Shown here one piece after another: positions 1 through 64,000 of a DNA stretch of 64,000 bases. Below the pieces are notes generated by a model. The model had not been told where the DNA came from, searched no databases, and saw nothing but the letters and a program-made list of their open reading frames with translations. Position numbers and translations under genes: made by a program. Origin of the DNA: Halarcobacter mediterraneus (lineage in GTDB: Bacteria > Campylobacterota > Campylobacteria > Campylobacterales > Arcobacteraceae). The DNA is taken from positions 620,001 through 684,000 of the forward strand of contig NZ_NXIE01000001.1 in NCBI RefSeq assembly GCF_004116625.1. The letters run 5' to 3'. Every line of letters begins with the position of its first letter. Position 1 is the stretch's first letter.

Positions 1-678
1 TTTTTTAAAAATCATGGCTTATTAGGAGTTGATACTCACCATCAATGGCTTACTGTAAGTGGTGGTTCTATAAACTATGTCAATAAAATTGCCCTTGAGG
101 TATCGGGGAAAATATATACTAACTCTACAATTAAATATATAAGAAGAGAAAAAGATAAAGTTATTTTAGTACATGAAGATTCAAGTGAATCAGTTTATGA
201 TAAAGTAATTTTAGCAATGCATGCCCCTGATGCATTTGCAATGTTAGAAAAACCAAGCAAAGATGAAACAGATATTTTATTAAGTTTTAAATACAAAGAT
301 AACGATGCTGTTTTACATACTGATACAAAAGCTTTATTCCCTAATAAAAAAGCCTATGCCGCTTGGAATTACAAAACAGATGGAAAAGAAGACAATGTAA
401 CTCTTTCTTATTGGTTAAATACTTTACAAAATCTAAAAAAAGAAAAAGAGTATTTTGTCTCTTTAAATGAAACACAAAATTTAGATAATATAATTGAAAA
501 GATTAACTATTCCCATCCTCAATTTGATTTAAAAGCCATAAAGGCACAAGAGAAAAGAGAGCTTATAAATGGGAAAAATAATACTTATTATGCAGGAGCA
601 TATTGGAGATATGGTTTCCATGAAGATGGATTATATAGTGCAAATACTATAGCAAAAGAGTTTGGGTGCCAATTATGA
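1..678 (+). CDS. FAD-dependent amine-oxidase-like protein, 5' end outside the window
   Basis: The reading frame is open from base 1 without a start, so only about the last 225 residues are present. The piece looks like the C-terminal half of the NAD/FAD-binding amine-oxidase-like proteins found beside DUF1365 and cyclopropane-fatty-acid synthases. It has a QWLTVSGGSINYV segment (normally QW..V.GGS..YV) and a closing FAD-contact segment with YAGAYWRYGFHEDGL. It overlaps the DUF1365 gene by four bases (ATGA), so the two are translationally coupled. In Rhodobacter, related cluster members act in methylated and furan fatty acid synthesis. A role as a lipid desaturase or oxidase here is inferred from that context. 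Confidence 0.85.
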   Translation, partial: FFKNHGLLGVDTHHQWLTVSGGSINYVNKIALEVSGKIYTNSTIKYIRREKDKVILVHEDSSESVYDKVILAMHAPDAFAMLEKPSKDETDILLSFKYKDNDAVLHTDTKALFPNKKAYAAWNYKTDGKEDNVTLSYWLNTLQNLKKEKEYFVSLNETQNLDNIIEKINYSHPQFDLKAIKAQEKRELINGKNNTYYAGAYWRYGFHEDGLYSANTIAKEFGCQL

Positions 679-1415
679 AACATTTAATTTTTGATGGAAT
701 GATTTATCATAAAAGATTTCTTCCTAAAGAGCATAGTTTTAAATATAAATTTTTTATGCTTGATATTGATTTATCATCTATTAAAGATATTAAAAATAAA
801 GTTTTTTCATATAATAAATTTAACCTATTCTCATTTTATTCAAAAGACCACTTCGGAAATAAAGAAGACTTTTTAAAAAATATAGATTTCTTACTAAAAA
901 GTTTTGCAATTAAACCAACACAAAAGATGAGATTCTTAACTCTTCCAAGAATTGCAGGTTTTGTTTTTAATCCAATTAGTGCATTAATTCTTTTTGAAGA
1001 CAATAAACCAAGCTTTCTTATTGCAGAAGTGCATAATTACAATGGAGGAAGAGTAATCTACCCTGTAGAGCTTACAAGCTCAAATAACAAAATTTATAAA
1101 GGTAGAACTAAAAAAGATATGTATGTTTCTCCATTTTTCAAAAGAGATGGGGATTATGAATTTACATTAGTTTATAATGAAAAAGATTTAAATCTAAGTA
1201 TAACTCTTTTTGAAGATGAAAAGAAAAAATTAACATCTAATTTTACAGCAAAAGCTAAAGAGTTTACAACTAAAAATTTAAGAAGTATATTCTTTAAACA
1301 TACATTCTTAACTTTTTGGGTTGTTACAAGAACAATATATCAAAGTATAAAACTTAAATTATTAGGTTTAAAATGGAATAAACCAATTGAAAAAGATACA
1401 GTAAGGAGATACTGA
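675..1415 (+). CDS. DUF1365 family protein
   Basis: 246-residue DUF1365 protein. It shows the family segments RFLTLPRIAGFVFNPIS (near residue 90), an EVHN motif and MYVSPFF. I chose the ATG at 675, which overlaps the previous stop as ATGA, over the in-frame GTG at 666. The molecular role is unknown. The family is nearly always coupled to a cyclopropane-fatty-acid-synthase-like methyltransferase, as here, where the two genes overlap by one base (TGATG). It probably helps modify unsaturated phospholipid acyl chains at the membrane. Confidence 0.85.
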   Translation: MKHLIFDGMIYHKRFLPKEHSFKYKFFMLDIDLSSIKDIKNKVFSYNKFNLFSFYSKDHFGNKEDFLKNIDFLLKSFAIKPTQKMRFLTLPRIAGFVFNPISALILFEDNKPSFLIAEVHNYNGGRVIYPVELTSSNNKIYKGRTKKDMYVSPFFKRDGDYEFTLVYNEKDLNLSITLFEDEKKKLTSNFTAKAKEFTTKNLRSIFFKHTFLTFWVVTRTIYQSIKLKLLGLKWNKPIEKDTVRRY

Positions 1416-2641
1416 TGGAAACTTTATGGAACAAAATAGGAGATAAATTTCTATCTAAGATAAAAAGAGGTGATTTAGAAGTTCACTTTAGTAATGGTAA
1501 AGTTAAAACCTATGGAGACAAGACTTATCCAAAAGCAACATTAGTTTTAAATAATGGAAATCTTTTTAAAAGATTAACTTTCTATGGAGATATTGGTTTT
1601 GCAGAAAGCTATATGGACAAAGATTTTGATTGCGATGATTTAACTTCATTAATAAAAATTGCTCTTTTAAATTCAAATGAACTTCAAACAAAAAGTGAAG
1701 ATGAAAAGAGTTTTAGTTTATATAATCTATTTCCATTTTTTAATAAAATGAAACATCTTCTTAGAAAAAATTCTAAAACAAGAGCACAGAAAAATATTCA
1801 AGAACACTATGATTTATCAAATGATTTCTTTAAACTTATGCTTGATGATACGATGATGTACTCTGCTGCAGTTTTTCAAAATGAAAATGAAGATTTATTT
1901 GAAGCCCAAAATAGAAAGCTTGATATTTTAGCAAAAAAGCTTAATCTAAAAAAAGGTTCAAAGGTTCTAGAAATTGGTTCTGGTTGGGGAGCTATGGCTA
2001 TGCATTTAGTGAAAAAATATGAATGTGAAGTAACTACTTTAACCCTTTCAAAAGAACAAAAAAAGCTTTGTGAAGATAGATTTAAAGAGCATAAAATAGA
2101 AGAGTCAATAAACATTATGCTTAAAGACTATAGAGATATGCAAGGGCAATTTGATGCAATTATTGCAGTTGAAATGTTTGAAGCTGTTGGGCGTGAGTAT
2201 TTTGATGTTTTCTTTAAAAAATGCCAAAGTTTATTAAACCCAAGTGGTGTTTTAGTTATGCAAATAATTACTATGCCTGACCAAAGATATGATTCATATT
2301 CAAAAGGAACAGACTTTATTCAAAAGTATATTTTCCCAGGAGGACATCTTCCTAGTGTTGGAAAAATACTTGAAACAACAACTAAACATACAAAATTAAA
2401 TTTACTTCATATGGAAGAGTTCACTGAACATTATGCAAAAACACTAAATGTTTGGCATAAAAACTTTTTAGACAATCTTGATGAAGTTCAAAAGTTAGGT
2501 TTTGATGAATACTTTATCAGAATGTGGAAGATGTATCTTTGTTATTGTGAAGCTGGATTCTTAACAAGAAATATCAATCTTGTTCAACTAGTATTTACAA
2601 GATATGAAAACATAAATTTAAATAAAGGACTTGTGGCATGA
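1415..2641 (+). CDS. Cyclopropane-fatty-acyl-phospholipid synthase family methyltransferase
   Basis: 408-residue SAM-dependent enzyme that adds a methylene or methyl group to double bonds of membrane phospholipid acyl chains. The N-terminal 110 or so residues form the lipid-side domain. The catalytic part begins with an EHYDLSNDFF motif near residue 130, then the SAM-binding loop VLEIGSGWGAMA near 185, EMFEAVGREYF near 250, and a C-terminal YLCYCEAGF segment near 375 typical of the family. A strong AAGGAG precedes the ATG. Whether the product is a cyclopropane or a methyl-branched/furan precursor cannot be told, because the neighbouring oxidase and DUF1365 genes favour the latter in other bacteria. 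Confidence 0.92.
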   Translation: METLWNKIGDKFLSKIKRGDLEVHFSNGKVKTYGDKTYPKATLVLNNGNLFKRLTFYGDIGFAESYMDKDFDCDDLTSLIKIALLNSNELQTKSEDEKSFSLYNLFPFFNKMKHLLRKNSKTRAQKNIQEHYDLSNDFFKLMLDDTMMYSAAVFQNENEDLFEAQNRKLDILAKKLNLKKGSKVLEIGSGWGAMAMHLVKKYECEVTTLTLSKEQKKLCEDRFKEHKIEESINIMLKDYRDMQGQFDAIIAVEMFEAVGREYFDVFFKKCQSLLNPSGVLVMQIITMPDQRYDSYSKGTDFIQKYIFPGGHLPSVGKILETTTKHTKLNLLHMEEFTEHYAKTLNVWHKNFLDNLDEVQKLGFDEYFIRMWKMYLCYCEAGFLTRNINLVQLVFTRYENINLNKGLVA

Positions 2642-3192
2642 AAAATTTAAATAGATTTTTTAGCATATTTTTAATTGCTTTAGCAATTTTATTTTTTACA
2701 GGATGTAGCAAAATGCAAATAGAAGATTTTAAAAACAAAAGCCCAGAGTTTGTACCTCAAGAATATTTTAACGGTAAACTAACAGCTTATGGGTTAGTAA
2801 AAGATAGAAGTGGAAAAATCATCAGAACTTTTAAGGGAACTCTTATTGGTTCTTGGGATGAAAATGGTGTTGGAACTTTAAATGAAGAGTTTCTTTATGA
2901 TGATGGAGAGGAGCTTACAAGAGTTTGGAAGTTAGTACCTACTGGTGAAAAAACTTTTGATGCAACTGCAGGAGATATAGTAGGAACTGCTAAAATGCAA
3001 GCTTTAGGGAATACAGTTATGATGGATTATGTAATGAGAGTTCCTTATAATGATAGCACTATAGATATTAGTGTAAAAGACTGGCTTCATTTACAAGAAG
3101 ATGGTGTAATTATAAACCACTCAAAAATGAAAAAGTTTGGCTTTACAGTTGGAGAACTAGTTATTACAATAATAAAAGATTTTCCTAATTGA
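2638..3192 (+). CDS. DUF3833 lipoprotein
   Basis: 184 residues with a lipoprotein signal peptide: charged start, hydrophobic stretch and lipobox LFFTGC with the acylated cysteine at residue 23. The mature part is a small beta-rich domain (FNGKLTAYGLVKDRSGK..., TFDATAGDIVGTA) matching DUF3833. This family is a regular fourth member of the amine oxidase/DUF1365/CFA-synthase cluster. It overlaps the methyltransferase by four bases (ATGA). A lipocalin-like lipid-carrying role at the inner face of the outer membrane is plausible but unproven. Confidence 0.85.
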   Translation: MKNLNRFFSIFLIALAILFFTGCSKMQIEDFKNKSPEFVPQEYFNGKLTAYGLVKDRSGKIIRTFKGTLIGSWDENGVGTLNEEFLYDDGEELTRVWKLVPTGEKTFDATAGDIVGTAKMQALGNTVMMDYVMRVPYNDSTIDISVKDWLHLQEDGVIINHSKMKKFGFTVGELVITIIKDFPN

Positions 3193-3240
3193 CATATTTA
3201 TCCTACAAAAAAACATTATATTAACATAAAATAGTCCCTA

Positions 3241-3300
3241 AAGAACTTGAATATAAGATTTTGTTTATTTCCCTACTTTAAAATCTTTCAAGTTCTTTTC
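3241..3300 (+). terminator. Long stem-loop after the lipid operon
   Basis: Left arm AAGAACTTGAA (3241-3251) plus AGATTTT (3256-3262) pairs with AAAATCT (3280-3286) plus TTCAAGTTCTT (3287-3297). A four-base bulge interrupts the left arm and the loop is 17 bases. T-rich sequence follows. It most likely ends the lipid operon. No TPP-riboswitch sequence is visible in the rest of the 172-base gap before thiD. Confidence 0.7.
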
Positions 3301-3364
3301 TATTCTAATTACTTTTTAATATAAGATTCAAGACAATATCATAAATGAAAATCTAAGGATAATA

Positions 3365-4150
3365 ATGAAAATCGTTTTAACAATTGCTGGAAGTGACAGT
3401 AGTGGTGGAGCTGGTATTCAAGCTGATTTAAAAACATTTGAAGCTTTTGGAGTATTTGCTTGCAGTGCTTTGACTGTTTTAACAGCCCAAAACACTCAAG
3501 GAGTAAGTAATATTCAAGAAATCTCACCAGAGTTTGTACAAGAACAAATACAGAAAGTTTTAGAAGATTTTGATATAAGTGCTATAAAAATAGGAATGCT
3601 TTTTTCAAATGAAATTATTGATATTGTAAGAGAAACTATCAAAGATTTAAATATTCCCATAATTTTTGATCCAGTATTTATTTCAAAAGCAGGTTCAAAA
3701 CTTCTAAATGATGATGCAATTGAAAACTTAAAATCTTTATTCCCTTATGCTAATATCATTACTCCAAACCTTTATGAGGCAAAAGAGTTATTTGATTATG
3801 ATTTATTAAATGAAAAAGCAATTAATGAAATTTCAAAATTACCTTGTAAGGTAGTAATAAAAAATGATATTATAAAAAAAGATAATGAAGATTTTAGTAT
3901 GGACACACTTTTTGACAAAGAAAACAAAAAAGTTTTTTATACAAAATTAGTTTCAACAGACAATAATCACGGAACAGGTTGTAGCTTTTCAAGTGCAATT
4001 GCAGCAAATATTGCCTTAGGTAAGTCTTTAGAAGAAGCTATTAAGATTTCAAAAGAGTTTATATATCAAGCTATTTTAAATGCTCCAAATATAGGTCATG
4101 GAAAAGGGCCAATCGCCCATAAAAAAGGAAAAGAATGTCTGAAAGATTAA
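3365..4150 (+). CDS. thiD: Hydroxymethylpyrimidine/phosphomethylpyrimidine kinase ThiD
   Basis: 261-residue ribokinase-fold enzyme that phosphorylates HMP and HMP-phosphate to HMP-PP, the pyrimidine half of thiamine. The N-terminus carries AGSDSSGGAGIQADLKTF (residues 8-25, substrate binding). The C-terminal anion-hole/ATP loop is NNHGTGCSFSSA near residue 199. Length and motifs are normal. The start has an AAGGA six bases upstream. The last 16 bases overlap thiE, so the next pathway step is translationally coupled. Confidence 0.95.
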   Translation: MKIVLTIAGSDSSGGAGIQADLKTFEAFGVFACSALTVLTAQNTQGVSNIQEISPEFVQEQIQKVLEDFDISAIKIGMLFSNEIIDIVRETIKDLNIPIIFDPVFISKAGSKLLNDDAIENLKSLFPYANIITPNLYEAKELFDYDLLNEKAINEISKLPCKVVIKNDIIKKDNEDFSMDTLFDKENKKVFYTKLVSTDNNHGTGCSFSSAIAANIALGKSLEEAIKISKEFIYQAILNAPNIGHGKGPIAHKKGKECLKD

Positions 4151-4752
4151 AAGGTCTTTATGTAATTAGTGATGATATTTTAACACCTAAAAATACTATT
4201 TTAAAACAAATTGAAGAGGCTTTAAAAGGTGGTGCTAAAATAGTACAACTTAGAGATAAAATTTCTAAAGATGAAGAGATAGAAGAACTTATTTTAAAAT
4301 TGCAAGAACTATGCAGAAGATATCAAGCAATATTTATTTTAAATGATAGGATTGAATTAGCTATAAAACTTAAATGTGATGGTCTTCATATTGGGAAAAG
4401 TGACCACCATAGAGTTGAAGAAGTTAGAAAAGATTACAAAGGTATCTTAGGAATTTCATGTTATGGAAACTTAGACCTTGCAAAAGAGATGGAAAGAAAA
4501 AATGTAGATTATGTAGCTTTTGGTTCTTTTTTTACTTCAAAGACAAAACCAAATGCACCTACAGCAAATAAAAAAATTATTAAACAAGCAAAAGAAGAAC
4601 TTAAAATTCCTGTTTGTGTAATTGGTGGAATCACAAGTGAAAACTCTAAAGAACTTATAAAAGAAGGTGCAAATATGACAGCTGTTATAAGTGATATTTG
4701 GAAAAGTACAGATATAAAAAAACAATGTGAGAGCTATAACTTTAAGATATAA
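4135..4752 (+). CDS. thiE: Thiamine-phosphate synthase ThiE
   Basis: 205-residue TIM-barrel enzyme that joins HMP-PP and thiazole phosphate into thiamine phosphate. Diagnostic segments are IVQLRDK near residue 36, LNDRIELAIKLKCDGLHIG near 68-86, an YVAFGSFFTSKTKP loop near 125 and IGGITSEN near 160. The ATG lies inside the end of thiD and the two frames overlap by 16 bases. Together they make the two central steps of thiamine assembly in one transcript. Confidence 0.95.
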   Translation: MSERLKGLYVISDDILTPKNTILKQIEEALKGGAKIVQLRDKISKDEEIEELILKLQELCRRYQAIFILNDRIELAIKLKCDGLHIGKSDHHRVEEVRKDYKGILGISCYGNLDLAKEMERKNVDYVAFGSFFTSKTKPNAPTANKKIIKQAKEELKIPVCVIGGITSENSKELIKEGANMTAVISDIWKSTDIKKQCESYNFKI

Positions 4753-4763
4753 AAGGAATAAGA

Positions 4764-5126
4764 ATGAGAAAAAAAGGAATTATTTTTATTGCCCATGGTA
4801 GTAAAAAAGAAGAATCTAATAAAGAGTTTATAGAAATGGTAAATAAAATTTCTCAAAAAGACAATAATTATGATTTTATAAAACCAGCTTTTTTGGAACT
4901 TGTTACCCCTGATATAAAAAGTGTTGCAACTGAGTTTATTATAAAAGGAGCAAAAAGAATTGTTTTTTATCCTTTTTTTCTAAACTCAGGGAAACATGTT
5001 CAAATTGACATTCCAAACATAATAAAAGATTTAAGAGAAGAAGCTCCAGAAGTTAATTTTGAACTTTTACCTCATTTTGGGAAATCCCAAAAAATAGAAG
5101 AAATCATTTTAAGTGATATAAACTAA
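4764..5126 (+). CDS. CbiX/SirB-type sirohydrochlorin chelatase
   Basis: 120-residue single-domain protein of the short CbiX type. This family inserts Co or Fe into sirohydrochlorin on the way to cobalamin or siroheme. The N-terminus has the metal-binding IIFIAHGSKKEESN motif, and a second histidine sits in the segment NSGKHVQIDIP near residue 75. It follows thiE by 11 bases with an AGGA site. The sequence does not say which metal is inserted, and no other siroheme or B12 gene is nearby. Confidence 0.8.
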   Translation: MRKKGIIFIAHGSKKEESNKEFIEMVNKISQKDNNYDFIKPAFLELVTPDIKSVATEFIIKGAKRIVFYPFFLNSGKHVQIDIPNIIKDLREEAPEVNFELLPHFGKSQKIEEIILSDIN

Positions 5127-5183
5127 CATTTATTTACTACAAAAATATTATAAGAAGATATAAAATAAAATGAAGGAAAAAAT

Positions 5184-6071
5184 ATGATGAATTTGAAAAT
5201 TGCACTTGAATGGTTTATGAACCCTGACCACTTACCTTTCATAGCAGGAGTTTATACTAATGCTTACTTAAAAGAAGGATTAGAAGTTGAACTTATTGAG
5301 CCTAAAGAGCATTATGATGGATTTAAAGAATTAACCGAAAATAAAATTGATATTCATATAAATGAACCTATCCACCTTTTTGAACACTATTTTGAAGGCA
5401 TAAAGTCTTTAGGTACTTTTTTTGAAACAGATGGTGGAGTTTTAGTTAGAAAAGAGAGTGTTAATAAATTAAAAGAGAATAAAAAATTTAAAATAACAAC
5501 ACCTGAAGCAAATGAAATTACAAATAGAATTGGTTTTGAAATTTTAAATAGATATGCAAAAAAAGAAGGTTTTGAATTAGACAGAAAAAATATTGAATTT
5601 GTACAAAAAGATTTTTGGCATATAAATAACCTAAAAGAAGATGAAACTTTAGATGCTGCTTGGTTATGCTTTTACAATTTTGAAGCAATTGAAGCTAGTT
5701 ATGAAGGTTTTGAGTTTTTATTTATAGATCAAAAGCTTTCACCTTATCCTAATTTTTCTGCTTTAGAACTAATTTCTACAAATGAGACTTTTGAAAAAAA
5801 ATTTAGAGAATTAAATATTTTTATGAAAGTTACAAAAGATATGATGCAAAGACTTCAAGATGTAGACTTTGCAAAAGATGTTTATTATAAATTTACAGAG
5901 GAAAACAAATCTGAACTTATGGATAAAATTATTGAAGATACAATTACAAGATTTAATGAAAATTTTGCACCAAGTGATTACCAATGGAAAAATCTATATT
6001 CATTTTTAGAAGAGTTAAATATTATAAAACTAACTAAGAAAAAATATGAATCAATTTGGTACCATAACTAA
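5184..6071 (+). CDS. NMT1/THI5-like protein without a signal peptide
   Basis: 295 residues of periplasmic-binding-protein fold resembling ThiY and THI5 pyrimidine-binding proteins: LEWFMNPDHLPFIAGV at the start, a DIHINEPIHLFEH segment near residue 56, and DAAWLCFYNFEAIEAS near 160. There is no signal peptide or lipobox, and no in-frame upstream start could add one. No permease or ATPase gene is adjacent. It is therefore probably cytosolic. It lies between thiDE/chelatase and pdxH, so handling of a thiamine pyrimidine or PLP-related compound is likely. Fungal-type THI5 catalysis is possible but not supported: the position of the PLP lysine appears to be N60, and the CCCxC motif is absent. A histidine (H64) is retained. 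Confidence 0.75.
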   Translation: MMNLKIALEWFMNPDHLPFIAGVYTNAYLKEGLEVELIEPKEHYDGFKELTENKIDIHINEPIHLFEHYFEGIKSLGTFFETDGGVLVRKESVNKLKENKKFKITTPEANEITNRIGFEILNRYAKKEGFELDRKNIEFVQKDFWHINNLKEDETLDAAWLCFYNFEAIEASYEGFEFLFIDQKLSPYPNFSALELISTNETFEKKFRELNIFMKVTKDMMQRLQDVDFAKDVYYKFTEENKSELMDKIIEDTITRFNENFAPSDYQWKNLYSFLEELNIIKLTKKKYESIWYHN

Positions 6072-6087
6072 AAACAAAGGATATAAA

Positions 6088-6354
6088 ATGTTAAAAGAAT
6101 TAATCTACTCAGGCTTAGGCGCTGCTGTTATTGTTAAACATAAAGTTGAAGAAGAAATAAAAACTTTAGAAAAAAAAGGCAAAATTAAAAAATCTGATGC
6201 TAAAGAGTTTTTAAAAAGCTTAGAGAAGAAAGGCAAAGCAGAAGATAAAAGAGTAAAAAAACAAATCAAAGCTTTAATAAAAGAAGCTATTGAAGACTTA
6301 GATTTAGTTACAAAAAAAGATTTAGAAAAATTAAAAGAAGAATTAAAAAAATAA
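6088..6354 (+). CDS. Small phasin-like helical protein
   Basis: 88 residues. I chose the ATG at 6088 because it has an AAAGGA eight bases upstream; an earlier in-frame ATG at 6046 lies inside the previous gene and has no such site. A short hydrophobic start (LIYSGLGAAVIV) is followed by a long, highly charged lysine/glutamate helix that should form coiled coil. This resembles phasin-family (PhaF-like) small proteins, which coat granules or act as chaperones. No polyhydroxyalkanoate genes are nearby, so the function is open. Confidence 0.7.
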   Translation: MLKELIYSGLGAAVIVKHKVEEEIKTLEKKGKIKKSDAKEFLKSLEKKGKAEDKRVKKQIKALIKEAIEDLDLVTKKDLEKLKEELKK

Positions 6355-6367
6355 TCTGGAGATTCAA

Positions 6368-7009
6368 ATGCCTGACTTATCAAAAATGAGACAAGAATAT
6401 GTTTCAAAAGGCTTACATAAAGAGGACTTAGAAATAAATCCTTTTAAACAGTTTGAAAAATGGTTTAATCAAGCTTTAGAAGCTGAACTTATAGAACCTA
6501 ATGCCTTTACTTTAAGTACAGTTGGACTTGATTTAAAACCAAGTCAAAGAACTGTTTTACTTAAAATGTATGATGAAAAAGGTTTTGTATTTTTTTCAAA
6601 TTATAAAAGTAAAAAATCACATCATATTGATGAAAACCCAAATGTCTCAGCTCACTTTGCTTGGTTAGGTCTTGAAAGACAAGTAAGAATTGAAGGAAAA
6701 ATTTCTAAAATTTCTAAAACTGCTTCTATGAAATATTTTTTATCTAGACCAAAAGGTAGTCAACTTGGGGCTTGGGTTTCTCACCAAAGTCAAGTTGTAA
6801 ACTCAAGAAGTGTTTTAGAATCAAAGTTTGATGAAATGAGAAAAAAGTTTTCAAAAGGAGAGATTCCTTTTCCCTCATTTTGGGGTGGTTATCAAATAGT
6901 TCCTACTTACTTTGAATTTTGGCAAGGTGGATTAAATAGACTGCATGATAGATTTATTTATGAACTAAAAGATGATGAAACTTGGGATATTAATAGATTA
7001 GAACCATAA
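6368..7009 (+). CDS. pdxH: Pyridoxamine 5'-phosphate oxidase PdxH
   Basis: 213-residue FMN enzyme oxidising PNP or PMP to pyridoxal 5'-phosphate. Typical segments are MRQEYVSKGL at the N-terminus, SQRTVLLKMYDEKGFVFFSN (FMN/substrate site, residues 58-77), SRPKGSQLGAWVSHQSQ near 128 and the C-terminal EFWQGGLNRLHDR. Length is normal for the family. It begins 13 bases after the phasin-like gene in the same run as thiDE, so PLP supply is co-expressed with thiamine genes. Confidence 0.95.
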   Translation: MPDLSKMRQEYVSKGLHKEDLEINPFKQFEKWFNQALEAELIEPNAFTLSTVGLDLKPSQRTVLLKMYDEKGFVFFSNYKSKKSHHIDENPNVSAHFAWLGLERQVRIEGKISKISKTASMKYFLSRPKGSQLGAWVSHQSQVVNSRSVLESKFDEMRKKFSKGEIPFPSFWGGYQIVPTYFEFWQGGLNRLHDRFIYELKDDETWDINRLEP

Positions 7010-7019
7010 AGGATTTATT

Positions 7020-8558
7020 ATAAAATTTTATTCACCACTTAGAGTTTACAGGGTTTTTATATTTTTATTAACGGTTTATTTAGTAATCAAAAAAAAGAAA
7101 AGCTTTTTATTTATAAGACCACTTAAGCCAAAAAAATTAAAACATACAATTGTTAAATTAGGAGCTTCATTTATAAAATTAGCACAAGTTCTTGCTACGA
7201 GATCTGATTTTTTTAATGAAGAGTATTTAGATGAATTAAAAAATCTACATGATCAAATACCACCTATGAAACAAAAAGATTTTGAAGAGATTTATAATAT
7301 TGCTTTCAAAGAAAAAGAAATCTTTAAAGAGTTTGATAAAGAACCTATTGCTTCAGCTTCAATTGGTCAAGTTCATAAAGCAATTTTACAAAATGATAAA
7401 AAAGTTGCAGTAAAACTAAGAAGAAAAGGTATTAAACAACAAGTTTTAGCAGATATAAAAATAATAAATATTTTTAATTCATTATTTAAACCTTTGTTTT
7501 CAAGTTACACTAAAAATTCTATTGAAGCCGTAATCTCAGAGTTTTCAAAGATGATTGTTGAAGAAGTTAGTTTAAATCAAGAGTTTCAAAACTTAAAAAA
7601 CTTTAGAAAAGTATATAAGAAACAAAAAGTAAAATTCCCAAAACCATATAAAAAACACTCTTGTGACGATGCTTTAGTTATGAGTTTTGAAGAAGGTTTT
7701 AGATTTGATGATAAAGAAAACATCTTTAAACATAACATCGATTTTAAAAAGATTATCTCAAATCTAGTTGACTTTTATACAACTCAAATGCTTATAAACG
7801 GATACTTTCATGCGGACCCACATCCTGGAAACTTACTTGTAAATAAAAAAGGTGAACTCATTTTACTTGATTTTGGAATGGTAAAAACTGTTCCTAGTGA
7901 AAAAAGAGTTGCAATAATTGAGTTAATAAAAGCTGCAAATGAGCAAGACTATGAAAGCTATATCAATGCAAACAAAAAACTTGGAACAATAGCTTATGAA
8001 GCACCAATGAGTGAACTTACAGAGTTTACATCTAAAATGTTTGATATTTTCTCAAATGATAATCTTGATAGTGAATCAATGCAAAAACTTGCTTTTGAGA
8101 TTCTTGAAAGTACAAGAGATTTACCTTTTAAACTTCCAAGTGATGCAATTTATATTTTAAGAGTTAGTGCTATTATTGAAGGTTTAGGAACAACTTATAT
8201 AGAAAACTTTAATGGAGTAAAAGATATTTTACCAATACTTCAAAAAAATCTTCCAAAAGCTTTAGGTGCAAAAGAATCAATATCTGAGACAATTATTGAA
8301 GAAATAAAAGATTTACCTTTTATTGTAAAAGATTTTAAAACAATGATAAAAAAAGCTAGTGAAGGAAGCTTAGAAGTAGAACTCTCACGTAATCAACTTG
8401 AATATATTCAAGAGTCAACTAAAAAGCAAATAAAAACTTATAGTATCTCATTTGCTTTTTTCTTTGGTGCAATTTTTTATTTACTATATGGTTTTGAACC
8501 AAAAGAGATTTCACTAGTACTTTTTGCATTAGGATTTATAAGGATTTTATATAAATGA
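7020..8558 (+). CDS. ABC1/UbiB family atypical kinase, probable AUA start
   Basis: The frame is family-like from about 7020, but the first ATG/GTG/TTG in frame is at 7266, far inside the protein. AAAGGA (7008-7013) sits six bases before an ATA at 7020, and ATAAAATTTTAT would read (M)KFY. Starting there gives 512 residues, close to normal UbiB. Visible motifs are a KLGASFIKLAQVLATRSDF helix (the KxGQ region, here KLAQ), an ASASIGQVHKA alanine-rich loop, KVAVKLRR, NGYFHADPHPGNLLV and LLDFGMV, and a C-terminal hydrophobic hairpin anchoring it in the membrane. Relatives support ubiquinone synthesis or lipid homeostasis. Starting at 7266 would delete the KxGQ region. Confidence 0.85.
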   Translation: MKFYSPLRVYRVFIFLLTVYLVIKKKKSFLFIRPLKPKKLKHTIVKLGASFIKLAQVLATRSDFFNEEYLDELKNLHDQIPPMKQKDFEEIYNIAFKEKEIFKEFDKEPIASASIGQVHKAILQNDKKVAVKLRRKGIKQQVLADIKIINIFNSLFKPLFSSYTKNSIEAVISEFSKMIVEEVSLNQEFQNLKNFRKVYKKQKVKFPKPYKKHSCDDALVMSFEEGFRFDDKENIFKHNIDFKKIISNLVDFYTTQMLINGYFHADPHPGNLLVNKKGELILLDFGMVKTVPSEKRVAIIELIKAANEQDYESYINANKKLGTIAYEAPMSELTEFTSKMFDIFSNDNLDSESMQKLAFEILESTRDLPFKLPSDAIYILRVSAIIEGLGTTYIENFNGVKDILPILQKNLPKALGAKESISETIIEEIKDLPFIVKDFKTMIKKASEGSLEVELSRNQLEYIQESTKKQIKTYSISFAFFFGAIFYLLYGFEPKEISLVLFALGFIRILYK

Positions 8559-8718
8559 AAAATGTTGAATTAAATATAGAAGATAAAAACCGTTTAATAC
8601 AAATGGCTTGGCAAGATAGAACTACTTTTGATGGAATAAAAAAAGAGTTCAAGGAAGAATGACAAAACATGAAAAAGAAGTTGATTTTAAACCAATAAGA
8701 TTTAAAGGACCATGGTAA
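8555..8718 (+). pseudogene. DUF2805/TIGR03643 gene split into two short frames
   Basis: Two tiny coupled frames lie between ubiB and uvsE. The first (8555-8662) encodes 35 residues including LIQMAWQDRTTFDGIKKEF, which matches the N-terminus of DUF2805/TIGR03643 proteins. The second (8659-8718) encodes 19 residues, TKHEKEVDFKPIRFKGPW after Met, resembling the C-terminal tail (TKH.K...RFK) of the same family. The central segment (normally GLSE..VI..MR..L...S...LWR.RV) is missing and the frame changes. A deletion remnant is most likely. All junctions are ATGA or TAATG overlaps, so both pieces may still be translated. Confidence 0.6.
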
Positions 8719-9596
8719 TGTATAGATTTGGATTTTTTTGTTCAAAAAGTGATAATAGTTTATCAACAAATAGAACTATGAATTTAAACAATTTAAACTA
8801 TGAAAATATTGAAAAAAAAGTAGCTCAAAATGCAAAAGAACTAATTGATTTACTAGAATACTCAAAAAGCCAAGACTACCCTATTTTTAGACTTGGAAAT
8901 TCTTTTGTTCCTTTTATTTCCCATAAACTTTTTGATATGGGGTGGCTTGATAAATTAGCACCTATTTTTGATAAAACAAAAGAGAGATTAAAAGATTTTG
9001 ATATAAGAATCACAATACATCCAGGACAATATACAGTTTTAAACTCACCAAAAGAGAATGTTATAGAAAACTCTTTAAGAGAATTAGAAATGTTTTTTTG
9101 GCTTTTTGATAGACTTGGAATTGATGATAATGGAACAGTACTAATTCATGGTGGTGGAGCTTATGGAGATAAAGTTTCTGCTATGGAAAGACTTATTGAA
9201 ACTATCGAAAAAGAAGATTGGTTAAAACAAAGACTAGCTTTAGAAAATGATGAAAGAGTTTATACAGCAGATGAGATTCTTGATGTATGCCAAGCTACGA
9301 AAATACCAATGGTTTTTGATATATATCATCATAGCCTAAATTTAAGTGAATTTAATCCAAAAGATATACTTAAAACTTGGGGGAATAAAAGACCTAAAGT
9401 TCATCTTTCTTCAAAAGGTGAAGGTAAATTTGGGAATCACGCTGATTATATCGAAGCAAAAGACCTCTTTGAACTTGAAAATATGTTTACAGAAGATACT
9501 AAAAATATAGATATTATGGTTGAAGCAAAGAAAAAAGAACTTGCAATACAAAAGTTGAAAGAAAATATTACAAATTGTAATAAAAAATGCTCATAA
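8718..9596 (+). CDS. uvsE: UV DNA damage endonuclease UvsE
   Basis: 292-residue TIM-barrel nuclease of the UvdE/UvsE family, which nicks DNA 5' to UV photoproducts. The start reads FGFFCSKSDNSLSTNRTMNL (family: C......S.NRT). Metal and active-site segments follow: FRLGNSFVPFISH, ITIHPGQYTVLNSP near residue 98, a LIHGGGAYGDK segment near 140, LENDERVYTADEIL near 175, and VFDIYHHSLN near 197. I chose the ATG at 8718 (TAATG overlap, AAAGGA eight bases before) over one at 8712. It is part of the run that continues into the radical-SAM repair pair. Confidence 0.93.
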   Translation: MYRFGFFCSKSDNSLSTNRTMNLNNLNYENIEKKVAQNAKELIDLLEYSKSQDYPIFRLGNSFVPFISHKLFDMGWLDKLAPIFDKTKERLKDFDIRITIHPGQYTVLNSPKENVIENSLRELEMFFWLFDRLGIDDNGTVLIHGGGAYGDKVSAMERLIETIEKEDWLKQRLALENDERVYTADEILDVCQATKIPMVFDIYHHSLNLSEFNPKDILKTWGNKRPKVHLSSKGEGKFGNHADYIEAKDLFELENMFTEDTKNIDIMVEAKKKELAIQKLKENITNCNKKCS

Positions 9597-9621
9597 AAAT
9601 TTTCTAAGTTAAAATATCTTT

Positions 9622-10863
9622 ATGAAAAAAGATATTTATGAAAAGATGCAAATCTTGGCAGATAGTGCAAAATATGACGTCAGTTGTAGTTCTAGTGGAA
9701 GTGATAATAACTATAAAACTGGAGAATTAGGAGCTACACATAATAGTGGTATCTGTCATACTTTTACAGCTGATGGAAGATGCGTTTCCCTTTTAAAAGT
9801 CTTACTTACAAATTTTTGTATTTATGACTGTGCTTATTGTATAAATAAAAAAAGTAATGACATAAAAAGAGCAGCTTTTTCACCTAGAGAACTTGCTGAT
9901 GTTACAATAAACTTTTATAAAAGAAATTATATAGAAGGTCTTTTTTTAAGTTCTGGAATAATTCAAAGTGAAGACAATACTATGAATATGATATTAAGAA
10001 CTTTAAAGATTTTAAGATATGAATACCACTTTAACGGATATATCCATGTAAAATTGATTCCTGGAGCAGATGAAAAATTAATAGAACAAGTAGTAAATTT
10101 AGCAAATAGAGTTAGCTCAAATATTGAACTGCCTAGTGATAACTCCTTAAAACTACTTGCTCCAAATAAAACAAAGGAAAAGGTTTTACAACCTCTAAAG
10201 TATGCAAGAGATATTAGCTTAGAAAAAGATACAAAACCAATAGGAATGAGTACCCAATTAATAGTTGGAGCAAGTCCTGAAAGTGATAAAGATATTTTAA
10301 AATTAAGTTCTGTGTTATATGACAAAGCACTTTTAAAAAGAGTCTATTATAGTGCATATATTCCAGTGAATGATGATAAAAACCTTCCAGCAATAATAAA
10401 CAAACCACCACTATTAAGAGAACACAGACTTTATCAAGCTGATTGGCTTTTAAGATTTTATGATTTTTCTTATGATGAAATTGTAAATGATGAGTTTCCA
10501 AATCTTGATGAAGAAGTTGACCCTAAAACTTCATGGGCACTTTTAAACTTACAATACTTCCCAATGGAAATAAATAAAGCAAGTAAAGAGGAACTTCTTA
10601 GAATTCCTGGAATCGGCGTAAGAGGAGTATTTAAAATATTAAAAGCTAGACGTTTTAAATCTTTAGATTTTGAGGATTTAAAAAAACTTAAAATATCACT
10701 AAAAAGAGCAAAGTATTTTATAACTTGTAAAGGTAAGAATAAAATTAAAACTCCTTTTTATAAAGAAGATATAAGACAAGCAATAATTGCACCACCAAAA
10801 AAGAAAATAATACAACCTTCACTATTTGATATAAACTATAGTCATATTACAGGTGAACTATGA
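9622..10863 (+). CDS. Putative DNA modification/repair radical SAM protein (TIGR03916 type)
   Basis: 413-residue radical SAM protein. The N-terminus carries AHNSGI-like text (ELGATHNSGICHTFTADGRC) followed by the cluster motif NFCIYDCAYCINK (CxxxCxxC, near residues 70-75). The C-terminal part has a helix-hairpin-helix DNA-binding element, INKASKEELLRIPGIGVRG, near residue 317. This matches TIGR03916, the radical SAM family linked to a UDG-family domain. The reaction is unknown. It overlaps the DUF4130 gene by four bases and follows uvsE by 25 bases, which supports a DNA-damage role, perhaps on photoproducts. Confidence 0.9.
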   Translation: MKKDIYEKMQILADSAKYDVSCSSSGSDNNYKTGELGATHNSGICHTFTADGRCVSLLKVLLTNFCIYDCAYCINKKSNDIKRAAFSPRELADVTINFYKRNYIEGLFLSSGIIQSEDNTMNMILRTLKILRYEYHFNGYIHVKLIPGADEKLIEQVVNLANRVSSNIELPSDNSLKLLAPNKTKEKVLQPLKYARDISLEKDTKPIGMSTQLIVGASPESDKDILKLSSVLYDKALLKRVYYSAYIPVNDDKNLPAIINKPPLLREHRLYQADWLLRFYDFSYDEIVNDEFPNLDEEVDPKTSWALLNLQYFPMEINKASKEELLRIPGIGVRGVFKILKARRFKSLDFEDLKKLKISLKRAKYFITCKGKNKIKTPFYKEDIRQAIIAPPKKKIIQPSLFDINYSHITGEL

Positions 10864-11588
10864 TTTTAATCTATGATAAAACCTTTGAAGGCTTTTTAAG
10901 CTTAGTATATGATGTGTATTATGAAAACTTACATCCTACAAAAATCATAAATCAAAAGCCTGACACACTACTTTTAGAAGAAATAAAAGAAATAAAAACC
11001 TATGAAGAAAAAAGTCTAAAAGTTTTAGAAGCTATAAAAAACAAGTTTCCTAAAAAATGTTTTGAGTTAATACTTAATATTTTTATGTGTGATACCAAAG
11101 AGTTTGAACTATATCTTTTAAAATATATTATTTTAGGCTTTAAAAACAATAAGGAACTTTTTAATATAAATAACCCTGAAGTCTTTTTTTTACAAAATTT
11201 GGAAAAAGAATTATTTCGACATCTACATAAAATGACTGGCTTTACAAGATTTGAAGAACTTGAAGATGGAACTTTATATGCAAAAATTGAAACAAAGTTT
11301 AACATCGTATATTTTTTGGGCAAGCATTTTTATAAAAGATTAAATAATCAAAAATATATTATTCATGATATAAATAGAAAACTTGCATTTATAAAAAGCA
11401 GTGAATATTTAGGTGTTCAAAATATTGCTTATTTTGAAGAACCTAAACTATCACAAGATGAAAAAAAATTCAAAAAACTTTGGACAACTTTTTTTGAAGC
11501 AGTATCAATTGAAACGAGAGAAAATAAAAAATGTCAACAAAACTTTGTACCACTTTTATATAGAACTTATATGACTGAGTTTTTATAA
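10860..11588 (+). CDS. DUF4130 / TIGR03915 probable DNA metabolism protein
   Basis: 242 residues. It opens with ILIYDKTFEGFLSLVYDVY, then has RHLHKMTGFTRFEEL near residue 118 with LYAKIETKFNIVYFLGKHF after it, and LWTTFFEAVSIETREN near 201. All are signatures of TIGR03915, the obligate partner of TIGR03916 radical SAM proteins. In many bacteria this domain is fused to a UDG-like domain (TIGR03914). Here there is no such C-terminal domain, so it is the short stand-alone form. Function is unknown; co-translation with the radical SAM gene (ATGA overlap) indicates a two-protein unit. Confidence 0.88.
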   Translation: MILIYDKTFEGFLSLVYDVYYENLHPTKIINQKPDTLLLEEIKEIKTYEEKSLKVLEAIKNKFPKKCFELILNIFMCDTKEFELYLLKYIILGFKNNKELFNINNPEVFFLQNLEKELFRHLHKMTGFTRFEELEDGTLYAKIETKFNIVYFLGKHFYKRLNNQKYIIHDINRKLAFIKSSEYLGVQNIAYFEEPKLSQDEKKFKKLWTTFFEAVSIETRENKKCQQNFVPLLYRTYMTEFL

Positions 11589-11615
11589 AACTTAACTTTA
11601 CATAAAAAACACATT

Positions 11616-11635
11616 ATTTACATTTTTATGTAAAT
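11616..11635. repeat. Perfect 8-bp stem-loop in the gap after DUF4130
   Basis: ATTTACAT, TTTT, ATGTAAAT forms a perfect palindrome in the 162-base intergenic stretch. It lies about 30 bases after the DUF4130 stop. It could be a weak terminator or an operator. No T-run follows it on the plus strand. Confidence 0.4.
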
Positions 11636-11730
11636 AAAAGCGTTTTAATATAAGTTAAAGATAAAAGTAAAATACCTCTTAAAAAATAAAGATATAAATA
11701 TCAAAGTAACTTTTCATTAGTATTTAAATA

Positions 11731-11750
11731 GGAAGTATTATTAATACTCC
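11731..11750 (-). terminator. Hairpin just after the MFS stop
   Basis: AGTATT and AATACT arms, extended by GG/CC pairs with one bulged base, directly follow the stop of the minus-strand MFS gene. The T-tract on the minus strand is poor (TATTTAAATA), so termination strength is uncertain. Confidence 0.4.
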
Positions 11751-12935
11751 CTAAACCTTATAAAACTTATATATAACAAATACTACTAAAACTACAGCAA
11801 AAGCTTCAAACAGAAACATTACTTTATAATCAAAATTTGAGATAATTATTCCTGCAATTACAGCAGAAATTATCCTTGTAAGAGAAAATAGACTTGATTG
11901 AATCGCATAATCAACAGCTTTACTTGAACTTCTACTATAATCCATTATAAGAGAAAATATAATTGCAGAAGAAAAAGTAATAGAAGCTGCACTTAAAGTA
12001 ACTACAACTAATAAAGCAAAATATGAAAAATGTTCAAAATACTCAATACTAAATAGACTTAAAATAGTTATTATATTTACAAAAGCAAAAAGAATAAGTA
12101 TACTTTTTTTAGAAAACTTTTTGCCCACAATACTGGCAATAAAACCAGCAAAAAAACCAATAATACTTCCATAAATTCCCACATAAAAAGCTACATTATC
12201 AGGGCTAACTCCTTTTAAAATCAAATAAGGTTTTAAGAACACCCAAACGGCACTTATAAAAGCGAAGTAGAAACTTAATATAAAAATCCAAATTCCTATA
12301 TTTTTTTGTTTAAAAAAAGATATTAAAGCTTTAAAAGATACGGGTTCTTCTTTTATAGTTTTATTGTTTTCTTCAATAAAGTAAAGAGCAAACAATGATA
12401 TTAAAACTAAAATTGACATTATTATAAAAGTATTTTGCCAAGCTAGATGATTATAAAAAAGTAAAAAAACTCCTCCACCTAAAAGTGCAGCTACAAAAAA
12501 AGAGCTTGATTTATATGAACCAGCAATTATTCTTTCTTCTTTTGTAAAAACTTTTATTGACAAGGCATTTAAAGGGATATCAACAAAAGTTGCAACTAAA
12601 GTTGTAAGTATTATTGCAAGTAGCACTATATATACATTATCTTGTAAAGATAAAAAACTAATTGCAAATAAAAGAATTGCATATAAGATTGTTATAAATA
12701 TAATCCATTTTTTATAATGATTCTTTTCAAAAATAAACTTATCAATTGGAACAGAAAATAAAAACTTTATAACAGCAGGTAAACCTACCATTTGAAACAT
12801 TCCGATTAACTTAGAATCAAAACCTTCCATTTGCAAAATCATAGGCATTCCCAACATAAAAAAAATAAAAGGACTCAAAAATGCTGCATGTAAAATACCA
12901 AAAAGAATATTCTTTTTTATTAGTTGTGTATTCAT
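11751..12935 (-). CDS. MFS transporter, RhtX/AmpG-like siderophore permease candidate
   Basis: 394 residues with about 12 hydrophobic segments. The opening GMPMILQMEGFDSKLIGMFQ and the GLPAVIKFLFSVPIDKF segment near residue 52 resemble the AmpG/RhtX/FptX subgroup, which imports siderophores or muropeptides across the inner membrane. It is the last of three minus-strand genes after a TonB receptor and a methyltransferase, only four bases behind the methyltransferase. That context favours transport of the same ligand as the receptor. The substrate is not shown by the sequence. Confidence 0.8.
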   Translation of the reverse strand: MNTQLIKKNILFGILHAAFLSPFIFFMLGMPMILQMEGFDSKLIGMFQMVGLPAVIKFLFSVPIDKFIFEKNHYKKWIIFITILYAILLFAISFLSLQDNVYIVLLAIILTTLVATFVDIPLNALSIKVFTKEERIIAGSYKSSSFFVAALLGGGVFLLFYNHLAWQNTFIIMSILVLISLFALYFIEENNKTIKEEPVSFKALISFFKQKNIGIWIFILSFYFAFISAVWVFLKPYLILKGVSPDNVAFYVGIYGSIIGFFAGFIASIVGKKFSKKSILILFAFVNIITILSLFSIEYFEHFSYFALLVVVTLSAASITFSSAIIFSLIMDYSRSSSKAVDYAIQSSLFSLTRIISAVIAGIIISNFDYKVMFLFEAFAVVLVVFVIYKFYKV

Positions 12936-12939
12936 TTCT

Positions 12940-13935
12940 TTACTTTCTTACTATATGAATTTGAGTTTTTGTTAGAGGAAACTGTTCAGTAGTGTATGAA
13001 TTTATATTTCTAAAACCTACTTTTTCAAAGGCTTGAGACAAGTGCATAGGTTTGAAAGTTGTTCTTCCTTGAAGTTTTAAGCCAAGAAAATAGAAAAAAC
13101 TATCTTCATATTGTTCTTTTTCTTCCCCTATTTCCACATGGGCACTTATTAAAATTCCATTTGGATTCAAGGCTTTATAGATTTTTTCTAATACCTCATC
13201 TTTATTTTCAAAGAAATAAAAGATATTGCTACACCAAATAAAATCATAATTAGAACCTATTTCATCATTTTGAATATCTCCACCTACAAATTTAACTCTA
13301 TTATCTAAATTATATTCACTAATATGCTCTTTTACTACCTCAGCTAAATCAGGGAAATCAAATAATACACCTGAAAGATTAGGATATTTATTTATAATTT
13401 CTAAGCCCAGTACTCCAGAAGAACAGCCTAGGTCTAGCATTTTTTTCATTTTGGGGAAGTCTTGTATTTCTTGAACTATTTCTAGAACAGTTTTTGAAAT
13501 TAGATTCTTTTGTTCTTGTTTTAAAGATTTTTTTGAAGCATTTGCCCAAAGTTTTGAATTTTTTGCCAAGGCTTGTTTAGCTGAGCCTTCACTAATAAGT
13601 TTTGACATAACTTTTCTACTATGAGTACTAAGTTCTTTTCTATGTAAAAATACATCTCCACAATATGAAGATGTATTATATACGAAATATTTTTTTGCTA
13701 AAGAGCTGTTTATATAAAAACTTTTTTCTTTTTTAATTAAATCCATCATAGCCAATGCTTCTAAGAGTATTTGGGTATTTTCTTTATTAGTATTAAGATA
13801 AGAAAGTAGTTTTTCTAAATCTATATTCTCTTCTTCTAAATACATAAAAAGTTTTAATTTTAAAGCTATTGCTAGAACTTCTACTTTATTTTGTTCTAGA
13901 AGCATTGTTAGATATTTGTTTATTCCTATATTCAT
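12940..13935 (-). CDS. Class I SAM-dependent methyltransferase with dimerisation domain
   Basis: 331 residues. The first 90 or so form a winged-helix dimerisation domain (LKLKLFMYLEEENIDLEKLLSYL..., ALAMMDLIKKEKSFYIN) typical of plant-type O-methyltransferases. The catalytic part has the SAM loop MLDLGCSSGVLGLEI near residue 165, GVLFDFPDL near 190 and FVGGDIQND near 215. It sits between a TonB receptor (eight bases upstream) and an MFS gene. Methylating a catecholate or siderophore-like ligand is a guess from context. Confidence 0.8.
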   Translation of the reverse strand: MNIGINKYLTMLLEQNKVEVLAIALKLKLFMYLEEENIDLEKLLSYLNTNKENTQILLEALAMMDLIKKEKSFYINSSLAKKYFVYNTSSYCGDVFLHRKELSTHSRKVMSKLISEGSAKQALAKNSKLWANASKKSLKQEQKNLISKTVLEIVQEIQDFPKMKKMLDLGCSSGVLGLEIINKYPNLSGVLFDFPDLAEVVKEHISEYNLDNRVKFVGGDIQNDEIGSNYDFIWCSNIFYFFENKDEVLEKIYKALNPNGILISAHVEIGEEKEQYEDSFFYFLGLKLQGRTTFKPMHLSQAFEKVGFRNINSYTTEQFPLTKTQIHIVRK

Positions 13936-13943
13936 TTTCTTTC

Positions 13944-15932
13944 CTAAAACTTATATGCTAATTGAATACCAAATTCTCTATCATCAAAGTATGCTGTATT
14001 TGTACCATTTACAAAAGCATTTGTTGCATGATGTTCTTTATCAAATATATTTTTTCCATAAAAATAAATCTCAAAGTTTTTGGTTTCATATCCTATTTTT
14101 GTATTAACTAGTTCATATGCTTTTTGATAATATTTATTTTCAACATCATAATAAGTCTTTCCATAGCCATTTACATCTACCCTTGCAAAATATCCATCAA
14201 GATTTTTATATTGTAACCCTATATTAAAATTATATTTTGGAGCAAAGGTTGAATAGTTATCACTATAATCTCCATTTATGTCTTTATAGTCATCAAATTT
14301 TGTACTATTTATTCCTGTACTTGCAAAAAGTGTTAAATCCTCACTTAAAAAAGCTTGTAATTCTAACTCTATTCCTTTTGATTTTGCTTTTGCTGCATTT
14401 ACCATATATACAACTGCAGGCATAGGCATTTCTTGTACTTGCATATCATCTATATCCATATAATAAATAGCTGAACTAAAAAGAAGTGAGTCATTAAGAA
14501 ATAAACCTTTATATCCTAATTCATAAGAAGTAAGTGATTCTTCATCATAAACTTTATTTTCATTGCTTGGAGCAAAAGGATTAAATCCTCCACTTCTATA
14601 ACCTTTTGCAACTGTAAAATAAGTAGAACTATCTTTGTTAATATCATAAATAAGTGATAGTTTTGGAGAAAAGTTATTAAAACTTTCTTCTAAATCAATA
14701 TTTCGTAAAGCTACTTGTATATCTTTTTTCTCATAGTCATATCTTAATCCAGCATTTATACTAAGCTTTTGTGTTATTGGTGTAGTTACATTTGTAAAAA
14801 CACTATATGACTTTGAATTTAAATCCTGAGGAACAGAATTTGAACCTGTTGGATCCATCATTGTAATTCTTTTAAAGAATACTTCATCATCTTGTTTATC
14901 TAAATATATACCTGATACAACTTTTGTATCTGCAAAATTGTTTTCCAATCTGAACTCTTGAGATAAAGTATCAAATTCATAGTCTCTATACATATGAACA
15001 ATAGTATTAGAAGTTAAGTCACTATCTACTGCTGTTTTATCCTTGTGAATTCTTTTGGATGTTATTGAAGTAAATTTTGTATCTTCATTAATATCATAAT
15101 CTACACTTAATGCAAAATTACTCGTAGTAGGTTTAACATATCCTACCAGATTTGAAGACACTTGAACATTATCAAGATTTAATCCAGCTTTTGCCCAATC
15201 TGAAGAACCATTATTCATTTCCATTCTCGAAGCAATGAATGAAATATCTAAATTATCTGTAGGAGTATATCTAAAGTTTAATTTTCCATAATCACTTTCT
15301 TTGTCATTTTCATCTGCTCCTGTAAAAGTATTTTTTATATAGCCATCTTTTTCAGTATGCTTATATGTTAAGCTTCCATAAAACTTATCTTTTATTATTG
15401 CCCCTGAAACCTTTGCTCCAAATTCTCTTTTTCCATCAGTACCTATAGTAGTAAAGATTTTTCCTCTTGTTTCATTATCTGGCTTTTTTGTTATAACATT
15501 TATAACACCTACTTCTGAGTTTTTACCATATAAGGTTCCTTGCGGTCCTTTTAAAACTTCTATTCTTTCTATATCTAACAAACCATCATTAAAACCAAAA
15601 CTACTCATAGTAGGAACCCCATCAACATACAGACTTACAGGAGTAGAAAAAGATACAATATTTGCAGCAACTCCTCTCATAGAAGGAGCTACTAAGCCTG
15701 GCTGACCAGAGTTAAAAAACATTAAAGATGGAACATAAGCTGCAATATCTTCTAAAGTCTCTATATTCTTATTTTCAATATCTTCATTATCTATAACTGT
15801 TACAGAAGCAGGAACTTTTAAAATATTTTCTTCTGTTTTAGTTGCTGTTATTGTAATATCATTTAAAGTGATATTTGAAGCTGCACTTAACGAAATAGCA
15901 CTACATAAAAGTAGAGTTTTTATTTTCCTCAT
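13944..15932 (-). CDS. TonB-dependent outer-membrane receptor (FyuA-like siderophore type)
   Basis: 662 residues: signal peptide (KTLLLCSAISLSAAS), TonB-box-like DITITATK near residue 25, plug domain with SMRGVAANIVSFSTPVSLYV near 105 and RIEVLKGPQGTLYGKNSEVG near 127, then a beta barrel ending in the aromatic terminus QLAYKF. The plug text resembles yersiniabactin-type (FyuA) receptors. With the methyltransferase and MFS behind it and an AraC regulator divergent from it, the layout parallels siderophore import loci. The ligand is unknown. A perfect palindrome sits in its promoter region. Confidence 0.9.
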   Translation of the reverse strand: MRKIKTLLLCSAISLSAASNITLNDITITATKTEENILKVPASVTVIDNEDIENKNIETLEDIAAYVPSLMFFNSGQPGLVAPSMRGVAANIVSFSTPVSLYVDGVPTMSSFGFNDGLLDIERIEVLKGPQGTLYGKNSEVGVINVITKKPDNETRGKIFTTIGTDGKREFGAKVSGAIIKDKFYGSLTYKHTEKDGYIKNTFTGADENDKESDYGKLNFRYTPTDNLDISFIASRMEMNNGSSDWAKAGLNLDNVQVSSNLVGYVKPTTSNFALSVDYDINEDTKFTSITSKRIHKDKTAVDSDLTSNTIVHMYRDYEFDTLSQEFRLENNFADTKVVSGIYLDKQDDEVFFKRITMMDPTGSNSVPQDLNSKSYSVFTNVTTPITQKLSINAGLRYDYEKKDIQVALRNIDLEESFNNFSPKLSLIYDINKDSSTYFTVAKGYRSGGFNPFAPSNENKVYDEESLTSYELGYKGLFLNDSLLFSSAIYYMDIDDMQVQEMPMPAVVYMVNAAKAKSKGIELELQAFLSEDLTLFASTGINSTKFDDYKDINGDYSDNYSTFAPKYNFNIGLQYKNLDGYFARVDVNGYGKTYYDVENKYYQKAYELVNTKIGYETKNFEIYFYGKNIFDKEHHATNAFVNGTNTAYFDDREFGIQLAYKF

Positions 15933-15981
15933 TTTGTATTCCTTAATAAAAATTTTACAATAGGTATTCTATAATTCTATA

Positions 15982-16002
15982 TAATGATATTCAATATCAT
16001 TA
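15982..16002. promoter_or_regulatory. Perfect 21-bp palindrome between TonB receptor and AraC gene
   Basis: Arms TAATGATATT and AATATCATTA flank a central C. The core TGATATT-C-AATATCA is one mismatch per arm from the classical Fur 7-1-7 element. It lies 49 bases before the receptor start and 41 before the AraC start. It is either a Fur box or the AraC operator. Confidence 0.75.
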
Positions 16003-16043
16003 GTATTTCAAAAGGTTTTTTTTATATTCTATAAGGAATTATT

Positions 16044-16970
16044 ATGTGCAAACTAGATTTAAATGATTATAGTCAATCTTCAAAAGATATAAGTTACTTT
16101 AATCCAAACCTACCAAAAGATATAGCTATAAGTAATAATGAAAATATTCAACTTCAAGAAGATTTTTATATATTAAGAACAAATTATAAGTTTAATCAAA
16201 AAACCCAATTAAAAGCAAAACAAAAAGGCAAAAAGTTTGTAATAACCTTTACTCTTAAAGGAAATGCAAAATACGAAAACCATAATAAACAAATAGTTGA
16301 TTTCAAAAAAGGATATACTACTATTAGTATTTTTGAACAATCTAATGGCGTTCGAAGATTTGAAGATAAGGAAATAGATCAACTTAGAATAATACTAAAT
16401 GAAAACTTTTTAAAAAGAAACTTTCAAACAACTCTTTTGGATAAATACTTAGATAACTCAAAAATTAAACTTATTGACTTTTCTCCCACAAGTTTTGAAT
16501 CTCAAGTTTTAATAGAAGAAATACTTGATTATGAAAAAGATAGTGAGCTTAATTGTATTTATTTACAAAGTAAGGCCTTAGAAATTTTACACTTAGAAAT
16601 AAATAGAATAAATAAAAACAATGATAAAAAACTATTTTTAGATGAATATGATACAAAACAAATATATAAAGCAAAAGAGATATTGTTTAAAAATATAAAA
16701 AATCCACCTTCTATTGTAGAATTAGCAAAACAAGTTCACCTAAATGAATTTAAACTAAAAAATGGTTTCAAACAAGTATTTAATACAACACCCTATAAAC
16801 TATTATTTAAATATAAAATGCAAAAAGCCAAACAATTATTACAAAGTCAAGAATACAATGTAAATGAAGTAGCAAAAGAGTGTGGATATAAATACTCAAA
16901 TAACTTTAGTGATGCCTTTTATAAAGAGTTTAATATCTCTCCAAAAAGTTTTATGAATATCAAGAAATGA
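16044..16970 (+). CDS. AraC family regulator, PchR/YbtA-like
   Basis: 308 residues. An N-terminal sensing domain of about 200 residues is followed by a double helix-turn-helix. The first HTH contains VELAKQVHLNEFKLKNGFKQ (near residue 233), followed by FNTTPYKLLFKYKMQKAKQL; the second has VNEVAKECGYKYSNNFSDAF near 275, closing with KEFNISPKSF. The LNEFKLK.GFKQ..G/NTTP text is typical of PchR/YbtA-type siderophore-sensing activators. It is divergent from the TonB receptor across a shared palindrome, so it most likely controls that operon when the ferric siderophore is present. Confidence 0.88.
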   Translation: MCKLDLNDYSQSSKDISYFNPNLPKDIAISNNENIQLQEDFYILRTNYKFNQKTQLKAKQKGKKFVITFTLKGNAKYENHNKQIVDFKKGYTTISIFEQSNGVRRFEDKEIDQLRIILNENFLKRNFQTTLLDKYLDNSKIKLIDFSPTSFESQVLIEEILDYEKDSELNCIYLQSKALEILHLEINRINKNNDKKLFLDEYDTKQIYKAKEILFKNIKNPPSIVELAKQVHLNEFKLKNGFKQVFNTTPYKLLFKYKMQKAKQLLQSQEYNVNEVAKECGYKYSNNFSDAFYKEFNISPKSFMNIKK

Positions 16971-16983
16971 CATATCATTCTCC

Positions 16984-17013
16984 TTGACAACATACCATAA
17001 GGTATGGTACTAT
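16984..17013 (+). promoter_or_regulatory. Consensus sigma-70 promoter with a dyad in its spacer
   Basis: TTGACA (16984-16989) and TACTAT (17008-17013) are separated by 18 bases. The spacer and -10 hold the perfect inverted repeat TACCATA-AGG-TATGGTA (16993-17009). A dyad placed over the promoter is the usual layout of a repressor-controlled promoter. It begins 13 bases after the AraC stop and faces the DUF3995 gene. Confidence 0.65.
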
Positions 17014-17208
17014 TTTTTTAAATATATTTATTCCCAATTTATAGGCTCTTTATTTATTCAACCAAGAATCACTTATGAGCAACAACAAAATTTAGACAAA
17101 CTATTTTTAGAACTACTTCAAAGAGGGGAAAACAATGAATACTTTATTTACATTCTATATTTTTATAATAATGTTAGGAATAACATTAATTCATATATAT
17201 TGGTATAA
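17011..17208 (+). pseudogene. Coding-like remnant without start, possible TetR C-terminus
   Basis: Between the dyad promoter and the DUF3995 gene, a frame with no ATG encodes a coherent protein-like stretch, FIGSLFIQPRITYEQQQNLD and then KLFLELLQRGENNE. This looks like the last helices of a TetR-type regulator. The frame then runs out of coding character and overlaps the DUF3995 start. A repressor gene that lost its DNA-binding end would explain the operator in front. Identification is weak. Confidence 0.25.
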
Positions 17209-17560
17209 AGGTGGATATTGGCCAGGGGAAAATAAGCAAGACTTTATTGATAAAGTTATAGGAAGAGAAGTATCTTTACCTGGAAAAGGAATGTATACAT
17301 TTGTTATAATTTGTTTCTTTATAATGGCTATTTTTCCAATTACTGTTTATTATAAAATTAATATAGGTATTAATACTTATGAGAAATATTTTTTTTTAGC
17401 TTTTGGAGTAATATTTACTTTAAGAGCTTTAGGTATGTTTATTCCAGTACTTGCAAAAAGGGCTACAAAAATATTTTTAGAATATAATAAAAAATACTAT
17501 GCACCCCTTTGTATAACTCTTGCAATAGCTTATTTTGGTTTATACTATCTAAACCTTTAA
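17135..17560 (+). CDS. DUF3995 small membrane protein
   Basis: 141 residues with four hydrophobic segments (about residues 3-20, 50-70, 80-100, 118-138). The WPGENKQDF and GMFIPV pieces fit DUF3995. An AGAGGGG precedes the ATG. The role is unknown. It stands alone after a repressor-like promoter region, so expression is probably inducible. Confidence 0.75.
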   Translation: MNTLFTFYIFIIMLGITLIHIYWYKGGYWPGENKQDFIDKVIGREVSLPGKGMYTFVIICFFIMAIFPITVYYKINIGINTYEKYFFLAFGVIFTLRALGMFIPVLAKRATKIFLEYNKKYYAPLCITLAIAYFGLYYLNL

Positions 17561-17625
17561 ATTGATAAAAATAAGCTACAAAAAAACAGTTTATTTATAT
17601 AAAATATAAATAAAAAGGCAAATAA

Positions 17626-18138
17626 ATGAAAAATATTTTATTTATCTCATTAACAATTTTTATCTTCACGGCTTGTTCTTATAAAGACCCAAATATAAAA
17701 AGTGTAAAAAAAGTTGATTTAGATAGATATCTTGGTGCATGGTATGAAATTGCAAGGTATGAACATAGTTTTGAAAAAGATTGTAAGAATGTAACTGCAA
17801 CTTACAGTGTAAAAGAAAATAATGAAATAAAAGTTATCAATAGATGTACTAAAATAACTACCAATGAAAAAACAGAAGCTATTGGTGAAGCTTATGCTAT
17901 AGATAATTCAAACTCAAAATTAAAGGTATCATTTTTTTGGCCTTTTTATGGAGATTATTGGATTATAATGCTTGATAAAAACTATTCTTATGCAGTAGTT
18001 AGTGAACCTAGTAAAAAATATCTTTGGATTTTATCAAGAGATAAAAAACTACAAGAAAAAGACAAAAGTATAATTTTAGAAAAATTGAACTCTTTAAATT
18101 ATGATTTATCTAAACTTATTTGGACAGTTCAAGACTAG
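17626..18138 (+). CDS. blc: Bacterial lipocalin (Blc-like lipoprotein)
   Basis: 170 residues. Lipoprotein signal with lipobox FIFTAC, acylated cysteine at residue 17. The lipocalin signature RYLGAWYEIARYEHSFEKDC (the G-x-W box plus the first strands) lies near residue 34. Strands with KVSFFWPFYGDYWIIMLD and YAVVSEPSKKYLWILSR complete the barrel. Family members sit in the outer membrane and bind lysophospholipids or fatty acids. It is convergent with thiI and shares a terminator hairpin with it. Confidence 0.92.
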   Translation: MKNILFISLTIFIFTACSYKDPNIKSVKKVDLDRYLGAWYEIARYEHSFEKDCKNVTATYSVKENNEIKVINRCTKITTNEKTEAIGEAYAIDNSNSKLKVSFFWPFYGDYWIIMLDKNYSYAVVSEPSKKYLWILSRDKKLQEKDKSIILEKLNSLNYDLSKLIWTVQD

Positions 18139-18144
18139 ACTAAA

Positions 18145-18177
18145 AAAGTATAGACCTTAGTTTGGTCTATATACTTT
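18145..18177. terminator. Shared terminator between blc and thiI
   Basis: AAAGTATAGACC pairs with GGTCTATATACTTT (two-base bulge) around a seven-base loop that contains the thiI stop codon. A/T runs on both sides suit termination in both directions. Confidence 0.7.
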
Positions 18178-19623
18178 AATATTTTTGTATCCTTTTGAAT
18201 CAATTAGATATTGAGCGTGTAATTGACTTAAAATACCTTTATCACAATAAAAAAGATATTGTTTATCTTGAGGAAGTTTTTCAAACTCTTTTTTTAGTTT
18301 AAAAAATGGTATTTTTATGGTTTCACAAGAAGTTTCAATACAATCTTCACTTTGTCTTATATCAATAATAGTATATTCATTATTTGATATATCATTTACA
18401 ACTTCTATCTCTCCTATACTATCTATATCAGCATCTATTTCATCTACATTTATAGTAATTGAATCTTCAACTGCTTTATTCAATACCTCATAATTAAACT
18501 TTAAAGCTTCTTTTTCCATTCTTGCAAAAGAACCATGAGTGATAGGATTCTTAGAAATAACTCCACAGTATTCTGGCATTGACTCAGCAAATCTTTTTGT
18601 TCCAATTTGATTTGCCATTTCCATAATTTCTGGCTTGTTCATAGTTGATAAAGGTCTTAATACAAGTTTATTTGTAACTTGGTCAATTAAAGCTAGATTT
18701 CTTAAAGTTTGACTTGAAACTTGGGCAACACTTTCTCCTGTAAGAAGAGCATCAATTCCCATTTTATCTGCTATTTTTTCAGATGCCATTAACATAAGTC
18801 TTTTAAGAGTTACTCCCATATAAGACTCACCTGTAGAATTAAATATTTCTGTTACTACATCTTCAAAAGGAACTGAAGTAAAAGTTACTCTATGAGAACT
18901 CCCAAACTTATTCCAAAGATAATATGCCACTTGTTTTACACCTATTTCATGTGCTATTCCACCAAGGTTAAAAAATACAAAATGAGTTTTTATTCCTCTT
19001 TTCATTGTTAAATATGAAGCAATAGTAGAATCAAAACCACCTGACATCAAAGATAAAATATCACCTTGTGTTCCAATAGGGAAACCTGATAAACCTTTAT
19101 ATTTTTGAGTAATTATATTTAATTGTTTATGTATAAGCTCAATATTTATAGTAACCTCTGCTGTTCTTAAATCAACACCCTTTGATTGAGGATTATTTGC
19201 AAGCATATAACCTCCTATCTTTTGTTCCATATCTGTTGATTTAAATTCATGTTCTCCTGTTCTTTTTGCTCTCACTACAAAAGTTTTATTTTGAATCTCT
19301 TTTGCTGTATGCTTATTTACAATCTCTTTCATTTCATCAAGTGTAGATACATCATCAAACTGTAAAGCTTCAAGAAGAAGTTCTATTCCTGGAGTTTCTA
19401 AAAGTCTTTGCCTAACTTCAATTACTGTATCAATTGGACATACTATTTCTATTTTATCAAAAAACTTTTTGTAATTTATATCTTCGCTAATTCGCCCAAG
19501 TATTGTCTTTATATTTCCAAAGAGCTGGTCTATCATCTGTCTTTTTGCTTTACTTCCTTTTACCATAACCTCTGGAAAAAACTTCACAATAAACTTTTGC
19601 GTTTTTGCTTTTGATTCACTCAT
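18157..19623 (-). CDS. thiI: tRNA uracil 4-sulfurtransferase ThiI with rhodanese domain
   Basis: 488 residues. Order: N-terminal ferredoxin-like region, THUMP domain (about 60-170), PP-loop ATPase with SLMSGGFDSTIASYL near residue 192, and a C-terminal rhodanese domain. The two redox cysteines are visible: MPEYCGVISKNP near 345 and LFYCDKGILSQLHA near 460. The enzyme activates U8 of tRNA and transfers sulfur to make 4-thiouridine, and in organisms with the rhodanese tail it also supplies sulfur for the thiazole of thiamine. That links it to thiDE elsewhere in the window. Confidence 0.95.
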   Translation of the reverse strand: MSESKAKTQKFIVKFFPEVMVKGSKAKRQMIDQLFGNIKTILGRISEDINYKKFFDKIEIVCPIDTVIEVRQRLLETPGIELLLEALQFDDVSTLDEMKEIVNKHTAKEIQNKTFVVRAKRTGEHEFKSTDMEQKIGGYMLANNPQSKGVDLRTAEVTINIELIHKQLNIITQKYKGLSGFPIGTQGDILSLMSGGFDSTIASYLTMKRGIKTHFVFFNLGGIAHEIGVKQVAYYLWNKFGSSHRVTFTSVPFEDVVTEIFNSTGESYMGVTLKRLMLMASEKIADKMGIDALLTGESVAQVSSQTLRNLALIDQVTNKLVLRPLSTMNKPEIMEMANQIGTKRFAESMPEYCGVISKNPITHGSFARMEKEALKFNYEVLNKAVEDSITINVDEIDADIDSIGEIEVVNDISNNEYTIIDIRQSEDCIETSCETIKIPFFKLKKEFEKLPQDKQYLFYCDKGILSQLHAQYLIDSKGYKNIKVYRPN

Positions 19624-19711
19624 TATTTTTCAAACCTTCTATTTTTTTAAAGGCAAAATTATATCATAATAAAAGTAAGGGTAAATTTTTTAAGCTTTTT
19701 TTTAAACTATG

Positions 19712-19735
19712 CAATTATAATTCTCATTATTGTTA
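19712..19735. promoter_or_regulatory. Fur-box-like element before the first ECF sigma gene
   Basis: The stretch ATTATAATTCTCATTATTG reads on the other strand as CAATAATGAGAATTATAAT, which is made of Fur-type NATWAT hexamers. It ends 16 to 17 bases before the sigma gene start, overlapping the likely promoter. Iron repression would fit a FecI circuit. Confidence 0.5.
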
Positions 19736-19751
19736 GAATTAAGATAGGACT

Positions 19752-20225
19752 ATGACAACTTATTATAAAGAAATCTTTTTATATGTTAAAAAAAACATTT
19801 CAGATACAAATTTAGCAAATGACATTACCCAAGAAGCTTTTGCAAGGGTTATTAATGCAAAAAAAAATACTAAAATTGAAAATGAAAGAGCTTTTTTATA
19901 TAAAGTTACAAAAAATCTTATTATAGAACATAGTAGAAAAGATACCAAAACAAAAGAAATTTCATACGAAGAAGAAAAACATTTAAATGATACTTATGAA
20001 ACAGAAAAAGAGTATGAACAACATAAACAAAAAATCTTGCTAAAAAAAGCTTTGCAACAACTTCCTAAACAAAGAAGACAAATATTTATTTTATATATAA
20101 TTGATGGCTACTCAAGGGAAGAAATTGCTAAAATGCAAAAAATAAGTATGAATTCAATAAATTTACATATCTCAAGGGCAAGTGTTCAATTAAAAGAGAT
20201 TATCAAGGAACTAGAAGAAAAATGA
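19752..20225 (+). CDS. ECF sigma factor, FecI family
   Basis: 157 residues. Region 2 contains ANDITQEAFARVINAKK and NERAFLYKVTKNLIIEH (residues 22-63). Region 4 contains ALQQLPKQRRQIFILYIIDG followed by YSREEIAKMQKISMNSINLH (100-140), the DNA-binding helix-turn-helix for the -35 element. It overlaps the FecR gene by four bases and is followed by a TonB receptor with an N-terminal signalling domain. It should direct transcription of that receptor when the ligand is bound. Confidence 0.92.
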   Translation: MTTYYKEIFLYVKKNISDTNLANDITQEAFARVINAKKNTKIENERAFLYKVTKNLIIEHSRKDTKTKEISYEEEKHLNDTYETEKEYEQHKQKILLKKALQQLPKQRRQIFILYIIDGYSREEIAKMQKISMNSINLHISRASVQLKEIIKELEEK

Positions 20226-21190
20226 CTGATATTTTTGAAACAGCAAGGCTTTGGTTAAATAAAGAACAAGAAGGCTTAAACTTAACTACCTGTAAAGAGT
20301 TCCAAGAATGGGTAAATAAATCTGCTAAACATAAAGAAGCCTTTGAAGAAGAAAAAGATTTTAGAGAACTCTTTAAAACTCTTCCAACAAATACTTTAGA
20401 AGAAATAAGCTTTGAAAACCAAAAAGAAATAAGAAAAGATAAATTTCTTAAAAAAATACTTAAAACTTCTTTTAGTGCAGCACTATTTTGCCTTATATTT
20501 TTTGCTTCATATTTTACTTATAATTATTATACTCCTAGTTTTGAGCAAACTTACCTTGCTGTAAATAAAGTGAAAAAAGATATAAAATTACCTGATTCTT
20601 CTATCGTCTCTTTAGATAAAAATTCTAAAATAGAAGTTAAATATTTTAAAAATAAAAGAAAAATACAAATTAAAGAAGGAAAAGCCTTATTTTTAGTTAC
20701 TTCAAATAAATCTAGACCTTTTTTAGTTAAAACAAACAATACCATAGTAGAAGTTCTTGGTACAAAGTTTGAAGTACAAAAACAAAAAGACAAAGTACAA
20801 ATTTCAGTAATAGAAGGAAAAGTAAGTGTTAAACATATACTTACAAATTCAAATGCTCAAATTTTAGCAGTTTTAGAAAAAGCAGACTCAATTGAAATAG
20901 ATAAATTTGGCAAGATATCAAATCTTAAAAAGGTAAATGAAAAACTAATAGCTTCTTGGCAAAAAGATAAACTTCTTTTCAAACAAACAAAGTTAAAAGA
21001 AGTAATAGAAAAATTTTCAAAATATTTAGATTACAAAGTTATAATAGAAGATAAAAGTTTAAAAACCCTACCTATAAGTGGAGAGTTTTCAATAAATGAT
21101 TTTGATAATTTAATGAAATCACTTTCTATAATTCATCCAATAAAAACCTATAAAATAGGTAATACATACTATATAAAGAAAAAAATTTAA
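20222..21190 (+). CDS. FecR family anti-sigma / signal transducer
   Basis: 322 residues. The cytoplasmic N-terminus has the DUF4880-like text ARLWLNKEQEGL near residue 7 and FQEWVNKSAKHKEAFEEE, which binds the sigma factor. One membrane span lies near 88-108 (FSAALFCLIFFASYFTYNYY). The periplasmic FecR domain follows (LPDSSIVSLDKNSKIEVKYF near 122, VEVLGTKFEV near 178), and a C-terminal DUF4974-like domain (LPISGEFSINDFDNLMKSL) contacts the receptor. It is paired with the sigma gene immediately upstream. Confidence 0.92.
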   Translation: MTDIFETARLWLNKEQEGLNLTTCKEFQEWVNKSAKHKEAFEEEKDFRELFKTLPTNTLEEISFENQKEIRKDKFLKKILKTSFSAALFCLIFFASYFTYNYYTPSFEQTYLAVNKVKKDIKLPDSSIVSLDKNSKIEVKYFKNKRKIQIKEGKALFLVTSNKSRPFLVKTNNTIVEVLGTKFEVQKQKDKVQISVIEGKVSVKHILTNSNAQILAVLEKADSIEIDKFGKISNLKKVNEKLIASWQKDKLLFKQTKLKEVIEKFSKYLDYKVIIEDKSLKTLPISGEFSINDFDNLMKSLSIIHPIKTYKIGNTYYIKKKI

Positions 21191-21244
21191 AATTTTTGAA
21201 AAATTTCTGACATAAATATTAAACTTTTGCGTCTTCTATATTAA

Positions 21245-21263
21245 GAGAACAATTCTCAGAATT
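21245..21263 (+). promoter_or_regulatory. Conserved leader motif before the first STN-type receptor
   Basis: AACAATTCTCAGAATT (21248-21263) differs at one base from AACAATTCTCAAAATT in the leader of the other STN-type receptor (49981-49996, minus strand). Here it overlaps an inverted repeat GAGAA-CAA-TTCTC. It lies 15 bases before the start codon. It may be a Fur-like operator or an ECF-sigma promoter edge. Confidence 0.5.
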
Positions 21264-21278
21264 AATACAGGAGTAAAA

Positions 21279-23537
21279 ATGAATCTTAGAAAAAAACTCA
21301 TTTTGCCATCTTTGGCTTTTGTTTTAGCATCAAATTTATATGCTAATAAGTTGTATACAGTAGAAACAACATCTTTAGAAGATGCTATTTCAAAAATATC
21401 TAAAAAAGCTGAAATACCATATTTAGTAGACACAACTATACTAAAAGGTAAAAAAGCAAAAAAAATAAAAGATATACAAGGTTTAGAAAATGCCTTAAAG
21501 GCTATTTTAGAAGGCACTGAATTAGAAGCTATCATAGAAAATAATATGATTATGATAAAAGAAAAAAAAGAAATAAGACAAGAAACTATTGCTTTAAATG
21601 ATGTGACAGTTACAAGTGAGAAACTTGAAAGAAATTTACAAGATACAACTACAAGTTTATCTGTAATAAATAGTAAAGTACTAAAAGATATGCATATAAA
21701 TAATCTTAAAGACACTTTTTCTTTTATGGGAAATGTAAATACTTCAGATTGGCTAGATAGTGGTTTTGTGATTAGAGGGATAAACTCTGAAGGAGTTGGA
21801 GGACCAAGTGGAACACCTTTAGGAACCTTATATATTGATGGAGTAGCACAAACACAAGGAGGAACGAGAAGAGGTCCTACAGGAATGTGGGATGTTGAGA
21901 TGGTTGAAGTGGCAAAAGGACCACAATCAACACTTAGAGGGAAAAGTTCCCTTGCAGGTGCAATATCAATAAATACAAAAGATCCATCTTTTGAAGAAGA
22001 AGCTGCAATAAGATTAGGTATGGGAAATAGTGAATATAAAGAAGCTGCTTTAATGGTAAATGTACCCATAAATGAGAATATTGCATTTAGAGTTGCAGGA
22101 GAATATAATCATTCAGAAGGACAAATAAATTATCCTACATATAAAGATTTACCTAGATATGACGAAAGAAATGATGATGATTATTGGCAAGGTAGAGCAA
22201 AACTACTTTATGCAAATGATGATTTAAAAGCTGTATTAACACATATTCGAAGTTATAATTCACCAAGCTATGATGATGTAATGTATGGTTCAGGTTTTGG
22301 TTATGACCTATCTGATAAAAAATGGACAGCTTCATGGCTTGATTGGATTGAAGCAAGATCAACAAAGACAAATCAAACATCTCTTGATACTAGTTACTTT
22401 TTAAAAGATAACCTTGAATTAAAACTATTCTTATCTCATGTTGATACAGAAGTTGAAAAAAAATCAATAAATTTAGCTAGAAATCAAATAGATACACAAA
22501 AAGAGCTTGTTCAAGAATTAAGTGCAAGATATACAGATGATAATTTTGAAGGGATTATCGGTTTACATTTAAGTCAAGCAGAAGATAGTAGTTTAAGGGA
22601 CAATAAAAGTGAATTAAATACTAGTTCTATTTTTGGAGAATCAGAATGGCAATTTATTGATGATTTCAAACTTATAACTGGTTTTAGATATGAAATTGAT
22701 AATAAAAAATATACTTCAAATGATGAAAACTATGATGAAGATTTTAATATATTTCTTCCAAAAATAGGAATAAAATATCAAATAGAAGATAAACAAAATA
22801 TTGGTTTTGTTGTTCAAAAAGGTTATAGACCTGGTGGAGTTGATTTTGATGACTCAAATAATGAATCATATAAATATGATGAAGAAAATGCAATAAACTA
22901 TGAGTTATCTTATCGTTCTTTATGGAATGAAGATACATTAAGATTTAATGCAAATATGTTTTATATGAAATGGAAAGAACAACAAGTATCGTATCAGCAA
23001 GATTTTTTTGACCCATATAGTGATAGAACAGTTAATGCAGGAGAATCTCACCTTTTAGGAGGAGAACTTGAACTAGCTTATGAGGTAAATCCTTCTTTTA
23101 ATATCTTTTCTTCTATAGGTATTGTTAAAACAGAATTTGATGACTTTAAATTAAATATTGGCTCAGAGGTTATAAATTTTGCAGGGAAATCTTTTCCTCA
23201 ATCTCCTGAAATTAATGCTTCTTTAGGTGCAAGATATAACCACCCTAGTGGATTTTATCTAGGAGGTAACCTTAATTATAATTCAGGAGTGTATTCAAGA
23301 AATATTTTAGAAGGTAGTGAAAGTTATAGAGATGAAAAATTATCTTCTTTTGCAGTAGTAAATCTTCAAACAGGATATAGATTTAAAAACTATAGTATAA
23401 ACTTTTGGGTAGATAATTTATTTGATAAAGAATATATTACATATAGAGATGGAAACCCTTATGCTAATTCTCCACAAATGTATGCCACAATGGGAAAAGA
23501 AAGAAGATTTGGTATAAATATAGAAGCTAGGTTTTAA
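21279..23537 (+). CDS. TonB-dependent receptor with N-terminal signalling (STN) domain
   Basis: 752 residues: signal peptide (LPSLAFVLASNLYA), STN domain about 25-92 (YTVETTSLEDAISKISKKAE..., ENNMIMIKEKK) that talks to FecR, a TonB-box-like segment ALNDVTVTSEK near 107, plug with RGINSEGVGGPSGTPLGTLY near 165 and MVEVAKGPQSTLRGKSSLAG near 208, then a barrel ending GINIEARF. The order sigma, anti-sigma, STN receptor is the FecIRA layout. It probably imports a ferric siderophore; the ligand is unknown. Confidence 0.93.
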   Translation: MNLRKKLILPSLAFVLASNLYANKLYTVETTSLEDAISKISKKAEIPYLVDTTILKGKKAKKIKDIQGLENALKAILEGTELEAIIENNMIMIKEKKEIRQETIALNDVTVTSEKLERNLQDTTTSLSVINSKVLKDMHINNLKDTFSFMGNVNTSDWLDSGFVIRGINSEGVGGPSGTPLGTLYIDGVAQTQGGTRRGPTGMWDVEMVEVAKGPQSTLRGKSSLAGAISINTKDPSFEEEAAIRLGMGNSEYKEAALMVNVPINENIAFRVAGEYNHSEGQINYPTYKDLPRYDERNDDDYWQGRAKLLYANDDLKAVLTHIRSYNSPSYDDVMYGSGFGYDLSDKKWTASWLDWIEARSTKTNQTSLDTSYFLKDNLELKLFLSHVDTEVEKKSINLARNQIDTQKELVQELSARYTDDNFEGIIGLHLSQAEDSSLRDNKSELNTSSIFGESEWQFIDDFKLITGFRYEIDNKKYTSNDENYDEDFNIFLPKIGIKYQIEDKQNIGFVVQKGYRPGGVDFDDSNNESYKYDEENAINYELSYRSLWNEDTLRFNANMFYMKWKEQQVSYQQDFFDPYSDRTVNAGESHLLGGELELAYEVNPSFNIFSSIGIVKTEFDDFKLNIGSEVINFAGKSFPQSPEINASLGARYNHPSGFYLGGNLNYNSGVYSRNILEGSESYRDEKLSSFAVVNLQTGYRFKNYSINFWVDNLFDKEYITYRDGNPYANSPQMYATMGKERRFGINIEARF

Positions 23538-23546
23538 TTTTTTACT

Positions 23547-23579
23547 AAAAGTATAGCCACGTAAGTGGTTATACCTTTT
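23547..23579 (+). terminator. Hairpin between receptor and PepSY gene
   Basis: AAAAGTATAGCCAC pairs with GTGGTTATACCTTTT (one G-T pair and one A-C mismatch) around GTAA. It is followed by TTTTATAA. It may reduce read-through into the PepSY gene rather than block it. Confidence 0.6.
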
Positions 23580-23594
23580 ATAAAATGATAAAAT

Positions 23595-25157
23595 ATGAAA
23601 AATCAACTAGATAAATTATTAAAACAACGCTTACAAGCAGTCCATTCTATAGTAGGTATCAATCTTTCAATTCTTCTTTATATAATAACCTTTTTTGGTA
23701 TATTTACAATATTCTTACCTTATATTCAAATTTGGGAGAAACCATCAAGACATATTGAAAATGTAAATCTGTATAAAATTGATTATGAAGAAATTTTAAA
23801 TTATGTTACAGATAAATCAGAATTAAAAGAAATTAATCCTATAAATATTATTTTACCAGGCTATATGCAAGACCCTGTTATAAAGATTAATACAAGATTT
23901 AAGGAGGATTTACTTTTTAACCCTAAAACAAAAGAAAAAATTCAAGATGAAAAAAATTCAAAACTAGCTAACTTTTTAAATGAATTACACTATGGAGCAC
24001 CATTAAAAAAAATAGGTTCTTACATTTTTGGACTTACAGCAGTAGGAGGAATGTTTTTAATACTTGGAGGAATATGGCTAATAATAAAAGTAAAATATAA
24101 AAAAAATAGTAAAAGTACAACAAGTAAATTTTCAAAATGGCATAGAAAAATTTTTATTTGGATTTTTATTCCTTTTATTATTATTCTTTTAACTGGTGCA
24201 ATAATGAAAATAGGATATGAACTCTCTTCTCCTATGACATACTTAAGTTCAAAAGGTGAAACGACTAAAGTTTGGAAAATTATTGGTCCATCTCTTTTTC
24301 CAAAAGAATCTAACATAAATAAAAATAATAGAACTACAAAAATGCTTTCACTTAATAAATTAATAAAAAAAGCAAAAGAGATAAATCCTAATATAAATTA
24401 TCAAAAAATTACACTTATAAATTGGGGTGATTCATCGGCAATTGCAAAGATTGAAGGATATAATCCGTATATACCTTTTTTTAATGGTTTATCAAATATT
24501 CCAAGTGTAACACTAAGTGGTGCTACGGGAGAAATGATAAACCAAAAAAATGTTTTTGATAGAAAATGGACAAATATCTTATATGATACAACTTTTTTTC
24601 TACATATACTTAGAGAAGTAGATATTTTCACAAGACTTCTTACTGCTTTTTTTATGTTCTTATGTATCTTAGGTTTAGGCTTTGGTATATTATTATATTT
24701 AGAAAAAAAAGCTAGAAAATTTCCTCTTAATATTCCTGTTTATAATGGTTTTGGTAAATTTTGTCTTTCAGGAATGATTGGAGTTATTCCTGCAACTGGA
24801 TTGTTATTTTTCTTACAATGGTTACTTCCCTTTGATATGGAAAATAGATTTTTAATCCAAAAAGGATTATTCGCTATTTTTTGGATAGGAACTTTAACTT
24901 GGGCTTTTTATAGAATAAACTCTTATCAAGCTGCTAAAGAATTCTTATATATAGGAGCACTATTTTTTGTATTGAGTCCTTTTATTCACTTTTATAATAG
25001 TGGTTTTAATCCTTATGAACTTTACACTCAAAATATGATAAACATCTTAAGTGTTGATATTGGATTATTTATTTTTGGGGCTTTACTTTATTTTGTAGCT
25101 AAAAAGCTTCCAAGCCAAAGAAAAACTGTTCAAGAATTTTGGGCAAAAAGGTTGTAA
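23595..25157 (+). CDS. PepSY-associated transmembrane protein (siderophore reductase-like)
   Basis: 520 residues. One N-terminal membrane span (VGINLSILLYIITFFGIFTI), a periplasmic PepSY-like stretch, a span near 145-165 (GLTAVGGMFLILGGIWLIIK), a WHRKIFIWIF segment near 182 with the family's conserved W-H in front of another span, a second periplasmic loop, and four spans at the C-terminus. PepSY-TM proteins beside TonB receptors (PiuB/FoxB group) reduce or process ferric siderophores at the inner membrane. It follows the FecIR receptor by 57 bases in the same direction. Confidence 0.85.
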   Translation: MKNQLDKLLKQRLQAVHSIVGINLSILLYIITFFGIFTIFLPYIQIWEKPSRHIENVNLYKIDYEEILNYVTDKSELKEINPINIILPGYMQDPVIKINTRFKEDLLFNPKTKEKIQDEKNSKLANFLNELHYGAPLKKIGSYIFGLTAVGGMFLILGGIWLIIKVKYKKNSKSTTSKFSKWHRKIFIWIFIPFIIILLTGAIMKIGYELSSPMTYLSSKGETTKVWKIIGPSLFPKESNINKNNRTTKMLSLNKLIKKAKEINPNINYQKITLINWGDSSAIAKIEGYNPYIPFFNGLSNIPSVTLSGATGEMINQKNVFDRKWTNILYDTTFFLHILREVDIFTRLLTAFFMFLCILGLGFGILLYLEKKARKFPLNIPVYNGFGKFCLSGMIGVIPATGLLFFLQWLLPFDMENRFLIQKGLFAIFWIGTLTWAFYRINSYQAAKEFLYIGALFFVLSPFIHFYNSGFNPYELYTQNMINILSVDIGLFIFGALLYFVAKKLPSQRKTVQEFWAKRL

Positions 25158-25223
25158 GCTTTACTTACTCCTTTTTCCTCACTTCTTAAAACAAACTCTA
25201 ATACTATTATTTTACATGTTTAT

Positions 25224-25283
25224 TTAGTTAATTTTCAATTAAGTAAAAAGTTGTAATATTCATTTTTTTGCAACTTGGTTGCA
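25224..25283. promoter_or_regulatory. Two inverted repeats before the second TonB receptor
   Basis: Repeat one: TTAGTTAATT-TTC-AATTAAGTAA (25224-25246), one mismatch. Repeat two: TGCAAC-TTG-GTTGCA (25269-25283), perfect, ending 12 bases before the Shine-Dalgarno site. Neither matches a Fur or NikR consensus that I can recognise, so they may bind a different metal regulator. Confidence 0.5.
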
Positions 25284-25308
25284 TTCATATTTATTAGGAG
25301 AGTTACAA

Positions 25309-27417
25309 GTGAGAAATTATGTTTTAGTGGGATTATCCCTCTTATGTTTATCTTCATTATTATACGCAGAAGATAAAAATAAAAATGATTTAGGAATAGT
25401 GAATATATCTAGTAAACAAGATAATAATTCATCTCAACTTTTAAAGGAATCATCAACTGGTTCAAGATTAGAACTAACTTTAAAAGAGATACCAGCAAGT
25501 ATTGAAATTTTGACATCTGAGCTTATGGAACAAAGAGGTGATACAACAGTTATTGAAGCTATAACTAAAACTACTGGAATTACTGGTGGACAATCTGGAC
25601 ATGGACCTGGCGGTAAATTTATTGCCAGAGGCTTTTCAGCAGGGTTTCCAGGAATTGATTTTTTAACAGATGGAGTTAAATTAAATGGTTCAGCTTTTTC
25701 AAAACGAGCATTTGAAACTGCCAACTTAGATAAAATTGAGGTTATAAAAGGTGCAAGTTCTATATTAAATGGAGAAGGAAGTATAGGTGCAACTGTAAAC
25801 TTAATCACAAAAAAACCAAACTTCAATGAGGAAGAAACAGAATTTGGTTTAAAAATAGGAAGCTACGATAGTTATAGATTGAGTTTTGGAGCAGGTGGCA
25901 TAGCAATACCAGATATATTAGCATATAGAGTTGATGTAAGCACAAGAGAAAAAGGCTCTATTTTTGATAGAGAGAAAAAAACGGTAGATTCACTAAATGC
26001 AGGATTACTTTATAAAATAAATGATAATCTATTCACTTCATTAACAATTGATAAAACAAAAGATGAAGCTGAAAATATTTACATAGGGACACCTTTAATC
26101 AATGGTAAATTAGACAAAAAAGTAAGAGAAATAAATTATAATACTTATACTGATGGAATTGATGAAGGAGATAGTTTATTTATAAAACAAAATACACAAT
26201 GGTTTGTAAATTCAAATTTAGAATTAAAAAATCAAATCTATTACCAAAATATGGATGCAGATGTTAGAAGACCATATAAAACCCTTCAAGTTGAGAATAG
26301 TGATAATGTTTATATTGCTGGAGCAGATATTCAAGAAAAACAAGATTTGATTGGAAATAGAATAGATTTAATCAATAAACAAGATATTTTTGGACGTGAA
26401 AATAAATTATTAGTAGGTGCAGATATTAGTAAACTGAATTTTCAAAGAGATATAAGTCCAACTTGGGGAGGGATTGAAACAAATATTTATAATCCAACAC
26501 AAGGCTCATTTATAGATTTAAATGGTTCATATAGTACAAAAAATGTTGAAACTGATATTAATCAAATTGCTGTTTACCTAGAAAACCAACTTAATATAAC
26601 AGATAATATAAAACTTTTATTTGGACTTAGACATGATACTATTGATGTAGATTGGAACTATTTTACAAGTAATACTGAAAAAGATAGAACATATAATGAG
26701 TTTTCATATAGAGTAGGTTTAATTTACGATTTATCTGATACAACAACCCTTTACACTTCTTATAATACATCAATAGAAGCAGGAAATAGTTTAGTACAAA
26801 TGAATGTTAATCAAGTTGATTTGGATCTAACAAAAGCAAAACAATATGAAATTGGATTAAAACAATCATTTTTAAATGAAAAAGCAGATTTTTCTGTAAG
26901 TGCCTACAAAATATCAAAAGAAAATATATTTGTAAATGACCCAAATACAGTAGGAAAAGTTTTAAATGCAGGGGAACAATCTTCAAAAGGTTTAGAGTTT
27001 AGTTTAGGTATTCAAGCTTTAGAACAATTAAGAATAGATGCAAACTTAGCTTATACTGATGCAAAATATGATGATTTTATTACAGGTTCAAATAATTATA
27101 CGGGAAATACTCCATATTCTGTTCCAAAATATATAGCAAATCTTGGAATTAGATATATACCAATTACAAACTTAGGTATTGGAACTTGGGTTAATTATGT
27201 AGATTCATTTTATGCAGATGATGCAAATACAGTAAAATTGCCATCATATACTACAATTGATTTAACACTTGACTATACATACAATAAAAACACAACATTT
27301 TCTTTTGCAATAAAAAATCTTACTGATGAGCTTTATGCTACAAGTTCAAGAAATAACTATAGTGTTTTTTTAGGAGACTCAAGAAACTTCGAATTTGGTA
27401 TAAAATATAAATTTTAA
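25309..27417 (+). CDS. TonB-dependent siderophore/metal receptor
   Basis: 702 residues from a GTG that has AGGAG eight bases upstream; an in-frame TTG ten codons earlier lacks such a site. Signal peptide NYVLVGLSLLCLSSLLYA, TonB-box-like LGIVNISSKQ near 38, plug with ARGFSAGFPGIDFLTDGVKL near 107 and KIEVIKGASSILNGEGSIGA near 142, barrel ending FEFGIKYKF. It has no STN domain. It is followed after 15 bases by a DUF4198 protein of the kind linked to nickel or cobalt uptake, so the ligand may be a metal chelate instead of a ferric siderophore. Confidence 0.9.
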   Translation: MRNYVLVGLSLLCLSSLLYAEDKNKNDLGIVNISSKQDNNSSQLLKESSTGSRLELTLKEIPASIEILTSELMEQRGDTTVIEAITKTTGITGGQSGHGPGGKFIARGFSAGFPGIDFLTDGVKLNGSAFSKRAFETANLDKIEVIKGASSILNGEGSIGATVNLITKKPNFNEEETEFGLKIGSYDSYRLSFGAGGIAIPDILAYRVDVSTREKGSIFDREKKTVDSLNAGLLYKINDNLFTSLTIDKTKDEAENIYIGTPLINGKLDKKVREINYNTYTDGIDEGDSLFIKQNTQWFVNSNLELKNQIYYQNMDADVRRPYKTLQVENSDNVYIAGADIQEKQDLIGNRIDLINKQDIFGRENKLLVGADISKLNFQRDISPTWGGIETNIYNPTQGSFIDLNGSYSTKNVETDINQIAVYLENQLNITDNIKLLFGLRHDTIDVDWNYFTSNTEKDRTYNEFSYRVGLIYDLSDTTTLYTSYNTSIEAGNSLVQMNVNQVDLDLTKAKQYEIGLKQSFLNEKADFSVSAYKISKENIFVNDPNTVGKVLNAGEQSSKGLEFSLGIQALEQLRIDANLAYTDAKYDDFITGSNNYTGNTPYSVPKYIANLGIRYIPITNLGIGTWVNYVDSFYADDANTVKLPSYTTIDLTLDYTYNKNTTFSFAIKNLTDELYATSSRNNYSVFLGDSRNFEFGIKYKF

Positions 27418-27432
27418 TAATAAGGATATAAG

Positions 27433-28215
27433 ATGATAAAAAAAATAACTCTAATTACTTTATTAAGTACTGCTGTAGCTATACAAACTTTAGCACATGA
27501 TTTATGGGTCCATGCTTCAGATTTCAAACCTAAATATAATAAAATAGGTACATCAACAATATTATATGCTGGATATGGACATAGATTCCCTGTTGAAAAT
27601 GCCTATACAAAAGAAAATAGTTTCACATTACATTATCCTGATAATAAAAAGAAAGTTATTAAAGGGAAACTTTTAGCAAAACAAATGATTTTAAAAGAAA
27701 AAGGAAATTATATTGTTACTGGAAAAACAAAACCAAGTATTTGGTCTAATTTTGAAAATAGTAAAGGTGAAAAAGTTTGGCGTCAAGAGTCAAAAAACAA
27801 CTTAAAAAATGTTATCTATAGTAAAAAAGTACATAAATATGCAAAAGGGATTTTGACTATTGGAGAAACTAATGATAAAAACTATTCAAAAGTACTAGGC
27901 GAAACTCTTGAATTTATACCTTTAGAAAATCCTAACAATATAAAAAGTTTAGAAAAAGAATTAAATGTAAAAGTATTATTTAAAGGGAATCCTCTATCAA
28001 ATGTTGATGTTTATGGAGCATATGCAGGTTTTTCTAATAAAGGAGACTTAAAACTACTAGGGAAAACAAATATTAATGGAATTGTTAAAATTACACCGGA
28101 GCATTCAGGATATTGGATTTTAAAAGTAGAACATACAGAACCTACTTTAAAAGAATTTCAAAATAACTATGATGATGAAGCCTATGTAGCAACTTTAACT
28201 TTTCAAGTTCAATAA
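27433..28215 (+). CDS. DUF4198 periplasmic protein
   Basis: 260 residues with a cleavable signal (ITLLSTAVAIQTLAHDLWVHA). The mature start HDLWVHASDFKPKY is the hallmark of DUF4198, where the N-terminal histidines can bind metal. A central domain (TSTILYAGYGHRFP) and a C-terminal carboxypeptidase-regulatory-like repeat (PLSNVDVYGAYAGFS..., KLLGKTNINGIVKITPEHSG near 210) follow. Members such as NikK accompany nickel/cobalt ECF transporters. Here it is co-transcribed with a TonB receptor, which suggests periplasmic metal hand-off. Confidence 0.85.
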   Translation: MIKKITLITLLSTAVAIQTLAHDLWVHASDFKPKYNKIGTSTILYAGYGHRFPVENAYTKENSFTLHYPDNKKKVIKGKLLAKQMILKEKGNYIVTGKTKPSIWSNFENSKGEKVWRQESKNNLKNVIYSKKVHKYAKGILTIGETNDKNYSKVLGETLEFIPLENPNNIKSLEKELNVKVLFKGNPLSNVDVYGAYAGFSNKGDLKLLGKTNINGIVKITPEHSGYWILKVEHTEPTLKEFQNNYDDEAYVATLTFQVQ

Positions 28216-28224
28216 ACAAAAATT

Positions 28225-28260
28225 GATACAATAATATAAATTATATATTATTGTATCTTT
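28225..28260. terminator. Convergent terminator, DUF4198 gene and msrAB
   Basis: GATACAATAATATA (28225-28238) pairs perfectly with TATATTATTGTATC (28244-28257) around AATTA, followed by TTT. The right arm holds the stop codon of the minus-strand msrAB gene, so it serves both directions. Confidence 0.8.
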
Positions 28261-29447
28261 CTTACTTCACTTCTTGGAACAAACTCTAAAACAGTTGCAT
28301 TTATACAAAACCTTCTATATCCAAACTCATCAAATACATGTCCTAAATGAATTCCACTTTTTTTAGCAAGGACTTCTACTCTATTCATACCATAACTATA
28401 ATCTGGTTTTTCTATAGTTGACCCATCTACTGCTTTATAAAAACTAAGCCATCCAGTTTTTGAATTGAATCTATCTTTTGTATCAAAAAGTATATCTCCT
28501 GATACTTTATCTATAAAGACTCCATCAGGGGTATCTTTGAAAATATCATACTGTTTACAAAACCTTGAATCTGTACTTTTATTAAAAGCTACATTATAAC
28601 TTTCAGTATCTTTTCCAAGTTTAAAAGCTCCTAATTGTTCATAAAATTCTTTTTCATTTAAATAGCCTCTATTACTAAAAACTTCTTTACCATCTTCAAT
28701 AAAAAGTATTGTTGGTGTTGCATCAAGTTTTGTTTTTATATCAAAACCTTTTAACTGATTTTCTAAAACTGTTCGAAGAGGTATAGTTCCTTTATACTTA
28801 GAACTTACATCTTCTTCAAACTTTTCGCAATAAGGGCAATATCCTTGGGCTTTTATAACTATAATTTCTTTGCCTTTAAAAGGTTGAATTAGCTCTTTAT
28901 TTACTTCTTTTTCTTTTTCAAATTTTACACCTGTTGCATGGTTTGGACAATAACCATTTGGATTTTTTGCTAAATAATCTTGATGATAAGTTTCTGCTTC
29001 ATAAAACTTTTCTAAAGGTTTAATTTCAGTCACAATTTTTCCAAAGCCATGCTCTTCTAATAAACTTTGGTATTTCACTTTTGTATTTTTTGCTATGTTT
29101 TTTTGATTATCATTTGTATAAAAAATTGCACTTCGATAGTTATTTCCTATATCATTACCTTGACGATTTTTTTGAGTCGGGTCATGTATTTGCCAAAAAG
29201 ATTTTATAAGTTCTTTAGCATTTGTTTTATTTGTATCAAATTTTACAAGTACCCCTTCTGTATAATTTACTATTTCTAAATTATTTTTTGTAGGAAGTTT
29301 TCTATACTCTAAGACTTTTTTATATGTAGGATTAGGATAATTACCTCCTACATAACCAGACTTTACATCAGTAACACCATTTAAATTTTCAAAGTGCTTT
29401 TCCACTCCCCAAAAGCAACCAGCTGCAAATACTATTTCAGCTATCAT
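28248..29447 (-). CDS. msrAB: Bifunctional methionine sulfoxide reductase, MsrA-thioredoxin-MsrB
   Basis: 399 residues from the ATG at 29447, which has AAAGGA six bases upstream; a frame extension to 29510 lacks one. Order: MsrA (residues 1-168; FAAGCFWGVEKHF with the catalytic cysteine, YRSAIFYTNDNQKN, AETYHQDYL), a thioredoxin-like domain (about 180-270; AQGYCPYCEKFEEDV, ATPTILFIEDGK), then MsrB (280-399; TGWLSFYKAVDG, GIHLGHVFDEFG, RRFCINATVLEFVP with the catalytic cysteine). It repairs both methionine sulfoxide epimers. No signal peptide, so cytosolic. Neisseria PilB has thioredoxin first; the internal position here is unusual. MsrB lacks the zinc CxxC pairs. Confidence 0.93.
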   Translation of the reverse strand: MIAEIVFAAGCFWGVEKHFENLNGVTDVKSGYVGGNYPNPTYKKVLEYRKLPTKNNLEIVNYTEGVLVKFDTNKTNAKELIKSFWQIHDPTQKNRQGNDIGNNYRSAIFYTNDNQKNIAKNTKVKYQSLLEEHGFGKIVTEIKPLEKFYEAETYHQDYLAKNPNGYCPNHATGVKFEKEKEVNKELIQPFKGKEIIVIKAQGYCPYCEKFEEDVSSKYKGTIPLRTVLENQLKGFDIKTKLDATPTILFIEDGKEVFSNRGYLNEKEFYEQLGAFKLGKDTESYNVAFNKSTDSRFCKQYDIFKDTPDGVFIDKVSGDILFDTKDRFNSKTGWLSFYKAVDGSTIEKPDYSYGMNRVEVLAKKSGIHLGHVFDEFGYRRFCINATVLEFVPRSEVRKIQ

Positions 29448-29571
29448 TATTAATCCTTTTGTAGTTTTTCTTTTATTATATTCTATAAATGTGTAGAGAA
29501 AATAAAACAAAAGCTAAAGTGCCTTTTAGCTATAATAATAACCTATCTTTCAAATAAACAAAGGTTATATT

Positions 29572-30702
29572 ATCAAAAAAACAGCTATTCTTACTTTACT
29601 ACTATTATCTATGACAACTATGATGTCAAATGTTGCAATTATTACAGCACTTCCTAGATTTCAAGACTATTTTAGTAGTATCAATCATATTGAATTTTAT
29701 TCAAGACTTATGCTTACTTTACCTTCAGTTATCATTGCCCTATTCTCTCCTTTTTTAGGTCATATAATATTTAAATATGGCAAAAAAACATCTGCAATAC
29801 TTGCCCTAACTATTTTTGCAATAACAGGAAGTTCTGGATTATTTTTAGATAGTTTAGAAGCATTTTTATTTTCAAGAGCTTTATTTGGAATTGCAATTGC
29901 CACATTAATGATTGTATCAACTTCTTTAGTAGGTGATTATTTTCAAGGAGAAGCTAGACATAGATTTATGGGATATCAAAGTGCTTTTATGTCCATTGGT
30001 GGGGTTATTTTTGTAGTAAGTGGAGGTTTATTGTCAGATATAAACTGGAGATTTACTTTTGGTATTTATTTAATTGGCTTCTTGCTTTTACCTATGATTA
30101 TCTTTTTTCTAGTAGAAAAATCAAAAGAACAAATTGAAGAGGAAGTTCAGTTAGTACCTGCAAACCTTTTAGGTGTTTATTTCTTAGGTTTTTTCTTTAT
30201 GCTTATTTTCTTTATTTTACCAACACAAATGCCTTTTTTAATAATGGATACCTTTAAAGCAAGTGGAAAACTTACAGGTTCTATTATAGGTATTGCTTTT
30301 TTGACTAATGCACTTGGAGCAATATATTTTTCAAAACTAAAAAAGAAATATAGTTTTTCTACTGTTTATTTAATAGCTTTAACTATAGTTGCCACAGGTC
30401 TTACAGCAGTGGGAATTATCCATAATGTTTATTATTTTTATCTAACTGCTATGCTTTTTGGTTTTGGTGGAGGTATTATGATGACAAATGTATCTGCTTG
30501 GATGTTAAGTAAAACAACTTTTGAAAAAAGAGTAAAAGCCTCAGGATATCTAACAAGTTCTTTATTTCTAGGACAGTTTGCTTCTCCTATAGTATTTTAC
30601 CCTATTGTTAGGAACTTGGGAGTACAAAATTTTTTCTTAGCTATTGGAATATTTTTATTTATACTTGTTTTAATAAGTTCTTTATATAAAAAGTTAGTTT
30701 AA
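29572..30702 (+). CDS. MFS transporter (DHA1-type), probable AUC start
   Basis: About 376 residues with 12 hydrophobic segments. The first ATG in frame (29611) lies inside the first membrane helix. Upstream the frame reads ATT ATC AAA AAA ACA GCT ATT CTT ACT with no stop for over ten codons, and AAAGG (29560-29564) stands seven bases before ATC at 29572. A start there gives (M)KKTAILTLLLLSMTTMMSNV, a complete first helix. Family pieces: a GHIIFKYGKKTSA loop near residue 63, and GDYFQGEARHRFMGYQSA near 124. The substrate is unknown; drug or metabolite efflux is likely. Confidence 0.8.
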   Translation: MKKTAILTLLLLSMTTMMSNVAIITALPRFQDYFSSINHIEFYSRLMLTLPSVIIALFSPFLGHIIFKYGKKTSAILALTIFAITGSSGLFLDSLEAFLFSRALFGIAIATLMIVSTSLVGDYFQGEARHRFMGYQSAFMSIGGVIFVVSGGLLSDINWRFTFGIYLIGFLLLPMIIFFLVEKSKEQIEEEVQLVPANLLGVYFLGFFFMLIFFILPTQMPFLIMDTFKASGKLTGSIIGIAFLTNALGAIYFSKLKKKYSFSTVYLIALTIVATGLTAVGIIHNVYYFYLTAMLFGFGGGIMMTNVSAWMLSKTTFEKRVKASGYLTSSLFLGQFASPIVFYPIVRNLGVQNFFLAIGIFLFILVLISSLYKKLV

Positions 30703-30714
30703 ATACTAACTTTT
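30689..30714. terminator. Convergent terminator, MFS and flavin oxidoreductase
   Basis: AAAAGTTAGT and ACTAACTTTT form a perfect ten-base stem around TTAAAT. The hairpin spans the stop codons of both convergent genes. Confidence 0.8.
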
Positions 30715-31744
30715 ATAAGTAAGCTCGAAGATAAGAACTTTCTATTAATTGTGTTTCATTAAATTCTTTAGCAAACTTAAATACTAAATTTGGGTTTCTT
30801 AAAAGCTCTCTTCCATAAGCTACAAAATCACAAGATTTATTTTCTAAAAGAGATTCTCCTTGTTTTGCTGTAGTTATTAAGCCTACTGCAATTACAGGGA
30901 TATTTATATTTTCTTTTATTTTTTTTGCATACTCACATTGATATAAAGGTAAAAGTTCTGGCATTAAATCTGGCTCTTTTTGATTTCCACCTGCTGAAAC
31001 ATGAATAGAATCTACACCAAGTTTTTCCAACTCTTTTGATAAATAAATAGAATCTTCTATATCCCAACCATTTGTTTTCCATTCACTTGCAGAAATACGA
31101 ACAATTAAAGGTAAATCAATCTGTTCTTTTAAAAGCTTAGCAATCTCTAAAGTTAATCTACATCTATTTTCTAAACTTCCACCATAGATATCTTCTCTTT
31201 TGTTTGTTAAAGGGGATAAAAATTCACAAAGTAAATATCCATGGGCAGCATGAAGTTCTAAGATATCATAGCCAGCCTCTTTTGCTCTTTTTGCAGAATC
31301 TAAGAATTGCTGTTTTATTAAATTTATTTCTTCTAAGTTTAAAGCTTCTGGAACTTTGAATTCACTATTTATATCAAAAGGTATTGAAGAAGGAGCGACA
31401 GGATTTGTCTGTTTTACTAAACTTTTTCTTCCAGCATGAGCAAGTTGAATAGCTATTTTTGAACCAAAATCATGAACTTGCTCTACAAGTGATTTATGTC
31501 CACTAAGTTGAGAATCTTCCCAAATTCCTAAATCATTATTAGAAATCCTTCCTCTTGCTTCTATTGCTGTTGCTTCAACAATAATTAAACCTACATTGCC
31601 AAGAGCTTTTGAAGTATAATGAAGAGAGTGAAAAGGTTTAACTTTTGCACTATCATCACTTTTGTACATACACATAGGAGGCATTACAATTTTATTTTTT
31701 AATTGACAATTCCCAATATTACTAGGACTTAAAAGTAAACTCAT
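30713..31744 (-). CDS. NADH:flavin oxidoreductase / Old Yellow Enzyme, YqjM-like
   Basis: 343-residue FMN TIM-barrel ene-reductase. PPMCMYKSDD (residues 21-30) has the redox-tuning cysteine of the YqjM class, HAGRKS lies near 103, the catalytic histidine pair is in ELHAAHGYL near 164, and SPLTNKREDIYGGSLENR follows. It reduces activated C=C bonds in quinones, enals and nitro compounds. It ends a four-gene minus-strand set (EamA, MdaB, nitroreductase, this gene) that looks like an electrophile-detoxification operon divergent from an HxlR regulator. Confidence 0.92.
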   Translation of the reverse strand: MSLLLSPSNIGNCQLKNKIVMPPMCMYKSDDSAKVKPFHSLHYTSKALGNVGLIIVEATAIEARGRISNNDLGIWEDSQLSGHKSLVEQVHDFGSKIAIQLAHAGRKSLVKQTNPVAPSSIPFDINSEFKVPEALNLEEINLIKQQFLDSAKRAKEAGYDILELHAAHGYLLCEFLSPLTNKREDIYGGSLENRCRLTLEIAKLLKEQIDLPLIVRISASEWKTNGWDIEDSIYLSKELEKLGVDSIHVSAGGNQKEPDLMPELLPLYQCEYAKKIKENINIPVIAVGLITTAKQGESLLENKSCDFVAYGRELLRNPNLVFKFAKEFNETQLIESSYLRAYL

Positions 31745-31762
31745 ACTTACTCCTTAAGTGAA

Positions 31763-32392
31763 TTATTTAATATACTCTACAATATCCTCTAGTTTTTCTC
31801 TTTGTTGAGAAGATTGTTCATTAATTCTATATCCAAATGGTAAAACTAAAGATAATTGATATTTTGAAGTATCTAGTTCTAATATTTTTTCAACTTTTTC
31901 TTTTTCAAAACCTTCAATAGGACAAGAATCAACACCTTTGATTGCTGCAGCTGTCATCATATTAGAAGCAGCAAGATATGTCTGTTTTGAAGTCCAAGAA
32001 TAAACATTCTCATTTGTTGAAAGTGTTTCTTGTAAATGTGTAGCATAAAGATTTAAATAAAAATCCAACTTTTCTTGAGGCATTTCTCTTCTTCCAAACT
32101 TTCTTCTAGGAACCCCAGATTCTGGTTTAACATCCTCAATTGCTACAAGAATAATTACAAGATGAGAACAAGTAGTTATTTGAGGTTGATTCCAACAAAC
32201 TTCTTTTAATTTTTCTCTTAATTCATTATTTGTTATAACTAAAAACTTCCAAGGTTCCATACCAAAAGAAGAAGGAGATTTTCTTCCTGCTTCTAAAATA
32301 TATTCTAAATCAGAATCTGAAATTTTTTTTGTTTCATCAAAAATTTTACAAGCATGTCTAAAATCCATAGCTTCCATAAATGTTTTTTCCAT
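31763..32392 (-). CDS. Nitroreductase family FMN oxidoreductase (NfsB-like)
   Basis: 209 residues. Typical pieces: FRHACKIFDETKKISDSDLE with an ILEAGRKSPSSFGMEPWKF start (FMN phosphate and dimer contacts), ETLSTNENVYSWTSKQTYLA in the middle, and a C-terminal KYQLSLVLPFGYRI. It reduces nitroaromatics and quinones with NAD(P)H. It is 18 bases before the ene-reductase gene. A short palindrome in front (32449-32462) resembles part of the HxlR operator, so it may have its own control. Confidence 0.92.
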   Translation of the reverse strand: MEKTFMEAMDFRHACKIFDETKKISDSDLEYILEAGRKSPSSFGMEPWKFLVITNNELREKLKEVCWNQPQITTCSHLVIILVAIEDVKPESGVPRRKFGRREMPQEKLDFYLNLYATHLQETLSTNENVYSWTSKQTYLAASNMMTAAAIKGVDSCPIEGFEKEKVEKILELDTSKYQLSLVLPFGYRINEQSSQQREKLEDIVEYIK

Positions 32393-32448
32393 AAATAAAT
32401 CCTCTATATTTTAATTTTTTATTGTAACAATTTTTTTTAATCACTTCA

Positions 32449-32462
32449 TTTACATAAGTAAA
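32449..32462. promoter_or_regulatory. Possible second HxlR operator
   Basis: TTTAC-ATAA-GTAAA immediately follows the mdaB stop and lies 57 bases before the nitroreductase start. Read on the minus strand it shares ATGTAAAT with the large inverted repeat before the HxlR gene. Confidence 0.4.
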
Positions 32463-32468
32463 GATTTA

Positions 32469-33062
32469 TTACTTAAAATTCTCTTTTAAAGTATTTTCAA
32501 ACTTTTTAAATTCTTTTTCTAAGTCTAAATCTCCTTTAAAAATATCATGTACTGAATAAGTTTTTAAAGGTTCTAAACCACAAAATTGGAATGTCTTATG
32601 AACTGCGACATGGGCTTCATCTAAAGATAAACCATCAAAGAAACCATTTTTATTACCAAATTCTGATTCTGGGCAATTATAAGTTAAAGACAACATATAT
32701 TTACCTTTTAATAGTCCTCCACTTCCATAAGTCTTTGAAGAGTCTTCTCTACTTCTTCCATCACTTGCATAATGTTTGCCTTGAGTAAGAACTTCATCAA
32801 AATATTTTTTTGTAATCCAAGGAACACCCATCCAATATACAGGGTATTGAAGTAAAATATAATCTGCCCAAACTAATTTTTCAATTTCTTCTTCTTTATT
32901 ATAACCTTCCTCAATATGTGTATATTTTACTTCAAAACCATTTTCCAAAAAGAACTCTTTTGCTTTTTTAATATAATTATTTGTAAGTTCACCTTTTGCA
33001 ACTACATCATAATATTGATGACCATTTAAAATTAAAACTTTTTTATTTTCACTTTGATTCAT
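32469..33062 (-). CDS. mdaB: NAD(P)H:quinone oxidoreductase, MdaB-like
   Basis: 197-residue flavodoxin-fold enzyme of the MdaB/NQO family. VLILNGHQYYDVVAKGELTN lies at the start (FAD pyrophosphate loop), LLQYPVYWMGVPWITKKYFD near residue 74, and YMLSLTYNCPESEFG near 122. MdaB carries out two-electron quinone reduction and protects against oxidative stress in epsilon-proteobacteria. It is 18 bases after the EamA gene and in line with the nitroreductase and ene-reductase. Confidence 0.9.
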   Translation of the reverse strand: MNQSENKKVLILNGHQYYDVVAKGELTNNYIKKAKEFFLENGFEVKYTHIEEGYNKEEEIEKLVWADYILLQYPVYWMGVPWITKKYFDEVLTQGKHYASDGRSREDSSKTYGSGGLLKGKYMLSLTYNCPESEFGNKNGFFDGLSLDEAHVAVHKTFQFCGLEPLKTYSVHDIFKGDLDLEKEFKKFENTLKENFK

Positions 33063-33080
33063 GATTTTTACTCCTAAAGA

Positions 33081-33989
33081 TTAGATTATTTGTGCTTTTT
33101 TTCTTAAACCTCTTCTTGAATTAAAAAGAAGAACTGCAACAAAAGATAAAGCACAACCAACTATTGTTGATAACATTATCTCTTCCCCATAAATTATCCA
33201 ACTAGAAATAATTGCTCCCACAGGAACTATAAACATAAATACTCCCGTTTGATGTGCTCCTATTTTACTAGCTGAGATAAAAAAAAGTGCTGTACTAAAA
33301 GTTCCAGCAAAAATTCCAATAAATAATATATTCCACCAGAAGATTGAATCAAAATTGTTTAAAACAAAAGGATGAAAAGGTAAAGCAAAAAACATATTTA
33401 TAAGACCTGTCACACCAAATACAACTAACGTATAAAACATAGGATCAACTCCTCTTTGTGCAGCTTTTTGAGCTATTATTGTAACAATAGACCAAACAAC
33501 AGCACACTCTAAAAAGTAAGAGCTATCTACATTTAAAAAGCCTAAACCTTCAAAAGGTATTTTCAACAAAATAATTGCTCCAAAAATCCCTACACTTAAA
33601 GCAAGAATTTGTTTTGTTGTTATTTGTGTTTTAAAAATTGTTAGAGACATTAAATAAGTAAGTATTGGAGAAATAGCTGTTACAAGTGTCCCTCCATATC
33701 CTGCTTGTCCATGTGAAAGTCCTGCAAAAAACAAATAATTGAAAAAAGCAATTAAAGCTCCTGCAAGAACCATATAAAAAACTCCTAACTTATCAGCTTT
33801 AAAAGAAGTTTTCATATAAAAGATTATAGGTATTACTGTAATAAAAGATATAGCATATCGCCAAAACGCTGCCACTTCGGCATTTGAATGTTCTGCTGCT
33901 GCTTTACCTGAAGTCCAAGCCATACCCCAAATAAGCATTGCAACGATCATTCCTATAAAATATTTTGTTTTGTTTTCACTTTGGGTCAT
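33081..33989 (-). CDS. EamA family (DMT) transporter
   Basis: 302 residues, ten hydrophobic segments in two EamA repeats (first repeat with WGMAWTSGKAAAEHSNAEVA near residue 21 and FWRYAISF; second begins near 160). It is the first gene of the detoxification operon and is divergent from an HxlR regulator across an operator-like repeat. It is probably an exporter for the compound that induces the operon. It is only distantly similar to the two paralogous EamA genes at 51.6 and 56 kb. Confidence 0.88.
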   Translation of the reverse strand: MTQSENKTKYFIGMIVAMLIWGMAWTSGKAAAEHSNAEVAAFWRYAISFITVIPIIFYMKTSFKADKLGVFYMVLAGALIAFFNYLFFAGLSHGQAGYGGTLVTAISPILTYLMSLTIFKTQITTKQILALSVGIFGAIILLKIPFEGLGFLNVDSSYFLECAVVWSIVTIIAQKAAQRGVDPMFYTLVVFGVTGLINMFFALPFHPFVLNNFDSIFWWNILFIGIFAGTFSTALFFISASKIGAHQTGVFMFIVPVGAIISSWIIYGEEIMLSTIVGCALSFVAVLLFNSRRGLRKKAQII

Positions 33990-34041
33990 ATAATTCCTTA
34001 ATTTCAGCGAAATGCTTTGGAATTATATTTTAGATAAACTT

Positions 34042-34080
34042 AATTTACCCTTACTTTACTTTAGGTAAGTAATGTAAATT
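34042..34080. promoter_or_regulatory. Nested inverted repeat, probable HxlR operator
   Basis: Outer arms AATTTAC (34042-34048) and GTAAATT (34074-34080), inner arms TTACTT (34051-34056) and AAGTAA (34067-34072). It lies between the divergent EamA operon and the HxlR gene, 40 bases before the HxlR start. Confidence 0.65.
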
Positions 34081-34119
34081 TATTATCTTTATGTTATAAT
34101 CAAAAAATGGAGTATAAGA

Positions 34120-34494
34120 ATGTATTATATAAACAACAAAGAATATAAGTGTTCCGTCGCAGTTACTTTAGATATTTTCAATGATAGATGGAAATTAGCA
34201 ATAATTTGGCATTTATTAGATGGAGAAAAAAGATTTAAAGAATTACATGAAACAATTAGTGAAATTACTCAAAAAACTTTAACTGTAAAATTAAAAGAAT
34301 TAGAAGAAAAAAATATCATAAACAGAGAAGTTTTTCCTGAAATCCCACCTAAAGTTGTTTACTCACTTACAGATGTTGGAGAAAAACTAAAACCTGTACT
34401 AGAAGAAATGTATAATTGGGGTATTTTATACAGTTCAGCACATGGAGAAATTACTGGTGAAAACTCTTGTTATGTAAATTTAGGGAAGAAGTAA
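34120..34494 (+). CDS. HxlR family transcriptional regulator
   Basis: 124-residue winged helix of the HxlR/YodB family. CSVAVTLDIFNDRWKLAIIW opens the domain, then GEKRFKELHETISEITQKTL (recognition helix region) and KVVYSLTDVGEKLKPVLEEM. The cysteine at residue 11 is at the place where YodB, HypR and QorR sense quinones, aldehydes or hypochlorite. It is divergent from the quinone, nitro and ene-reductase operon, which fits a thiol-based electrophile sensor. It is four bases ahead of an AEC transporter. Confidence 0.9.
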   Translation: MYYINNKEYKCSVAVTLDIFNDRWKLAIIWHLLDGEKRFKELHETISEITQKTLTVKLKELEEKNIINREVFPEIPPKVVYSLTDVGEKLKPVLEEMYNWGILYSSAHGEITGENSCYVNLGKK

Positions 34495-34497
34495 TTA

Positions 34498-35397
34498 ATG
34501 GAAAACTTTATCTTAATAATACTATGTATTGTTATAGGTTATGGTTTAAATAGACTACATATTTTTTCAAAAGATGCAGCTACTACTTTAAACCAATTTG
34601 TTATTTATGTTTCTTTACCTGCAATGATTTTATTACAAATACCTAAATTAACTTTTTCAATGGATACTTTAATTCCTGTAATCATTGCTTGGCTTGTGAT
34701 GTTCATAACAGCAATACTAATCTTACTTTTATCAAAATTTTTTAATTTTTCAAAAGAGATTACAGGCTCACTTATGCTTGTAGCTATTTTAACAAACTCT
34801 TCTTTTCTTGGTATTCCAATTTTAAATGCTTATATGGGAGAAAGTGCTTTACCTTATGTTTTAGTTTATGACCAGTTAGGAACCTTTATTGCCTTAGCTA
34901 CATATGGTACTTTTATTGCTTCTTACTATTCTAGTAAAAGCGAATTAAGTTTTAAAATTATTCTTTATAAAGTCTTAACTTTCCCACCTTTTTTATCTTT
35001 AATTGTGGCTTTATTTCTAATAGGTGTTGAATTTAATGAAAACCTTACAAAAGTATTATCAGCTTTAGCAGCAACTATAGTACCTGTTGCTTTAGTTGCA
35101 GTTGGATTACAATTAAAATTAAAACTACAAAAAGAAGAAATAAAACCTTTTAGTGTAGCTTTAACTGTAAAATTAATTATTGCACCACTAATTGCATTTT
35201 TAATTTGTAAACTTTTTTCATGGGAAGGAGATATTTCAACAATCTCGATTATGGAAGCAGGAATGGCACCAATGATTACAGCAGGTGCAATTGCATCAAT
35301 GGCAGGGTTAGCGCCAAGACTTAGTTCAGCAGTTGTTGGCTATGGGATTATAATATCATTTATTACTACTTACATATTATTTATGCTAATTTCCTAA
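34498..35397 (+). CDS. AEC family (auxin efflux carrier-like) transporter
   Basis: 299 residues with about ten membrane helices. The opening FILIILCIVIGYGLNRLHIF and the GLAPRLSSAVVGYGIIIS end are AEC-like, with the internal ILTNSSFLGIPILNAYMGE crossover motif near residue 98. Substrates of bacterial members are mostly organic acids such as malate. It starts three bases after the HxlR stop, so it should be regulated with it. Confidence 0.85.
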   Translation: MENFILIILCIVIGYGLNRLHIFSKDAATTLNQFVIYVSLPAMILLQIPKLTFSMDTLIPVIIAWLVMFITAILILLLSKFFNFSKEITGSLMLVAILTNSSFLGIPILNAYMGESALPYVLVYDQLGTFIALATYGTFIASYYSSKSELSFKIILYKVLTFPPFLSLIVALFLIGVEFNENLTKVLSALAATIVPVALVAVGLQLKLKLQKEEIKPFSVALTVKLIIAPLIAFLICKLFSWEGDISTISIMEAGMAPMITAGAIASMAGLAPRLSSAVVGYGIIISFITTYILFMLIS

Positions 35398-35491
35398 TAT
35401 AAGAAAAAATTATTGATAAAATACAAAAACTACATAAAAACTAAACATTAATATTGTATTATCTCTAAAATTTTTTTATTAGGATGTATAT

Positions 35492-36220
35492 ATGTTCAAA
35501 ACCGCAAGAAATATTCTATTAGCTTTATCTTTGACTACAGGTTTAAGTGCTGCTGATAAGTTATCAAAACAAGAGATAAATCAAATTCAAACTTTACCAT
35601 TAATTAAAATGGCTCAAGTAGAAATACAAAATGGAGTTGATTTTGGAAGTTTATATGGGTTAAGTGTAAAAGTAAAAGGTAGAATGGATACTATTTTTTT
35701 AACAAAAGATAAAAAATATTTACTTCCAGGGGATGCTATAAATACTCAAGATGGTCAACCTTTAACTTTACCAGTTGATTTATCAGCAACAGTAGGAAAA
35801 GAAGCTTTCACTTTTGGAAAAGGGAAAGACGAATATATTCTTTTTACAGATCCTGAATGTCCTTATTGTAAAAAATTTGAATCGTACTTTTCAGAAATTG
35901 AAGATAAAGTAAAAATTAAAGTATTTTTCTATCCTTTATCATTTCATGAAAATGCAAAAGATATTTCACTTTATATCATGAGTCAAAACTCTTATGAAGA
36001 TAAGGTTAGAACTATGACTGAAACTACAAAAGATAGTGAAGATTTTAAAAATAGAAAAATATCTAAAGATAAACTAAGCAAACTTGAAAAGTCTTTAGAT
36101 GAACAAATGAAAATAGCTCAAGATCTTGGTATTAGTGGAACACCATCATTATTTGATAAAAATGGAAATAAAGTTATTTGGGCTGTAATGCTTGAAAAAT
36201 ACGGAGTTTCTGTAAAATAA
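35492..36220 (+). CDS. Periplasmic DsbC-like thiol:disulfide isomerase
   Basis: 242 residues. Signal peptide NILLALSLTTGLSAA, an N-terminal dimerisation-like region (residues 25-100), then a thioredoxin domain with LFTDPECPYCKKFESYF (CPYC active site near 129-132) and the cis-proline loop DLGISGTPSLFDKNG near 218. Members isomerise or oxidise cysteines in the periplasm. The gene stands alone with its own strong terminator, and its partner (DsbD-like) is not in the window. Confidence 0.88.
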   Translation: MFKTARNILLALSLTTGLSAADKLSKQEINQIQTLPLIKMAQVEIQNGVDFGSLYGLSVKVKGRMDTIFLTKDKKYLLPGDAINTQDGQPLTLPVDLSATVGKEAFTFGKGKDEYILFTDPECPYCKKFESYFSEIEDKVKIKVFFYPLSFHENAKDISLYIMSQNSYEDKVRTMTETTKDSEDFKNRKISKDKLSKLEKSLDEQMKIAQDLGISGTPSLFDKNGNKVIWAVMLEKYGVSVK

Positions 36221-36249
36221 TAACTAGTAGAATTTTTCTACTAGTTATT
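36219..36249. terminator. Perfect 14-bp stem terminator
   Basis: AATAACTAGTAGAA and TTCTACTAGTTATT pair perfectly around TTT. The left arm contains the stop of the DsbC-like gene and the right arm the stop of a small minus-strand frame, so it acts for both. Confidence 0.85.
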
Positions 36250-36345
36250 ATCTATTGTATCTAGATAATATTCTGCTAATTTGTAAGGATCCTTTTCTTT
36301 ACTAACATTTTCATGTTCTTCTTCAAAATACTCACATTTTTTCAT
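36241..36345 (-). CDS. Possible 34-residue acidic protein after the HPP remnant
   Basis: A small frame begins with ATG overlapping the HPP stop (TAATG) and encodes MKKCEYFEEEHENVSKEKDP and then YKLAEYYLDTIDNN. It is strongly charged and ends in the terminator hairpin. It is translationally coupled in the manner of real genes of this genome. I do not recognise it. It might be a native partner of the HPP protein that survives behind the decayed gene. Confidence 0.4.
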   Translation of the reverse strand: MKKCEYFEEEHENVSKEKDPYKLAEYYLDTIDNN

Positions 36346-36545
36346 TACCAATATATTGGATAAACTTTGTTTTTGTGTAAATTATTATAAAAAAGTGCAG
36401 GAGGATGGACTACTTTAGCAATCATCATTAGAGCAATTGCACTTGCTAATGCTAAAGCCATACTCCACCATTGAGGTCCTATTATATGAAAAAAGAACAA
36501 ACCTACAAAAGTAGCTATAAAATGTCCAAATATCACATTTCTTTG
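36345..36545 (-). pseudogene. Decayed HPP family membrane protein gene
   Basis: Only fragments of an HPP-family integral membrane protein remain. After a stop (TGA) the frame reads QRNVIFGHFIATFVGLFFF, matching the conserved AQPRNVIGGH helix. IIGPQWWSMALALASAIALM and AKVVHPPA follow, the HPP signature. Directly after HPPA it jumps to LFYNNLHKNKVYPIYW and a stop, which resembles the extreme C-terminus of these proteins (NNL...YP.yW). The N-terminal half and the last helices (normally HPPAGANPLI...) are gone. Two deletions therefore seem to have occurred. Confidence 0.7.
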
Positions 36546-36558
36546 TCAAGGAAAAAAC

Positions 36559-37713
36559 TTATCTTAAGTCTTTTTCATATCGTTTAAAAAAAACTAAACA
36601 AAGAACTACACCTAAAAGGGCTAAGCCAGCACCTACAATTGAAGGATAAACAAAAGATAAACCAAATAATAAAGGAATACCACCAACAAATGCTCCTAAA
36701 GAATTTGACACATTAAAAGCTGATTGAATAAATGCTGCACCTAACATTTCAGAGTTTTTTGCACTTTTTAACATTACCATATTTATAGGAGAACTAATAC
36801 TCATAGCTAAAGCTCCACATATAAAAGTAAGCAATATTGCTATTGTTTTATTTTCTGAGAAGAAAAACACTAAAACTAAAGATAAAACCATCATAGAAAG
36901 TAGAAATATCAATGCTTTTAAAGGATTATATTTATCGGCTAAATATCCCCCAAAAATATTTCCTACAACCATACCAGCTCCGGCAACTATCATCATATAA
37001 GATACACTAGCTTCATCAAATCCAGATACATGAATAAGTAAAGGAGCAATATAACTAAACCAAGCAAAAAGCCCTCCAAAACCAATTGAAACTATCATTA
37101 GCAAATGCCAAGCCTTTAAAGTCTTAAAAAACTCTAATTCTTCTTTAAAAGTAATAGTTCTTAAAGGTTTTAATTCAGGAAGCCATTTATATAAAGCAAA
37201 AATAGTTATTATTCCTATTATAGCAACTATTCCAAAAGCAAATCGCCAATGAAGATGGTGTCCTATAAAAGTAACAAGAGGAACCATAGCTAAATTTGCA
37301 ACAGTAAGTCCTGTAAACATTGAAGCAATTGCTTGTGCAGATTTTCCTTCTACAGCAAGTCTTGTAGCAACTACAGTCCCTACTCCAAAAAAAGCACCAT
37401 GGGGAAGCCCACTAAAAAATCTTGAAAGTAAAAGGGTATTATAATCAGGTGCAAGAGCAGAAAGAGCATTAAAAAATGTAAAAAGAATCATAAAAACAAT
37501 AAGAACATTTCTTGGGGCAAACTTTGCACTTAATGCAACAAGAATGGGAGAACCCACTACTACACCAAGAGCATATGCAGAAATTAAATGCCCTGCAATA
37601 GGTATAGAAACTTCAATATCTTTTGCAACATCAGGCAAAAGTCCCATAATCACAAACTCTGTTGTACCAATAGCAAGGCCACCAAGAGCTAAAGAAAAAA
37701 GTTGTTTAGTCAT
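36559..37713 (-). CDS. MFS exporter, AraJ/YdhP-like
   Basis: 384 residues, 12 membrane helices. LALGGLAIGTTEFVIMGLLP at the start (the GTTEF motif) and LLLSRFFSGLPHGAFFGVGT near residue 93 are characteristic of the AraJ/CmlA-like drug and sugar exporters. It stops 14 bases before the HPP remnant, suggesting the two once shared a transcript. The substrate is unknown. Confidence 0.9.
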   Translation of the reverse strand: MTKQLFSLALGGLAIGTTEFVIMGLLPDVAKDIEVSIPIAGHLISAYALGVVVGSPILVALSAKFAPRNVLIVFMILFTFFNALSALAPDYNTLLLSRFFSGLPHGAFFGVGTVVATRLAVEGKSAQAIASMFTGLTVANLAMVPLVTFIGHHLHWRFAFGIVAIIGIITIFALYKWLPELKPLRTITFKEELEFFKTLKAWHLLMIVSIGFGGLFAWFSYIAPLLIHVSGFDEASVSYMMIVAGAGMVVGNIFGGYLADKYNPLKALIFLLSMMVLSLVLVFFFSENKTIAILLTFICGALAMSISSPINMVMLKSAKNSEMLGAAFIQSAFNVSNSLGAFVGGIPLLFGLSFVYPSIVGAGLALLGVVLCLVFFKRYEKDLR

Positions 37714-37791
37714 AAGCTAAGTCTTTGTATTAATTTTTGGAAATTGTAGTAAAAATAAATGATTAAAAACTTAAATTAACTAATTAAAAAA

Positions 37792-38427
37792 CTATTCTAT
37801 CTCACAAATTTTTATAGCAGTTCGTAAAAAGGCTGTTAAATATATATTGTCCTTTGCCTTTAAAGATTTATCAATTTTTGTTTTTATTTCATCTAAAGCT
37901 TTTTTAAACCCTTGATAAAATTCATAACTTGGAGTTGGTTTATATTCTAAGTTTTTTAATTGTAAATAAGAAATTATACTTTTTGCAGTGGTTGGTTTTA
38001 CAAAATAATCTTTGTCTCTATTAAGGTAATAAGGGACTAGACTTATTAAAGTCCATTTTGCTAGATTATACTCTTTTAATATCTCAACTATCCCTTCATA
38101 TCCTTCTTTTTTATTTCCATAAAGTAAATCATATAAAGCAATAGAAAACATATCTTTTTCATACATTCCTAATTCTTTAAAGGCATCTCTTAATTTCATT
38201 TTGTCATAAAAAGATATAACTACGGATTTATATACTATTTTTACAAAATTATCACAAATAATTTCAGGTTGAGAAAAGTTGTCTTTTTTGAAAAACTCTT
38301 TAGACAACTCTTCTAATTTTGAAGGATTAAATTTTTTTATTTGTTTAACTAATCTTTCATCTTCAAAAACCTCTGGATATTCTTCTAAAAATTCAGCTTC
38401 TAAATCTTTTAAGGCTTCTGTATTCAT
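37792..38427 (-). CDS. Hypothetical protein, last gene of the MocR-divergent operon
   Basis: 211 residues, soluble, mainly helical and acidic at the N-terminus (LKDLEAEFLEEYPEVFEDER). No signal peptide, membrane span or motif I can name. The C-terminal half includes CEIE at the end and repeated lysine-rich helices. It begins nine bases after the PhnA-like gene, so it is part of that transcript. Probably a lineage-restricted protein. Confidence 0.7.
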   Translation of the reverse strand: MNTEALKDLEAEFLEEYPEVFEDERLVKQIKKFNPSKLEELSKEFFKKDNFSQPEIICDNFVKIVYKSVVISFYDKMKLRDAFKELGMYEKDMFSIALYDLLYGNKKEGYEGIVEILKEYNLAKWTLISLVPYYLNRDKDYFVKPTTAKSIISYLQLKNLEYKPTPSYEFYQGFKKALDEIKTKIDKSLKAKDNIYLTAFLRTAIKICEIE

Positions 38428-38436
38428 TTTTTTAAC

Positions 38437-38781
38437 TTAAGATTTTTTTACAAACTCTTGTTTTAATTTGATAGCCCCAACACCAGGGATTTTACAGTCA
38501 ATATTATGACCATCATTTCCATCAACTAATCTGATACCTTTTACTTTTGTACCAACTTTGATTCCAGAAGAACTACCTTTTACTTTTAAATCTTTTATTA
38601 CAGTTACATCATCACCGTCATTTAAAATATTTCCATTTGCATCTTTTACAACAAGTGTATCTTCTTCCTCATCAATTGAATCTTTAGACCACTCATAACC
38701 ACACTCTGGACAAATTAATAAACTTCCATCTTCATAAGTATATTCACTATTACATTTTGGACAATTTGGTAGTTGTTCCAT
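38437..38781 (-). CDS. yjdM: PhnA/YjdM-like zinc-ribbon protein
   Basis: 114 residues from the ATG at 38781 (AAAAGGAG just upstream); a longer frame to 38811 has no ribosome-binding site. The N-terminus is a zinc ribbon ([15 protein letters not shown]..., [11 protein letters not shown], four cysteines). The C-terminal domain [20 protein letters not shown] and [13 protein letters not shown] is typical. Despite the old PhnA name, it is not a phosphonoacetate hydrolase. Function is poorly known. Confidence 0.9.
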
Positions 38782-38842
38782 GCTTCTCCTTTTATTTTGA
38801 TAAGAAGGCATTATACTATAATTATACTTTTTAACTATTTTA

Positions 38843-39430
38843 TTAAAAACCCTCTTTTATATCAGGTATATTATTTATCATTTCTTTATAGCTTTTATTA
38901 CTGCTTAAAGCTTTTACAACAACATCTAAAGGTCTTGAATAATATACTTTTAGAGCATATTCATTTTCTTGTAACTTAAATGCTAATTTTTCAATACCTG
39001 GAGTAAACTGAGCATCTACTCCTTCTTTATTTCCCCTTGCATCAATTTTATACCATCCATAATCTTTTAAATAAACAGCATTTAATCCATGTAAACAAAA
39101 ACTATTATCTTTATATTCATCACAAGAAAGTCTTTGATAACATAAAGCAGTGGGAATATTGTTTGCTCTTAATAAAGCAGCAAGTAAGTGAGACTTTGCA
39201 AAACACCACCCTGTTTTGTACTTTAAAACTTCACTTGCTTTTAATGTTGTTATATTATCTTTATAATCTCCACTATGATGAATTTCATCTCTAACATATA
39301 AAAAACATTTTTTTGCAATCTCTTCATCGCTATTACAATCTTTTGAAAGTTCTTTTGCTAGTTTTTCAATAGCATTATTTGAATAATCAATAATATCTGT
39401 TTCTTCTAAATAACTTTTTTTATCAATCAT
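38843..39430 (-). CDS. Transglutaminase-like cysteine peptidase-fold protein
   Basis: 195 residues with the transglutaminase-core triad: cysteine in [20 protein letters not shown] (near residue 71), histidine in [11 protein letters not shown] near 113, aspartate in [12 protein letters not shown] near 131. No signal peptide, so probably cytosolic. Bacterial members of this family are mostly proteases or amidases, not cross-linkers. It lies in the seven-gene operon between an FMN-binding oxidase-like gene and the PhnA-like gene. Confidence 0.85.
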
Positions 39431-39450
39431 TATTTTTTATACCTCATATT

Positions 39451-39924
39451 TTATTTATAATATCTTCCTACATAATCAAGAATATCTATTCTTATTACAG
39501 CTGTTCCTTTTACCATTTTTTCAGGTAATTCCTTATTCTTTAAATGTGGAGTAAATTTTTCAACAATTTTTGATAAAGCAGTATGTTTTTCATTAAAATC
39601 ATTAATAAGACTTGCCCTTCCTCTAAGAATAATACTGTTAAACTCTGTATTAACATCACAAGGATTTTCAACTCCTTCATATAATAAAGAAATCATTTCA
39701 TCTATTTCAAAACAAACATTTGAATTAAACTTTATATTATCAATTTTTTTTCCTTTTGGTAAACCATGCATATATATTTTATTATCAAAATATACAAAAT
39801 GCATAGGTAAAATATAAGGATAACCATCTTCACTATAAGTTCCTAAGCGTCCTACTTCTGAACGAGAAAATAAATCACTTATTTGCTCTTCTGTTAGTAA
39901 ATGTGTTTTTGTTCTATGTCTCAT
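39451..39924 (-). CDS. Pyridoxamine 5'-phosphate oxidase family FMN protein (NimA-like)
   Basis: 157-residue split-barrel FMN protein. Typical text: LFSRSEVGRLGTYSEDGYPY followed by ILPMHFVYFDNKIYMHG near residue 38, and NVCFEIDEM near 70. This subgroup (NimA/Rv1155-like) lacks the substrate-binding tail of true PdxH, which is encoded elsewhere in the window. Members reduce F420-, nitro- or haem-type substrates. It sits beside a PLP aminotransferase and downstream of a MocR regulator. Confidence 0.85.
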   Translation of the reverse strand: MRHRTKTHLLTEEQISDLFSRSEVGRLGTYSEDGYPYILPMHFVYFDNKIYMHGLPKGKKIDNIKFNSNVCFEIDEMISLLYEGVENPCDVNTEFNSIILRGRASLINDFNEKHTALSKIVEKFTPHLKNKELPEKMVKGTAVIRIDILDYVGRYYK

Positions 39925-39934
39925 TTTTCATCCT

Positions 39935-41101
39935 TTATTTTAATTCATCAAGGGATTTTTGAAATCTTTTAAATCCTAGCTTTATCTCTTCTTTTGAAAT
40001 ATTTAAAGCAGGTAAAAACCGTACAATATCTTTCCCCGATTTTAAAACTAAAACTTGGTTTTTTAAACATATTTCAAGTAAGGATTGAAGTTTTTTTTCT
40101 TCTTTTAATTTTAAACCTAACATCAAGCCTATTCCACTTTTAGAAGAAAATAGTTTTTTATTTTTCTTTAAAATATTTTCAAGCTCTTTTTGAAAAAGAC
40201 CAATAGTATTTTGTATCTTTTTTGCTTTATATTTTTCTTCTAAAATATTTAAAACCTCAACTGCTGTTTTTGTACATAAAGGATTTCCACCAAAAGTTGA
40301 ACCATGATCACCTTTTTTAAAAATATTTTTTTTATTTGTCATCATCAAGCCAATAGGTAAACCACCAGCTAAACCTTTTGCCATAGTTATAATATCTGGC
40401 TTTAATTCAAAAAAATTAGAAGCTAGAAATTCTCCTGTTCGATAAATTCCTGTTTGAATTTCATCTACAACAAATAAAACATCTTTTTCTTTTAAGTAAT
40501 TATTCAAATTCTGCAACTCTTTTTTATCAAAAGCTTTTATTCCACCTTCGCCTTGAATTAACTCAAGCATCACTGCGACGCTGTTTTTATTTATTTTATT
40601 TTTTATATCTTCCAAATCTTTTGCATAAATGAACTCATTTGGAAAGGGTTCAAAGCCTAATTGTTTATCTTTTTGTCCTGTTGCATTTAAAGTAGCTAAA
40701 GTTCTTCCATGGAAAGAATTTTCTAAAGTAATAATATTATGTTTTTTAATACCTTTGTTTTTTGCATATTTTCTTATAAATTTAATTGCTGCTTCATTTG
40801 CTTCTGCTCCACTATTACAGAAAAAACCTTGCATATTTTTATATCCACTTAATACTGCTACTTTTTTTGCACATTCTTTTTGGGTTTTTATAGGGTAAAT
40901 ATTTGATAAATGAATAAACTTTTTTGCTTGTTTTGAAATAGTTTCTACAAGTTTTTTATTTCCATGTCCTAAACAGTTTACTCCAATCCCTGAGGTAAAA
41001 TCTATATAGTCTTTCCTTTTTTTATCAAATAAAGTAGAGCCTTTTCCATATAGAAACTCAACAGTAAAAGGATTATATACATCTAATAAATATTTGTTCA
41101 T
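39935..41101 (-). CDS. Class III PLP aminotransferase (ArgD-like)
   Basis: 388 residues. CNSGAEANEAAIKFIRKYA near residue 96, ENSFHGRTLATLNATGQ near 127, VVDEIQTGIYRTG near 210 and the PLP lysine in ITMAKGLAGGLPIG near 240 identify a class III omega-aminotransferase close to acetylornithine aminotransferase. It could be ArgD itself or a paralogue for another omega-amino acid. Its place in a MocR-controlled operon without arginine genes favours a specialised paralogue. Gaps to neighbours are ten and eight bases. Confidence 0.9.
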   Translation of the reverse strand: MNKYLLDVYNPFTVEFLYGKGSTLFDKKRKDYIDFTSGIGVNCLGHGNKKLVETISKQAKKFIHLSNIYPIKTQKECAKKVAVLSGYKNMQGFFCNSGAEANEAAIKFIRKYAKNKGIKKHNIITLENSFHGRTLATLNATGQKDKQLGFEPFPNEFIYAKDLEDIKNKINKNSVAVMLELIQGEGGIKAFDKKELQNLNNYLKEKDVLFVVDEIQTGIYRTGEFLASNFFELKPDIITMAKGLAGGLPIGLMMTNKKNIFKKGDHGSTFGGNPLCTKTAVEVLNILEEKYKAKKIQNTIGLFQKELENILKKNKKLFSSKSGIGLMLGLKLKEEKKLQSLLEICLKNQVLVLKSGKDIVRFLPALNISKEEIKLGFKRFQKSLDELK

Positions 41102-41109
41102 TTCTTTCC

Positions 41110-41808
41110 TTAAGTATGATAAACTTCAAATTGTTTATCTTTTTCTTTCAATTTATATCTTTTTTCCAAAGATTCTTTAAAGGGTTTACCTAAAAACTCT
41201 GATTCGATAGCCTTCTTTGCTAAAGTCATATTAAAACTTGGGTTTACAATCAACTTATTTAAAAGTTCTATTGATAAATTAGCTTCTTGTCTTTTTATAA
41301 ACCTCATTTCATCATCTTTACAAATAGTTCCTTCTTTTAAAACCTTTGCATACCAGCCTGTATATCCACTATCAAAAATAAATTTTGTCATCTGTTTTTG
41401 ATTTGTATTTGCACTTAATTTCCAACAAGGCTGCCTTGGCTGTGTTATTTGAATTTGGCTTTCCCCTATTTCATAAATATCTCCAATACATATATCTTCT
41501 TCACTTATATTTGATAAAATTAGGTTTTCTCCAAAATGTGCCATTTCATCTATTTCAAAATTTGTATTACACTCTTTGCTTATTTTTTCATATGTTTTTT
41601 TTGAAAACAAAAATAAGGCTTTATTCTCTCCACCATGATGAACTAAGTCCGCTTGTTCATCTTCTTTAAATCCTGTTTTTGTTAAAAAAGCTTTTTGGAT
41701 TGGATATTTTTTGATTGCAGAAATAAACTCTTTCCTTTTTGTTCCTTCCAATGTTTTCTTTTGTACCTTTCCAACTTTTAAATAAAGTACTTTTGCTAAT
41801 TTTTCCAT
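41110..41808 (-). CDS. MOSC domain protein (YiiM-like)
   Basis: 232 residues. The core has DLVHHGGENKALFLFS near residue 55, AHFGENLILSNISEEDICIG near 91, and QITQPRQPCWKLSANTN near 134, whose cysteine is the conserved MOSC sulfur- or molybdenum-cofactor ligand. The C-terminal part (ANLSIELLNKLIVNPSF) is the YiiM 3-alpha extension. YiiM-type proteins reduce N-hydroxylated compounds with a molybdenum cofactor. Here it starts four bases after the carboxymuconolactone-decarboxylase-like gene. Confidence 0.9.
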   Translation of the reverse strand: MEKLAKVLYLKVGKVQKKTLEGTKRKEFISAIKKYPIQKAFLTKTGFKEDEQADLVHHGGENKALFLFSKKTYEKISKECNTNFEIDEMAHFGENLILSNISEEDICIGDIYEIGESQIQITQPRQPCWKLSANTNQKQMTKFIFDSGYTGWYAKVLKEGTICKDDEMRFIKRQEANLSIELLNKLIVNPSFNMTLAKKAIESEFLGKPFKESLEKRYKLKEKDKQFEVYHT

Positions 41809-41812
41809 AGGT

Positions 41813-42265
41813 TTACTCCTTTACTATATACCTGCTTGAAATCGCTAATCTATTCCAACTATTTATTACAATAGCTAACCACTCAACTGCTATAAGCTCT
41901 TCTTTTGATAAAATTTCTTTAGCTTTTTCATAAACCTCATCAGGTACTTGATTTTCATTTACTAAAGTAATTGCTTCAACTAAAGATAAGCAAGCCCTCT
42001 CTTTTGAAGAAAAATAATCACTCTCTTCCCAGGCTGCAACTAAACTTATTCTTTCAATACTTTCTTTACAAGCTAAAGCATCTCTTGTATGAAGTCTTAC
42101 ACAATAAGAACACTTATTTATTTGAGAAGCTTTTAATTTAAGTAAATGAAAAAAACCTTCGTTTATACCAGCTTTTATAATCAATTCTTTTACATCTTCT
42201 TCCATATTTGATAATTTTTTATATAATGAAGGAACCTCATTAGCCATATTAATTCTATTTGTCAT
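41813..42265 (-). CDS. Carboxymuconolactone decarboxylase / AhpD-like protein
   Basis: 150 residues, all-helical AhpD fold. INKCSYCVRLHTRDALACKE (near residue 50) has the CxxC plus histidine of peroxidase-type members. It is the first gene of a seven-gene minus-strand operon (this, MOSC, aminotransferase, FMN protein, transglutaminase, PhnA-like, hypothetical), all with short gaps, and is divergent from a MocR regulator. It may detoxify peroxides or act as a reductant partner. Confidence 0.88.
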   Translation of the reverse strand: MTNRINMANEVPSLYKKLSNMEEDVKELIIKAGINEGFFHLLKLKASQINKCSYCVRLHTRDALACKESIERISLVAAWEESDYFSSKERACLSLVEAITLVNENQVPDEVYEKAKEILSKEELIAVEWLAIVINSWNRLAISSRYIVKE

Positions 42266-42314
42266 ACTACTTCCTTACATATTTAAGTTTTATAGAAGTA
42301 TAATATCAACAAAC

Positions 42315-42334
42315 TGTACTTCAATCAAGATACA
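42315..42334. promoter_or_regulatory. Possible MocR operator in the divergent gap
   Basis: TGTACTT and AAGATACA form an imperfect inverted repeat (one extra base on the right) between the divergent operon and the MocR gene, 28 bases before the MocR start. Support is modest. Confidence 0.35.
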
Positions 42335-42361
42335 ATTTATATATTTTTTACAAGGTCACTT

Positions 42362-43735
42362 ATGTATAAACTTGAAAAATCATCAATTCCTTTATATATT
42401 CAGTTATATGAACAAATAAAAAGTGATATTCAAAACAATAACCTTGCAGGTACAAAACTTCTATCTATTAGAAAAATGTGTCAAGAATACAAACTAAGTA
42501 AAACAACTGTTGAATCTGCCTATAATCAGCTTTATGCAGAGGGTTATATAGAAAGTCGTCCTCAAAGTGGTTTTTATGTAAGTGAAGATATTTACAAAGA
42601 GTTTAAACAAAAAAATAAAAATATTTCAGAAGAAAAAATTTCTGAAAAAGAATATAAATATAATTTCTTTCCCGCTCAATATAGTGATGATGTTTTCCCT
42701 AAAAGACTTTGGGTAAAGCTACATAGTAAAGTTATTACAAATACAAACTTAGGTTTATATCCAAATAAACAAGGAGATTTACAACTCAGAAAAGAGATAA
42801 AAAACTACTTAGCAAGTTCAAGGGCAGTATTTTGCGATGAAGAACAAATTATTGTTTGTAGTGGCTTTTCTGATTCTATGTTTATTCTTGCTAGTATTTT
42901 AAAAGATTTTACCTCTTTTATTAGTATAGAAAACCCTGGATATAAAGTTACTCCAAAAGTTTTTAAGCAATTTGGCTATAAAATCAATCCTGTCTCTATC
43001 ACAAAACAAGGAATTGATTTAAAAGAACTTGAAGAAAGTAAAAGCAAACTTGTATATGTAACTCCTTCTCATCAATATCCAACTGGAATTACTATACCTA
43101 TTTCAAAAAGAATAAAACTTATAAATTGGGCAATTGAAAATAATAGTTATATAATAGAAGATGACTATGATAGTGAATTATCTTATAATAATCATCCTAT
43201 TCCATCACTACAAGGAATTAATAATAATGAAAGAGTAATTTATTCTGGTACTTTCTCAAAAGCTTTATCCCCTGCTTTAAGAATAAGTTATCTTGTTTTG
43301 CCTAAAAAACTTTTAGAAAAATATATAAATACTTTTGATTTCTCCTTTTCAGGAGTTCCTATTGATATACAAAAAACATTGGAAGCCTTTATAAAAGAAG
43401 GCTACTGGGATAAACACATAAGAAAAATGAGAGCTTTAAATAAAAAGAAACATGATTTAATGAAAAAAGCTATTACAATATATCTTAAAGATACAGTAAA
43501 AATATTAAGAGAAGGTAGTGGTTTAGCTATATTAATTAAACCTACTGTAAAAATTGACTGGAAAAAGCTTGAAAAACTACTTGAAGAAAATTCTATAAAA
43601 ATATATTCAATACAATTTGATACAAGTCTAAATGAGGATATTATAAACCTAGGATTTGGATGTTTTAAAGAAGAGGAAATCTTTCTTGCAGTAGAATCAT
43701 TTTCTAAAGTTTGGTTTAATGCTATTATAAAATAA
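42362..43735 (+). CDS. MocR family regulator (GntR HTH fused to aminotransferase fold)
   Basis: 457 residues. The N-terminal GntR winged helix spans about 1-75 (LYIQLYEQIKSDIQ, SIRKMCQEYKLSKTTVESAY, LYAEGYIESRPQSGFYV). A linker leads to a fold-type I aminotransferase domain with YPNKQGDLQLRKEIKNYLAS near 138, EDDYDSELSYN near 266 and the PLP lysine in VIYSGTFSKALSPALRISYL near 297. MocR proteins such as PdxR and GabR sense PLP or amino donors. It is divergent from an operon holding an aminotransferase and an FMN oxidase, which are the likely targets. Confidence 0.93.
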   Translation: MYKLEKSSIPLYIQLYEQIKSDIQNNNLAGTKLLSIRKMCQEYKLSKTTVESAYNQLYAEGYIESRPQSGFYVSEDIYKEFKQKNKNISEEKISEKEYKYNFFPAQYSDDVFPKRLWVKLHSKVITNTNLGLYPNKQGDLQLRKEIKNYLASSRAVFCDEEQIIVCSGFSDSMFILASILKDFTSFISIENPGYKVTPKVFKQFGYKINPVSITKQGIDLKELEESKSKLVYVTPSHQYPTGITIPISKRIKLINWAIENNSYIIEDDYDSELSYNNHPIPSLQGINNNERVIYSGTFSKALSPALRISYLVLPKKLLEKYINTFDFSFSGVPIDIQKTLEAFIKEGYWDKHIRKMRALNKKKHDLMKKAITIYLKDTVKILREGSGLAILIKPTVKIDWKKLEKLLEENSIKIYSIQFDTSLNEDIINLGFGCFKEEEIFLAVESFSKVWFNAIIK

Positions 43736-43746
43736 AAGGATAAGAA

Positions 43747-44256
43747 ATGCTAAGAAAAAACCTAAAATATATTATTGCTACTTGTTTAATAAGTTTATCA
43801 ATTTTATTAACAATTTTAGTTCCTGGTGGACCCATAGAAACGAGAGACTTTTCCCATTATGATATTTGGATATTAAGTTTATTTAATATCTTTCTTACTA
43901 GTTTAGGAATTATTAGTATTATCACTGCATTTCTTATAATAAAACAAATTAAATATTCAATATCTACTACAATAATTATTTCTTTACTTTATATATTTGT
44001 TTACTTATCCGATTTATTCAAAATCTTTCCTATTAGCAATATTCCTATGTCTAATGCTCTTTTTACTATTGAATTTATTAGTACAATAATTGCAATATCA
44101 CTTTTATATCTTTGCATAAAATATGACTTCACTACAAAAGAAAATAATAGTACTTTTAAAATACCTACTTTTTTTAAAATATTATTAATATTAATTATTT
44201 TTCTTTTTTCTATTGCTATAATATTATTTGCAACTAATTCAGCAATGGGGAATTAA
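43747..44256 (+). CDS. Unrecognised small integral membrane protein
   Basis: 169 residues with five hydrophobic segments (about 9-27, 40-60, 70-90, 101-121, 140-162) separated by short charged loops. The motif VPGGPIETRDFSHYDIWIL lies in the first loop. No family was recognised. It begins 11 bases after the MocR gene and probably shares its transcript, so it may export or sense the compound handled by that regulon. Confidence 0.7.
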   Translation: MLRKNLKYIIATCLISLSILLTILVPGGPIETRDFSHYDIWILSLFNIFLTSLGIISIITAFLIIKQIKYSISTTIIISLLYIFVYLSDLFKIFPISNIPMSNALFTIEFISTIIAISLLYLCIKYDFTTKENNSTFKIPTFFKILLILIIFLFSIAIILFATNSAMGN

Positions 44257-44304
44257 TTCAAGCTTTTTTCTAAGTAAAAATTGGTTATCATTTGTCAAAT
44301 TTAT

Positions 44305-44443
44305 TTTCTCAGGGCAAGGTGAAATTCCTTACTGGTGGTAACTATACTAACTTATAGAAGTCCACGAGCGCCTTATTTTTAAGGGTCAAGCAGATTTGGT
44401 GTAAATCCAAAACCAACAGTTAAAGTCTGGATGAAAGAGAATA
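44305..44443 (+). ncRNA. FMN riboswitch (RFN element)
   Basis: Conserved RFN text is clear: TCTCAGGGCAAGGTGAAATT, CTTACTGGTGGTAA, GTCCACGAGCG, GGGTCAAGCAGATTTGGTG, CCAAAACCAACAGTTAAAG and TCTGGATGAAAGAGA, in the right order and spacing. It lies 79 bases before ribB and senses FMN to shut off flavin synthesis. No clean terminator follows, so control is probably at translation of ribB. Confidence 0.95.
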
Positions 44444-44522
44444 TAAAACTATATTATTGTTCAAAATATTAGCTTTATAAAAGCCCTGATTCAATAAGTT
44501 TACTTTAATAAAAAGGAAACCT

Positions 44523-45152
44523 ATGAATCAACAAATCGTAAGTTGGAATACAAAAAAAAATATTGAGAATGCTATAAAAGCATTACAAGCAGGAAAAGGT
44601 GTTATCGTAACTGATGACAAAAATAGAGAAGATGAAGCTGATATAATCTACAGCGCTCAATACATATCAGAACAACAAATGGCTTTATTAATAAGAGAAT
44701 GTAGTGGCATAGTTTGTCTTTGTTTAACTTCGCAAAAAGTAAATGAATTAAATCTTCCTATGATGGTACAAGCAAATAACTCAAAATATCAAACTCCTTT
44801 TACTATTTCAATAGAAGCAAAAAACAATGTTACAACAGGAGTTTCTGCAAAAGATAGAGTTACAACTATAAAAGCAGCCATAAAAGAAGATGGAATAAAC
44901 CATATAGTTTCTCCAGGACATATATTTCCTTTAAAAGCTAGAGATGGTGGAGTTTTAGAAAGACAAGGACATACAGAAGCAAGTATTGATTTAATGAAAT
45001 TGTCAAAACTTCAACCTACTGCTGTTTTATGTGAACTTACAAATGAAGATGGAACTATGGCAAAAGGTGAACAAATAACAAATTTTGCAAAAAAATACTC
45101 AATGCCTATTTTAAGTGTTCAAGATATTATAGAATATAGATTAAATAACTAA
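44523..45152 (+). CDS. ribB: 3,4-dihydroxy-2-butanone-4-phosphate synthase RibB
   Basis: 209-residue single-domain enzyme converting ribulose 5-phosphate to dihydroxybutanone phosphate plus formate for riboflavin. VTDDKNREDEADIIYSAQYI (residues 29-48, metal and substrate acids), ECSGIVCLCL near 60, and RDGGVLERQGHTEASIDLM near 140 are all conserved. There is no RibA (GTP cyclohydrolase II) domain. It is preceded by an FMN riboswitch and an AAAGGA site. Confidence 0.95.
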   Translation: MNQQIVSWNTKKNIENAIKALQAGKGVIVTDDKNREDEADIIYSAQYISEQQMALLIRECSGIVCLCLTSQKVNELNLPMMVQANNSKYQTPFTISIEAKNNVTTGVSAKDRVTTIKAAIKEDGINHIVSPGHIFPLKARDGGVLERQGHTEASIDLMKLSKLQPTAVLCELTNEDGTMAKGEQITNFAKKYSMPILSVQDIIEYRLNN

Positions 45153-45165
45153 CTAAGGAAAAACT

Positions 45166-45954
45166 TTGGATATTATAGACTTTGAAAATATTAATGTAGG
45201 TTATGATGAAAAAATTGTATTAAAAGATATAACTTTAAAAATCAAAGAAAAAGAACATTGGGCAATTCTTGGAGCAAACGGTTCTGGGAAATCTACTTTA
45301 ATGAAGTTAATTCAATCAGAGATTCATCCAAGAAGAACAAAACCTTTTAAAAAAGAAATTTTAGGGAAAAGTACCTACTCTGTTTTTGAACTAAGAAAAA
45401 ATTTAGGAATTATTACAAATGATTTACATAACTACTTTGCAAGAGAAGCTAGTTTTTTAACAGGATACAAAGTTGTTTTAAGTGGGCACTATAGTTCTGT
45501 TGGAGTTTTTGCTTTTCAAGATTTTTCAGAAGAACAATTAAGTAAAGCAAAAGAAGTTATGAAATTTCTTGAAATAGAACATCTTACAAGTAAAAAAGTA
45601 AATGAAATGTCAACTGGAGAATTAAGAAAATGTATAGTTGGTAGAGCACTAATTCATAATCCTAAGGCTTTTATATTAGATGAACCAACTGTAGGACTAG
45701 ATATTAAAGCACAAATAAATTTTATAAAAATGCTAAAAAAACTTTCAAAAGAAGCTTCAATAATACTTGTAACCCATCACTTAGAAGAAATTTTTGAAGA
45801 AATCACTAAAGTAGCACTAATTCATAATAATACAATATTTAAAAGTGGAGATAAAAAAGACTTACTTACAAGTGAAAATCTATCAACAATATTTGATACT
45901 AAACTACATCTTAATGAAAAAAATGACAGATATTTTATAGAAGAGATTCTTTAA
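45166..45954 (+). CDS. ABC transporter ATP-binding protein (single-copy, ModF/YlmA-like)
   Basis: 262 residues from a TTG with AAGGAA five bases before. Walker A AILGANGSGKSTLMKL near residue 33, Q-loop region LGIITNDLHNYF, signature MSTGELRKCIVGRAL near 147, Walker B AFILDEPTVGLD near 166, and H-loop LVTHHLEEI near 200. No permease or binding protein is adjacent. It follows ribB by 13 bases, so a link to flavin supply is possible. Orphan ATPases of this type resemble YlmA/ModF. Confidence 0.88.
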   Translation: MDIIDFENINVGYDEKIVLKDITLKIKEKEHWAILGANGSGKSTLMKLIQSEIHPRRTKPFKKEILGKSTYSVFELRKNLGIITNDLHNYFAREASFLTGYKVVLSGHYSSVGVFAFQDFSEEQLSKAKEVMKFLEIEHLTSKKVNEMSTGELRKCIVGRALIHNPKAFILDEPTVGLDIKAQINFIKMLKKLSKEASIILVTHHLEEIFEEITKVALIHNNTIFKSGDKKDLLTSENLSTIFDTKLHLNEKNDRYFIEEIL

Positions 45955-46041
45955 TCTCCTCTATAAATAAAATCTAAACTTTATAAAAGACCAAGAATAC
46001 AGCACTTTATTTAATATAATCTATATTTATTATAGTTTTAT

Positions 46042-46061
46042 AAGTTAAACTTATTTAACTT
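46042..46061. promoter_or_regulatory. Perfect 8-4-8 inverted repeat before the peroxiredoxin gene
   Basis: AAGTTAAA-CTTA-TTTAACTT, 86 bases ahead of the first peroxiredoxin start. It is placed where a PerR- or Fur-type repressor could act, but does not match the PerR consensus closely. The rest of the 193-base gap shows only AT-rich promoter-like sequence. Confidence 0.4.
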
Positions 46062-46147
46062 TAAAAAAATTTTAAAGAATACTCTGCTAAACTTTCATCA
46101 GTAAAGGAAAAAAATTATCCTTTAATATTTTTTATAAGGAGTTCAAA

Positions 46148-46864
46148 ATGGCTTGCGATACAGGAGCAAAACCAATTGACGAAACTAAAAATGTTTCAAC
46201 TGAAAATAATGAAAACAATACAAATAATTTAGAAAAAAAGGAAGAAAAAATGAGTTCAAGTTTAGTATTAAGAAAATCACCTGAGTTTAAAATGGAAGCA
46301 TATGATGCAAAAACTGGTCACTATACAGAAGTAAGTAGTGAAGATTATAAAGGTAAATGGCATGTTGTTTGTTTTTACCCAGCTGACTTTACTTTTGTTT
46401 GTCCAACAGAAATTGCAGCAATGAATGCAAAATATGACGAGTTCCAAGAACTTGGTGTTGAAATTTTAGCAGTTTCTACTGATACAAAATTCTCTCACAA
46501 AAGATTTGTAGAAACTGAGCCTTTATTAGAAGGATTAAAATTAACTATCGGTGCAGATGGTACTGGTGCAGTTAGTAGAGCATTTGGAGTAATGATTGAA
46601 GAAGAAGGTGTTGCATTAAGAGGAAGATTTTTAATTAATCCTGATGGTGTAGTTGTAGCACAAGAAGTTCAAGCTCCAATGGTAGGAAGAAATGTAAATG
46701 AATTCTTAAGACAAGTAAAAGCTTGGCAACATGCAGAAAAAACTGGTGAAGTTTGCCCAGCAGGTTGGGTTCCAGGTAAAAAAACATTACCAGTAAATAC
46801 TGATGTAGAGCAAATGACTGGTAGAGTTGGTGATTATATCACTGTTGAAGAAATCATGTCTTAA
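46148..46864 (+). CDS. 2-Cys peroxiredoxin (Prx1/AhpC) with N-terminal extension
   Basis: 238 residues from the ATG preceded by AAGGAG. The peroxiredoxin core begins about residue 35 (SSSLVLRKSPEFKMEAYDA). It has the peroxidatic cysteine in PADFTFVCPTE near 82 and the resolving cysteine in GEVCPAGWVPGKK near 204. The first 34 residues (MACDTGAKPIDETKN, then Asn/Glu/Lys-rich) are not part of the family. An internal ATG at 46250 with GGAAGAAAAA in front would give the normal length, so two forms are possible. It reduces hydrogen peroxide and organic peroxides. Confidence 0.93.
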   Translation: MACDTGAKPIDETKNVSTENNENNTNNLEKKEEKMSSSLVLRKSPEFKMEAYDAKTGHYTEVSSEDYKGKWHVVCFYPADFTFVCPTEIAAMNAKYDEFQELGVEILAVSTDTKFSHKRFVETEPLLEGLKLTIGADGTGAVSRAFGVMIEEEGVALRGRFLINPDGVVVAQEVQAPMVGRNVNEFLRQVKAWQHAEKTGEVCPAGWVPGKKTLPVNTDVEQMTGRVGDYITVEEIMS

Positions 46865-46910
46865 TAATATTAAGTAACCCCTCCTTCTCCTTGGGGTTAC
46901 CTTAATATTA
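46865..46910 (+). terminator. Terminator of the peroxiredoxin gene
   Basis: TAATATTAA-GTAACCCC pairs with GGGGTTACCTTAATATTA around an 11-base pyrimidine loop; one G is bulged. It directly follows the stop codon. Confidence 0.8.
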
Positions 46911-46945
46911 AGATTTTATATATAAAATAAGGGTTTTATTAATTA

Positions 46946-47215
46946 TCATCTATTAACCCCAAACTCCTTTTGAAAAAAATCATCCATTTTTTCTTCATAT
47001 TGTTCTTGTGTTATATAATTACCATCATTAATTCTTCTTTCAGCATCTAATACTCTTTTTTGTACTTCTTCTATACTATTTATAGTTAAACTAGATGGAT
47101 AATCATTTTTAACAGTATCTATTACTTCAACTTTTTTATCTTTTATAAAACTATCTATCATAGCTTTAAAGTGTGGAAAAAAATCATCATCAATTTTTAA
47201 ATTCATTGTTGGCAT
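46946..47215 (-). CDS. Small antitoxin-like protein
   Basis: 89 residues: MNLKIDDDFFPHFKAMIDSF at the start, a middle strand/turn region (SSLTINSIEEVQKRVLDAER) and an acidic C-terminus with QEQYEEKMDDFFQKEFGVN. The short DNA-binding-like start and acidic tail resemble ParD/RelB-type antitoxins of Campylobacterota. No toxin gene is adjacent. An AAGGAG site precedes the ATG. Two other antitoxin-like fragments lie just upstream, so this is a decaying toxin-antitoxin spot. Confidence 0.6.
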   Translation of the reverse strand: MPTMNLKIDDDFFPHFKAMIDSFIKDKKVEVIDTVKNDYPSSLTINSIEEVQKRVLDAERRINDGNYITQEQYEEKMDDFFQKEFGVNR

Positions 47216-47274
47216 CTTATTTCTCCTTGGATATTTTAATTATATCATATTTTAATCAAACATTTGTGAAATAA

Positions 47275-47361
47275 ATTAAAAAAGTAAATGCTTATCAAAT
47301 AGCACAAGAGATGATACAACAAAATATCACTCAAACAGAACTAGCGAAGATGATAAACTAG
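47275..47361 (+). pseudogene. XRE-type helix-turn-helix fragment
   Basis: Between two stops the frame reads IKKVNAYQIAQEMIQQNITQ then TELAKMIN. This is the first half of an XRE/HigA-like helix-turn-helix (Q.ELAK..N). There is no start codon at a ribosome-binding site and the recognition helix is lost. Confidence 0.45.
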
Positions 47362-47391
47362 AATTTATTGGGAAATCATAAGAAATTTTTT

Positions 47392-47523
47392 TTAAATTTT
47401 TTTTGATTTTTCAATATCTATAAAGTCAGTTTGATTTTCTCTTTTTTCTAAAATATCCAAATGCCAATTTGGTGTAAATTCTTTTAAATCTTGGTTATCT
47501 AAACTATAATAATTATCATCTAT
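47392..47523 (-). pseudogene. Antitoxin C-terminal fragment
   Basis: A stop-bounded frame encodes DLKEFTPNWHLDILEKREN then QTDFIDIEKSKKI. This matches the C-terminal W...IL..R......FID.E.AKK pattern of addiction-module antitoxins (TIGR02574-like). The N-terminal part and any start codon are missing. Confidence 0.45.
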
Positions 47524-47556
47524 TTATAAAAAAGGATGAAAAATCCTTTTTTATTT

Positions 47557-49962
47557 TTAGAATTTATATTTTAATGAAAATGTAAAATTTCTAGGTGCAC
47601 CATAAGAACCTGCTAAAAATTGTTCATCAAGAGAATCATAATATTTCTTATCAAAAAGATTATTTATATTAACACTTAGCTCTAAGTTTTTATTCATTTC
47701 ATATTTACTCATTAGATTGACTACATAATATGATTCTTGTTCTGCATAAACATTAGACCCTGCTGTCATCAAAGATGCTGTATCAAAAAATATCTTATTT
47801 TGCCAATTTATACCTCCCCCTAATGTTAGCTTATTAATCTTATATGTAGTCCAAATTTTTATCATATGTTCTGGAAATACAGTATTGATTTGTTTCCCAT
47901 TTTCATCATCTGTCTTTGCATAGGTGTAACTCATTTGTGCATTCAGGTTCGGTATTATCTCTCCAACAACTTCAATATCAATACCTTTTGTTTTGGCTCC
48001 ATCTATACTTTTATATGCGGCATCTGTCGTTCCAATAATGGTGTTTTCAGCATCTACAACTGCTAAATCAGTTTGATCAATTTGATATAATGCGATACTA
48101 CTATTTAAAGCTCCATTAAATAACTCATTTTTATATCCTATTTCATAATTTATTGATTCTAATGGATCTAAACTTTGTCCATTTTTATCTCTATAATCTT
48201 GAGGTTGAAATATTGTAGAATAGCTTGTATAAATTGTATGTTCATTATTTAAATCATATACTAAACCTACATAAGGGGTAAATGCATTTTCTTTAAATGT
48301 TTTATCACTGTTATATTGAGTAAGTTCAGTCCAATCCCATTTCTCTTTTATTTCATATTTTGAGAATCTTCCTCCAAAAATTAAAGATAAATCATCATTT
48401 GGATGTATTCTACTTGCTAAATAGGTCCCACTTTGAGTGATGTCTTTATTCGATTTATAAAGTGCTCCATCTGTAACAGTTCTAGGTGTATTATTTCCCC
48501 AAGTATAATAATTAATTAAACTTCCATCAACTCCTGAAATATCTTTGCCAGGTATATGTTCATTTTGATATTTAGAATAGTTATAACCCACAACGAGCTC
48601 ATGTTCTCTTCCAAAAAGTTGATATGTTCCATCTAAAGTAAGGTGTAAACCAGTTTGTGACTGCTCTGTTGTTCCTTTTGCACCCCAAATTCTTACAGAA
48701 TCACCAGTATCTTTATCAAATAAACTTCCAGCAGATTCACCAAAATTAAATTCTCTATCAGTATTTAGATGATTTATACTTGCTTTTAGTTTCCAATCAT
48801 TATTAAAATAATGATTTACCGTAGTAAAAATATTATAAGTGTCCTTATTATCATAACCCCATTTTATTGCTTGACTATTTGATCTATCAAAATCAGTTCT
48901 TGAAAGGTCATCATAAAATAATAGTGATCCAACACTTGAATGACCTATAGGATTATATTCTTGATAATCTAACCCAATATTAACTAAAGTATTATCTGAT
49001 ATATCTGCTTCAACAATACCATATAGTACTTTTTTTTCTTCTTCAAGATAATCAACAAAACTTTTATTTTTTTGGTAAGCAGCTACCATTCTTGCTCGAA
49101 TTGAACCACTGTCATTTAAAGAACTGGACACATCTGCATTAATTCTATATAAATCCCACGATCCAGCTGTAACTTCAACATTTCCTTGAAATTCAGTTGT
49201 AGGTTTTTTTCTAACCATATTGATTGTTCCTGATGGCTCTCCTGATCCTGTCATAAGCCCTGCCGCACCTCTTAAAACTTCTATGTGATCATAGATAACT
49301 GTATCTGATAATGCTTGGGATACTGTTTGTGTTCCTGTGTCTGAATATGTAGGGATACCATCTAATTGATAACTTGATATCTGATAACCACCTCTTGAGT
49401 ATATTTTAAATCTTGAATTCCCTTGACTTTGAACATTAATACCAGGCGTTTGTTCTAGAAGCTGAATCATACCATCTAACCCTTGATCTTCAATTCTTTG
49501 TCTAGACATAATACTAATTGACTGAGGAGTTTCTTTTAAAGACATATTTAGTTTGGTAGCTGTACTAGTTTCACCTAAAGTATACGAGGATGTATTATCT
49601 GTTTTTGTTGATCTTGATATTATGTCAAATGTACCTAAATCATTTCCATTTTTAGAAGAGTTTTTTACTTCACTTTTTACTATAACTATTGCTTCATTTT
49701 TTATAATAGCTTTTAGTCCTGTTCCTTGTAAGAGTTTATCTAAAGCTTTTTGAGTACCTTCAATATTTTCAATATTGTTGATTTTCTCAAATTCTAGTAA
49801 TTCATCATTTGCGATATATGATAAATTTGATTTTTTTGATATAATCTCTAATGCCTCCTTTAGAGTCTTGTCTTTTATAGTATATACTTCATCGGCAAAT
49901 AAGTTCATACTAAAAGCTAAAACTAAAGAAGAGGCAACTAATGCCTTTTTTCCATAATTCAT
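47557..49962 (-). CDS. TonB-dependent siderophore receptor with STN domain (FpvA/FoxA-like)
   Basis: 801 residues: signal peptide (ALVASSLVLAFSMNLFA), STN domain 24-95 (YTIKDKTLKEALEIISKKSN, IKNEAIVIVKSE), plug with TPQSISIMSRQRIEDQGLD near 150, SRGGYQISSYQLDGIP near 188 and HIEVLRGAAGLMTGSGEPSG near 225, then IN-MVRKKPT, and a barrel ending FTFSLKYKF. Text matches the TIGR01783 siderophore receptor group. It lies after FecI/FecR genes of the same strand, forming a second transmembrane signalling circuit. Confidence 0.94.
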   Translation of the reverse strand: MNYGKKALVASSLVLAFSMNLFADEVYTIKDKTLKEALEIISKKSNLSYIANDELLEFEKINNIENIEGTQKALDKLLQGTGLKAIIKNEAIVIVKSEVKNSSKNGNDLGTFDIISRSTKTDNTSSYTLGETSTATKLNMSLKETPQSISIMSRQRIEDQGLDGMIQLLEQTPGINVQSQGNSRFKIYSRGGYQISSYQLDGIPTYSDTGTQTVSQALSDTVIYDHIEVLRGAAGLMTGSGEPSGTINMVRKKPTTEFQGNVEVTAGSWDLYRINADVSSSLNDSGSIRARMVAAYQKNKSFVDYLEEEKKVLYGIVEADISDNTLVNIGLDYQEYNPIGHSSVGSLLFYDDLSRTDFDRSNSQAIKWGYDNKDTYNIFTTVNHYFNNDWKLKASINHLNTDREFNFGESAGSLFDKDTGDSVRIWGAKGTTEQSQTGLHLTLDGTYQLFGREHELVVGYNYSKYQNEHIPGKDISGVDGSLINYYTWGNNTPRTVTDGALYKSNKDITQSGTYLASRIHPNDDLSLIFGGRFSKYEIKEKWDWTELTQYNSDKTFKENAFTPYVGLVYDLNNEHTIYTSYSTIFQPQDYRDKNGQSLDPLESINYEIGYKNELFNGALNSSIALYQIDQTDLAVVDAENTIIGTTDAAYKSIDGAKTKGIDIEVVGEIIPNLNAQMSYTYAKTDDENGKQINTVFPEHMIKIWTTYKINKLTLGGGINWQNKIFFDTASLMTAGSNVYAEQESYYVVNLMSKYEMNKNLELSVNINNLFDKKYYDSLDEQFLAGSYGAPRNFTFSLKYKF

Positions 49963-49980
49963 TATATGTTCCTTTTTTAT

Positions 49981-49996
49981 AATTTTGAGAATTGTT
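49981..49996 (-). promoter_or_regulatory. Conserved leader motif before the second STN-type receptor
   Basis: On the minus strand AACAATTCTCAAAATT, 15 of 16 bases identical to the motif at 21248-21263. It lies 18 bases before the start codon. Confidence 0.5.
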
Positions 49997-50046
49997 ATTA
50001 TCTCTAAACATTAAACGAACGAACTGAAAAAAACGGACACTTTTTT

Positions 50047-50070
50047 TTAACAAATTTTAAAATTTGTTAA
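50047..50070. repeat. Perfect 24-bp palindrome between fecR and receptor
   Basis: TTAACAAATTTT joined directly to AAAATTTGTTAA. In minus-strand order it lies 26 bases after the FecR stop and before the receptor promoter region. The flanking T-run is on the wrong side for terminating minus-strand transcription, so an operator or processing hairpin is more likely. Confidence 0.6.
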
Positions 50071-50096
50071 TTTTTGTAGAAAGATTAAATAAGGTT

Positions 50097-51077
50097 TTAC
50101 TTCTGAGTTATTTTTATAACATCATTATCTTTTTGAATTTTAATAGGATATATTAACTCAATTGCTTCTAAAAAAGTATCATACTTCAAAGTAGAAAACT
50201 TTCCTGATATTTTTAGTTGAGATAATTCATAAGTTTCAAATTTCATCTTTTTATTTGAATACCGTTCAAATAAAGAAGAAGCTTCTTTTAATGTTGTTTT
50301 ATCAAATTTTATTATGTCATTTTTCCAATTTGCTATTTCATTTATATTTATTAATTCTTCATGGTTTAGAAACTTGCCATTTTCATCTAAAGATAGAGTA
50401 TCTGCTTTTTTTAATTGGATTAAAGTCTCCATTTTTCCATATGAATTATAAATATGACTTACTTTTACAAGCCCTTCTAAGACATTTATTTTTATGATAT
50501 TATTTAAATGTACAACTTCAAATTTTGTACCTAAAACTTCAATTACTATATTTCCTGTTTTTATTAAAAATGGTTTTTCTTTATCTTTGGCTATACTAAA
50601 CATAGCTTTACCACTATTAAGAGTTACTGTTCTTTTTGTGTTATAATATTTTACTTCTATTTGTGTTTTTACATCTAAATCTATTGTAGAATTATCTGGT
50701 AACTTTATATTCAGTTCTTTGGTATTTGCTGTTATGTAGTCTTGAGAAAAGTTTGCTTTAAAATAATAGTTATTTACCTTAAATAAAGAAAAAACAACTA
50801 AACAGGCAATAACTATTGAAGCTATTAAATACCTACTTTTGTAAAATAAATTAGCTTCTTTTTCTTCTTTTGTTATTTCATCTTCAAGCTCTTTTAAAAA
50901 ATCATTATCTAAATTTATACACTCATTTATTAACTTTTTATTTTCATCATAAGCTGTCCTATGATGGATATTTTCAAGCCAAAGGTTTAACTGGTTTTCT
51001 TCTTCTAAAGTCAAACCTTCTTTTTCTTTCATAAGCCATTGATTTGCTTTTTCATTTATTTGTGTTTTTAAATTCAT
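50097..51077 (-). CDS. FecR family anti-sigma / signal transducer
   Basis: 326 residues with the same plan as the first FecR: DUF4880-like start (NQWLMKEKEGLTLEEENQLN, LWLENIHHRTAYDENKKLI), membrane span near 85-103 (SRYLIASIVIACLVVFSLF), periplasmic FecR domain (LPDNSTIDLDVKTQIEVKYY near 127, VIEVLGTKFEVVHL near 182) and a C-terminal receptor-contact domain (LKISGKFSTLKYDTFLEAIE). It begins at the last base of the sigma gene (one-base overlap), so both are co-translated. Confidence 0.92.
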   Translation of the reverse strand: MNLKTQINEKANQWLMKEKEGLTLEEENQLNLWLENIHHRTAYDENKKLINECINLDNDFLKELEDEITKEEKEANLFYKSRYLIASIVIACLVVFSLFKVNNYYFKANFSQDYITANTKELNIKLPDNSTIDLDVKTQIEVKYYNTKRTVTLNSGKAMFSIAKDKEKPFLIKTGNIVIEVLGTKFEVVHLNNIIKINVLEGLVKVSHIYNSYGKMETLIQLKKADTLSLDENGKFLNHEELININEIANWKNDIIKFDKTTLKEASSLFERYSNKKMKFETYELSQLKISGKFSTLKYDTFLEAIELIYPIKIQKDNDVIKITQK

Positions 51078-51547
51078 TAATAATCATTTCCCATTTGTTC
51101 TTTTATCTTTAAAATGGCTCTTGAGATATTTTTTTCAACAGCATTTGTACTAATACCCATAATTTTTGCAATATCTTTTCTTGTATAATTTTTATAATAA
51201 TATAGCATAAAGGCTTTTTTGTTTTTTGTTGAGAGTTTTTTAATGCACTCTTTTAACTTTTTTTGTCTAAGTTCATCTGAAACTATTTCTTCTGGTTTCT
51301 CTTTATCAGGGATAGAGTGTTGGTCTTCTTCATATGAAGTTTGAGGAAGAGTTTTATCTTTTCTTACTTTGTCTATTACTAAATTTTGTGCAACTTTATA
51401 TAAGTATGCTTTTTTGATAGTAATATCTTCTTTTTTACTTATTTCTAAAACTTTTGTATAGGTTTCTTGGGTCAAATCTTTTGCTAAAATTTTATCACCT
51501 GTTAGCCTTTGAATATAATAAAATATTTCATCATAATGCTCAATCAT
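51077..51547 (-). CDS. ECF sigma factor, FecI family
   Basis: 156 residues. Region 2: LAKDLTQETYTKVLEISKKE and KKAYLYKVAQNLVIDKVRKD (residues 22-61). Region 4: CIKKLSTKNKKAFMLYYYKN and YTRKDIAKIMGISTNAVEKN (98-138). It heads the second sigma/FecR/receptor set. A perfect 15-base palindrome of Fur type lies about 30 bases upstream, consistent with iron control. Confidence 0.92.
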   Translation of the reverse strand: MIEHYDEIFYYIQRLTGDKILAKDLTQETYTKVLEISKKEDITIKKAYLYKVAQNLVIDKVRKDKTLPQTSYEEDQHSIPDKEKPEEIVSDELRQKKLKECIKKLSTKNKKAFMLYYYKNYTRKDIAKIMGISTNAVEKNISRAILKIKEQMGNDY

Positions 51548-51575
51548 TTTCCCAAAAAACCCACTTACATAGTTT

Positions 51576-51590
51576 TAATAATCATTATTA
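51576..51590. promoter_or_regulatory. Fur-box-like palindrome before the second ECF sigma gene
   Basis: TAATAAT-C-ATTATTA is a perfect 7-1-7 palindrome differing from the classical TGATAAT-N-ATTATCA by one base per arm. It ends 29 bases before the sigma gene start on the minus strand. Confidence 0.6.
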
Positions 51591-51630
51591 TAAATTATTT
51601 TACTTTAGAATTATCTTATTAAGAAAAGTT

Positions 51631-52536
51631 CTACTTCTTTACACTTGCTACAATAATATTATCTTTTAATAAAATGAAAGTAGCAAAAGATGAAATTAGT
51701 ATTCCTATTATCATCCAAATATTTATTAATTTAAATTCAAAAACAAATAATAAAATTGCAATAGTTGCAGGGTTTAAGTATATATAAGCCATTACTTTTC
51801 TTGGTCCTAAAATTACTGTACCTTTTTGATATAAATAAGAAGTAATCAAAGTTGCGGCTATACTTAAATATGCTACATATAAAAACTGTGTATTATCAAT
51901 TTTATTCCACTCTAAAGGAATATTTAGAAAAAATAAAGCAAGAGCCATCCAAATAGAACCTCCAACTAAAGTCATAAAAACTAAAACTATCATTTTGTCG
52001 TCTTCTTTATAAAAAAATTTAGCACAAATAGAATATAAAGCCATTGAAGAAATGGAAAAAAGAAATAAAATATCTCCTTTATTTAAGGACAAAGATAAAA
52101 ACATATCAAGACTTCCTTTGAATACAACAATTGAAGTACCAATAATTCCTATAAAATAAATCAAGTATTGTTTAGAAGATATCTTTTGTTTAAAAACAAA
52201 TATTGCAAAAAATGCAGTTAATAAAGGAACTAAAGTAAAAATTGTACCTGTATTTAATGCTGTGGTATATTCTAAAGAAGTGAATAAACCAATAAAAAAT
52301 GCTGAATAAAAAAAGCTAATTATCATCGCTCTTTTAAAAGTAGGAATCACTTTTTTTCTAAACTCTTTTTTTATAAATACAAAAGGAGCTAAAGCTAATG
52401 ATGCAATAATAAATCTTAATAAATTTATAGAAATAGGATCTATTATTCCTGATAATTTTTGGGAGACAATAAATGAACCACCAACTAGAAATGTTGCTAC
52501 TAATATAATCAAATGTGCATTTAAATCTTTTGACAT
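51631..52536 (-). CDS. EamA family (DMT) transporter, copy A
   Basis: 301 residues with ten membrane helices in two EamA repeats. LIILVATFLVGGSFIVSQKL and GIIDPISINLLRFIIASLAL open the first repeat, and YLYQKGTVILGPRKVMAYIY lies near residue 240. It is closely similar along its full length to the gene at 55969-56850 (same segments GGSF.VSQKLSG, EYTTALNTG.IFTLVPLLTA, YLYQK.TVILGP.K.MAY.YL). It is divergent from a Crp-like regulator, which is also duplicated. Probably exports a small metabolite or drug. Confidence 0.9.
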   Translation of the reverse strand: MSKDLNAHLIILVATFLVGGSFIVSQKLSGIIDPISINLLRFIIASLALAPFVFIKKEFRKKVIPTFKRAMIISFFYSAFFIGLFTSLEYTTALNTGTIFTLVPLLTAFFAIFVFKQKISSKQYLIYFIGIIGTSIVVFKGSLDMFLSLSLNKGDILFLFSISSMALYSICAKFFYKEDDKMIVLVFMTLVGGSIWMALALFFLNIPLEWNKIDNTQFLYVAYLSIAATLITSYLYQKGTVILGPRKVMAYIYLNPATIAILLFVFEFKLINIWMIIGILISSFATFILLKDNIIVASVKK

Positions 52537-52580
52537 AATCTTTCCTTTTTTTAATGGAAGAATATATAAATAATTTTATA

Positions 52581-52606
52581 TTGTCATTTACTTATGTTGA
52601 TTTTTT
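52581..52606. promoter_or_regulatory. Conserved element between EamA copy A and its regulator
   Basis: TTGTCATTTACTTATGTTGA followed by a T-run. The equivalent gap at 56893-56917 reads TTGTCATATACATAGGTTGA plus T-run. Conservation between the duplicated intergenic regions marks a likely operator. Confidence 0.55.
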
Positions 52607-52650
52607 ACAAAAATTCTTATATGCTAAGAAAAAAATTTATAAGTAATATA

Positions 52651-53253
52651 ATGAATATAAACAATAATCAAGTTTTTGATTCTTTAAAAGAAACTATGGA
52701 TTCTTATTTTCCACTTTCTAAAGAGACTTGGGAAGAATTAAAAAAAATTTGTAAAATTAGAAATATAAAAAAAAATGAATACGCTTTTGATTTTTATGAT
52801 AAAGTTAATGAAATAAGTTATGTATATAAAGGACTCTTTAGAACTTTTTCTTTAAATGAAAAAGGAGAAGAATATACTAAAAACTTTTTTTGGGAAACTA
52901 GACTTTATGGTCCTATGGTTGCTTTATTAAATAATAAACCTCTTACATCTATTGTTCAAGCTTTAGAAAATTCTATTGTAATAGAAATAAAACATGACAA
53001 ATACAGAGAGCTACTTTTAAAATATGATGATTTGAAAATGTATCATATTTTATATTTAGAAAAACACTGGATATTACAAAAAGATGAAAGTGCTTATTCC
53101 TTAGTATTAGAAGATGCAAAAGAAAGATATAAAAGATTTCAAGAAGAATATAAACATATTATTTCAAGGCTTCCTCAATATCATATTGCTTCTTATTTGG
53201 GGATTTCTCCAACTCATTTAAGTCGAATAAGAAAAGAACTAAAAGAAAAATAA
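52651..53253 (+). CDS. Crp/Fnr-type cyclic-nucleotide-fold regulator, copy A
   Basis: 200 residues from the ATG at 52651, chosen because the paralogue at 56961 starts at the same place (MN...F.SLK.T.DSY). The N-terminal cNMP-binding jelly roll (KKNEYAFDFYDKVNEISYVY, GLFRTFSLNEKGEEYTKNFF) lacks the cAMP-phosphate RxAS loop. The C-terminus ends in a helix-turn-helix, YHIASYLGISPTHLSRIRKE. It is divergent from EamA copy A and presumably controls it. The ligand is unknown. Confidence 0.88.
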   Translation: MNINNNQVFDSLKETMDSYFPLSKETWEELKKICKIRNIKKNEYAFDFYDKVNEISYVYKGLFRTFSLNEKGEEYTKNFFWETRLYGPMVALLNNKPLTSIVQALENSIVIEIKHDKYRELLLKYDDLKMYHILYLEKHWILQKDESAYSLVLEDAKERYKRFQEEYKHIISRLPQYHIASYLGISPTHLSRIRKELKEK

Positions 53254-53255
53254 TT

Positions 53256-54062
53256 ATGTTAAAATCATCAATAATGAAAGAAATTTCTTTTAAAGAAAAC
53301 AAGCTTATTTTTAAATATATGAATAAAAAGCACTCTTTTTCAAAACATATCCATGAAAATAACTATATGCTTGGAGTTTGTTTAGCAGGGAAAAGTATTT
53401 TTTCAATGGACAATAAAGATTTTGAAGTAAACAAAAATATGTTATGTTTAATACCTCCAAACACTGTTCATTCTTGTAATTCTTTTGAAATAGAGGATAA
53501 ATGGGAATATCTAACTTGTTTTATACCTAAAAAACTTTTTGAAGAAGTAGCAAATAGTATTTGTTCAAAAAGTAATGTAACTTTCAAAAAATATTTTATA
53601 AAAGATGATGACTTATCTAAGTATTTAAAAGAGCTTATTTCTACAACTTTAAGTTCTGAAAAAATTGCAAATGATGAAATCATAAACTTTATAAATCTAT
53701 TTTGTGAAAAATATATGACATATAAAGAAAAAATCAAAACCATAGAAAATGAGAAATTTGAAGTGCTTTTTGAATATCTTAAAAAAGAAAACTATGATAT
53801 AAAAGAACTAACTTTTTATGAAATGGCAAATATTATGAAAATGAATCCTTATTATTTTCATAGACTTTTTTCTAAAACTATTGGTTTAACACCTCAAACA
53901 TTTATAAACTTTCTTAAGGTTTCAAAAGCTACAAAACTCTTAAAAGAGTATCAAAATCTCTCTTCTTTAGCTCAAGAATGTGGTTTTTATGACCAAGCAC
54001 ATTTTACAAAAGAGTTTAAGAAATATCATGGAATAACACCAACAAAATATAAAAGTATTTAA
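53256..54062 (+). CDS. AraC family transcriptional regulator
   Basis: 268 residues. An N-terminal cupin sensor (HSFSKHIHENNYMLGVCLAG, CLIPPNTVHSCNSFE) is followed by two helix-turn-helix units: MANIMKMNPYYFHRLFSKTI near residue 190, then LTPQTFINFLKVSKATKLL, and SLAQECGFYDQAHFTKEFKK near 238 ending HGITPTKYKS. It follows the Crp-like gene by two bases, so they share a transcript. Possible target: the DASS transporter 70 bases downstream. Confidence 0.88.
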   Translation: MLKSSIMKEISFKENKLIFKYMNKKHSFSKHIHENNYMLGVCLAGKSIFSMDNKDFEVNKNMLCLIPPNTVHSCNSFEIEDKWEYLTCFIPKKLFEEVANSICSKSNVTFKKYFIKDDDLSKYLKELISTTLSSEKIANDEIINFINLFCEKYMTYKEKIKTIENEKFEVLFEYLKKENYDIKELTFYEMANIMKMNPYYFHRLFSKTIGLTPQTFINFLKVSKATKLLKEYQNLSSLAQECGFYDQAHFTKEFKKYHGITPTKYKSI

Positions 54063-54134
54063 AATTGTTCAAAATATTACAATACATAATTTCTTGAAAA
54101 TGCTAAAATTCACAAAAAATGCAAAAGGAAAAAA

Positions 54135-55481
54135 ATGTTTAAAAATATTGCTTTTATTGTTATCCCCATATTTTTATATTTATCACTATTTAATTTTATT
54201 GAAGAACAAAAAGATTTACTACTTATATCTTTAATCCTTACTACAATAATATATTGGGCTACAAATATAGTTCCCCTATACTTTTCATCACTAATATTTT
54301 TATTTACTTGTTTAGTCTTTTCTTTAAGTACCAAAGAGATAATCTTTTCAGGGTTTTCATCTTCTGCTTTTTGGCTAGTTGTAGCAGGAATGTTAATTGC
54401 AACTGCTATTAAAAATGTAGAATTAAACAAGCGATTTACTAACTTCTTTGCTTTTATACAAAATATGACTTATCTAAAGATTTTGATTCTAATATCTGCT
54501 CTTTCTCTTGGTTTTAGTTTTATTATGCCTTCAAGTGTAGTAAGAATTGTATTATTAGTTCCTTTTGCTATTAGCCTTGCCAAAGCTTTAGGCTTTGAAG
54601 AAAAAGACAAAGGGTATATTGGAATTTTACTAAGCTTTATTCTTTGTAGTTCAATTCCTGCTTTTACTATCTTACCTGCAAATGTTCCAAATATGATTTT
54701 AAGTGGTTTAACAAAAGAAATATATGACTATGAGTTGCTTTTTTCTCACTATTTATTAGCAAATTTCTTTATTTTAGGTTTTATAAAAAATATAGTTATT
54801 GTGAGTTTGATTTATCTATTTTTTAAAGATAATATCAAAGATAATAAAATAGAAAAAGAAAATACTACTTATAGTAAAAATGAAAAAATAGTGATGATAA
54901 CATTAAGTATTTTATTGCTTCTTTGGTTGAGTGATTTTATACATAAAATACCACCAAGTGTTATTGCTATTATAGGAATTTTATTTTTAGCATATCCAAG
55001 TATAAATATCATAAAAGCAAAAGATATTAACACAGTAAACTTTTCATCATTGATTTTTGTAGCAGCAATTATTAGTCTAGGAAGTGTTGTTGCAAATAAT
55101 GATTATATTAAAGATAGTTTACTACAACTTGTAAATCTTTATGAACCTTCAAAGTACGAAGTTTTTGACTATATCAAATTAACTTTACTTATGTCTTTAA
55201 GTGGTATTATAATTACCCAACCAACTATTCCAGCCATATATACACCTATTGCCGAACATTTAAGTACAATAAGTAGTTTTAGCTTAGATGAAATATTCAT
55301 GATGCAAGTTGCAGCTTTTTCTAATGTATTTTTTCCTTTCCAAGCTCCTCCTTTAGCAGTAGGACTTGCATTATCTGGAATAAAACAAAAATATATGTTA
55401 AAAGTAGTATTGCTCACAGCTTTAATTACTATAGTATTTTTATATCCTTTAGAAGCTTATTGGTTAAAATTTATAAGATAA
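54135..55481 (+). CDS. DASS/SLC13 family anion transporter
   Basis: 448 residues with 11-12 membrane helices. ALSLGFSFIMPSSVVRIVLL near residue 125 is the divalent anion:Na+ symporter motif (usually N/S-N-T/S), CSSIPAFTILPANVPNMILS near 180 the second. A matching pseudo-repeat lies in the C-terminal half (QPTIPAIYTPIAEHL; FPFQAPPLAVGLALSGI). Substrates of the family are dicarboxylates or sulfate. A strong AAAAGGAAAAA precedes the ATG. It follows an AraC gene that may sense the substrate. Confidence 0.85.
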   Translation: MFKNIAFIVIPIFLYLSLFNFIEEQKDLLLISLILTTIIYWATNIVPLYFSSLIFLFTCLVFSLSTKEIIFSGFSSSAFWLVVAGMLIATAIKNVELNKRFTNFFAFIQNMTYLKILILISALSLGFSFIMPSSVVRIVLLVPFAISLAKALGFEEKDKGYIGILLSFILCSSIPAFTILPANVPNMILSGLTKEIYDYELLFSHYLLANFFILGFIKNIVIVSLIYLFFKDNIKDNKIEKENTTYSKNEKIVMITLSILLLLWLSDFIHKIPPSVIAIIGILFLAYPSINIIKAKDINTVNFSSLIFVAAIISLGSVVANNDYIKDSLLQLVNLYEPSKYEVFDYIKLTLLMSLSGIIITQPTIPAIYTPIAEHLSTISSFSLDEIFMMQVAAFSNVFFPFQAPPLAVGLALSGIKQKYMLKVVLLTALITIVFLYPLEAYWLKFIR

Positions 55482-55566
55482 TAATTTTAGAAAGTTTTAA
55501 CTAGACTTCTAATATAGTTCCATTTAGTAATGATTTTCAATACTAAATAACTATTTAGGAATTCAC

Positions 55567-55908
55567 TTGGTAATAGAATTTGCAATATATTTTTTAGCAG
55601 CTTTTTTTGAAATATTAGGGTGCTATAGTTTTTGGATGGTTTTTAAACTTGAAAAATCATCTTTTTGGCTCTTTTTAGGAGTAATTTCTTTGATTCTTTT
55701 TGCTTATTTACTTACAAAAATAAACTTAGAATTTGCTGGACGAGCTTATGCTATTTATGGAGGTATTTATATTATCTCTTCATTAGCTTGGTTGTTTTTT
55801 GTAGAAAAACAAGCTTTTAATAAATGGGATATTATAGGTTCACTAGTTGTATTTACAGGAATTTGTATTATTCTTTTTGGAAATCAAAAAGCTATAAGTA
55901 ATATATAA
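55567..55908 (+). CDS. YnfA family small membrane protein
   Basis: 113 residues with four membrane helices (about 4-22, 31-48, 61-79, 91-109). AAFFEILGCYSFWMV near the start, GRAYAIYGGIYIISSLAW near 59 and WDIIGSLVVFTGICIILFG at the end are typical of YnfA/UPF0060, a small multidrug-resistance-like family. It starts at a TTG with AGGA upstream. It ends in a terminator shared with the convergent EamA copy B. Confidence 0.88.
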   Translation: MVIEFAIYFLAAFFEILGCYSFWMVFKLEKSSFWLFLGVISLILFAYLLTKINLEFAGRAYAIYGGIYIISSLAWLFFVEKQAFNKWDIIGSLVVFTGICIILFGNQKAISNI

Positions 55909-55943
55909 TTGCTCCATTAAAATGCTTTTTGTGATAAATTTAA

Positions 55944-55966
55944 AAAAAGGGAAAGATTCCCTTTTT
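55944..55966. terminator. Convergent terminator, YnfA and EamA copy B
   Basis: AAAAAGGGAA and TTCCCTTTTT pair perfectly around AGA, with T-rich and A-rich flanks suited to both directions. Confidence 0.85.
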
Positions 55967-55968
55967 AA

Positions 55969-56850
55969 TTAACTTTTTATTAAAAGTATTATGGTAGAAA
56001 AAGTAGATATCAATATACCCATAATTACCCAATAACTTAAAACTTGAGAAGATACGATAAACATAAGTATTGCAATTGAAGCAGGAGTTAAATAAGTATA
56101 AGCCATAATTTTCTTAGGTCCTAAAATCACTGTACATTTTTGATATAAATAAGCAGTAACCAAAGTTGCAGGTATACTAATATACCCTAAAGAAACAAAA
56201 TCATCACTACTGATTCTATCCCATTGTAAAGGTACATTAAATATAATTAAAGCAAATGACATCCAAATGCAACCACCAACTAATGTCAGGAAAACTAAAA
56301 CAAATAACTCATCATCTTCTTTATAAAAATATTTTGCACAAATAGAATACATAGCTATAAATAAAATAGAAATAAAGAAATATGTATCACCTTTATTTAA
56401 AGTAAGTGACAAAAAAAGTTGTAAACTTGCTTTAAATACCACAATACAAGTTCCAATAATTCCCAAGAAATATACTATATATTGTTTTTTTGGAATTTTT
56501 TGTTTAAAAAACATCATTGATAATAAAGCAGTAAGCAAGGGTACAAGGGTAAATATTGCTCCTGTATTTAAAGCAGTTGTATATTCTAAAGAGATAAACA
56601 TTCCTATTAAAAAAGATGTGTAAAAAAAACTTATTATAAATGCTCTTTTAAAAGTTGAAATAAGTTTTACTCTATACTCTTTTTTTAAAAATATAAAAGG
56701 GAGTAAAGTTAAAGTTGCTATTAAAAATCTTAATAAATTAATTGAAATAGGATTAATTAATCCTGATAATTTTTGAGATACTAAAAATGATCCTCCTGAT
56801 ATAAACGTTGCAAATAAAATTAAGATATGTGCATATAATGTTTTTGACAT
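55969..56850 (-). CDS. EamA family (DMT) transporter, copy B
   Basis: 293 residues from the ATG at 56850 (AAAGGATATTTT just before); a ten-codon upstream extension lacks a ribosome site and is absent from copy A. Ten membrane helices. LILFATFISGGSFLVSQKLS opens the protein and YLYQKCTVILGPKKIMAYTY lies near residue 230. Most of the text can be aligned with copy A at 51631-52536 without gaps. Divergent from Crp-like copy B. The pair is one half of a duplicated module. Confidence 0.9.
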   Translation of the reverse strand: MSKTLYAHILILFATFISGGSFLVSQKLSGLINPISINLLRFLIATLTLLPFIFLKKEYRVKLISTFKRAFIISFFYTSFLIGMFISLEYTTALNTGAIFTLVPLLTALLSMMFFKQKIPKKQYIVYFLGIIGTCIVVFKASLQLFLSLTLNKGDTYFFISILFIAMYSICAKYFYKEDDELFVLVFLTLVGGCIWMSFALIIFNVPLQWDRISSDDFVSLGYISIPATLVTAYLYQKCTVILGPKKIMAYTYLTPASIAILMFIVSSQVLSYWVIMGILISTFSTIILLIKS

Positions 56851-56892
56851 AAAATATCCTTTTTTGATATAGATTATCAAAATAATTTATTT

Positions 56893-56917
56893 TTGTCATA
56901 TACATAGGTTGATTTTT
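56893..56917. promoter_or_regulatory. Conserved element between EamA copy B and its regulator
   Basis: TTGTCATATACATAGGTTGA plus T-run, the counterpart of the element at 52581-52606. Sixteen or more of the first 20 positions are the same in both copies. Confidence 0.55.
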
Positions 56918-56960
56918 AAATAAATTTGTAATATCCTTTCTAAAATATTAAAGATTATTT

Positions 56961-57578
56961 ATGAATACAAGTACAGAAGAAATATTTAACTCACTTAAAA
57001 AAACTTTGGATTCTTATTATCCTATTTCAGAAAAAACTTGGGAAGATTTTAAAAATATATGTATTATAAAAGAAATAAAAAAAAATGAATATGCCTTTGA
57101 ACTTTATGATAAAGTAGATGCTTTTTCTTATGTATATAAAGGTTTATTTAGGACATTTTCATTTAATGAAAAAGCAGAAGAATATACAAAAAAATTTTTC
57201 TGGGAAACTAAATTTTATGGACCAATGGTTGCACTATTATATAAAAAATCCATAAATGCAGTAGTTCAAGCAATAGAGGATTCAATAGTTATAGATATTA
57301 AACATGATAAATATAGAAAACTTTTAGAAAAATATGATGATTTAAAATTTTTCCATATTTTTTATTTAGAAAAACATTGGGTATTAGAAAGAGATGATAT
57401 AGGTTCTTCTCTTGTTCTTGATAATGCCAAAAAAAGATATGAAAAATTTAATGAAGAATTTAAAAACATTATAAATAGAATTCCTAAATACTATATAGCA
57501 TCATATTTAGGTATCTCACCTACTCATTTGAGTCGTATAAGAAAAGAATTAAAAAAAAATAATACTCTTTCTTCATAA
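56961..57578 (+). CDS. Crp/Fnr-type cyclic-nucleotide-fold regulator, copy B
   Basis: 205 residues, colinear with the copy at 52651: KKNEYAFELYDKVDAFSYVY, GLFRTFSFNEKAEEYTKKFF, FWETKFYGPMVALLYKKS, HDKYRKLLEKYDDLKFFHI, and the C-terminal helix-turn-helix YYIASYLGISPTHLSRIRKE. The recognition helix is identical to copy A, so both regulators probably see the same DNA site. The sensor domains differ more. Presumed controller of EamA copy B. Confidence 0.88.
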   Translation: MNTSTEEIFNSLKKTLDSYYPISEKTWEDFKNICIIKEIKKNEYAFELYDKVDAFSYVYKGLFRTFSFNEKAEEYTKKFFWETKFYGPMVALLYKKSINAVVQAIEDSIVIDIKHDKYRKLLEKYDDLKFFHIFYLEKHWVLERDDIGSSLVLDNAKKRYEKFNEEFKNIINRIPKYYIASYLGISPTHLSRIRKELKKNNTLSS

Positions 57579-57635
57579 ATATATTTACTAATATTTTTTA
57601 ACTTAATATAAATTTGTTTACATATGTGAAGGTAA

Positions 57636-58439
57636 CTATATATATCGAAGTATTGAATTTACTTCATCTTCTTCTAGTGAAAAGTTTTTTATATCTAAAT
57701 CTTCTATCATATGAGTTTTTGAAGTTGTTCCATTAAGAGGGGTTATTCCTATTTGATTTAAAAACTTATAAAAAATTTGAGGTACAGTTCGTTTATAGTT
57801 TTTTGCTAATGTTTGAATTTCTGTAAGTTTTAGTAAATGAGGATTTGCAGTTAGTGACCAAAAACTTTGATATACAATACCTCTTTGTCTTGCAAACTCT
57901 CTTATTTCTTTATCATATTGTGTTTCACTATAAAACCTATTTTGAATTACACTTGGTTTTACCTTTGCAGTATCATAAAGATATGCAAGTAAATTCAAAT
58001 CATAACAATTTGAAATACCTATTTGCCCTACTTCACCAGAAGTAACAAACTCTTCCATAGTTTTATACACTTTTAATAAATCCTCTAAAGGAGCAAAGGG
58101 AGAATGAATAAGATAAGAATCTATAAAATCTGTTTTTAGATTTTGTTTTGACTTATAAAAAGATTTTTCAAGTTGAATTAAAACATTATCACTAGCTTCA
58201 TAGGGCATATTATTTCTATCTTGTCCAGATATAGGAGTAAACTTTGTTTGAAGAAATATATCTTTTCTATTAATACCTTTTTTAATGGCATTTTCTAAAC
58301 CCTCTCCAACTAAATCTTCCCTGTAATGCTTTGGCTGACAAGCAGTATCTATGGCTTTAAAACCACTTAAAAGAGCTTCTTCTACTAAAGAAGCAGTATT
58401 CTCTTTTTTCCATGCTGTTCCATAAATCATATTTATCAT
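57636..58439 (-). CDS. Aldo/keto reductase
   Basis: 267 residues. Catalytic tetrad candidates: aspartate in GFKAIDTACQ near residue 37, tyrosine in KHYREDLVGEGL near 44, lysine in FLQTKFTPISG near 66, histidine in DSYLIHSPFAPLE near 110. The C-terminal NADPH loop is poorly conserved. It reduces carbonyls with NADPH. It ends the GNAT, ABC-F, GyrI-like, AKR minus-strand set (gap of 22 bases to the GyrI-like gene). Confidence 0.88.
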   Translation of the reverse strand: MINMIYGTAWKKENTASLVEEALLSGFKAIDTACQPKHYREDLVGEGLENAIKKGINRKDIFLQTKFTPISGQDRNNMPYEASDNVLIQLEKSFYKSKQNLKTDFIDSYLIHSPFAPLEDLLKVYKTMEEFVTSGEVGQIGISNCYDLNLLAYLYDTAKVKPSVIQNRFYSETQYDKEIREFARQRGIVYQSFWSLTANPHLLKLTEIQTLAKNYKRTVPQIFYKFLNQIGITPLNGTTSKTHMIEDLDIKNFSLEEDEVNSILRYI

Positions 58440-58461
58440 AATTACTCCTTTAGATAAAGCC

Positions 58462-58905
58462 TTATTTAATAGAAATATATATTTCTATCTCATCTTCTTT
58501 TGCATATTTTTCAAAATCAAAATTATATGCTCGTTCATATTCACAAGATTCAGACTCAAAATAAGCCCATATCTCTTTCCAAGTTTCTATTACTACTTCA
58601 GGAAATTCACCCTTTTTTGAAAATACTAAATATTTATCTTTTTCTATAGTAATGGCATTTTTAGGTTTTGTAACTTCTACTCCAATTGTATAATCATAAT
58701 CAGAGTTTACATCATTTTCATATTTATTATAAACTCCATACATAGCCATATTTTTTGCTTTATTGAAAGTTTTACTTTCTATATTTTCATCCACATACTG
58801 TTGCCATAAAGCTGGAATTTTACCTTCTTCACTAAATTCTATTTCATTATTTGTTCTTGTACTAATACCTGCTACATAAAATTTTTCTAAATATTTTACT
58901 TTCAT
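58462..58905 (-). CDS. GyrI-like small-molecule-binding protein
   Basis: 147 residues of the AraC effector-binding/GyrI fold: KYLEKFYVAGISTRTNNEIE, IPALWQQYVDE, DYDYTIGVEV near 69, YLVFSKKGEFPEVVIETWKE near 88, and a closing YNFDFEKY with EIEIYISIK. Such stand-alone domains bind drugs or lipophilic cations. Its position directly behind an ABC-F gene (33-base gap) is consistent with antibiotic protection. Confidence 0.88.
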   Translation of the reverse strand: MKVKYLEKFYVAGISTRTNNEIEFSEEGKIPALWQQYVDENIESKTFNKAKNMAMYGVYNKYENDVNSDYDYTIGVEVTKPKNAITIEKDKYLVFSKKGEFPEVVIETWKEIWAYFESESCEYERAYNFDFEKYAKEDEIEIYISIK

Positions 58906-58938
58906 TTTTTCTCTTTCATTATTTTGTTTGTAAGTTTA

Positions 58939-60426
58939 TCATATTAAAACCTCTAAATTAAAATTAGATGGACTTTTTTCTGAAATTTTCCAAGTTTTTG
59001 TTTTAATATTCTTTATAAAATGCAAATCATGACTTACAAATAAAACTGTACCTTTATACTCTTTTAAAGCCTCTTGCAAAGATAAAATTGAATCAATATC
59101 CATATGATTAGTAGGTTCATCTAATATCATAAAAGCTATATTTTCTAATAAGGCTTTAGCAAACAATAACTTTTTTAACTCCCCAGAACTTGGAAAGTCA
59201 TTATTTAATAGAGTTTTAGCATTTGAAGACAATCTTGTTATAAAAGTAAAAAGTTCTCCTTTTTTTTCATTAGATAAATTATTTATCTCTTCAAATAACT
59301 CTTGTGCTTTTTTTAAGTCAATTTCTTGGGGAAGAAACAATATTTCATCTAAGTTTAGTCTTGAAACTATTTGTTTAATAAAAGTAGATTTCCCCACGCC
59401 ATTGTCTCCCAAAAGAACTATTTTATCTCCTTTATTTATACAAAGTTCAGGATAAAACAAAGTTTTTTTATCTGTTAGTTTTATACTACCCTCTTCAATA
59501 AAAAAAGGGAAAATATCATTTTTACTTGATATTTGTTCTATTGCTATTCCTTTTTTATACTCTTTATCTAAATTAATTTTTTGTGAATTTAATTGTTGTA
59601 GTTTTGTATTAAAAGTATCTACTTTTTTTGAATCATTTTTATCTTTTCCTGTTAGCTTTGCTAAGTTTATTTTTTCTTTTAAACTTTTATCTTTTTTATC
59701 AATACTTTTTTTTGAAAGTCTTGATTTACTTTTAGAAACTTTTTCTTTTTGACTTTGAATATTTTTTTGCAAAGATTTAATCTTTTGATTTTGTTTTTCA
59801 AACTCTTTTTTCAAACTGTCTTGTTCTTTTTTAAACTCGTTTATTGCTTGTGAATAAAAAGTATTGTACTTATAAAAAATCTTATTTTTTATGATAATAG
59901 TATGAGTACATAAAGAGTCTAACACTTCTTTGTCATGACTAACTATTATTCCTATTTTATTAAAAGTAGTAAGTGCTTTTATTACTAGTTCTTTTGTAGA
60001 AATATCTAAATGATTTGTAGGCTCATCTAAAAGCAAGATATCAACATCACTATAAAGAGCAATGGCTATTTGTATTTTTTTCTTCTCTCCAAAACTTAAA
60101 GACTCCCAGCGATAAAGCCACTCATCTTCTATACCCAATAACTCTTGTAATTTATATTTTTTGCTTCTATAGTCCTCTCTAAACTCTTCAAAATTATCAG
60201 GTAAAGAATACATTTTTTGCTTACAATAATATACTAAATTATTACCAACTATTGTTCCTGTATTTGCTTTTAATTTTTTCGAAATAAGCTTTAACAAAGT
60301 AGTCTTACCTGAGCCATTTTGTCCTACAATAGAAGTAAAACCATTTGTAAACTCTAAATTTAAATTTATTAAAATATCATTATGTAAATATTTATAAGAA
60401 AGATTGTTTATTTGTAAATGTTGCAT
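58939..60426 (-). CDS. ABC-F family ATPase (ribosome protection type)
   Basis: 495 residues, two ABC domains and no membrane part. Domain 1: Walker A IVGQNGSGKTTLLKL near 34, signature LSFGEKKKIQIAIAL near 108, Walker B LLLDEPTNHLD. A lysine-rich coiled-coil linker (about 180-270) follows. Domain 2: Walker A LLGDNGVGKSTFIKQ near 330, signature SSGELKKLLFAKAL near 410, Walker B MILDEPTNHMD. ABC-F proteins act on the ribosome E site; short members of this layout give antibiotic resistance. Its ribosome-binding site lies in an alternative RNA structure (see 60433-60491). Confidence 0.92.
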   Translation of the reverse strand: MQHLQINNLSYKYLHNDILINLNLEFTNGFTSIVGQNGSGKTTLLKLISKKLKANTGTIVGNNLVYYCKQKMYSLPDNFEEFREDYRSKKYKLQELLGIEDEWLYRWESLSFGEKKKIQIAIALYSDVDILLLDEPTNHLDISTKELVIKALTTFNKIGIIVSHDKEVLDSLCTHTIIIKNKIFYKYNTFYSQAINEFKKEQDSLKKEFEKQNQKIKSLQKNIQSQKEKVSKSKSRLSKKSIDKKDKSLKEKINLAKLTGKDKNDSKKVDTFNTKLQQLNSQKINLDKEYKKGIAIEQISSKNDIFPFFIEEGSIKLTDKKTLFYPELCINKGDKIVLLGDNGVGKSTFIKQIVSRLNLDEILFLPQEIDLKKAQELFEEINNLSNEKKGELFTFITRLSSNAKTLLNNDFPSSGELKKLLFAKALLENIAFMILDEPTNHMDIDSILSLQEALKEYKGTVLFVSHDLHFIKNIKTKTWKISEKSPSNFNLEVLI

Positions 60427-60432
60427 TGAAAT

Positions 60433-60491
60433 TCCTTGATTATGCTATAAAAGATCAAGGATAATTGTATTTTTTTAAATTTTATCCTTGA
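60433..60491 (-). promoter_or_regulatory. Three-segment alternative RNA structure before the ABC-F gene
   Basis: On the minus-strand transcript: segment C, TCAAGGATAA (60491-60482), begins two bases after the GNAT stop; segment B, TTATCCTTGAT (60464-60454); segment A, ATCAAGGA (60440-60433), which contains the ABC-F Shine-Dalgarno AAGGA six bases before its ATG. B can pair with C (10 bp) or with A (8 bp) but not both. B:A hides the ribosome site; C:B frees it. C:B is followed by TCTTTTATAG, a poor terminator. Confidence 0.65.
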
Positions 60492-60493
60492 AT

Positions 60494-61057
60494 TTATAAT
60501 AAAGTATTCATTTCTTTTTCCTTTGTAATTTTATATAAAACATGCTCTGCTAAACTGTGATTTTTTGGAAGCAAAGGATGAAAAAAATTATTGTTAGTAT
60601 TTTTCATACCAATTCGTTCCATAACAAGATATGACTTTTTATTTAGTACTGAAGTAAAAGCATAAACCTCTTCTAACTTTAATTCTTCAAAAGCAAAATT
60701 CAAAACTGCTTTGGCTGCTTGAGTAGCATAACCTTTCCCCCAATATTTTTTATCTAACCTCCATCCTATCTCGACACAAGGATTAAAAGGTAAATCATAT
60801 CCAGGTTTATTTAATCCTACAAAGCCTATAAACTCTTTTGTAGATTTCTCTTCAACAGCCCAAAATCCCCAACCTTGAATAGAGATAAGAAAACGACACT
60901 TATCTGCTAATTCATCACTTTGATTCTGAGTTAATATATTTGGAAAATATTTCATTACATCTTTGTCTGAATTTATTTTTGCAAAAGCTTTATAATCACT
61001 ATCTTTCCACTGTCTTAATCTTAATTTTTCTGTTTGTATTTCATATATCTTTTTCAT
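60494..61057 (-). CDS. GNAT N-acetyltransferase, RimJ/RimL type
   Basis: 187 residues. LRLRQWKDSDYKAFAKINSD at the start, FWAVEEKSTKEFIGFVGLN near 72, EIGWRLDKKYWGKGYATQAA near 98 (the acetyl-CoA Q/RxxGxG/A loop is WGKGYATQAAK) and YLVMERIGMKN near 143 are typical. It acetylates a ribosomal protein N-terminus or an antibiotic amine. It is first in the ABC-F operon, with the RNA switch beginning two bases after its stop. Confidence 0.9.
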   Translation of the reverse strand: MKKIYEIQTEKLRLRQWKDSDYKAFAKINSDKDVMKYFPNILTQNQSDELADKCRFLISIQGWGFWAVEEKSTKEFIGFVGLNKPGYDLPFNPCVEIGWRLDKKYWGKGYATQAAKAVLNFAFEELKLEEVYAFTSVLNKKSYLVMERIGMKNTNNNFFHPLLPKNHSLAEHVLYKITKEKEMNTLL

Positions 61058-61095
61058 ATTTTTATTTATACCTTATTGTATTTATAAAAAATATC

Positions 61096-61998
61096 TTAAA
61101 ACTGATACCCTATACTAATAAAACTAAAAATATCTTTTTTATTATAAAAATCTATATTTGCATTTTCTTTTTTATATCCTAATTTAAAACTTAAATAAGT
61201 ATTTTTATAATTCAAGGGTTGTTTCCATTTTAATTCACTTATAATACCATAACTATCACTTTCAATTGTTTCATTAAAAATAGGATTAATCTCTTCATAC
61301 TCTTTTGTTGAATATTCTGTTAATAACATTAATTCTAAATATCTATTTATTTCAGTCATTACTCCAAAATCTAATCCATAGCTATTATAAGAACTAGCTT
61401 TCCCCTCAGCAAAATATTTTTCATAATTGATATTATATATTAAAGCTAATTTTTTATTTATTATATGACTTGTTTCTAAAGAGATTCCATGTCTATTTCC
61501 TTCACGTTTTAATACATCTAATACACTTTCTTTATCATAGGATTTATTACTATACTTATATTTAAGCTTTGTCATAATATCTTCATTTAAATGCATACTA
61601 TATCCAATATATGCTCCCACTTCATTTGTATCTGTTTCTTTTCTTTCTGAAGCTATCAAAAATGGATTTTCCCATTCTTCCTTAGCCAATAAATCGATAT
61701 TTATTCCTATATCAAAAGTTCCCTTATTAACTTCTATTTCACTACCTAAACTAAGTCCACCCATACCAGATTCTGTATAGATATTAATTTTGTCATTAAC
61801 ATCATAACCATAATAAAAGCCTATATAAGGATTTGCCATTGTATCAGATTCAGCATTTTCATATTTTAAAATAGTTCCTTTTGATTCAGTAGAAAAATTA
61901 TCTTTAGATTTAAAAATTCCACCACCTAATTCAATATAGTTTTGTTCCTTTGCACATAATGTACTTACCAATAAAGATAAAAATATTACTCTTTTCAT
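61096..61998 (-). CDS. Outer-membrane beta-barrel protein of unknown function
   Basis: 300 residues with signal peptide RVIFLSLLVSTLCA. The mature part alternates hydrophobic and polar residues (IELGGGIFKSKDNFS, YIGFYYGYDVNDKINIYTES, SLKLGYKKENANIDFYN) and ends in the barrel-terminal IGYQF. No family name is evident. It is divergent from a two-component system. It could be its target or an unlinked porin-like protein. Confidence 0.7.
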   Translation of the reverse strand: MKRVIFLSLLVSTLCAKEQNYIELGGGIFKSKDNFSTESKGTILKYENAESDTMANPYIGFYYGYDVNDKINIYTESGMGGLSLGSEIEVNKGTFDIGINIDLLAKEEWENPFLIASERKETDTNEVGAYIGYSMHLNEDIMTKLKYKYSNKSYDKESVLDVLKREGNRHGISLETSHIINKKLALIYNINYEKYFAEGKASSYNSYGLDFGVMTEINRYLELMLLTEYSTKEYEEINPIFNETIESDSYGIISELKWKQPLNYKNTYLSFKLGYKKENANIDFYNKKDIFSFISIGYQF

Positions 61999-62112
61999 GT
62001 TTGTCCTTTTTATTTAAAAAAGTATATTTAAATTTTATGTGGAAATATGGGGGTTCACACTTTTTAGCCATAATTTTTATGTATAATATTTATATAACAA
62101 AAAGGAGAAACT

Positions 62113-62781
62113 ATAAATAGATTAAAAAAACTTAAGATTCTTTATATTGATGATGAAGATTTTATTAGAGAAAATGCTGTTGAGTATTTAAAATTTTATT
62201 GTGATAATGTTTATGAAGCAAAAGATGGAGAAGATGGTTTAATAAAATATAATAAATATAAACCTGATATTATTATTACAGATATTAAAATGCCTAAACT
62301 TAATGGACTTAATATGATTAAAAGAATTAGGCAAAAAGACAAATTAAGCAAAATTATAGTTGCAACAGCTTTTCTTGAAACTTCTTATTTACTAGAAGCT
62401 ATAGAGTTAGGTTTAATTAAATACTTAGTAAAACCACTTTCAGAAGATAATTTATTGCCTGTTTTAAAATTATGTATAGAAAATATAATTGAAGAGAAAT
62501 CTATTTTTAATATAGATAAAATTTTTACTTTTGATCTTTTTAATGATTCTCTATTTTATAAAGAAAAACAAATAATATTGACTAAAACAGAACTTTCTTT
62601 TTTAAAACTTCTTATTACAAACCGTAATAGAGTTGTAAAATATTCTGAATTTAATGATAAAATTTGGAATGGAGAGATGAGTGATAATGCCTTAAGGTCA
62701 ATTGTAAAAGAACTAAGAAAAAAAATCTCAAAAAAAGCTATTAAAAATGTATCTGGTATAGGTTATCAAATAAATGAGTAA
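62113..62781 (+). CDS. OmpR-type response regulator, probable AUA start
   Basis: 222 residues. The frame is open from 62098 but has no ATG, GTG or TTG before 62290, which lies after the phosphorylation site. AAAGGAG (62101-62107) stands before ATA at 62113, giving (M)NRLKKLKILYIDDEDFIREN, a perfect receiver start. The acidic pair is IDDED, the phospho-aspartate is in PDIIITDIKMPK near residue 54, and the conserved lysine in YLVKPLSEDNL near 104. A winged-helix output domain follows (LTKTELSFLKLLITNRNRVV, WNGEMSDNALRSIVKELRKK, NVSGIGYQI). It overlaps its histidine kinase by eight bases. Confidence 0.9.
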   Translation: MNRLKKLKILYIDDEDFIRENAVEYLKFYCDNVYEAKDGEDGLIKYNKYKPDIIITDIKMPKLNGLNMIKRIRQKDKLSKIIVATAFLETSYLLEAIELGLIKYLVKPLSEDNLLPVLKLCIENIIEEKSIFNIDKIFTFDLFNDSLFYKEKQIILTKTELSFLKLLITNRNRVVKYSEFNDKIWNGEMSDNALRSIVKELRKKISKKAIKNVSGIGYQINE

Positions 62782-64000
62782 AATGATAAAGCTTCCTATA
62801 TATATATTTCTTATATTAAACTTTTTAAATGCAGATATCATAAAAAGTATAGAAATACTAACTCCAACAAAAAGTTATTCAAACCTTGAAGACATAAAAA
62901 AATCAAAAGATTTTAAAACAATAAATCTACCTGTAATAATTAGTACAAAAGATAATCATTATCTTAAAATATCTTTAGATAATACCCAACTAAATAACCA
63001 AAATAAAATATTAGAGTTTAATAAGGAAGTAGAACTTTTAGAGTTTAATAAAAGTATACATATCTCCTCTTTAAATAAAGACTCAATTATTGAATACTCT
63101 ATGAATAGTCCATATAATATTTTATTTTTAAAAATACCAATAGATATAAACAATAAAGATTTTCTAAATTATACAGATTTTGATATAAATATTTATGAAA
63201 AAAATGAATTTATTTCAAAACAGATGTTTTTGAATAAATTATATGGGGTAGCTTATGGTATAGTTTTTGCTGCATTTTTATATTACTTAGCTTTATACAT
63301 ATTTAATAAAGAAAAAAGCTATATTTTTTACTCTTTAACACAATTATCAATGTTATTTATTCTCTTTTCAGTATTATCAAAAGAACTATCGAGTAATAAA
63401 ACTATGATGGATATCATACTTTTTTCTTTTTTCTTATTTTCAAATCTTTTTACACAACACTTTTTAAATACCAAATATAAAAGTCCAAAAATCCATTTTA
63501 TATTAAAGCTTTCAATATACATTTTTATAATAAACTTGTTAAGTGGACATCTTTTTAATTTTTATTTTTTTGAGGAAAGTGCCCCTTTATCAAGCCTTTT
63601 AGTGATATATATCATTGCTGCTATAAGATGTTATGAAAAAAATAATTTTCCTATACTCTTTTACTTGTTAGCATGGAGTCTTTTAATATTGTCTTTTTTA
63701 TTTATACAGTTAGAATTTTATTTTATTCAAAAAGGTATAACTATTAATCCAAGCTTACTAATGCATTTTATTTCACCTTTAGAATCACTAATTTTAGCAT
63801 TTGCATTATCTTATAAGATGAGTATATTAAAAAAAGAGAAAAATGAACAAAAAGAACTTTTATTACATCAAAGTAAACTAGCTTCAATGGGAGAGATGAT
63901 AAGTAATATTGCTCATCAATGGAGACAACCTTTAACTCACATTTCATATATTTTTATGAATTTAAAAACTTCTTTTGAAAAAGATAGATTAACTCAAGAA
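62774..64000 (+). CDS. 7TMR-DISM sensor histidine kinase, 3' end outside the window
   Basis: At least 409 residues; the frame is open to the last base. Signal peptide (LPIYIFLILNFLNADI), an extracytoplasmic 7TMR-DISM-type beta domain (about 25-150), seven membrane helices (about 158-355; begins KLYGVAYGIVFAAFLYYLAL), then the kinase start HQSKLASMGEMISNIAHQWR followed by QPLTHISYIF, with the phospho-histidine in NIAHQWRQP. The AHQWRQPL text is typical of Arcobacter kinases. It starts at ATG 62774 inside the regulator stop region (or at 62783). The ATPase domain is beyond the edge. Confidence 0.92.
   Translation, partial: MSKMIKLPIYIFLILNFLNADIIKSIEILTPTKSYSNLEDIKKSKDFKTINLPVIISTKDNHYLKISLDNTQLNNQNKILEFNKEVELLEFNKSIHISSLNKDSIIEYSMNSPYNILFLKIPIDINNKDFLNYTDFDINIYEKNEFISKQMFLNKLYGVAYGIVFAAFLYYLALYIFNKEKSYIFYSLTQLSMLFILFSVLSKELSSNKTMMDIILFSFFLFSNLFTQHFLNTKYKSPKIHFILKLSIYIFIINLLSGHLFNFYFFEESAPLSSLLVIYIIAAIRCYEKNNFPILFYLLAWSLLILSFLFIQLEFYFIQKGITINPSLLMHFISPLESLILAFALSYKMSILKKEKNEQKELLLHQSKLASMGEMISNIAHQWRQPLTHISYIFMNLKTSFEKDRLTQE

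Follow-up and report, generated by a model that had tools for sequence, protein, structure and literature searches.

Comparison with orthologues suggests that an MFS transporter gene of Halarcobacter mediterraneus does not begin at AUG and appears to use AUC, a very weak start codon. The gene lies in the stretch of 64,000 nucleotides that we analysed as a whole (the window; Table 1). We hold with high confidence to an explanation in which translation would start at AUC 29572, AAAGG would anchor the ribosome, ordinary initiator tRNA would be used, output would be weak and sensitive to IF3, and the gene would belong to a conserved set with AUH starts (AUU, AUC or AUA). Comparative analysis allowed us to establish the start position, the Shine-Dalgarno spacing, the conservation of the site and the normal sequence of the initiator anticodon arm. 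To these the explanation would add fMet as the first residue, weak initiation that is sensitive to IF3, and selection for a low level of expression.

Table 1. Coordinates of the MFS start region and of other genes with putative AUH starts (window positions, or genome and contig positions where prefixed G000:C1)
Feature	Position	Strand	Basis or remark
In-frame stop TAA	29539..29541	+	Bounds the open upstream stretch of the MFS frame
Shine-Dalgarno element AAAGG	29560..29564	+	7 nt 5' of the start codon
Putative start codon ATC (AUC)	29572..29574	+	Aligned codon ATH in 10/10; onset of coding signature
MFS transporter gene, 376 aa	29572..30702 (including stop)	+	Pfam MFS_1; 12 TM-like helices modelled
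First in-frame ATG, internal Met 14 in helix 1	29611..29613	+	Standard gene-finder start
AAAGG of second AUH-start gene	7008..7012	+	Sequence
ABC1/UbiB-like kinase gene, putative ATA (AUA) start, 512 aa	7020..8558	+	Pfam ABC1, 209 bits
DEAD-box helicase gene (L104 / L157)	G000:C1:548923-550071	-	Putative ATA start after AAAAGG
ftsK (L194 / L215)	G000:C1:413406-415652	+	Putative ATT start
TatD-type DNase gene (L186 / L245)	G000:C1:261792-262571	+	Putative ATA start two codons before conserved IDSHCHL

Start site of the MFS gene

In the MFS frame, 23 open codons (29542-29610) lie between the TAA and ATG 29611, and ATG, GTG, TTG and CTG are all absent from them. An earlier note on this DNA, made from the sequence alone, had placed the start at AUC (or AUU), with AAAGG seven bases before ATC 29572 and an open upstream frame encoding part of the N-terminal helix. 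The spacing proved exact: ATC 29572 follows AAAGG at 7 nt and ATT 29569 at 4 nt. As a measure of chance, 797 kb of the H. mediterraneus genome were sampled, and 1.5% of the ATH triplets there have AGG 7 or 8 nt 5'. The MFS gene shares with bacterial AUH-initiated genes of the infC, pcnB and ccpN kind the lack of a usable ATG, GTG or TTG at its conserved N-terminus, a well-spaced Shine-Dalgarno element, conservation of the start codon across species and an ordinary CAU initiator tRNA.

We found the gene in 13 of the 16 genus genomes and in 35 of 104 family genomes (E at most 1e-60). At the position aligned to 29572, 10 of the 13 genus orthologues carry ATC (H. mediterraneus itself, G000 in our comparisons, with G002 and G010), ATT (G012, G004 and G015) or ATA (G003, G009, G001 and G007). 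AGG precedes this codon by 7 nt in eight of the ten and by 8 nt in two, a tally over related sequences and hence not over independent trials. Seven of the ten lack any in-frame ATG, GTG or TTG 5' of the ATH codon, and three have a canonical codon further 5' (ATG at -20 in G009, ATG at -52 in G004 and GTG at -41 in G002; codons are numbered from 29611, so that -13 is 29572 and -14 is 29569). The other three genus orthologues (G005, G008 and G011) carry ATG three codons 5' of the aligned codon, and ATG at exactly that codon was found in none of the orthologues compared. The earlier note had named comparison with orthologues as the check, and consistent starts at 29611 as the outcome that would speak against AUC; this outcome was absent among the 13 genus orthologues, none of which has the Met at 29611 as its sole possible start.

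Outside the genus, the 25 copies that we read by eye have ATG (24 copies) or TTG (one copy) 5' of the aligned Ile codon, mostly as ATG three codons upstream. Since Ile is merely residue 4 in such proteins, its conservation alone is no proof of an AUH start. Codon -14 is ACT, CAA, AAA or AAT in seven of the ten AUH orthologues, and because only codon -13 is ATH in all ten, AUC 29572 is favoured over AUU 29569 as the start.

We also considered that the gene might start at ATG 29611, the first canonical codon in the frame, with the conserved upstream codons forming an untranslated leader. Across the ten AUH orthologues, codons -13 to -1 showed 0.16, 0.06 and 0.51 differences per codon pair at positions 1, 2 and 3, respectively, and codons -26 to -14 showed 0.53, 0.56 and 0.60. 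The share of third-position differences in codons -12 to -1 gave a permutation p-value of about 1e-4. Judged from these differences, the protein-coding signature of the gene starts at the codon aligned to 29572. That codons -13 to -1 evolve like protein argues against a leader and agrees with the earlier claim that the open upstream frame encodes the missing part of helix 1. In addition, a Shine-Dalgarno-like run is absent 5' of 29611, and the orthologues with an upstream ATG take in the stretch from -13 to -1. In-frame stops at -17 (G010 and G007) or -18 (G003 and G001) leave only a few codons directly ahead of the conserved stretch in which translation of those four orthologues could start, and none of these codons is canonical. 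The other frames offer no start reading into the site in seven of the ten AUH orthologues, and none was found in either other frame of H. mediterraneus; on this check we set aside out-of-frame initiation with a frameshift.

The predicted protein matched MFS_1 (PF07690), scoring 138 bits where the Pfam cut-off is 33.4 (query read from 29569). AlphaFold2 modelled it with a mean pLDDT of 85.9, a pTM of 0.86 and 12 TM-like helices, from an input alignment (A1) of 12 of the 13 chosen sequences; L052, with a stop in its stretch, was omitted. In this model helix 1 comprises residues 3-33 counted from 29572, and Met 29611 is residue 14. The earlier statement that the first ATG falls inside helix 1 thus agrees with the model, and its estimate that half the helix would be missing was too high, since a start at 29611 would be predicted to remove about a third. 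With helix 1 cut in this way and the upstream codons evolving as they do, we regard a start at 29611 as very unlikely. An assembly error turning AUG into AUC has a negligible probability: we found no points in its favour, and it is refuted by three different AUH codons at the site across ten separate genomes.

By sequence profile, the closest PDB relatives are the drug exporters EfpA, antiseptic resistance protein and NorA. They resemble the protein of 29572..30702 in profile similarity and in carrying Pfam MFS_1, and they are distant from it; we rejected assigning a substrate from these matches as too distant. Window positions 29572-34494 hold a conserved neighbourhood in which the MFS gene is accompanied by genes for an FMN oxidoreductase (Pfam Oxidored_FMN), a nitroreductase, a flavodoxin-like reductase (Flavodoxin_2), an EamA transporter and an HxlR regulator. 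Of 12 other loci in the genus, 10 also have the nitroreductase, flavodoxin-like and HxlR genes next to the MFS gene; one of the two exceptions is a short contig. The transporter may serve in efflux tied to quinone or electrophile stress.

Putative AUH starts in other genes of the family

Our survey set 797 kb of the H. mediterraneus genome, about 28% of it, against 800 kb of G012 and kept the 503 orthologue pairs in which identity reached 50% and no fewer than 80 codons were aligned. Homology reached at least 7 codons 5' of the first canonical start in 71 pairs, and six of these were judged from their codons to have AUH starts, with AGG 7-8 nt 5' in both genomes. By Pfam family, the six are the MFS gene, an ABC1/UbiB-like kinase, a DEAD-box helicase, ftsK, tatD and an Aat-like gene (Leu_Phe_trans). 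Six is a lower bound, as the 41 of the 503 pairs without a shared canonical start within 30 codons were examined in part. Extended to the whole genome, on the condition that the 28% sample represents it, this gives a share of 1.2% of genes with AUH starts (95% interval 0.4 to 2.6%). The first canonical codon in H. mediterraneus lies 81 codons into the conserved protein for the UbiB-like gene (ATG 7266), 109 for FtsK, 56 for the DEAD-box helicase and 44 for TatD.

Relatives of these genes were examined in 46 genomes, using at most the best 30 loci per gene and accepting AGG at 6-9 nt. All 18 copies of the DEAD-box helicase, in four genera, have a Shine-Dalgarno element and AUH without a canonical alternative. 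For TatD, the best 30 loci comprised 25 of this kind (16 in the genus, covering 16/16 genomes, and nine in other family members), one with Shine-Dalgarno and AUH plus GTG, and four with canonical starts. Among the 29 FtsK genes counted of the best 30 loci, 24 had Shine-Dalgarno and AUH without an alternative (15 in the genus, eight in other family members and one in another family), two had these plus an upstream TTG, and three were canonical; the gene of G008 was left out with its N-terminal end missing. On these best 30 loci, the AUH start of ftsK appears to have been kept through most of the family.

The earlier note had also mentioned a second near-cognate start in the window without giving coordinates, and this is probably the ABC1/UbiB-like gene. 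Twenty-one of its 22 loci were counted: 16 with Shine-Dalgarno and AUH without an alternative, two with these plus TTG, one with neither and two canonical. The gene of G062, with its N-terminal end missing, was left out. Within the genus, 14 of 14 copies have AUH with an upstream AGG, two of them also with TTG further 5'. Of the 15 genus genomes counted for the Aat-like gene (L278-L301), 13 have AUH and two, G009 and G011 (L287 and L289), have ATG at the very same codon, a natural AUH/AUG pair suited to tests. Copies of this gene outside the genus mostly have canonical starts, and the gene of G008, again with its N-terminal end missing, was left out. Taken together, genes with an AAAGG-N7-AUH layout appear to be kept in the Arcobacter-type family, and several seem to extend across it.

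Proposed initiation at AUH codons and the persistence of these codons

At the MFS site, the 30S subunit would be anchored by pairing of AAAGG with the 3' end of 16S rRNA. Ordinary initiator tRNA (anticodon CAU) would pair with the A and U of AUC and mismatch at the third base, and the protein would begin with fMet. IF3 is reported to disfavour third-base mismatches at the start codon (PMC10158994), and a Staphylococcus aureus study (PMC13009471) describes conserved AUU and AUA starts with strong Shine-Dalgarno elements whose output in poor medium is about a tenth of that from AUG. By analogy with these two reports, IF3 should reject many complexes at AUC, and the MFS mRNA should be translated weakly, at a level that would change with IF3 or with the conditions of initiation.

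A possible hairpin (29526-29573, plus strand; z -1.9) covers AAAGG and AUC in H. mediterraneus only, where the probability that the start codon is unpaired is 0.35, compared with 0.57-0.98 in the nine other AUH orthologues. As the hairpin is not common to those nine, we rejected it as the mechanism. A search against Rfam gave one sub-threshold match only, within the neighbouring gene.

The start could be correct and AUH could nevertheless persist by drift, with strong AT bias having turned ATG into ATA or ATT in weakly expressed genes and selection for low or regulated output playing no part. In keeping with such drift, A or T makes up 93% of four-fold third positions, and G 3.0%. Parsimony on five genes gave 21 inferred third-base changes with zero ATG in the counted tips, an outcome with a probability of about 0.53. 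Avoidance of ATG at AUH sites is thus not significant when third-base changes are counted on the tree. With G at 3.0% of four-fold sites, the absence of ATG among AUH codons is no proof of selection for weak initiation. Against drift, ftsK, the DEAD-box helicase and others retain AUH across the family with AAAGG kept, and ATC accounts for 17 of the 97 AUH starts, compared with a share of 7.9% among Ile codons, a count over related tips. We consider drift under AT bias a serious rival as to why AUH persists, somewhat short of an even chance, and no rival as to the position of the start.

It is improbable that start-codon discrimination has become relaxed in the ribosomes of this family, so that AUH serves nearly as well as AUG. 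Several conserved genes with AUH starts would fit such ribosomes, but all 16 genus genomes have an initiator tRNA with the standard anticodon arm CGGGCTCATAACCCG, and AUG is still dominant, with 389 ATG, 51 TTG and 22 GTG starts common to both genomes among the 503 pairs. A pattern search of the H. mediterraneus genome found no second initiator-type arm reading AUH; the one extra match was not a tRNA (ARAGORN). We also considered infC as an AUH gene in the genus and rejected it, because it starts with TTG behind a strong purine-rich Shine-Dalgarno element in the 14 genus genomes, of 16, in which a motif search located it (L078-L093).

Relation to known systems and meaning for the family

AUH starts behind a Shine-Dalgarno element are of a known kind. 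In Escherichia coli, infC and pcnB start with AUU behind such elements and initiate weakly, in an IF3-sensitive manner in infC. E. coli is known to have these two genes with AUU starts, and a handful of AUH-start genes is known from other bacteria. The classic autoregulated gene, infC, falls outside the AUH class in this genus, with TTG in the 14 genomes where it was located. Deinococcus deserti, of a different phylum, reportedly makes unusual use of non-canonical initiation codons in one lineage, going by the title of a 2010 report; its evidence is proteomic, whereas ours for the Arcobacter-type family is drawn from sequence.

A close parallel in layout is S. aureus, where cvfC1 (AUU), ccpN (AUA) and infC (AUA, unlike genus infC) have conserved AUH codons behind strong, extended and well-spaced Shine-Dalgarno elements (PMC13009471). 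That study reports four sites in another phylum and in other genes, supported by ribosome profiling and reporters, whereas the Arcobacter-type set numbers six genes in a 28% sample and was identified by sequence comparison. In the open-access literature searched we found no work with AUH starts in Arcobacter or its relatives in its title, and on that literature the frequency found in the Arcobacter-type family seems undescribed.

Annotation restricted to ATG, GTG and TTG would make the MFS gene 13 codons short, and with AUH starts in six genes, standard gene finders would misplace the beginnings of all of them. We tentatively suggest, as a possibility rather less likely than not to hold, a lineage-wide translational control in which about 1% of genes would keep AUH behind AAAGG-N7, the MFS exporter gene, ftsK, tatD and an RNA helicase gene among them. 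Their synthesis would then be low and would move with the availability of IF3 or initiator tRNA, infC itself having left the AUH class for UUG. The AUH set would offer natural material on why weak start codons persist and on whether the level of IF3 coordinates them.

Follow-up and report, generated by a model that had tools for sequence, protein, structure and literature searches.

A probable ribosome-mediated attenuator with a five-codon leader before an ABC-F gene of Halarcobacter mediterraneus and its relatives

The window analysed here, a stretch of 64,000 nucleotides from Halarcobacter mediterraneus (contig NZ_NXIE01000001.1, positions 620,001 to 684,000), carries on its minus strand the gene of an ABC-F ATPase of 495 amino acids (58939-60426, ATG at 60426-60424), which is putatively regulated and, by similarity, of the antibiotic-resistance type. 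The protein scores 299 bits with the family profile NF000355 (ribosomal protection-like ABC-F), followed by the Vga and Msr families; this lies below the curated cut-off of 380, and resistance is therefore putative, if likely. Its best match in the PDB is chain V of 6ha8 (ExpZ, 9e-41), which we take to be VmlR of B. subtilis, and the closest solved relatives include ExpZ/VmlR, Lmo0919 (VgaL), Vga, Msr, and Lsa. A tblastn search of plasmids with the ABC-F protein gave no match. Among the ABC-F matches, L087, L133, L172, L143, and L159 show in-frame stop codons within the alignment or its frame (one TGA in G015, one TAA in G025, four stops in G628, two in G092, and one in G564), and some of these may reflect decay of the copy or effects of the gene end. 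Downstream, the ABC-F gene is adjoined by a gene for a Cass2/GyrI-like drug-binding protein (58462-58905). A protein resembling it by eye lies upstream of the leader in G045 (L097), and a glyoxalase/bleomycin-resistance-like gene lies upstream in G046; a clustering of small drug-response genes around ABC-F is thus possible.

Upstream of the ABC-F gene, also on the minus strand, lies a PA3944-like GNAT acetyltransferase gene (60494-61057), itself preceded closely on the same strand by a gene for a DUF2860 outer-membrane-type protein (61096-61998). The interval between GNAT and ABC-F contains three segments, all read on the minus strand. Segment C (TCAAGGATAA, 60491-60482) starts two bases past the GNAT stop codon (TAA, 60496-60494). 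Segment B (TTATCCTTGAT, also written TTATCCTTGA(T), 60464-60454) would be the switching arm, as it can form either 10 perfect pairs with C or 8 pairs with segment A (ATCAAGGA, 60440-60433), which contains the AAGGA Shine-Dalgarno (SD) sequence of ABC-F. These segments, their pairing and their placement relative to the GNAT stop and the SD had been proposed in a sequence-only reading of the locus, and all of this holds at the coordinates given. Folding, which that reading had suggested as a check, gives the region 60420-60505 an energy of -13.7 kcal/mol that is far outside chance (z -3.31; none of 200 shuffles did as well), with C:B as the minimum-energy fold. Among the 67 ATG-started ORFs of at least 100 amino acids in the window, the ABC-F ORF alone has such a perfect triple (8-bp A:B and 10-bp B:C) upstream. 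The element matched none of the 4227 families of Rfam.

What the sequence-only reading had overlooked is a conserved leader ORF of five codons with its own SD. The leader (MNTLL*, 60511-60494, minus strand) coincides with the last five GNAT codons and the stop, and its SD (AAAGGA, 60524-60519, minus strand) lies within the GNAT reading frame in the window, with AAAGG kept at the same place in relatives. The arrangement conserved in the family is AAAGGA-N7-ATG AAT ACT TTA TTA TAA, that is, an SD followed by the five-codon ORF. Across 24 genomes the leaders have five codons (range 4-6), each with an SD, and belong to the types MN[TSI][LS][LFIY]*, MNTL*, MNIKR*, MNIILN*, and MWIL[NSH]*; those of the family read MNTLL, MNTLF, MNTLY, MNILF, MNILL, MNSLL, MNTSI, MNTSL, and MNTL. 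The distance from the first base of the start codon to the leader end, which the C region follows at once, is 18 nt in 22 of the 24 genomes and 15 and 21 nt in the others, and the distance from the leader end to B varies from 23 to 36 nt. The conserved ruler is the spacing between the start codon and C.

In 24 genomes, spread over three families of a single order, the module of leader, C, B, and A precedes this same ABC-F gene. When 104 genomes of the family to which this genome belongs were searched at the DNA level, about 150 bases around the junction proved 72-84% identical in 16 other genomes, compared with 55-74% identity between the ABC-F proteins. This conserved block starts in the last GNAT codons, although the relatives carry other genes there. 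The conservation check named in the sequence-only reading therefore comes out in favour of a switch, all three segments being kept. A covariance model (R1) built from the family recovered 17 elements at E<1e-8 in the 104 family genomes, all of them directly before the ABC-F start, and the next best match had an E value of 0.1. Two further families of the order show the same layout with a different sequence, one represented by G203 and G318 (leader MNIKR*), the other by G280 (MNIILN*) together with G630, G533, G570, and G558 (MWIL[NSH]*). A second DNA match within the genome itself (L002, 45 bases, 83%) lacks the module and was set aside as chance. In 23 leaderless relatives (g18, g12, g19, G254, G484, and most of g35), a scan of 150 nt for short uORFs preceded by an SD found just one, MKDRNM* in L167, which lies far upstream; the other 22 had none. 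On the ABC-F tree the leader label requires at least four changes, and the leader is present in L129, which of all rows of the order is placed deepest and sits on a long branch; both an old leader with several losses and repeated gains are possible. Distant ABC-F relatives from Aegiribacteria and Fermentibacteraceae (L009 and L011, just before 3001) have another short ORF, MIISF* or MIILS*, in which a UUCUUUCU-like part of the coding sequence complements the SD (AGAAAGGA); this would be a possible cat-type attenuator.

The relation between leader and GNAT bears directly on what the locus would sense. As the leader ORF is in frame with GNAT and the two end at the same stop codon, the acetyltransferase reads ...LYKIT-KEKE-MNTLL*, its tail crossing the leader SD and ORF, and its alignment to PA3944, a relative of solved structure, ends just short of this tail, at residue 178 of 187. 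In G011 another GNAT (Acetyltransf_10; L105:981-1514) likewise runs in frame into an MNTL* leader before ABC-F; it has no detectable similarity to the GNAT of the window (Acetyltransf_3), so that, judged from these sequences, the fusion arose at least twice. The shared stop codon and the second, unrelated fusion would suit a reading in which GNAT itself has evolved into the leader and the sensed event is its translation and termination. Such a reading is nevertheless improbable, since no upstream gene enters the leader in 22 of the 24 genomes, the leader retains its own SD and ATG, and most relatives have a TATAAT-like -10 box some 31-43 nt ahead of the leader ATG, which fits a separate transcript at this point. 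Moreover, the GNAT was found in just one of the 104 family genomes, with no other copy in them at E<=1e-20, and 'GNAT as leader' is therefore a local add-on. The proposal of the sequence-only reading that the upstream gene acts as the leader thus stands for this genome and falls as a general rule, the conserved sensor being the separate five-codon ORF.

Evidence for the pairing itself differs between the two helices. All 10 C:B pairs are retained in the 17 family sequences, where the variants consist of one U-A to A-U double change (G011) and one A-U to G-U change. Because MAFFT was unable to align the C stem of other families, cognate and non-cognate duplexes were swapped across families using six lineage versions of the stem, which is rebuilt with a different sequence in each lineage (GATAGCGGG with CTTGCTATC, CGATTATCAGGAT with ATCCTTGATAATCG, CTCGAGGA with TCCTTGAG, and GTGTCCAAGG with CCTTGACAC). 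When B was exchanged among the six versions, the cognate set ranked first of 720 permutations, with a total energy of -81.0 versus a mean of -54.5 kcal/mol. The C:B pairing is thus compensatory. For B:A no covariation was found: 148 of 720 permutations did as well as the natural one, and double changes numbered 0. This test is uninformative, as A is a fixed SD and is unable to covary. The A core CAAGGA is invariant in all sequences, and the B core UCCUUG is an anti-SD (CCUUG in G558). In G203 and G318, B retains this anti-SD core although C has lost AAGGA, which is the best sequence evidence suggesting that B also pairs with A.

These comparisons also weigh on the notion that C:B switches nothing and simply ends transcription of the upstream gene as an intrinsic terminator, or serves as a processing hairpin. 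Although C:B is the minimum-energy fold and is followed after B by TCTTTTAT in the window, this explanation is very improbable: relatives have no U-tract after C:B, the window and two relatives scanned (three loci) contain 0 terminator-like sites, the anti-SD core of B persists where C has changed, and the covariance-model search of the 104 family genomes places the module solely before ABC-F. An attenuator here would thus apparently act on translation only. Least probable of all is that B:A does no more than hide the SD, as a simple hairpin or an RNA thermometer, with C repeating the SD by coincidence, for although B:A closes the SD in the folds and the stem is AU-rich, C varies jointly with B, is no longer SD-like in G203 and G318, and stands at a conserved spacing from a conserved leader ORF.

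The effect of ribosome position on the competing helices was predicted by hiding the RNA up to the ribosome front edge (P-site codon plus 15 nt, a footprint borrowed from other bacteria) and computing the openness of the ABC-F SD. For the window, the SD openness is 0.73 with the start codon in the P site and 0.68 at codon 2, and falls to 0.04 at codon 4 and 0.03 at the stop. Averaged over the 24 sequences, openness is 0.50 for a ribosome on the start codon versus 0.03 for one at the stop, and the change exceeds fivefold in 23 of them; the one sequence that does not switch in silico is that of G558. Moving the front edge between +13 and +17 leaves this unchanged. When the spacer was shuffled, none of 300 window versions switched as strongly, and in 12 of 13 representatives 0-8 of 300 did so, with 8 of 300 in G280 and G558 as the one that failed. 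In these model folds, the position of the ribosome is what decides which helix forms.

Taken together, these results argue that the ABC-F gene is controlled by a ribosome-mediated translational attenuator with a five-codon leader, a reading to which we assign a probability of about 0.78. A ribosome would translate the short MNTLL leader and, with no drug present, reach UAA at once, where its front edge would cover C, so that B would pair with A and the ABC-F SD would be hidden. Under a drug, the ribosome would be held on the start codon or codon 2 with C just past its front edge; C would then pair with B, A would be released, and ABC-F would be made. Some lineages have a fourth segment (leader codons 3-5, segment D) that would pair with C, and the ribosome-free RNA would therefore also be closed, as in erm and trp attenuators. 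In G007, G015, G203, G280, and others, the leader codons are predicted to pair with C at -7 to -10 kcal/mol, and the ribosome-free RNA is closed (SD openness 0.00-0.04). The window version of this pairing is weak (-2.5) and its ribosome-free RNA fairly open (SD 0.61), so the OFF state here would require steady translation of the leader or of GNAT, and ribosomes passing through GNAT would add to the OFF signal, the leader being joined in frame to its tail. The logic of the sequence-only reading, in which a ribosome at the stop masks C and closes the SD and one held upstream opens it, is therefore supported by the conservation, the rebuilding of C:B and the masking folds; its choice of leader applies locally only. 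It is a rather unlikely extension that, in the window and in G011, the own translation of a full-length, possibly drug-modifying GNAT gates the ribosome-protection gene, such that the first resistance step would repress the second while working and release it on ribosome stalling.

The ON geometry would be produced by drugs that arrest ribosomes at initiation, and we infer that candidate inducers include pleuromutilins, lincosamides, streptogramin A, and tetracyclines. A trp-type amino-acid attenuator was considered and rejected, as the leaders (MNTLL, MNIKR, MNIILN, MWILN) are not rich in codons for one amino acid. Furthermore, the leader residues vary, which makes a sequence-specific arrest or an amino-acid sensor unlikely.

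The predicted switch shares its competing segments with the ermC and trp-type attenuators and, where segment D is present, follows the same four-segment logic. In ermC the output is the SD, and in trp a ribosome at the stop codon means OFF. The present element is ermC-like in its output and trp-like in the meaning of the stop, but its five-codon leader has no known arrest motif or repeated amino-acid codons, and the controlled gene is an ABC-F. ermC is itself a translational attenuator (PMC10219788). Among ABC-F genes, very short uORFs control VmlR (MIN) and CplR (MR[I/M]), further ones are predicted for LsaA (MAGN) and VmlR2 (MK[L/Q]), and uORFs of as few as three codons mediate the induction of VmlR and CplR by lincomycin and retapamulin (PMC9226507, PMC10201436). 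The vmlR and cplR systems of Bacillus and Clostridioides are thus similar in having a very short uORF with its own SD before a resistance ABC-F gene, and in them the leader refolds when drugs stall ribosomes at initiation, which frees the ABC-F SD, the same logic as predicted here (PMC9226507, PMC10201436). However, both add an intrinsic terminator to SD hiding, which was not found here in the three loci scanned, and they are unrelated in sequence and belong to another phylum, the leaders here being MN... or MW... The msrD leader (MYLIFM) is likewise short, ends in UAA and precedes a resistance ABC-F gene (PMC10314930), but it stalls ribosomes at the stop codon and acts via a terminator, whereas in the present model a ribosome reaching the stop would shut ABC-F off. 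Additionally, in the toiL uORF of topAI in E. coli, antibiotics that stall ribosomes free an SD, and tetracycline stalls the ribosome at the toiL start codon; toiL differs in controlling a toxin-antitoxin transcript and in being coupled to Rho termination (PMC12121999).

Overall, the conserved five-codon leader emerges as the sensor and GNAT as a local passenger, with the switching well supported in silico. The kind of control, ribosome-mediated attenuation of an ABC-F gene, is already known, and the variant here is apparently translation-only. No ABC-F attenuator in Campylobacterota was found in the literature searched; if the present reading is true, the phylum has one that uses a translation-only switch and a five-codon leader. 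Since the start-codon-to-C spacing is tightly kept and the leader sequence is variable, these leaders would offer a clean test of the view that leaders sense where the ribosome stops and not what is translated. The locus would also be an example of a leader ORF absorbed into a neighbouring gene, and under the proposed attenuator, resistance of these bacteria to drugs acting at initiation is predicted to be inducible, not constant.
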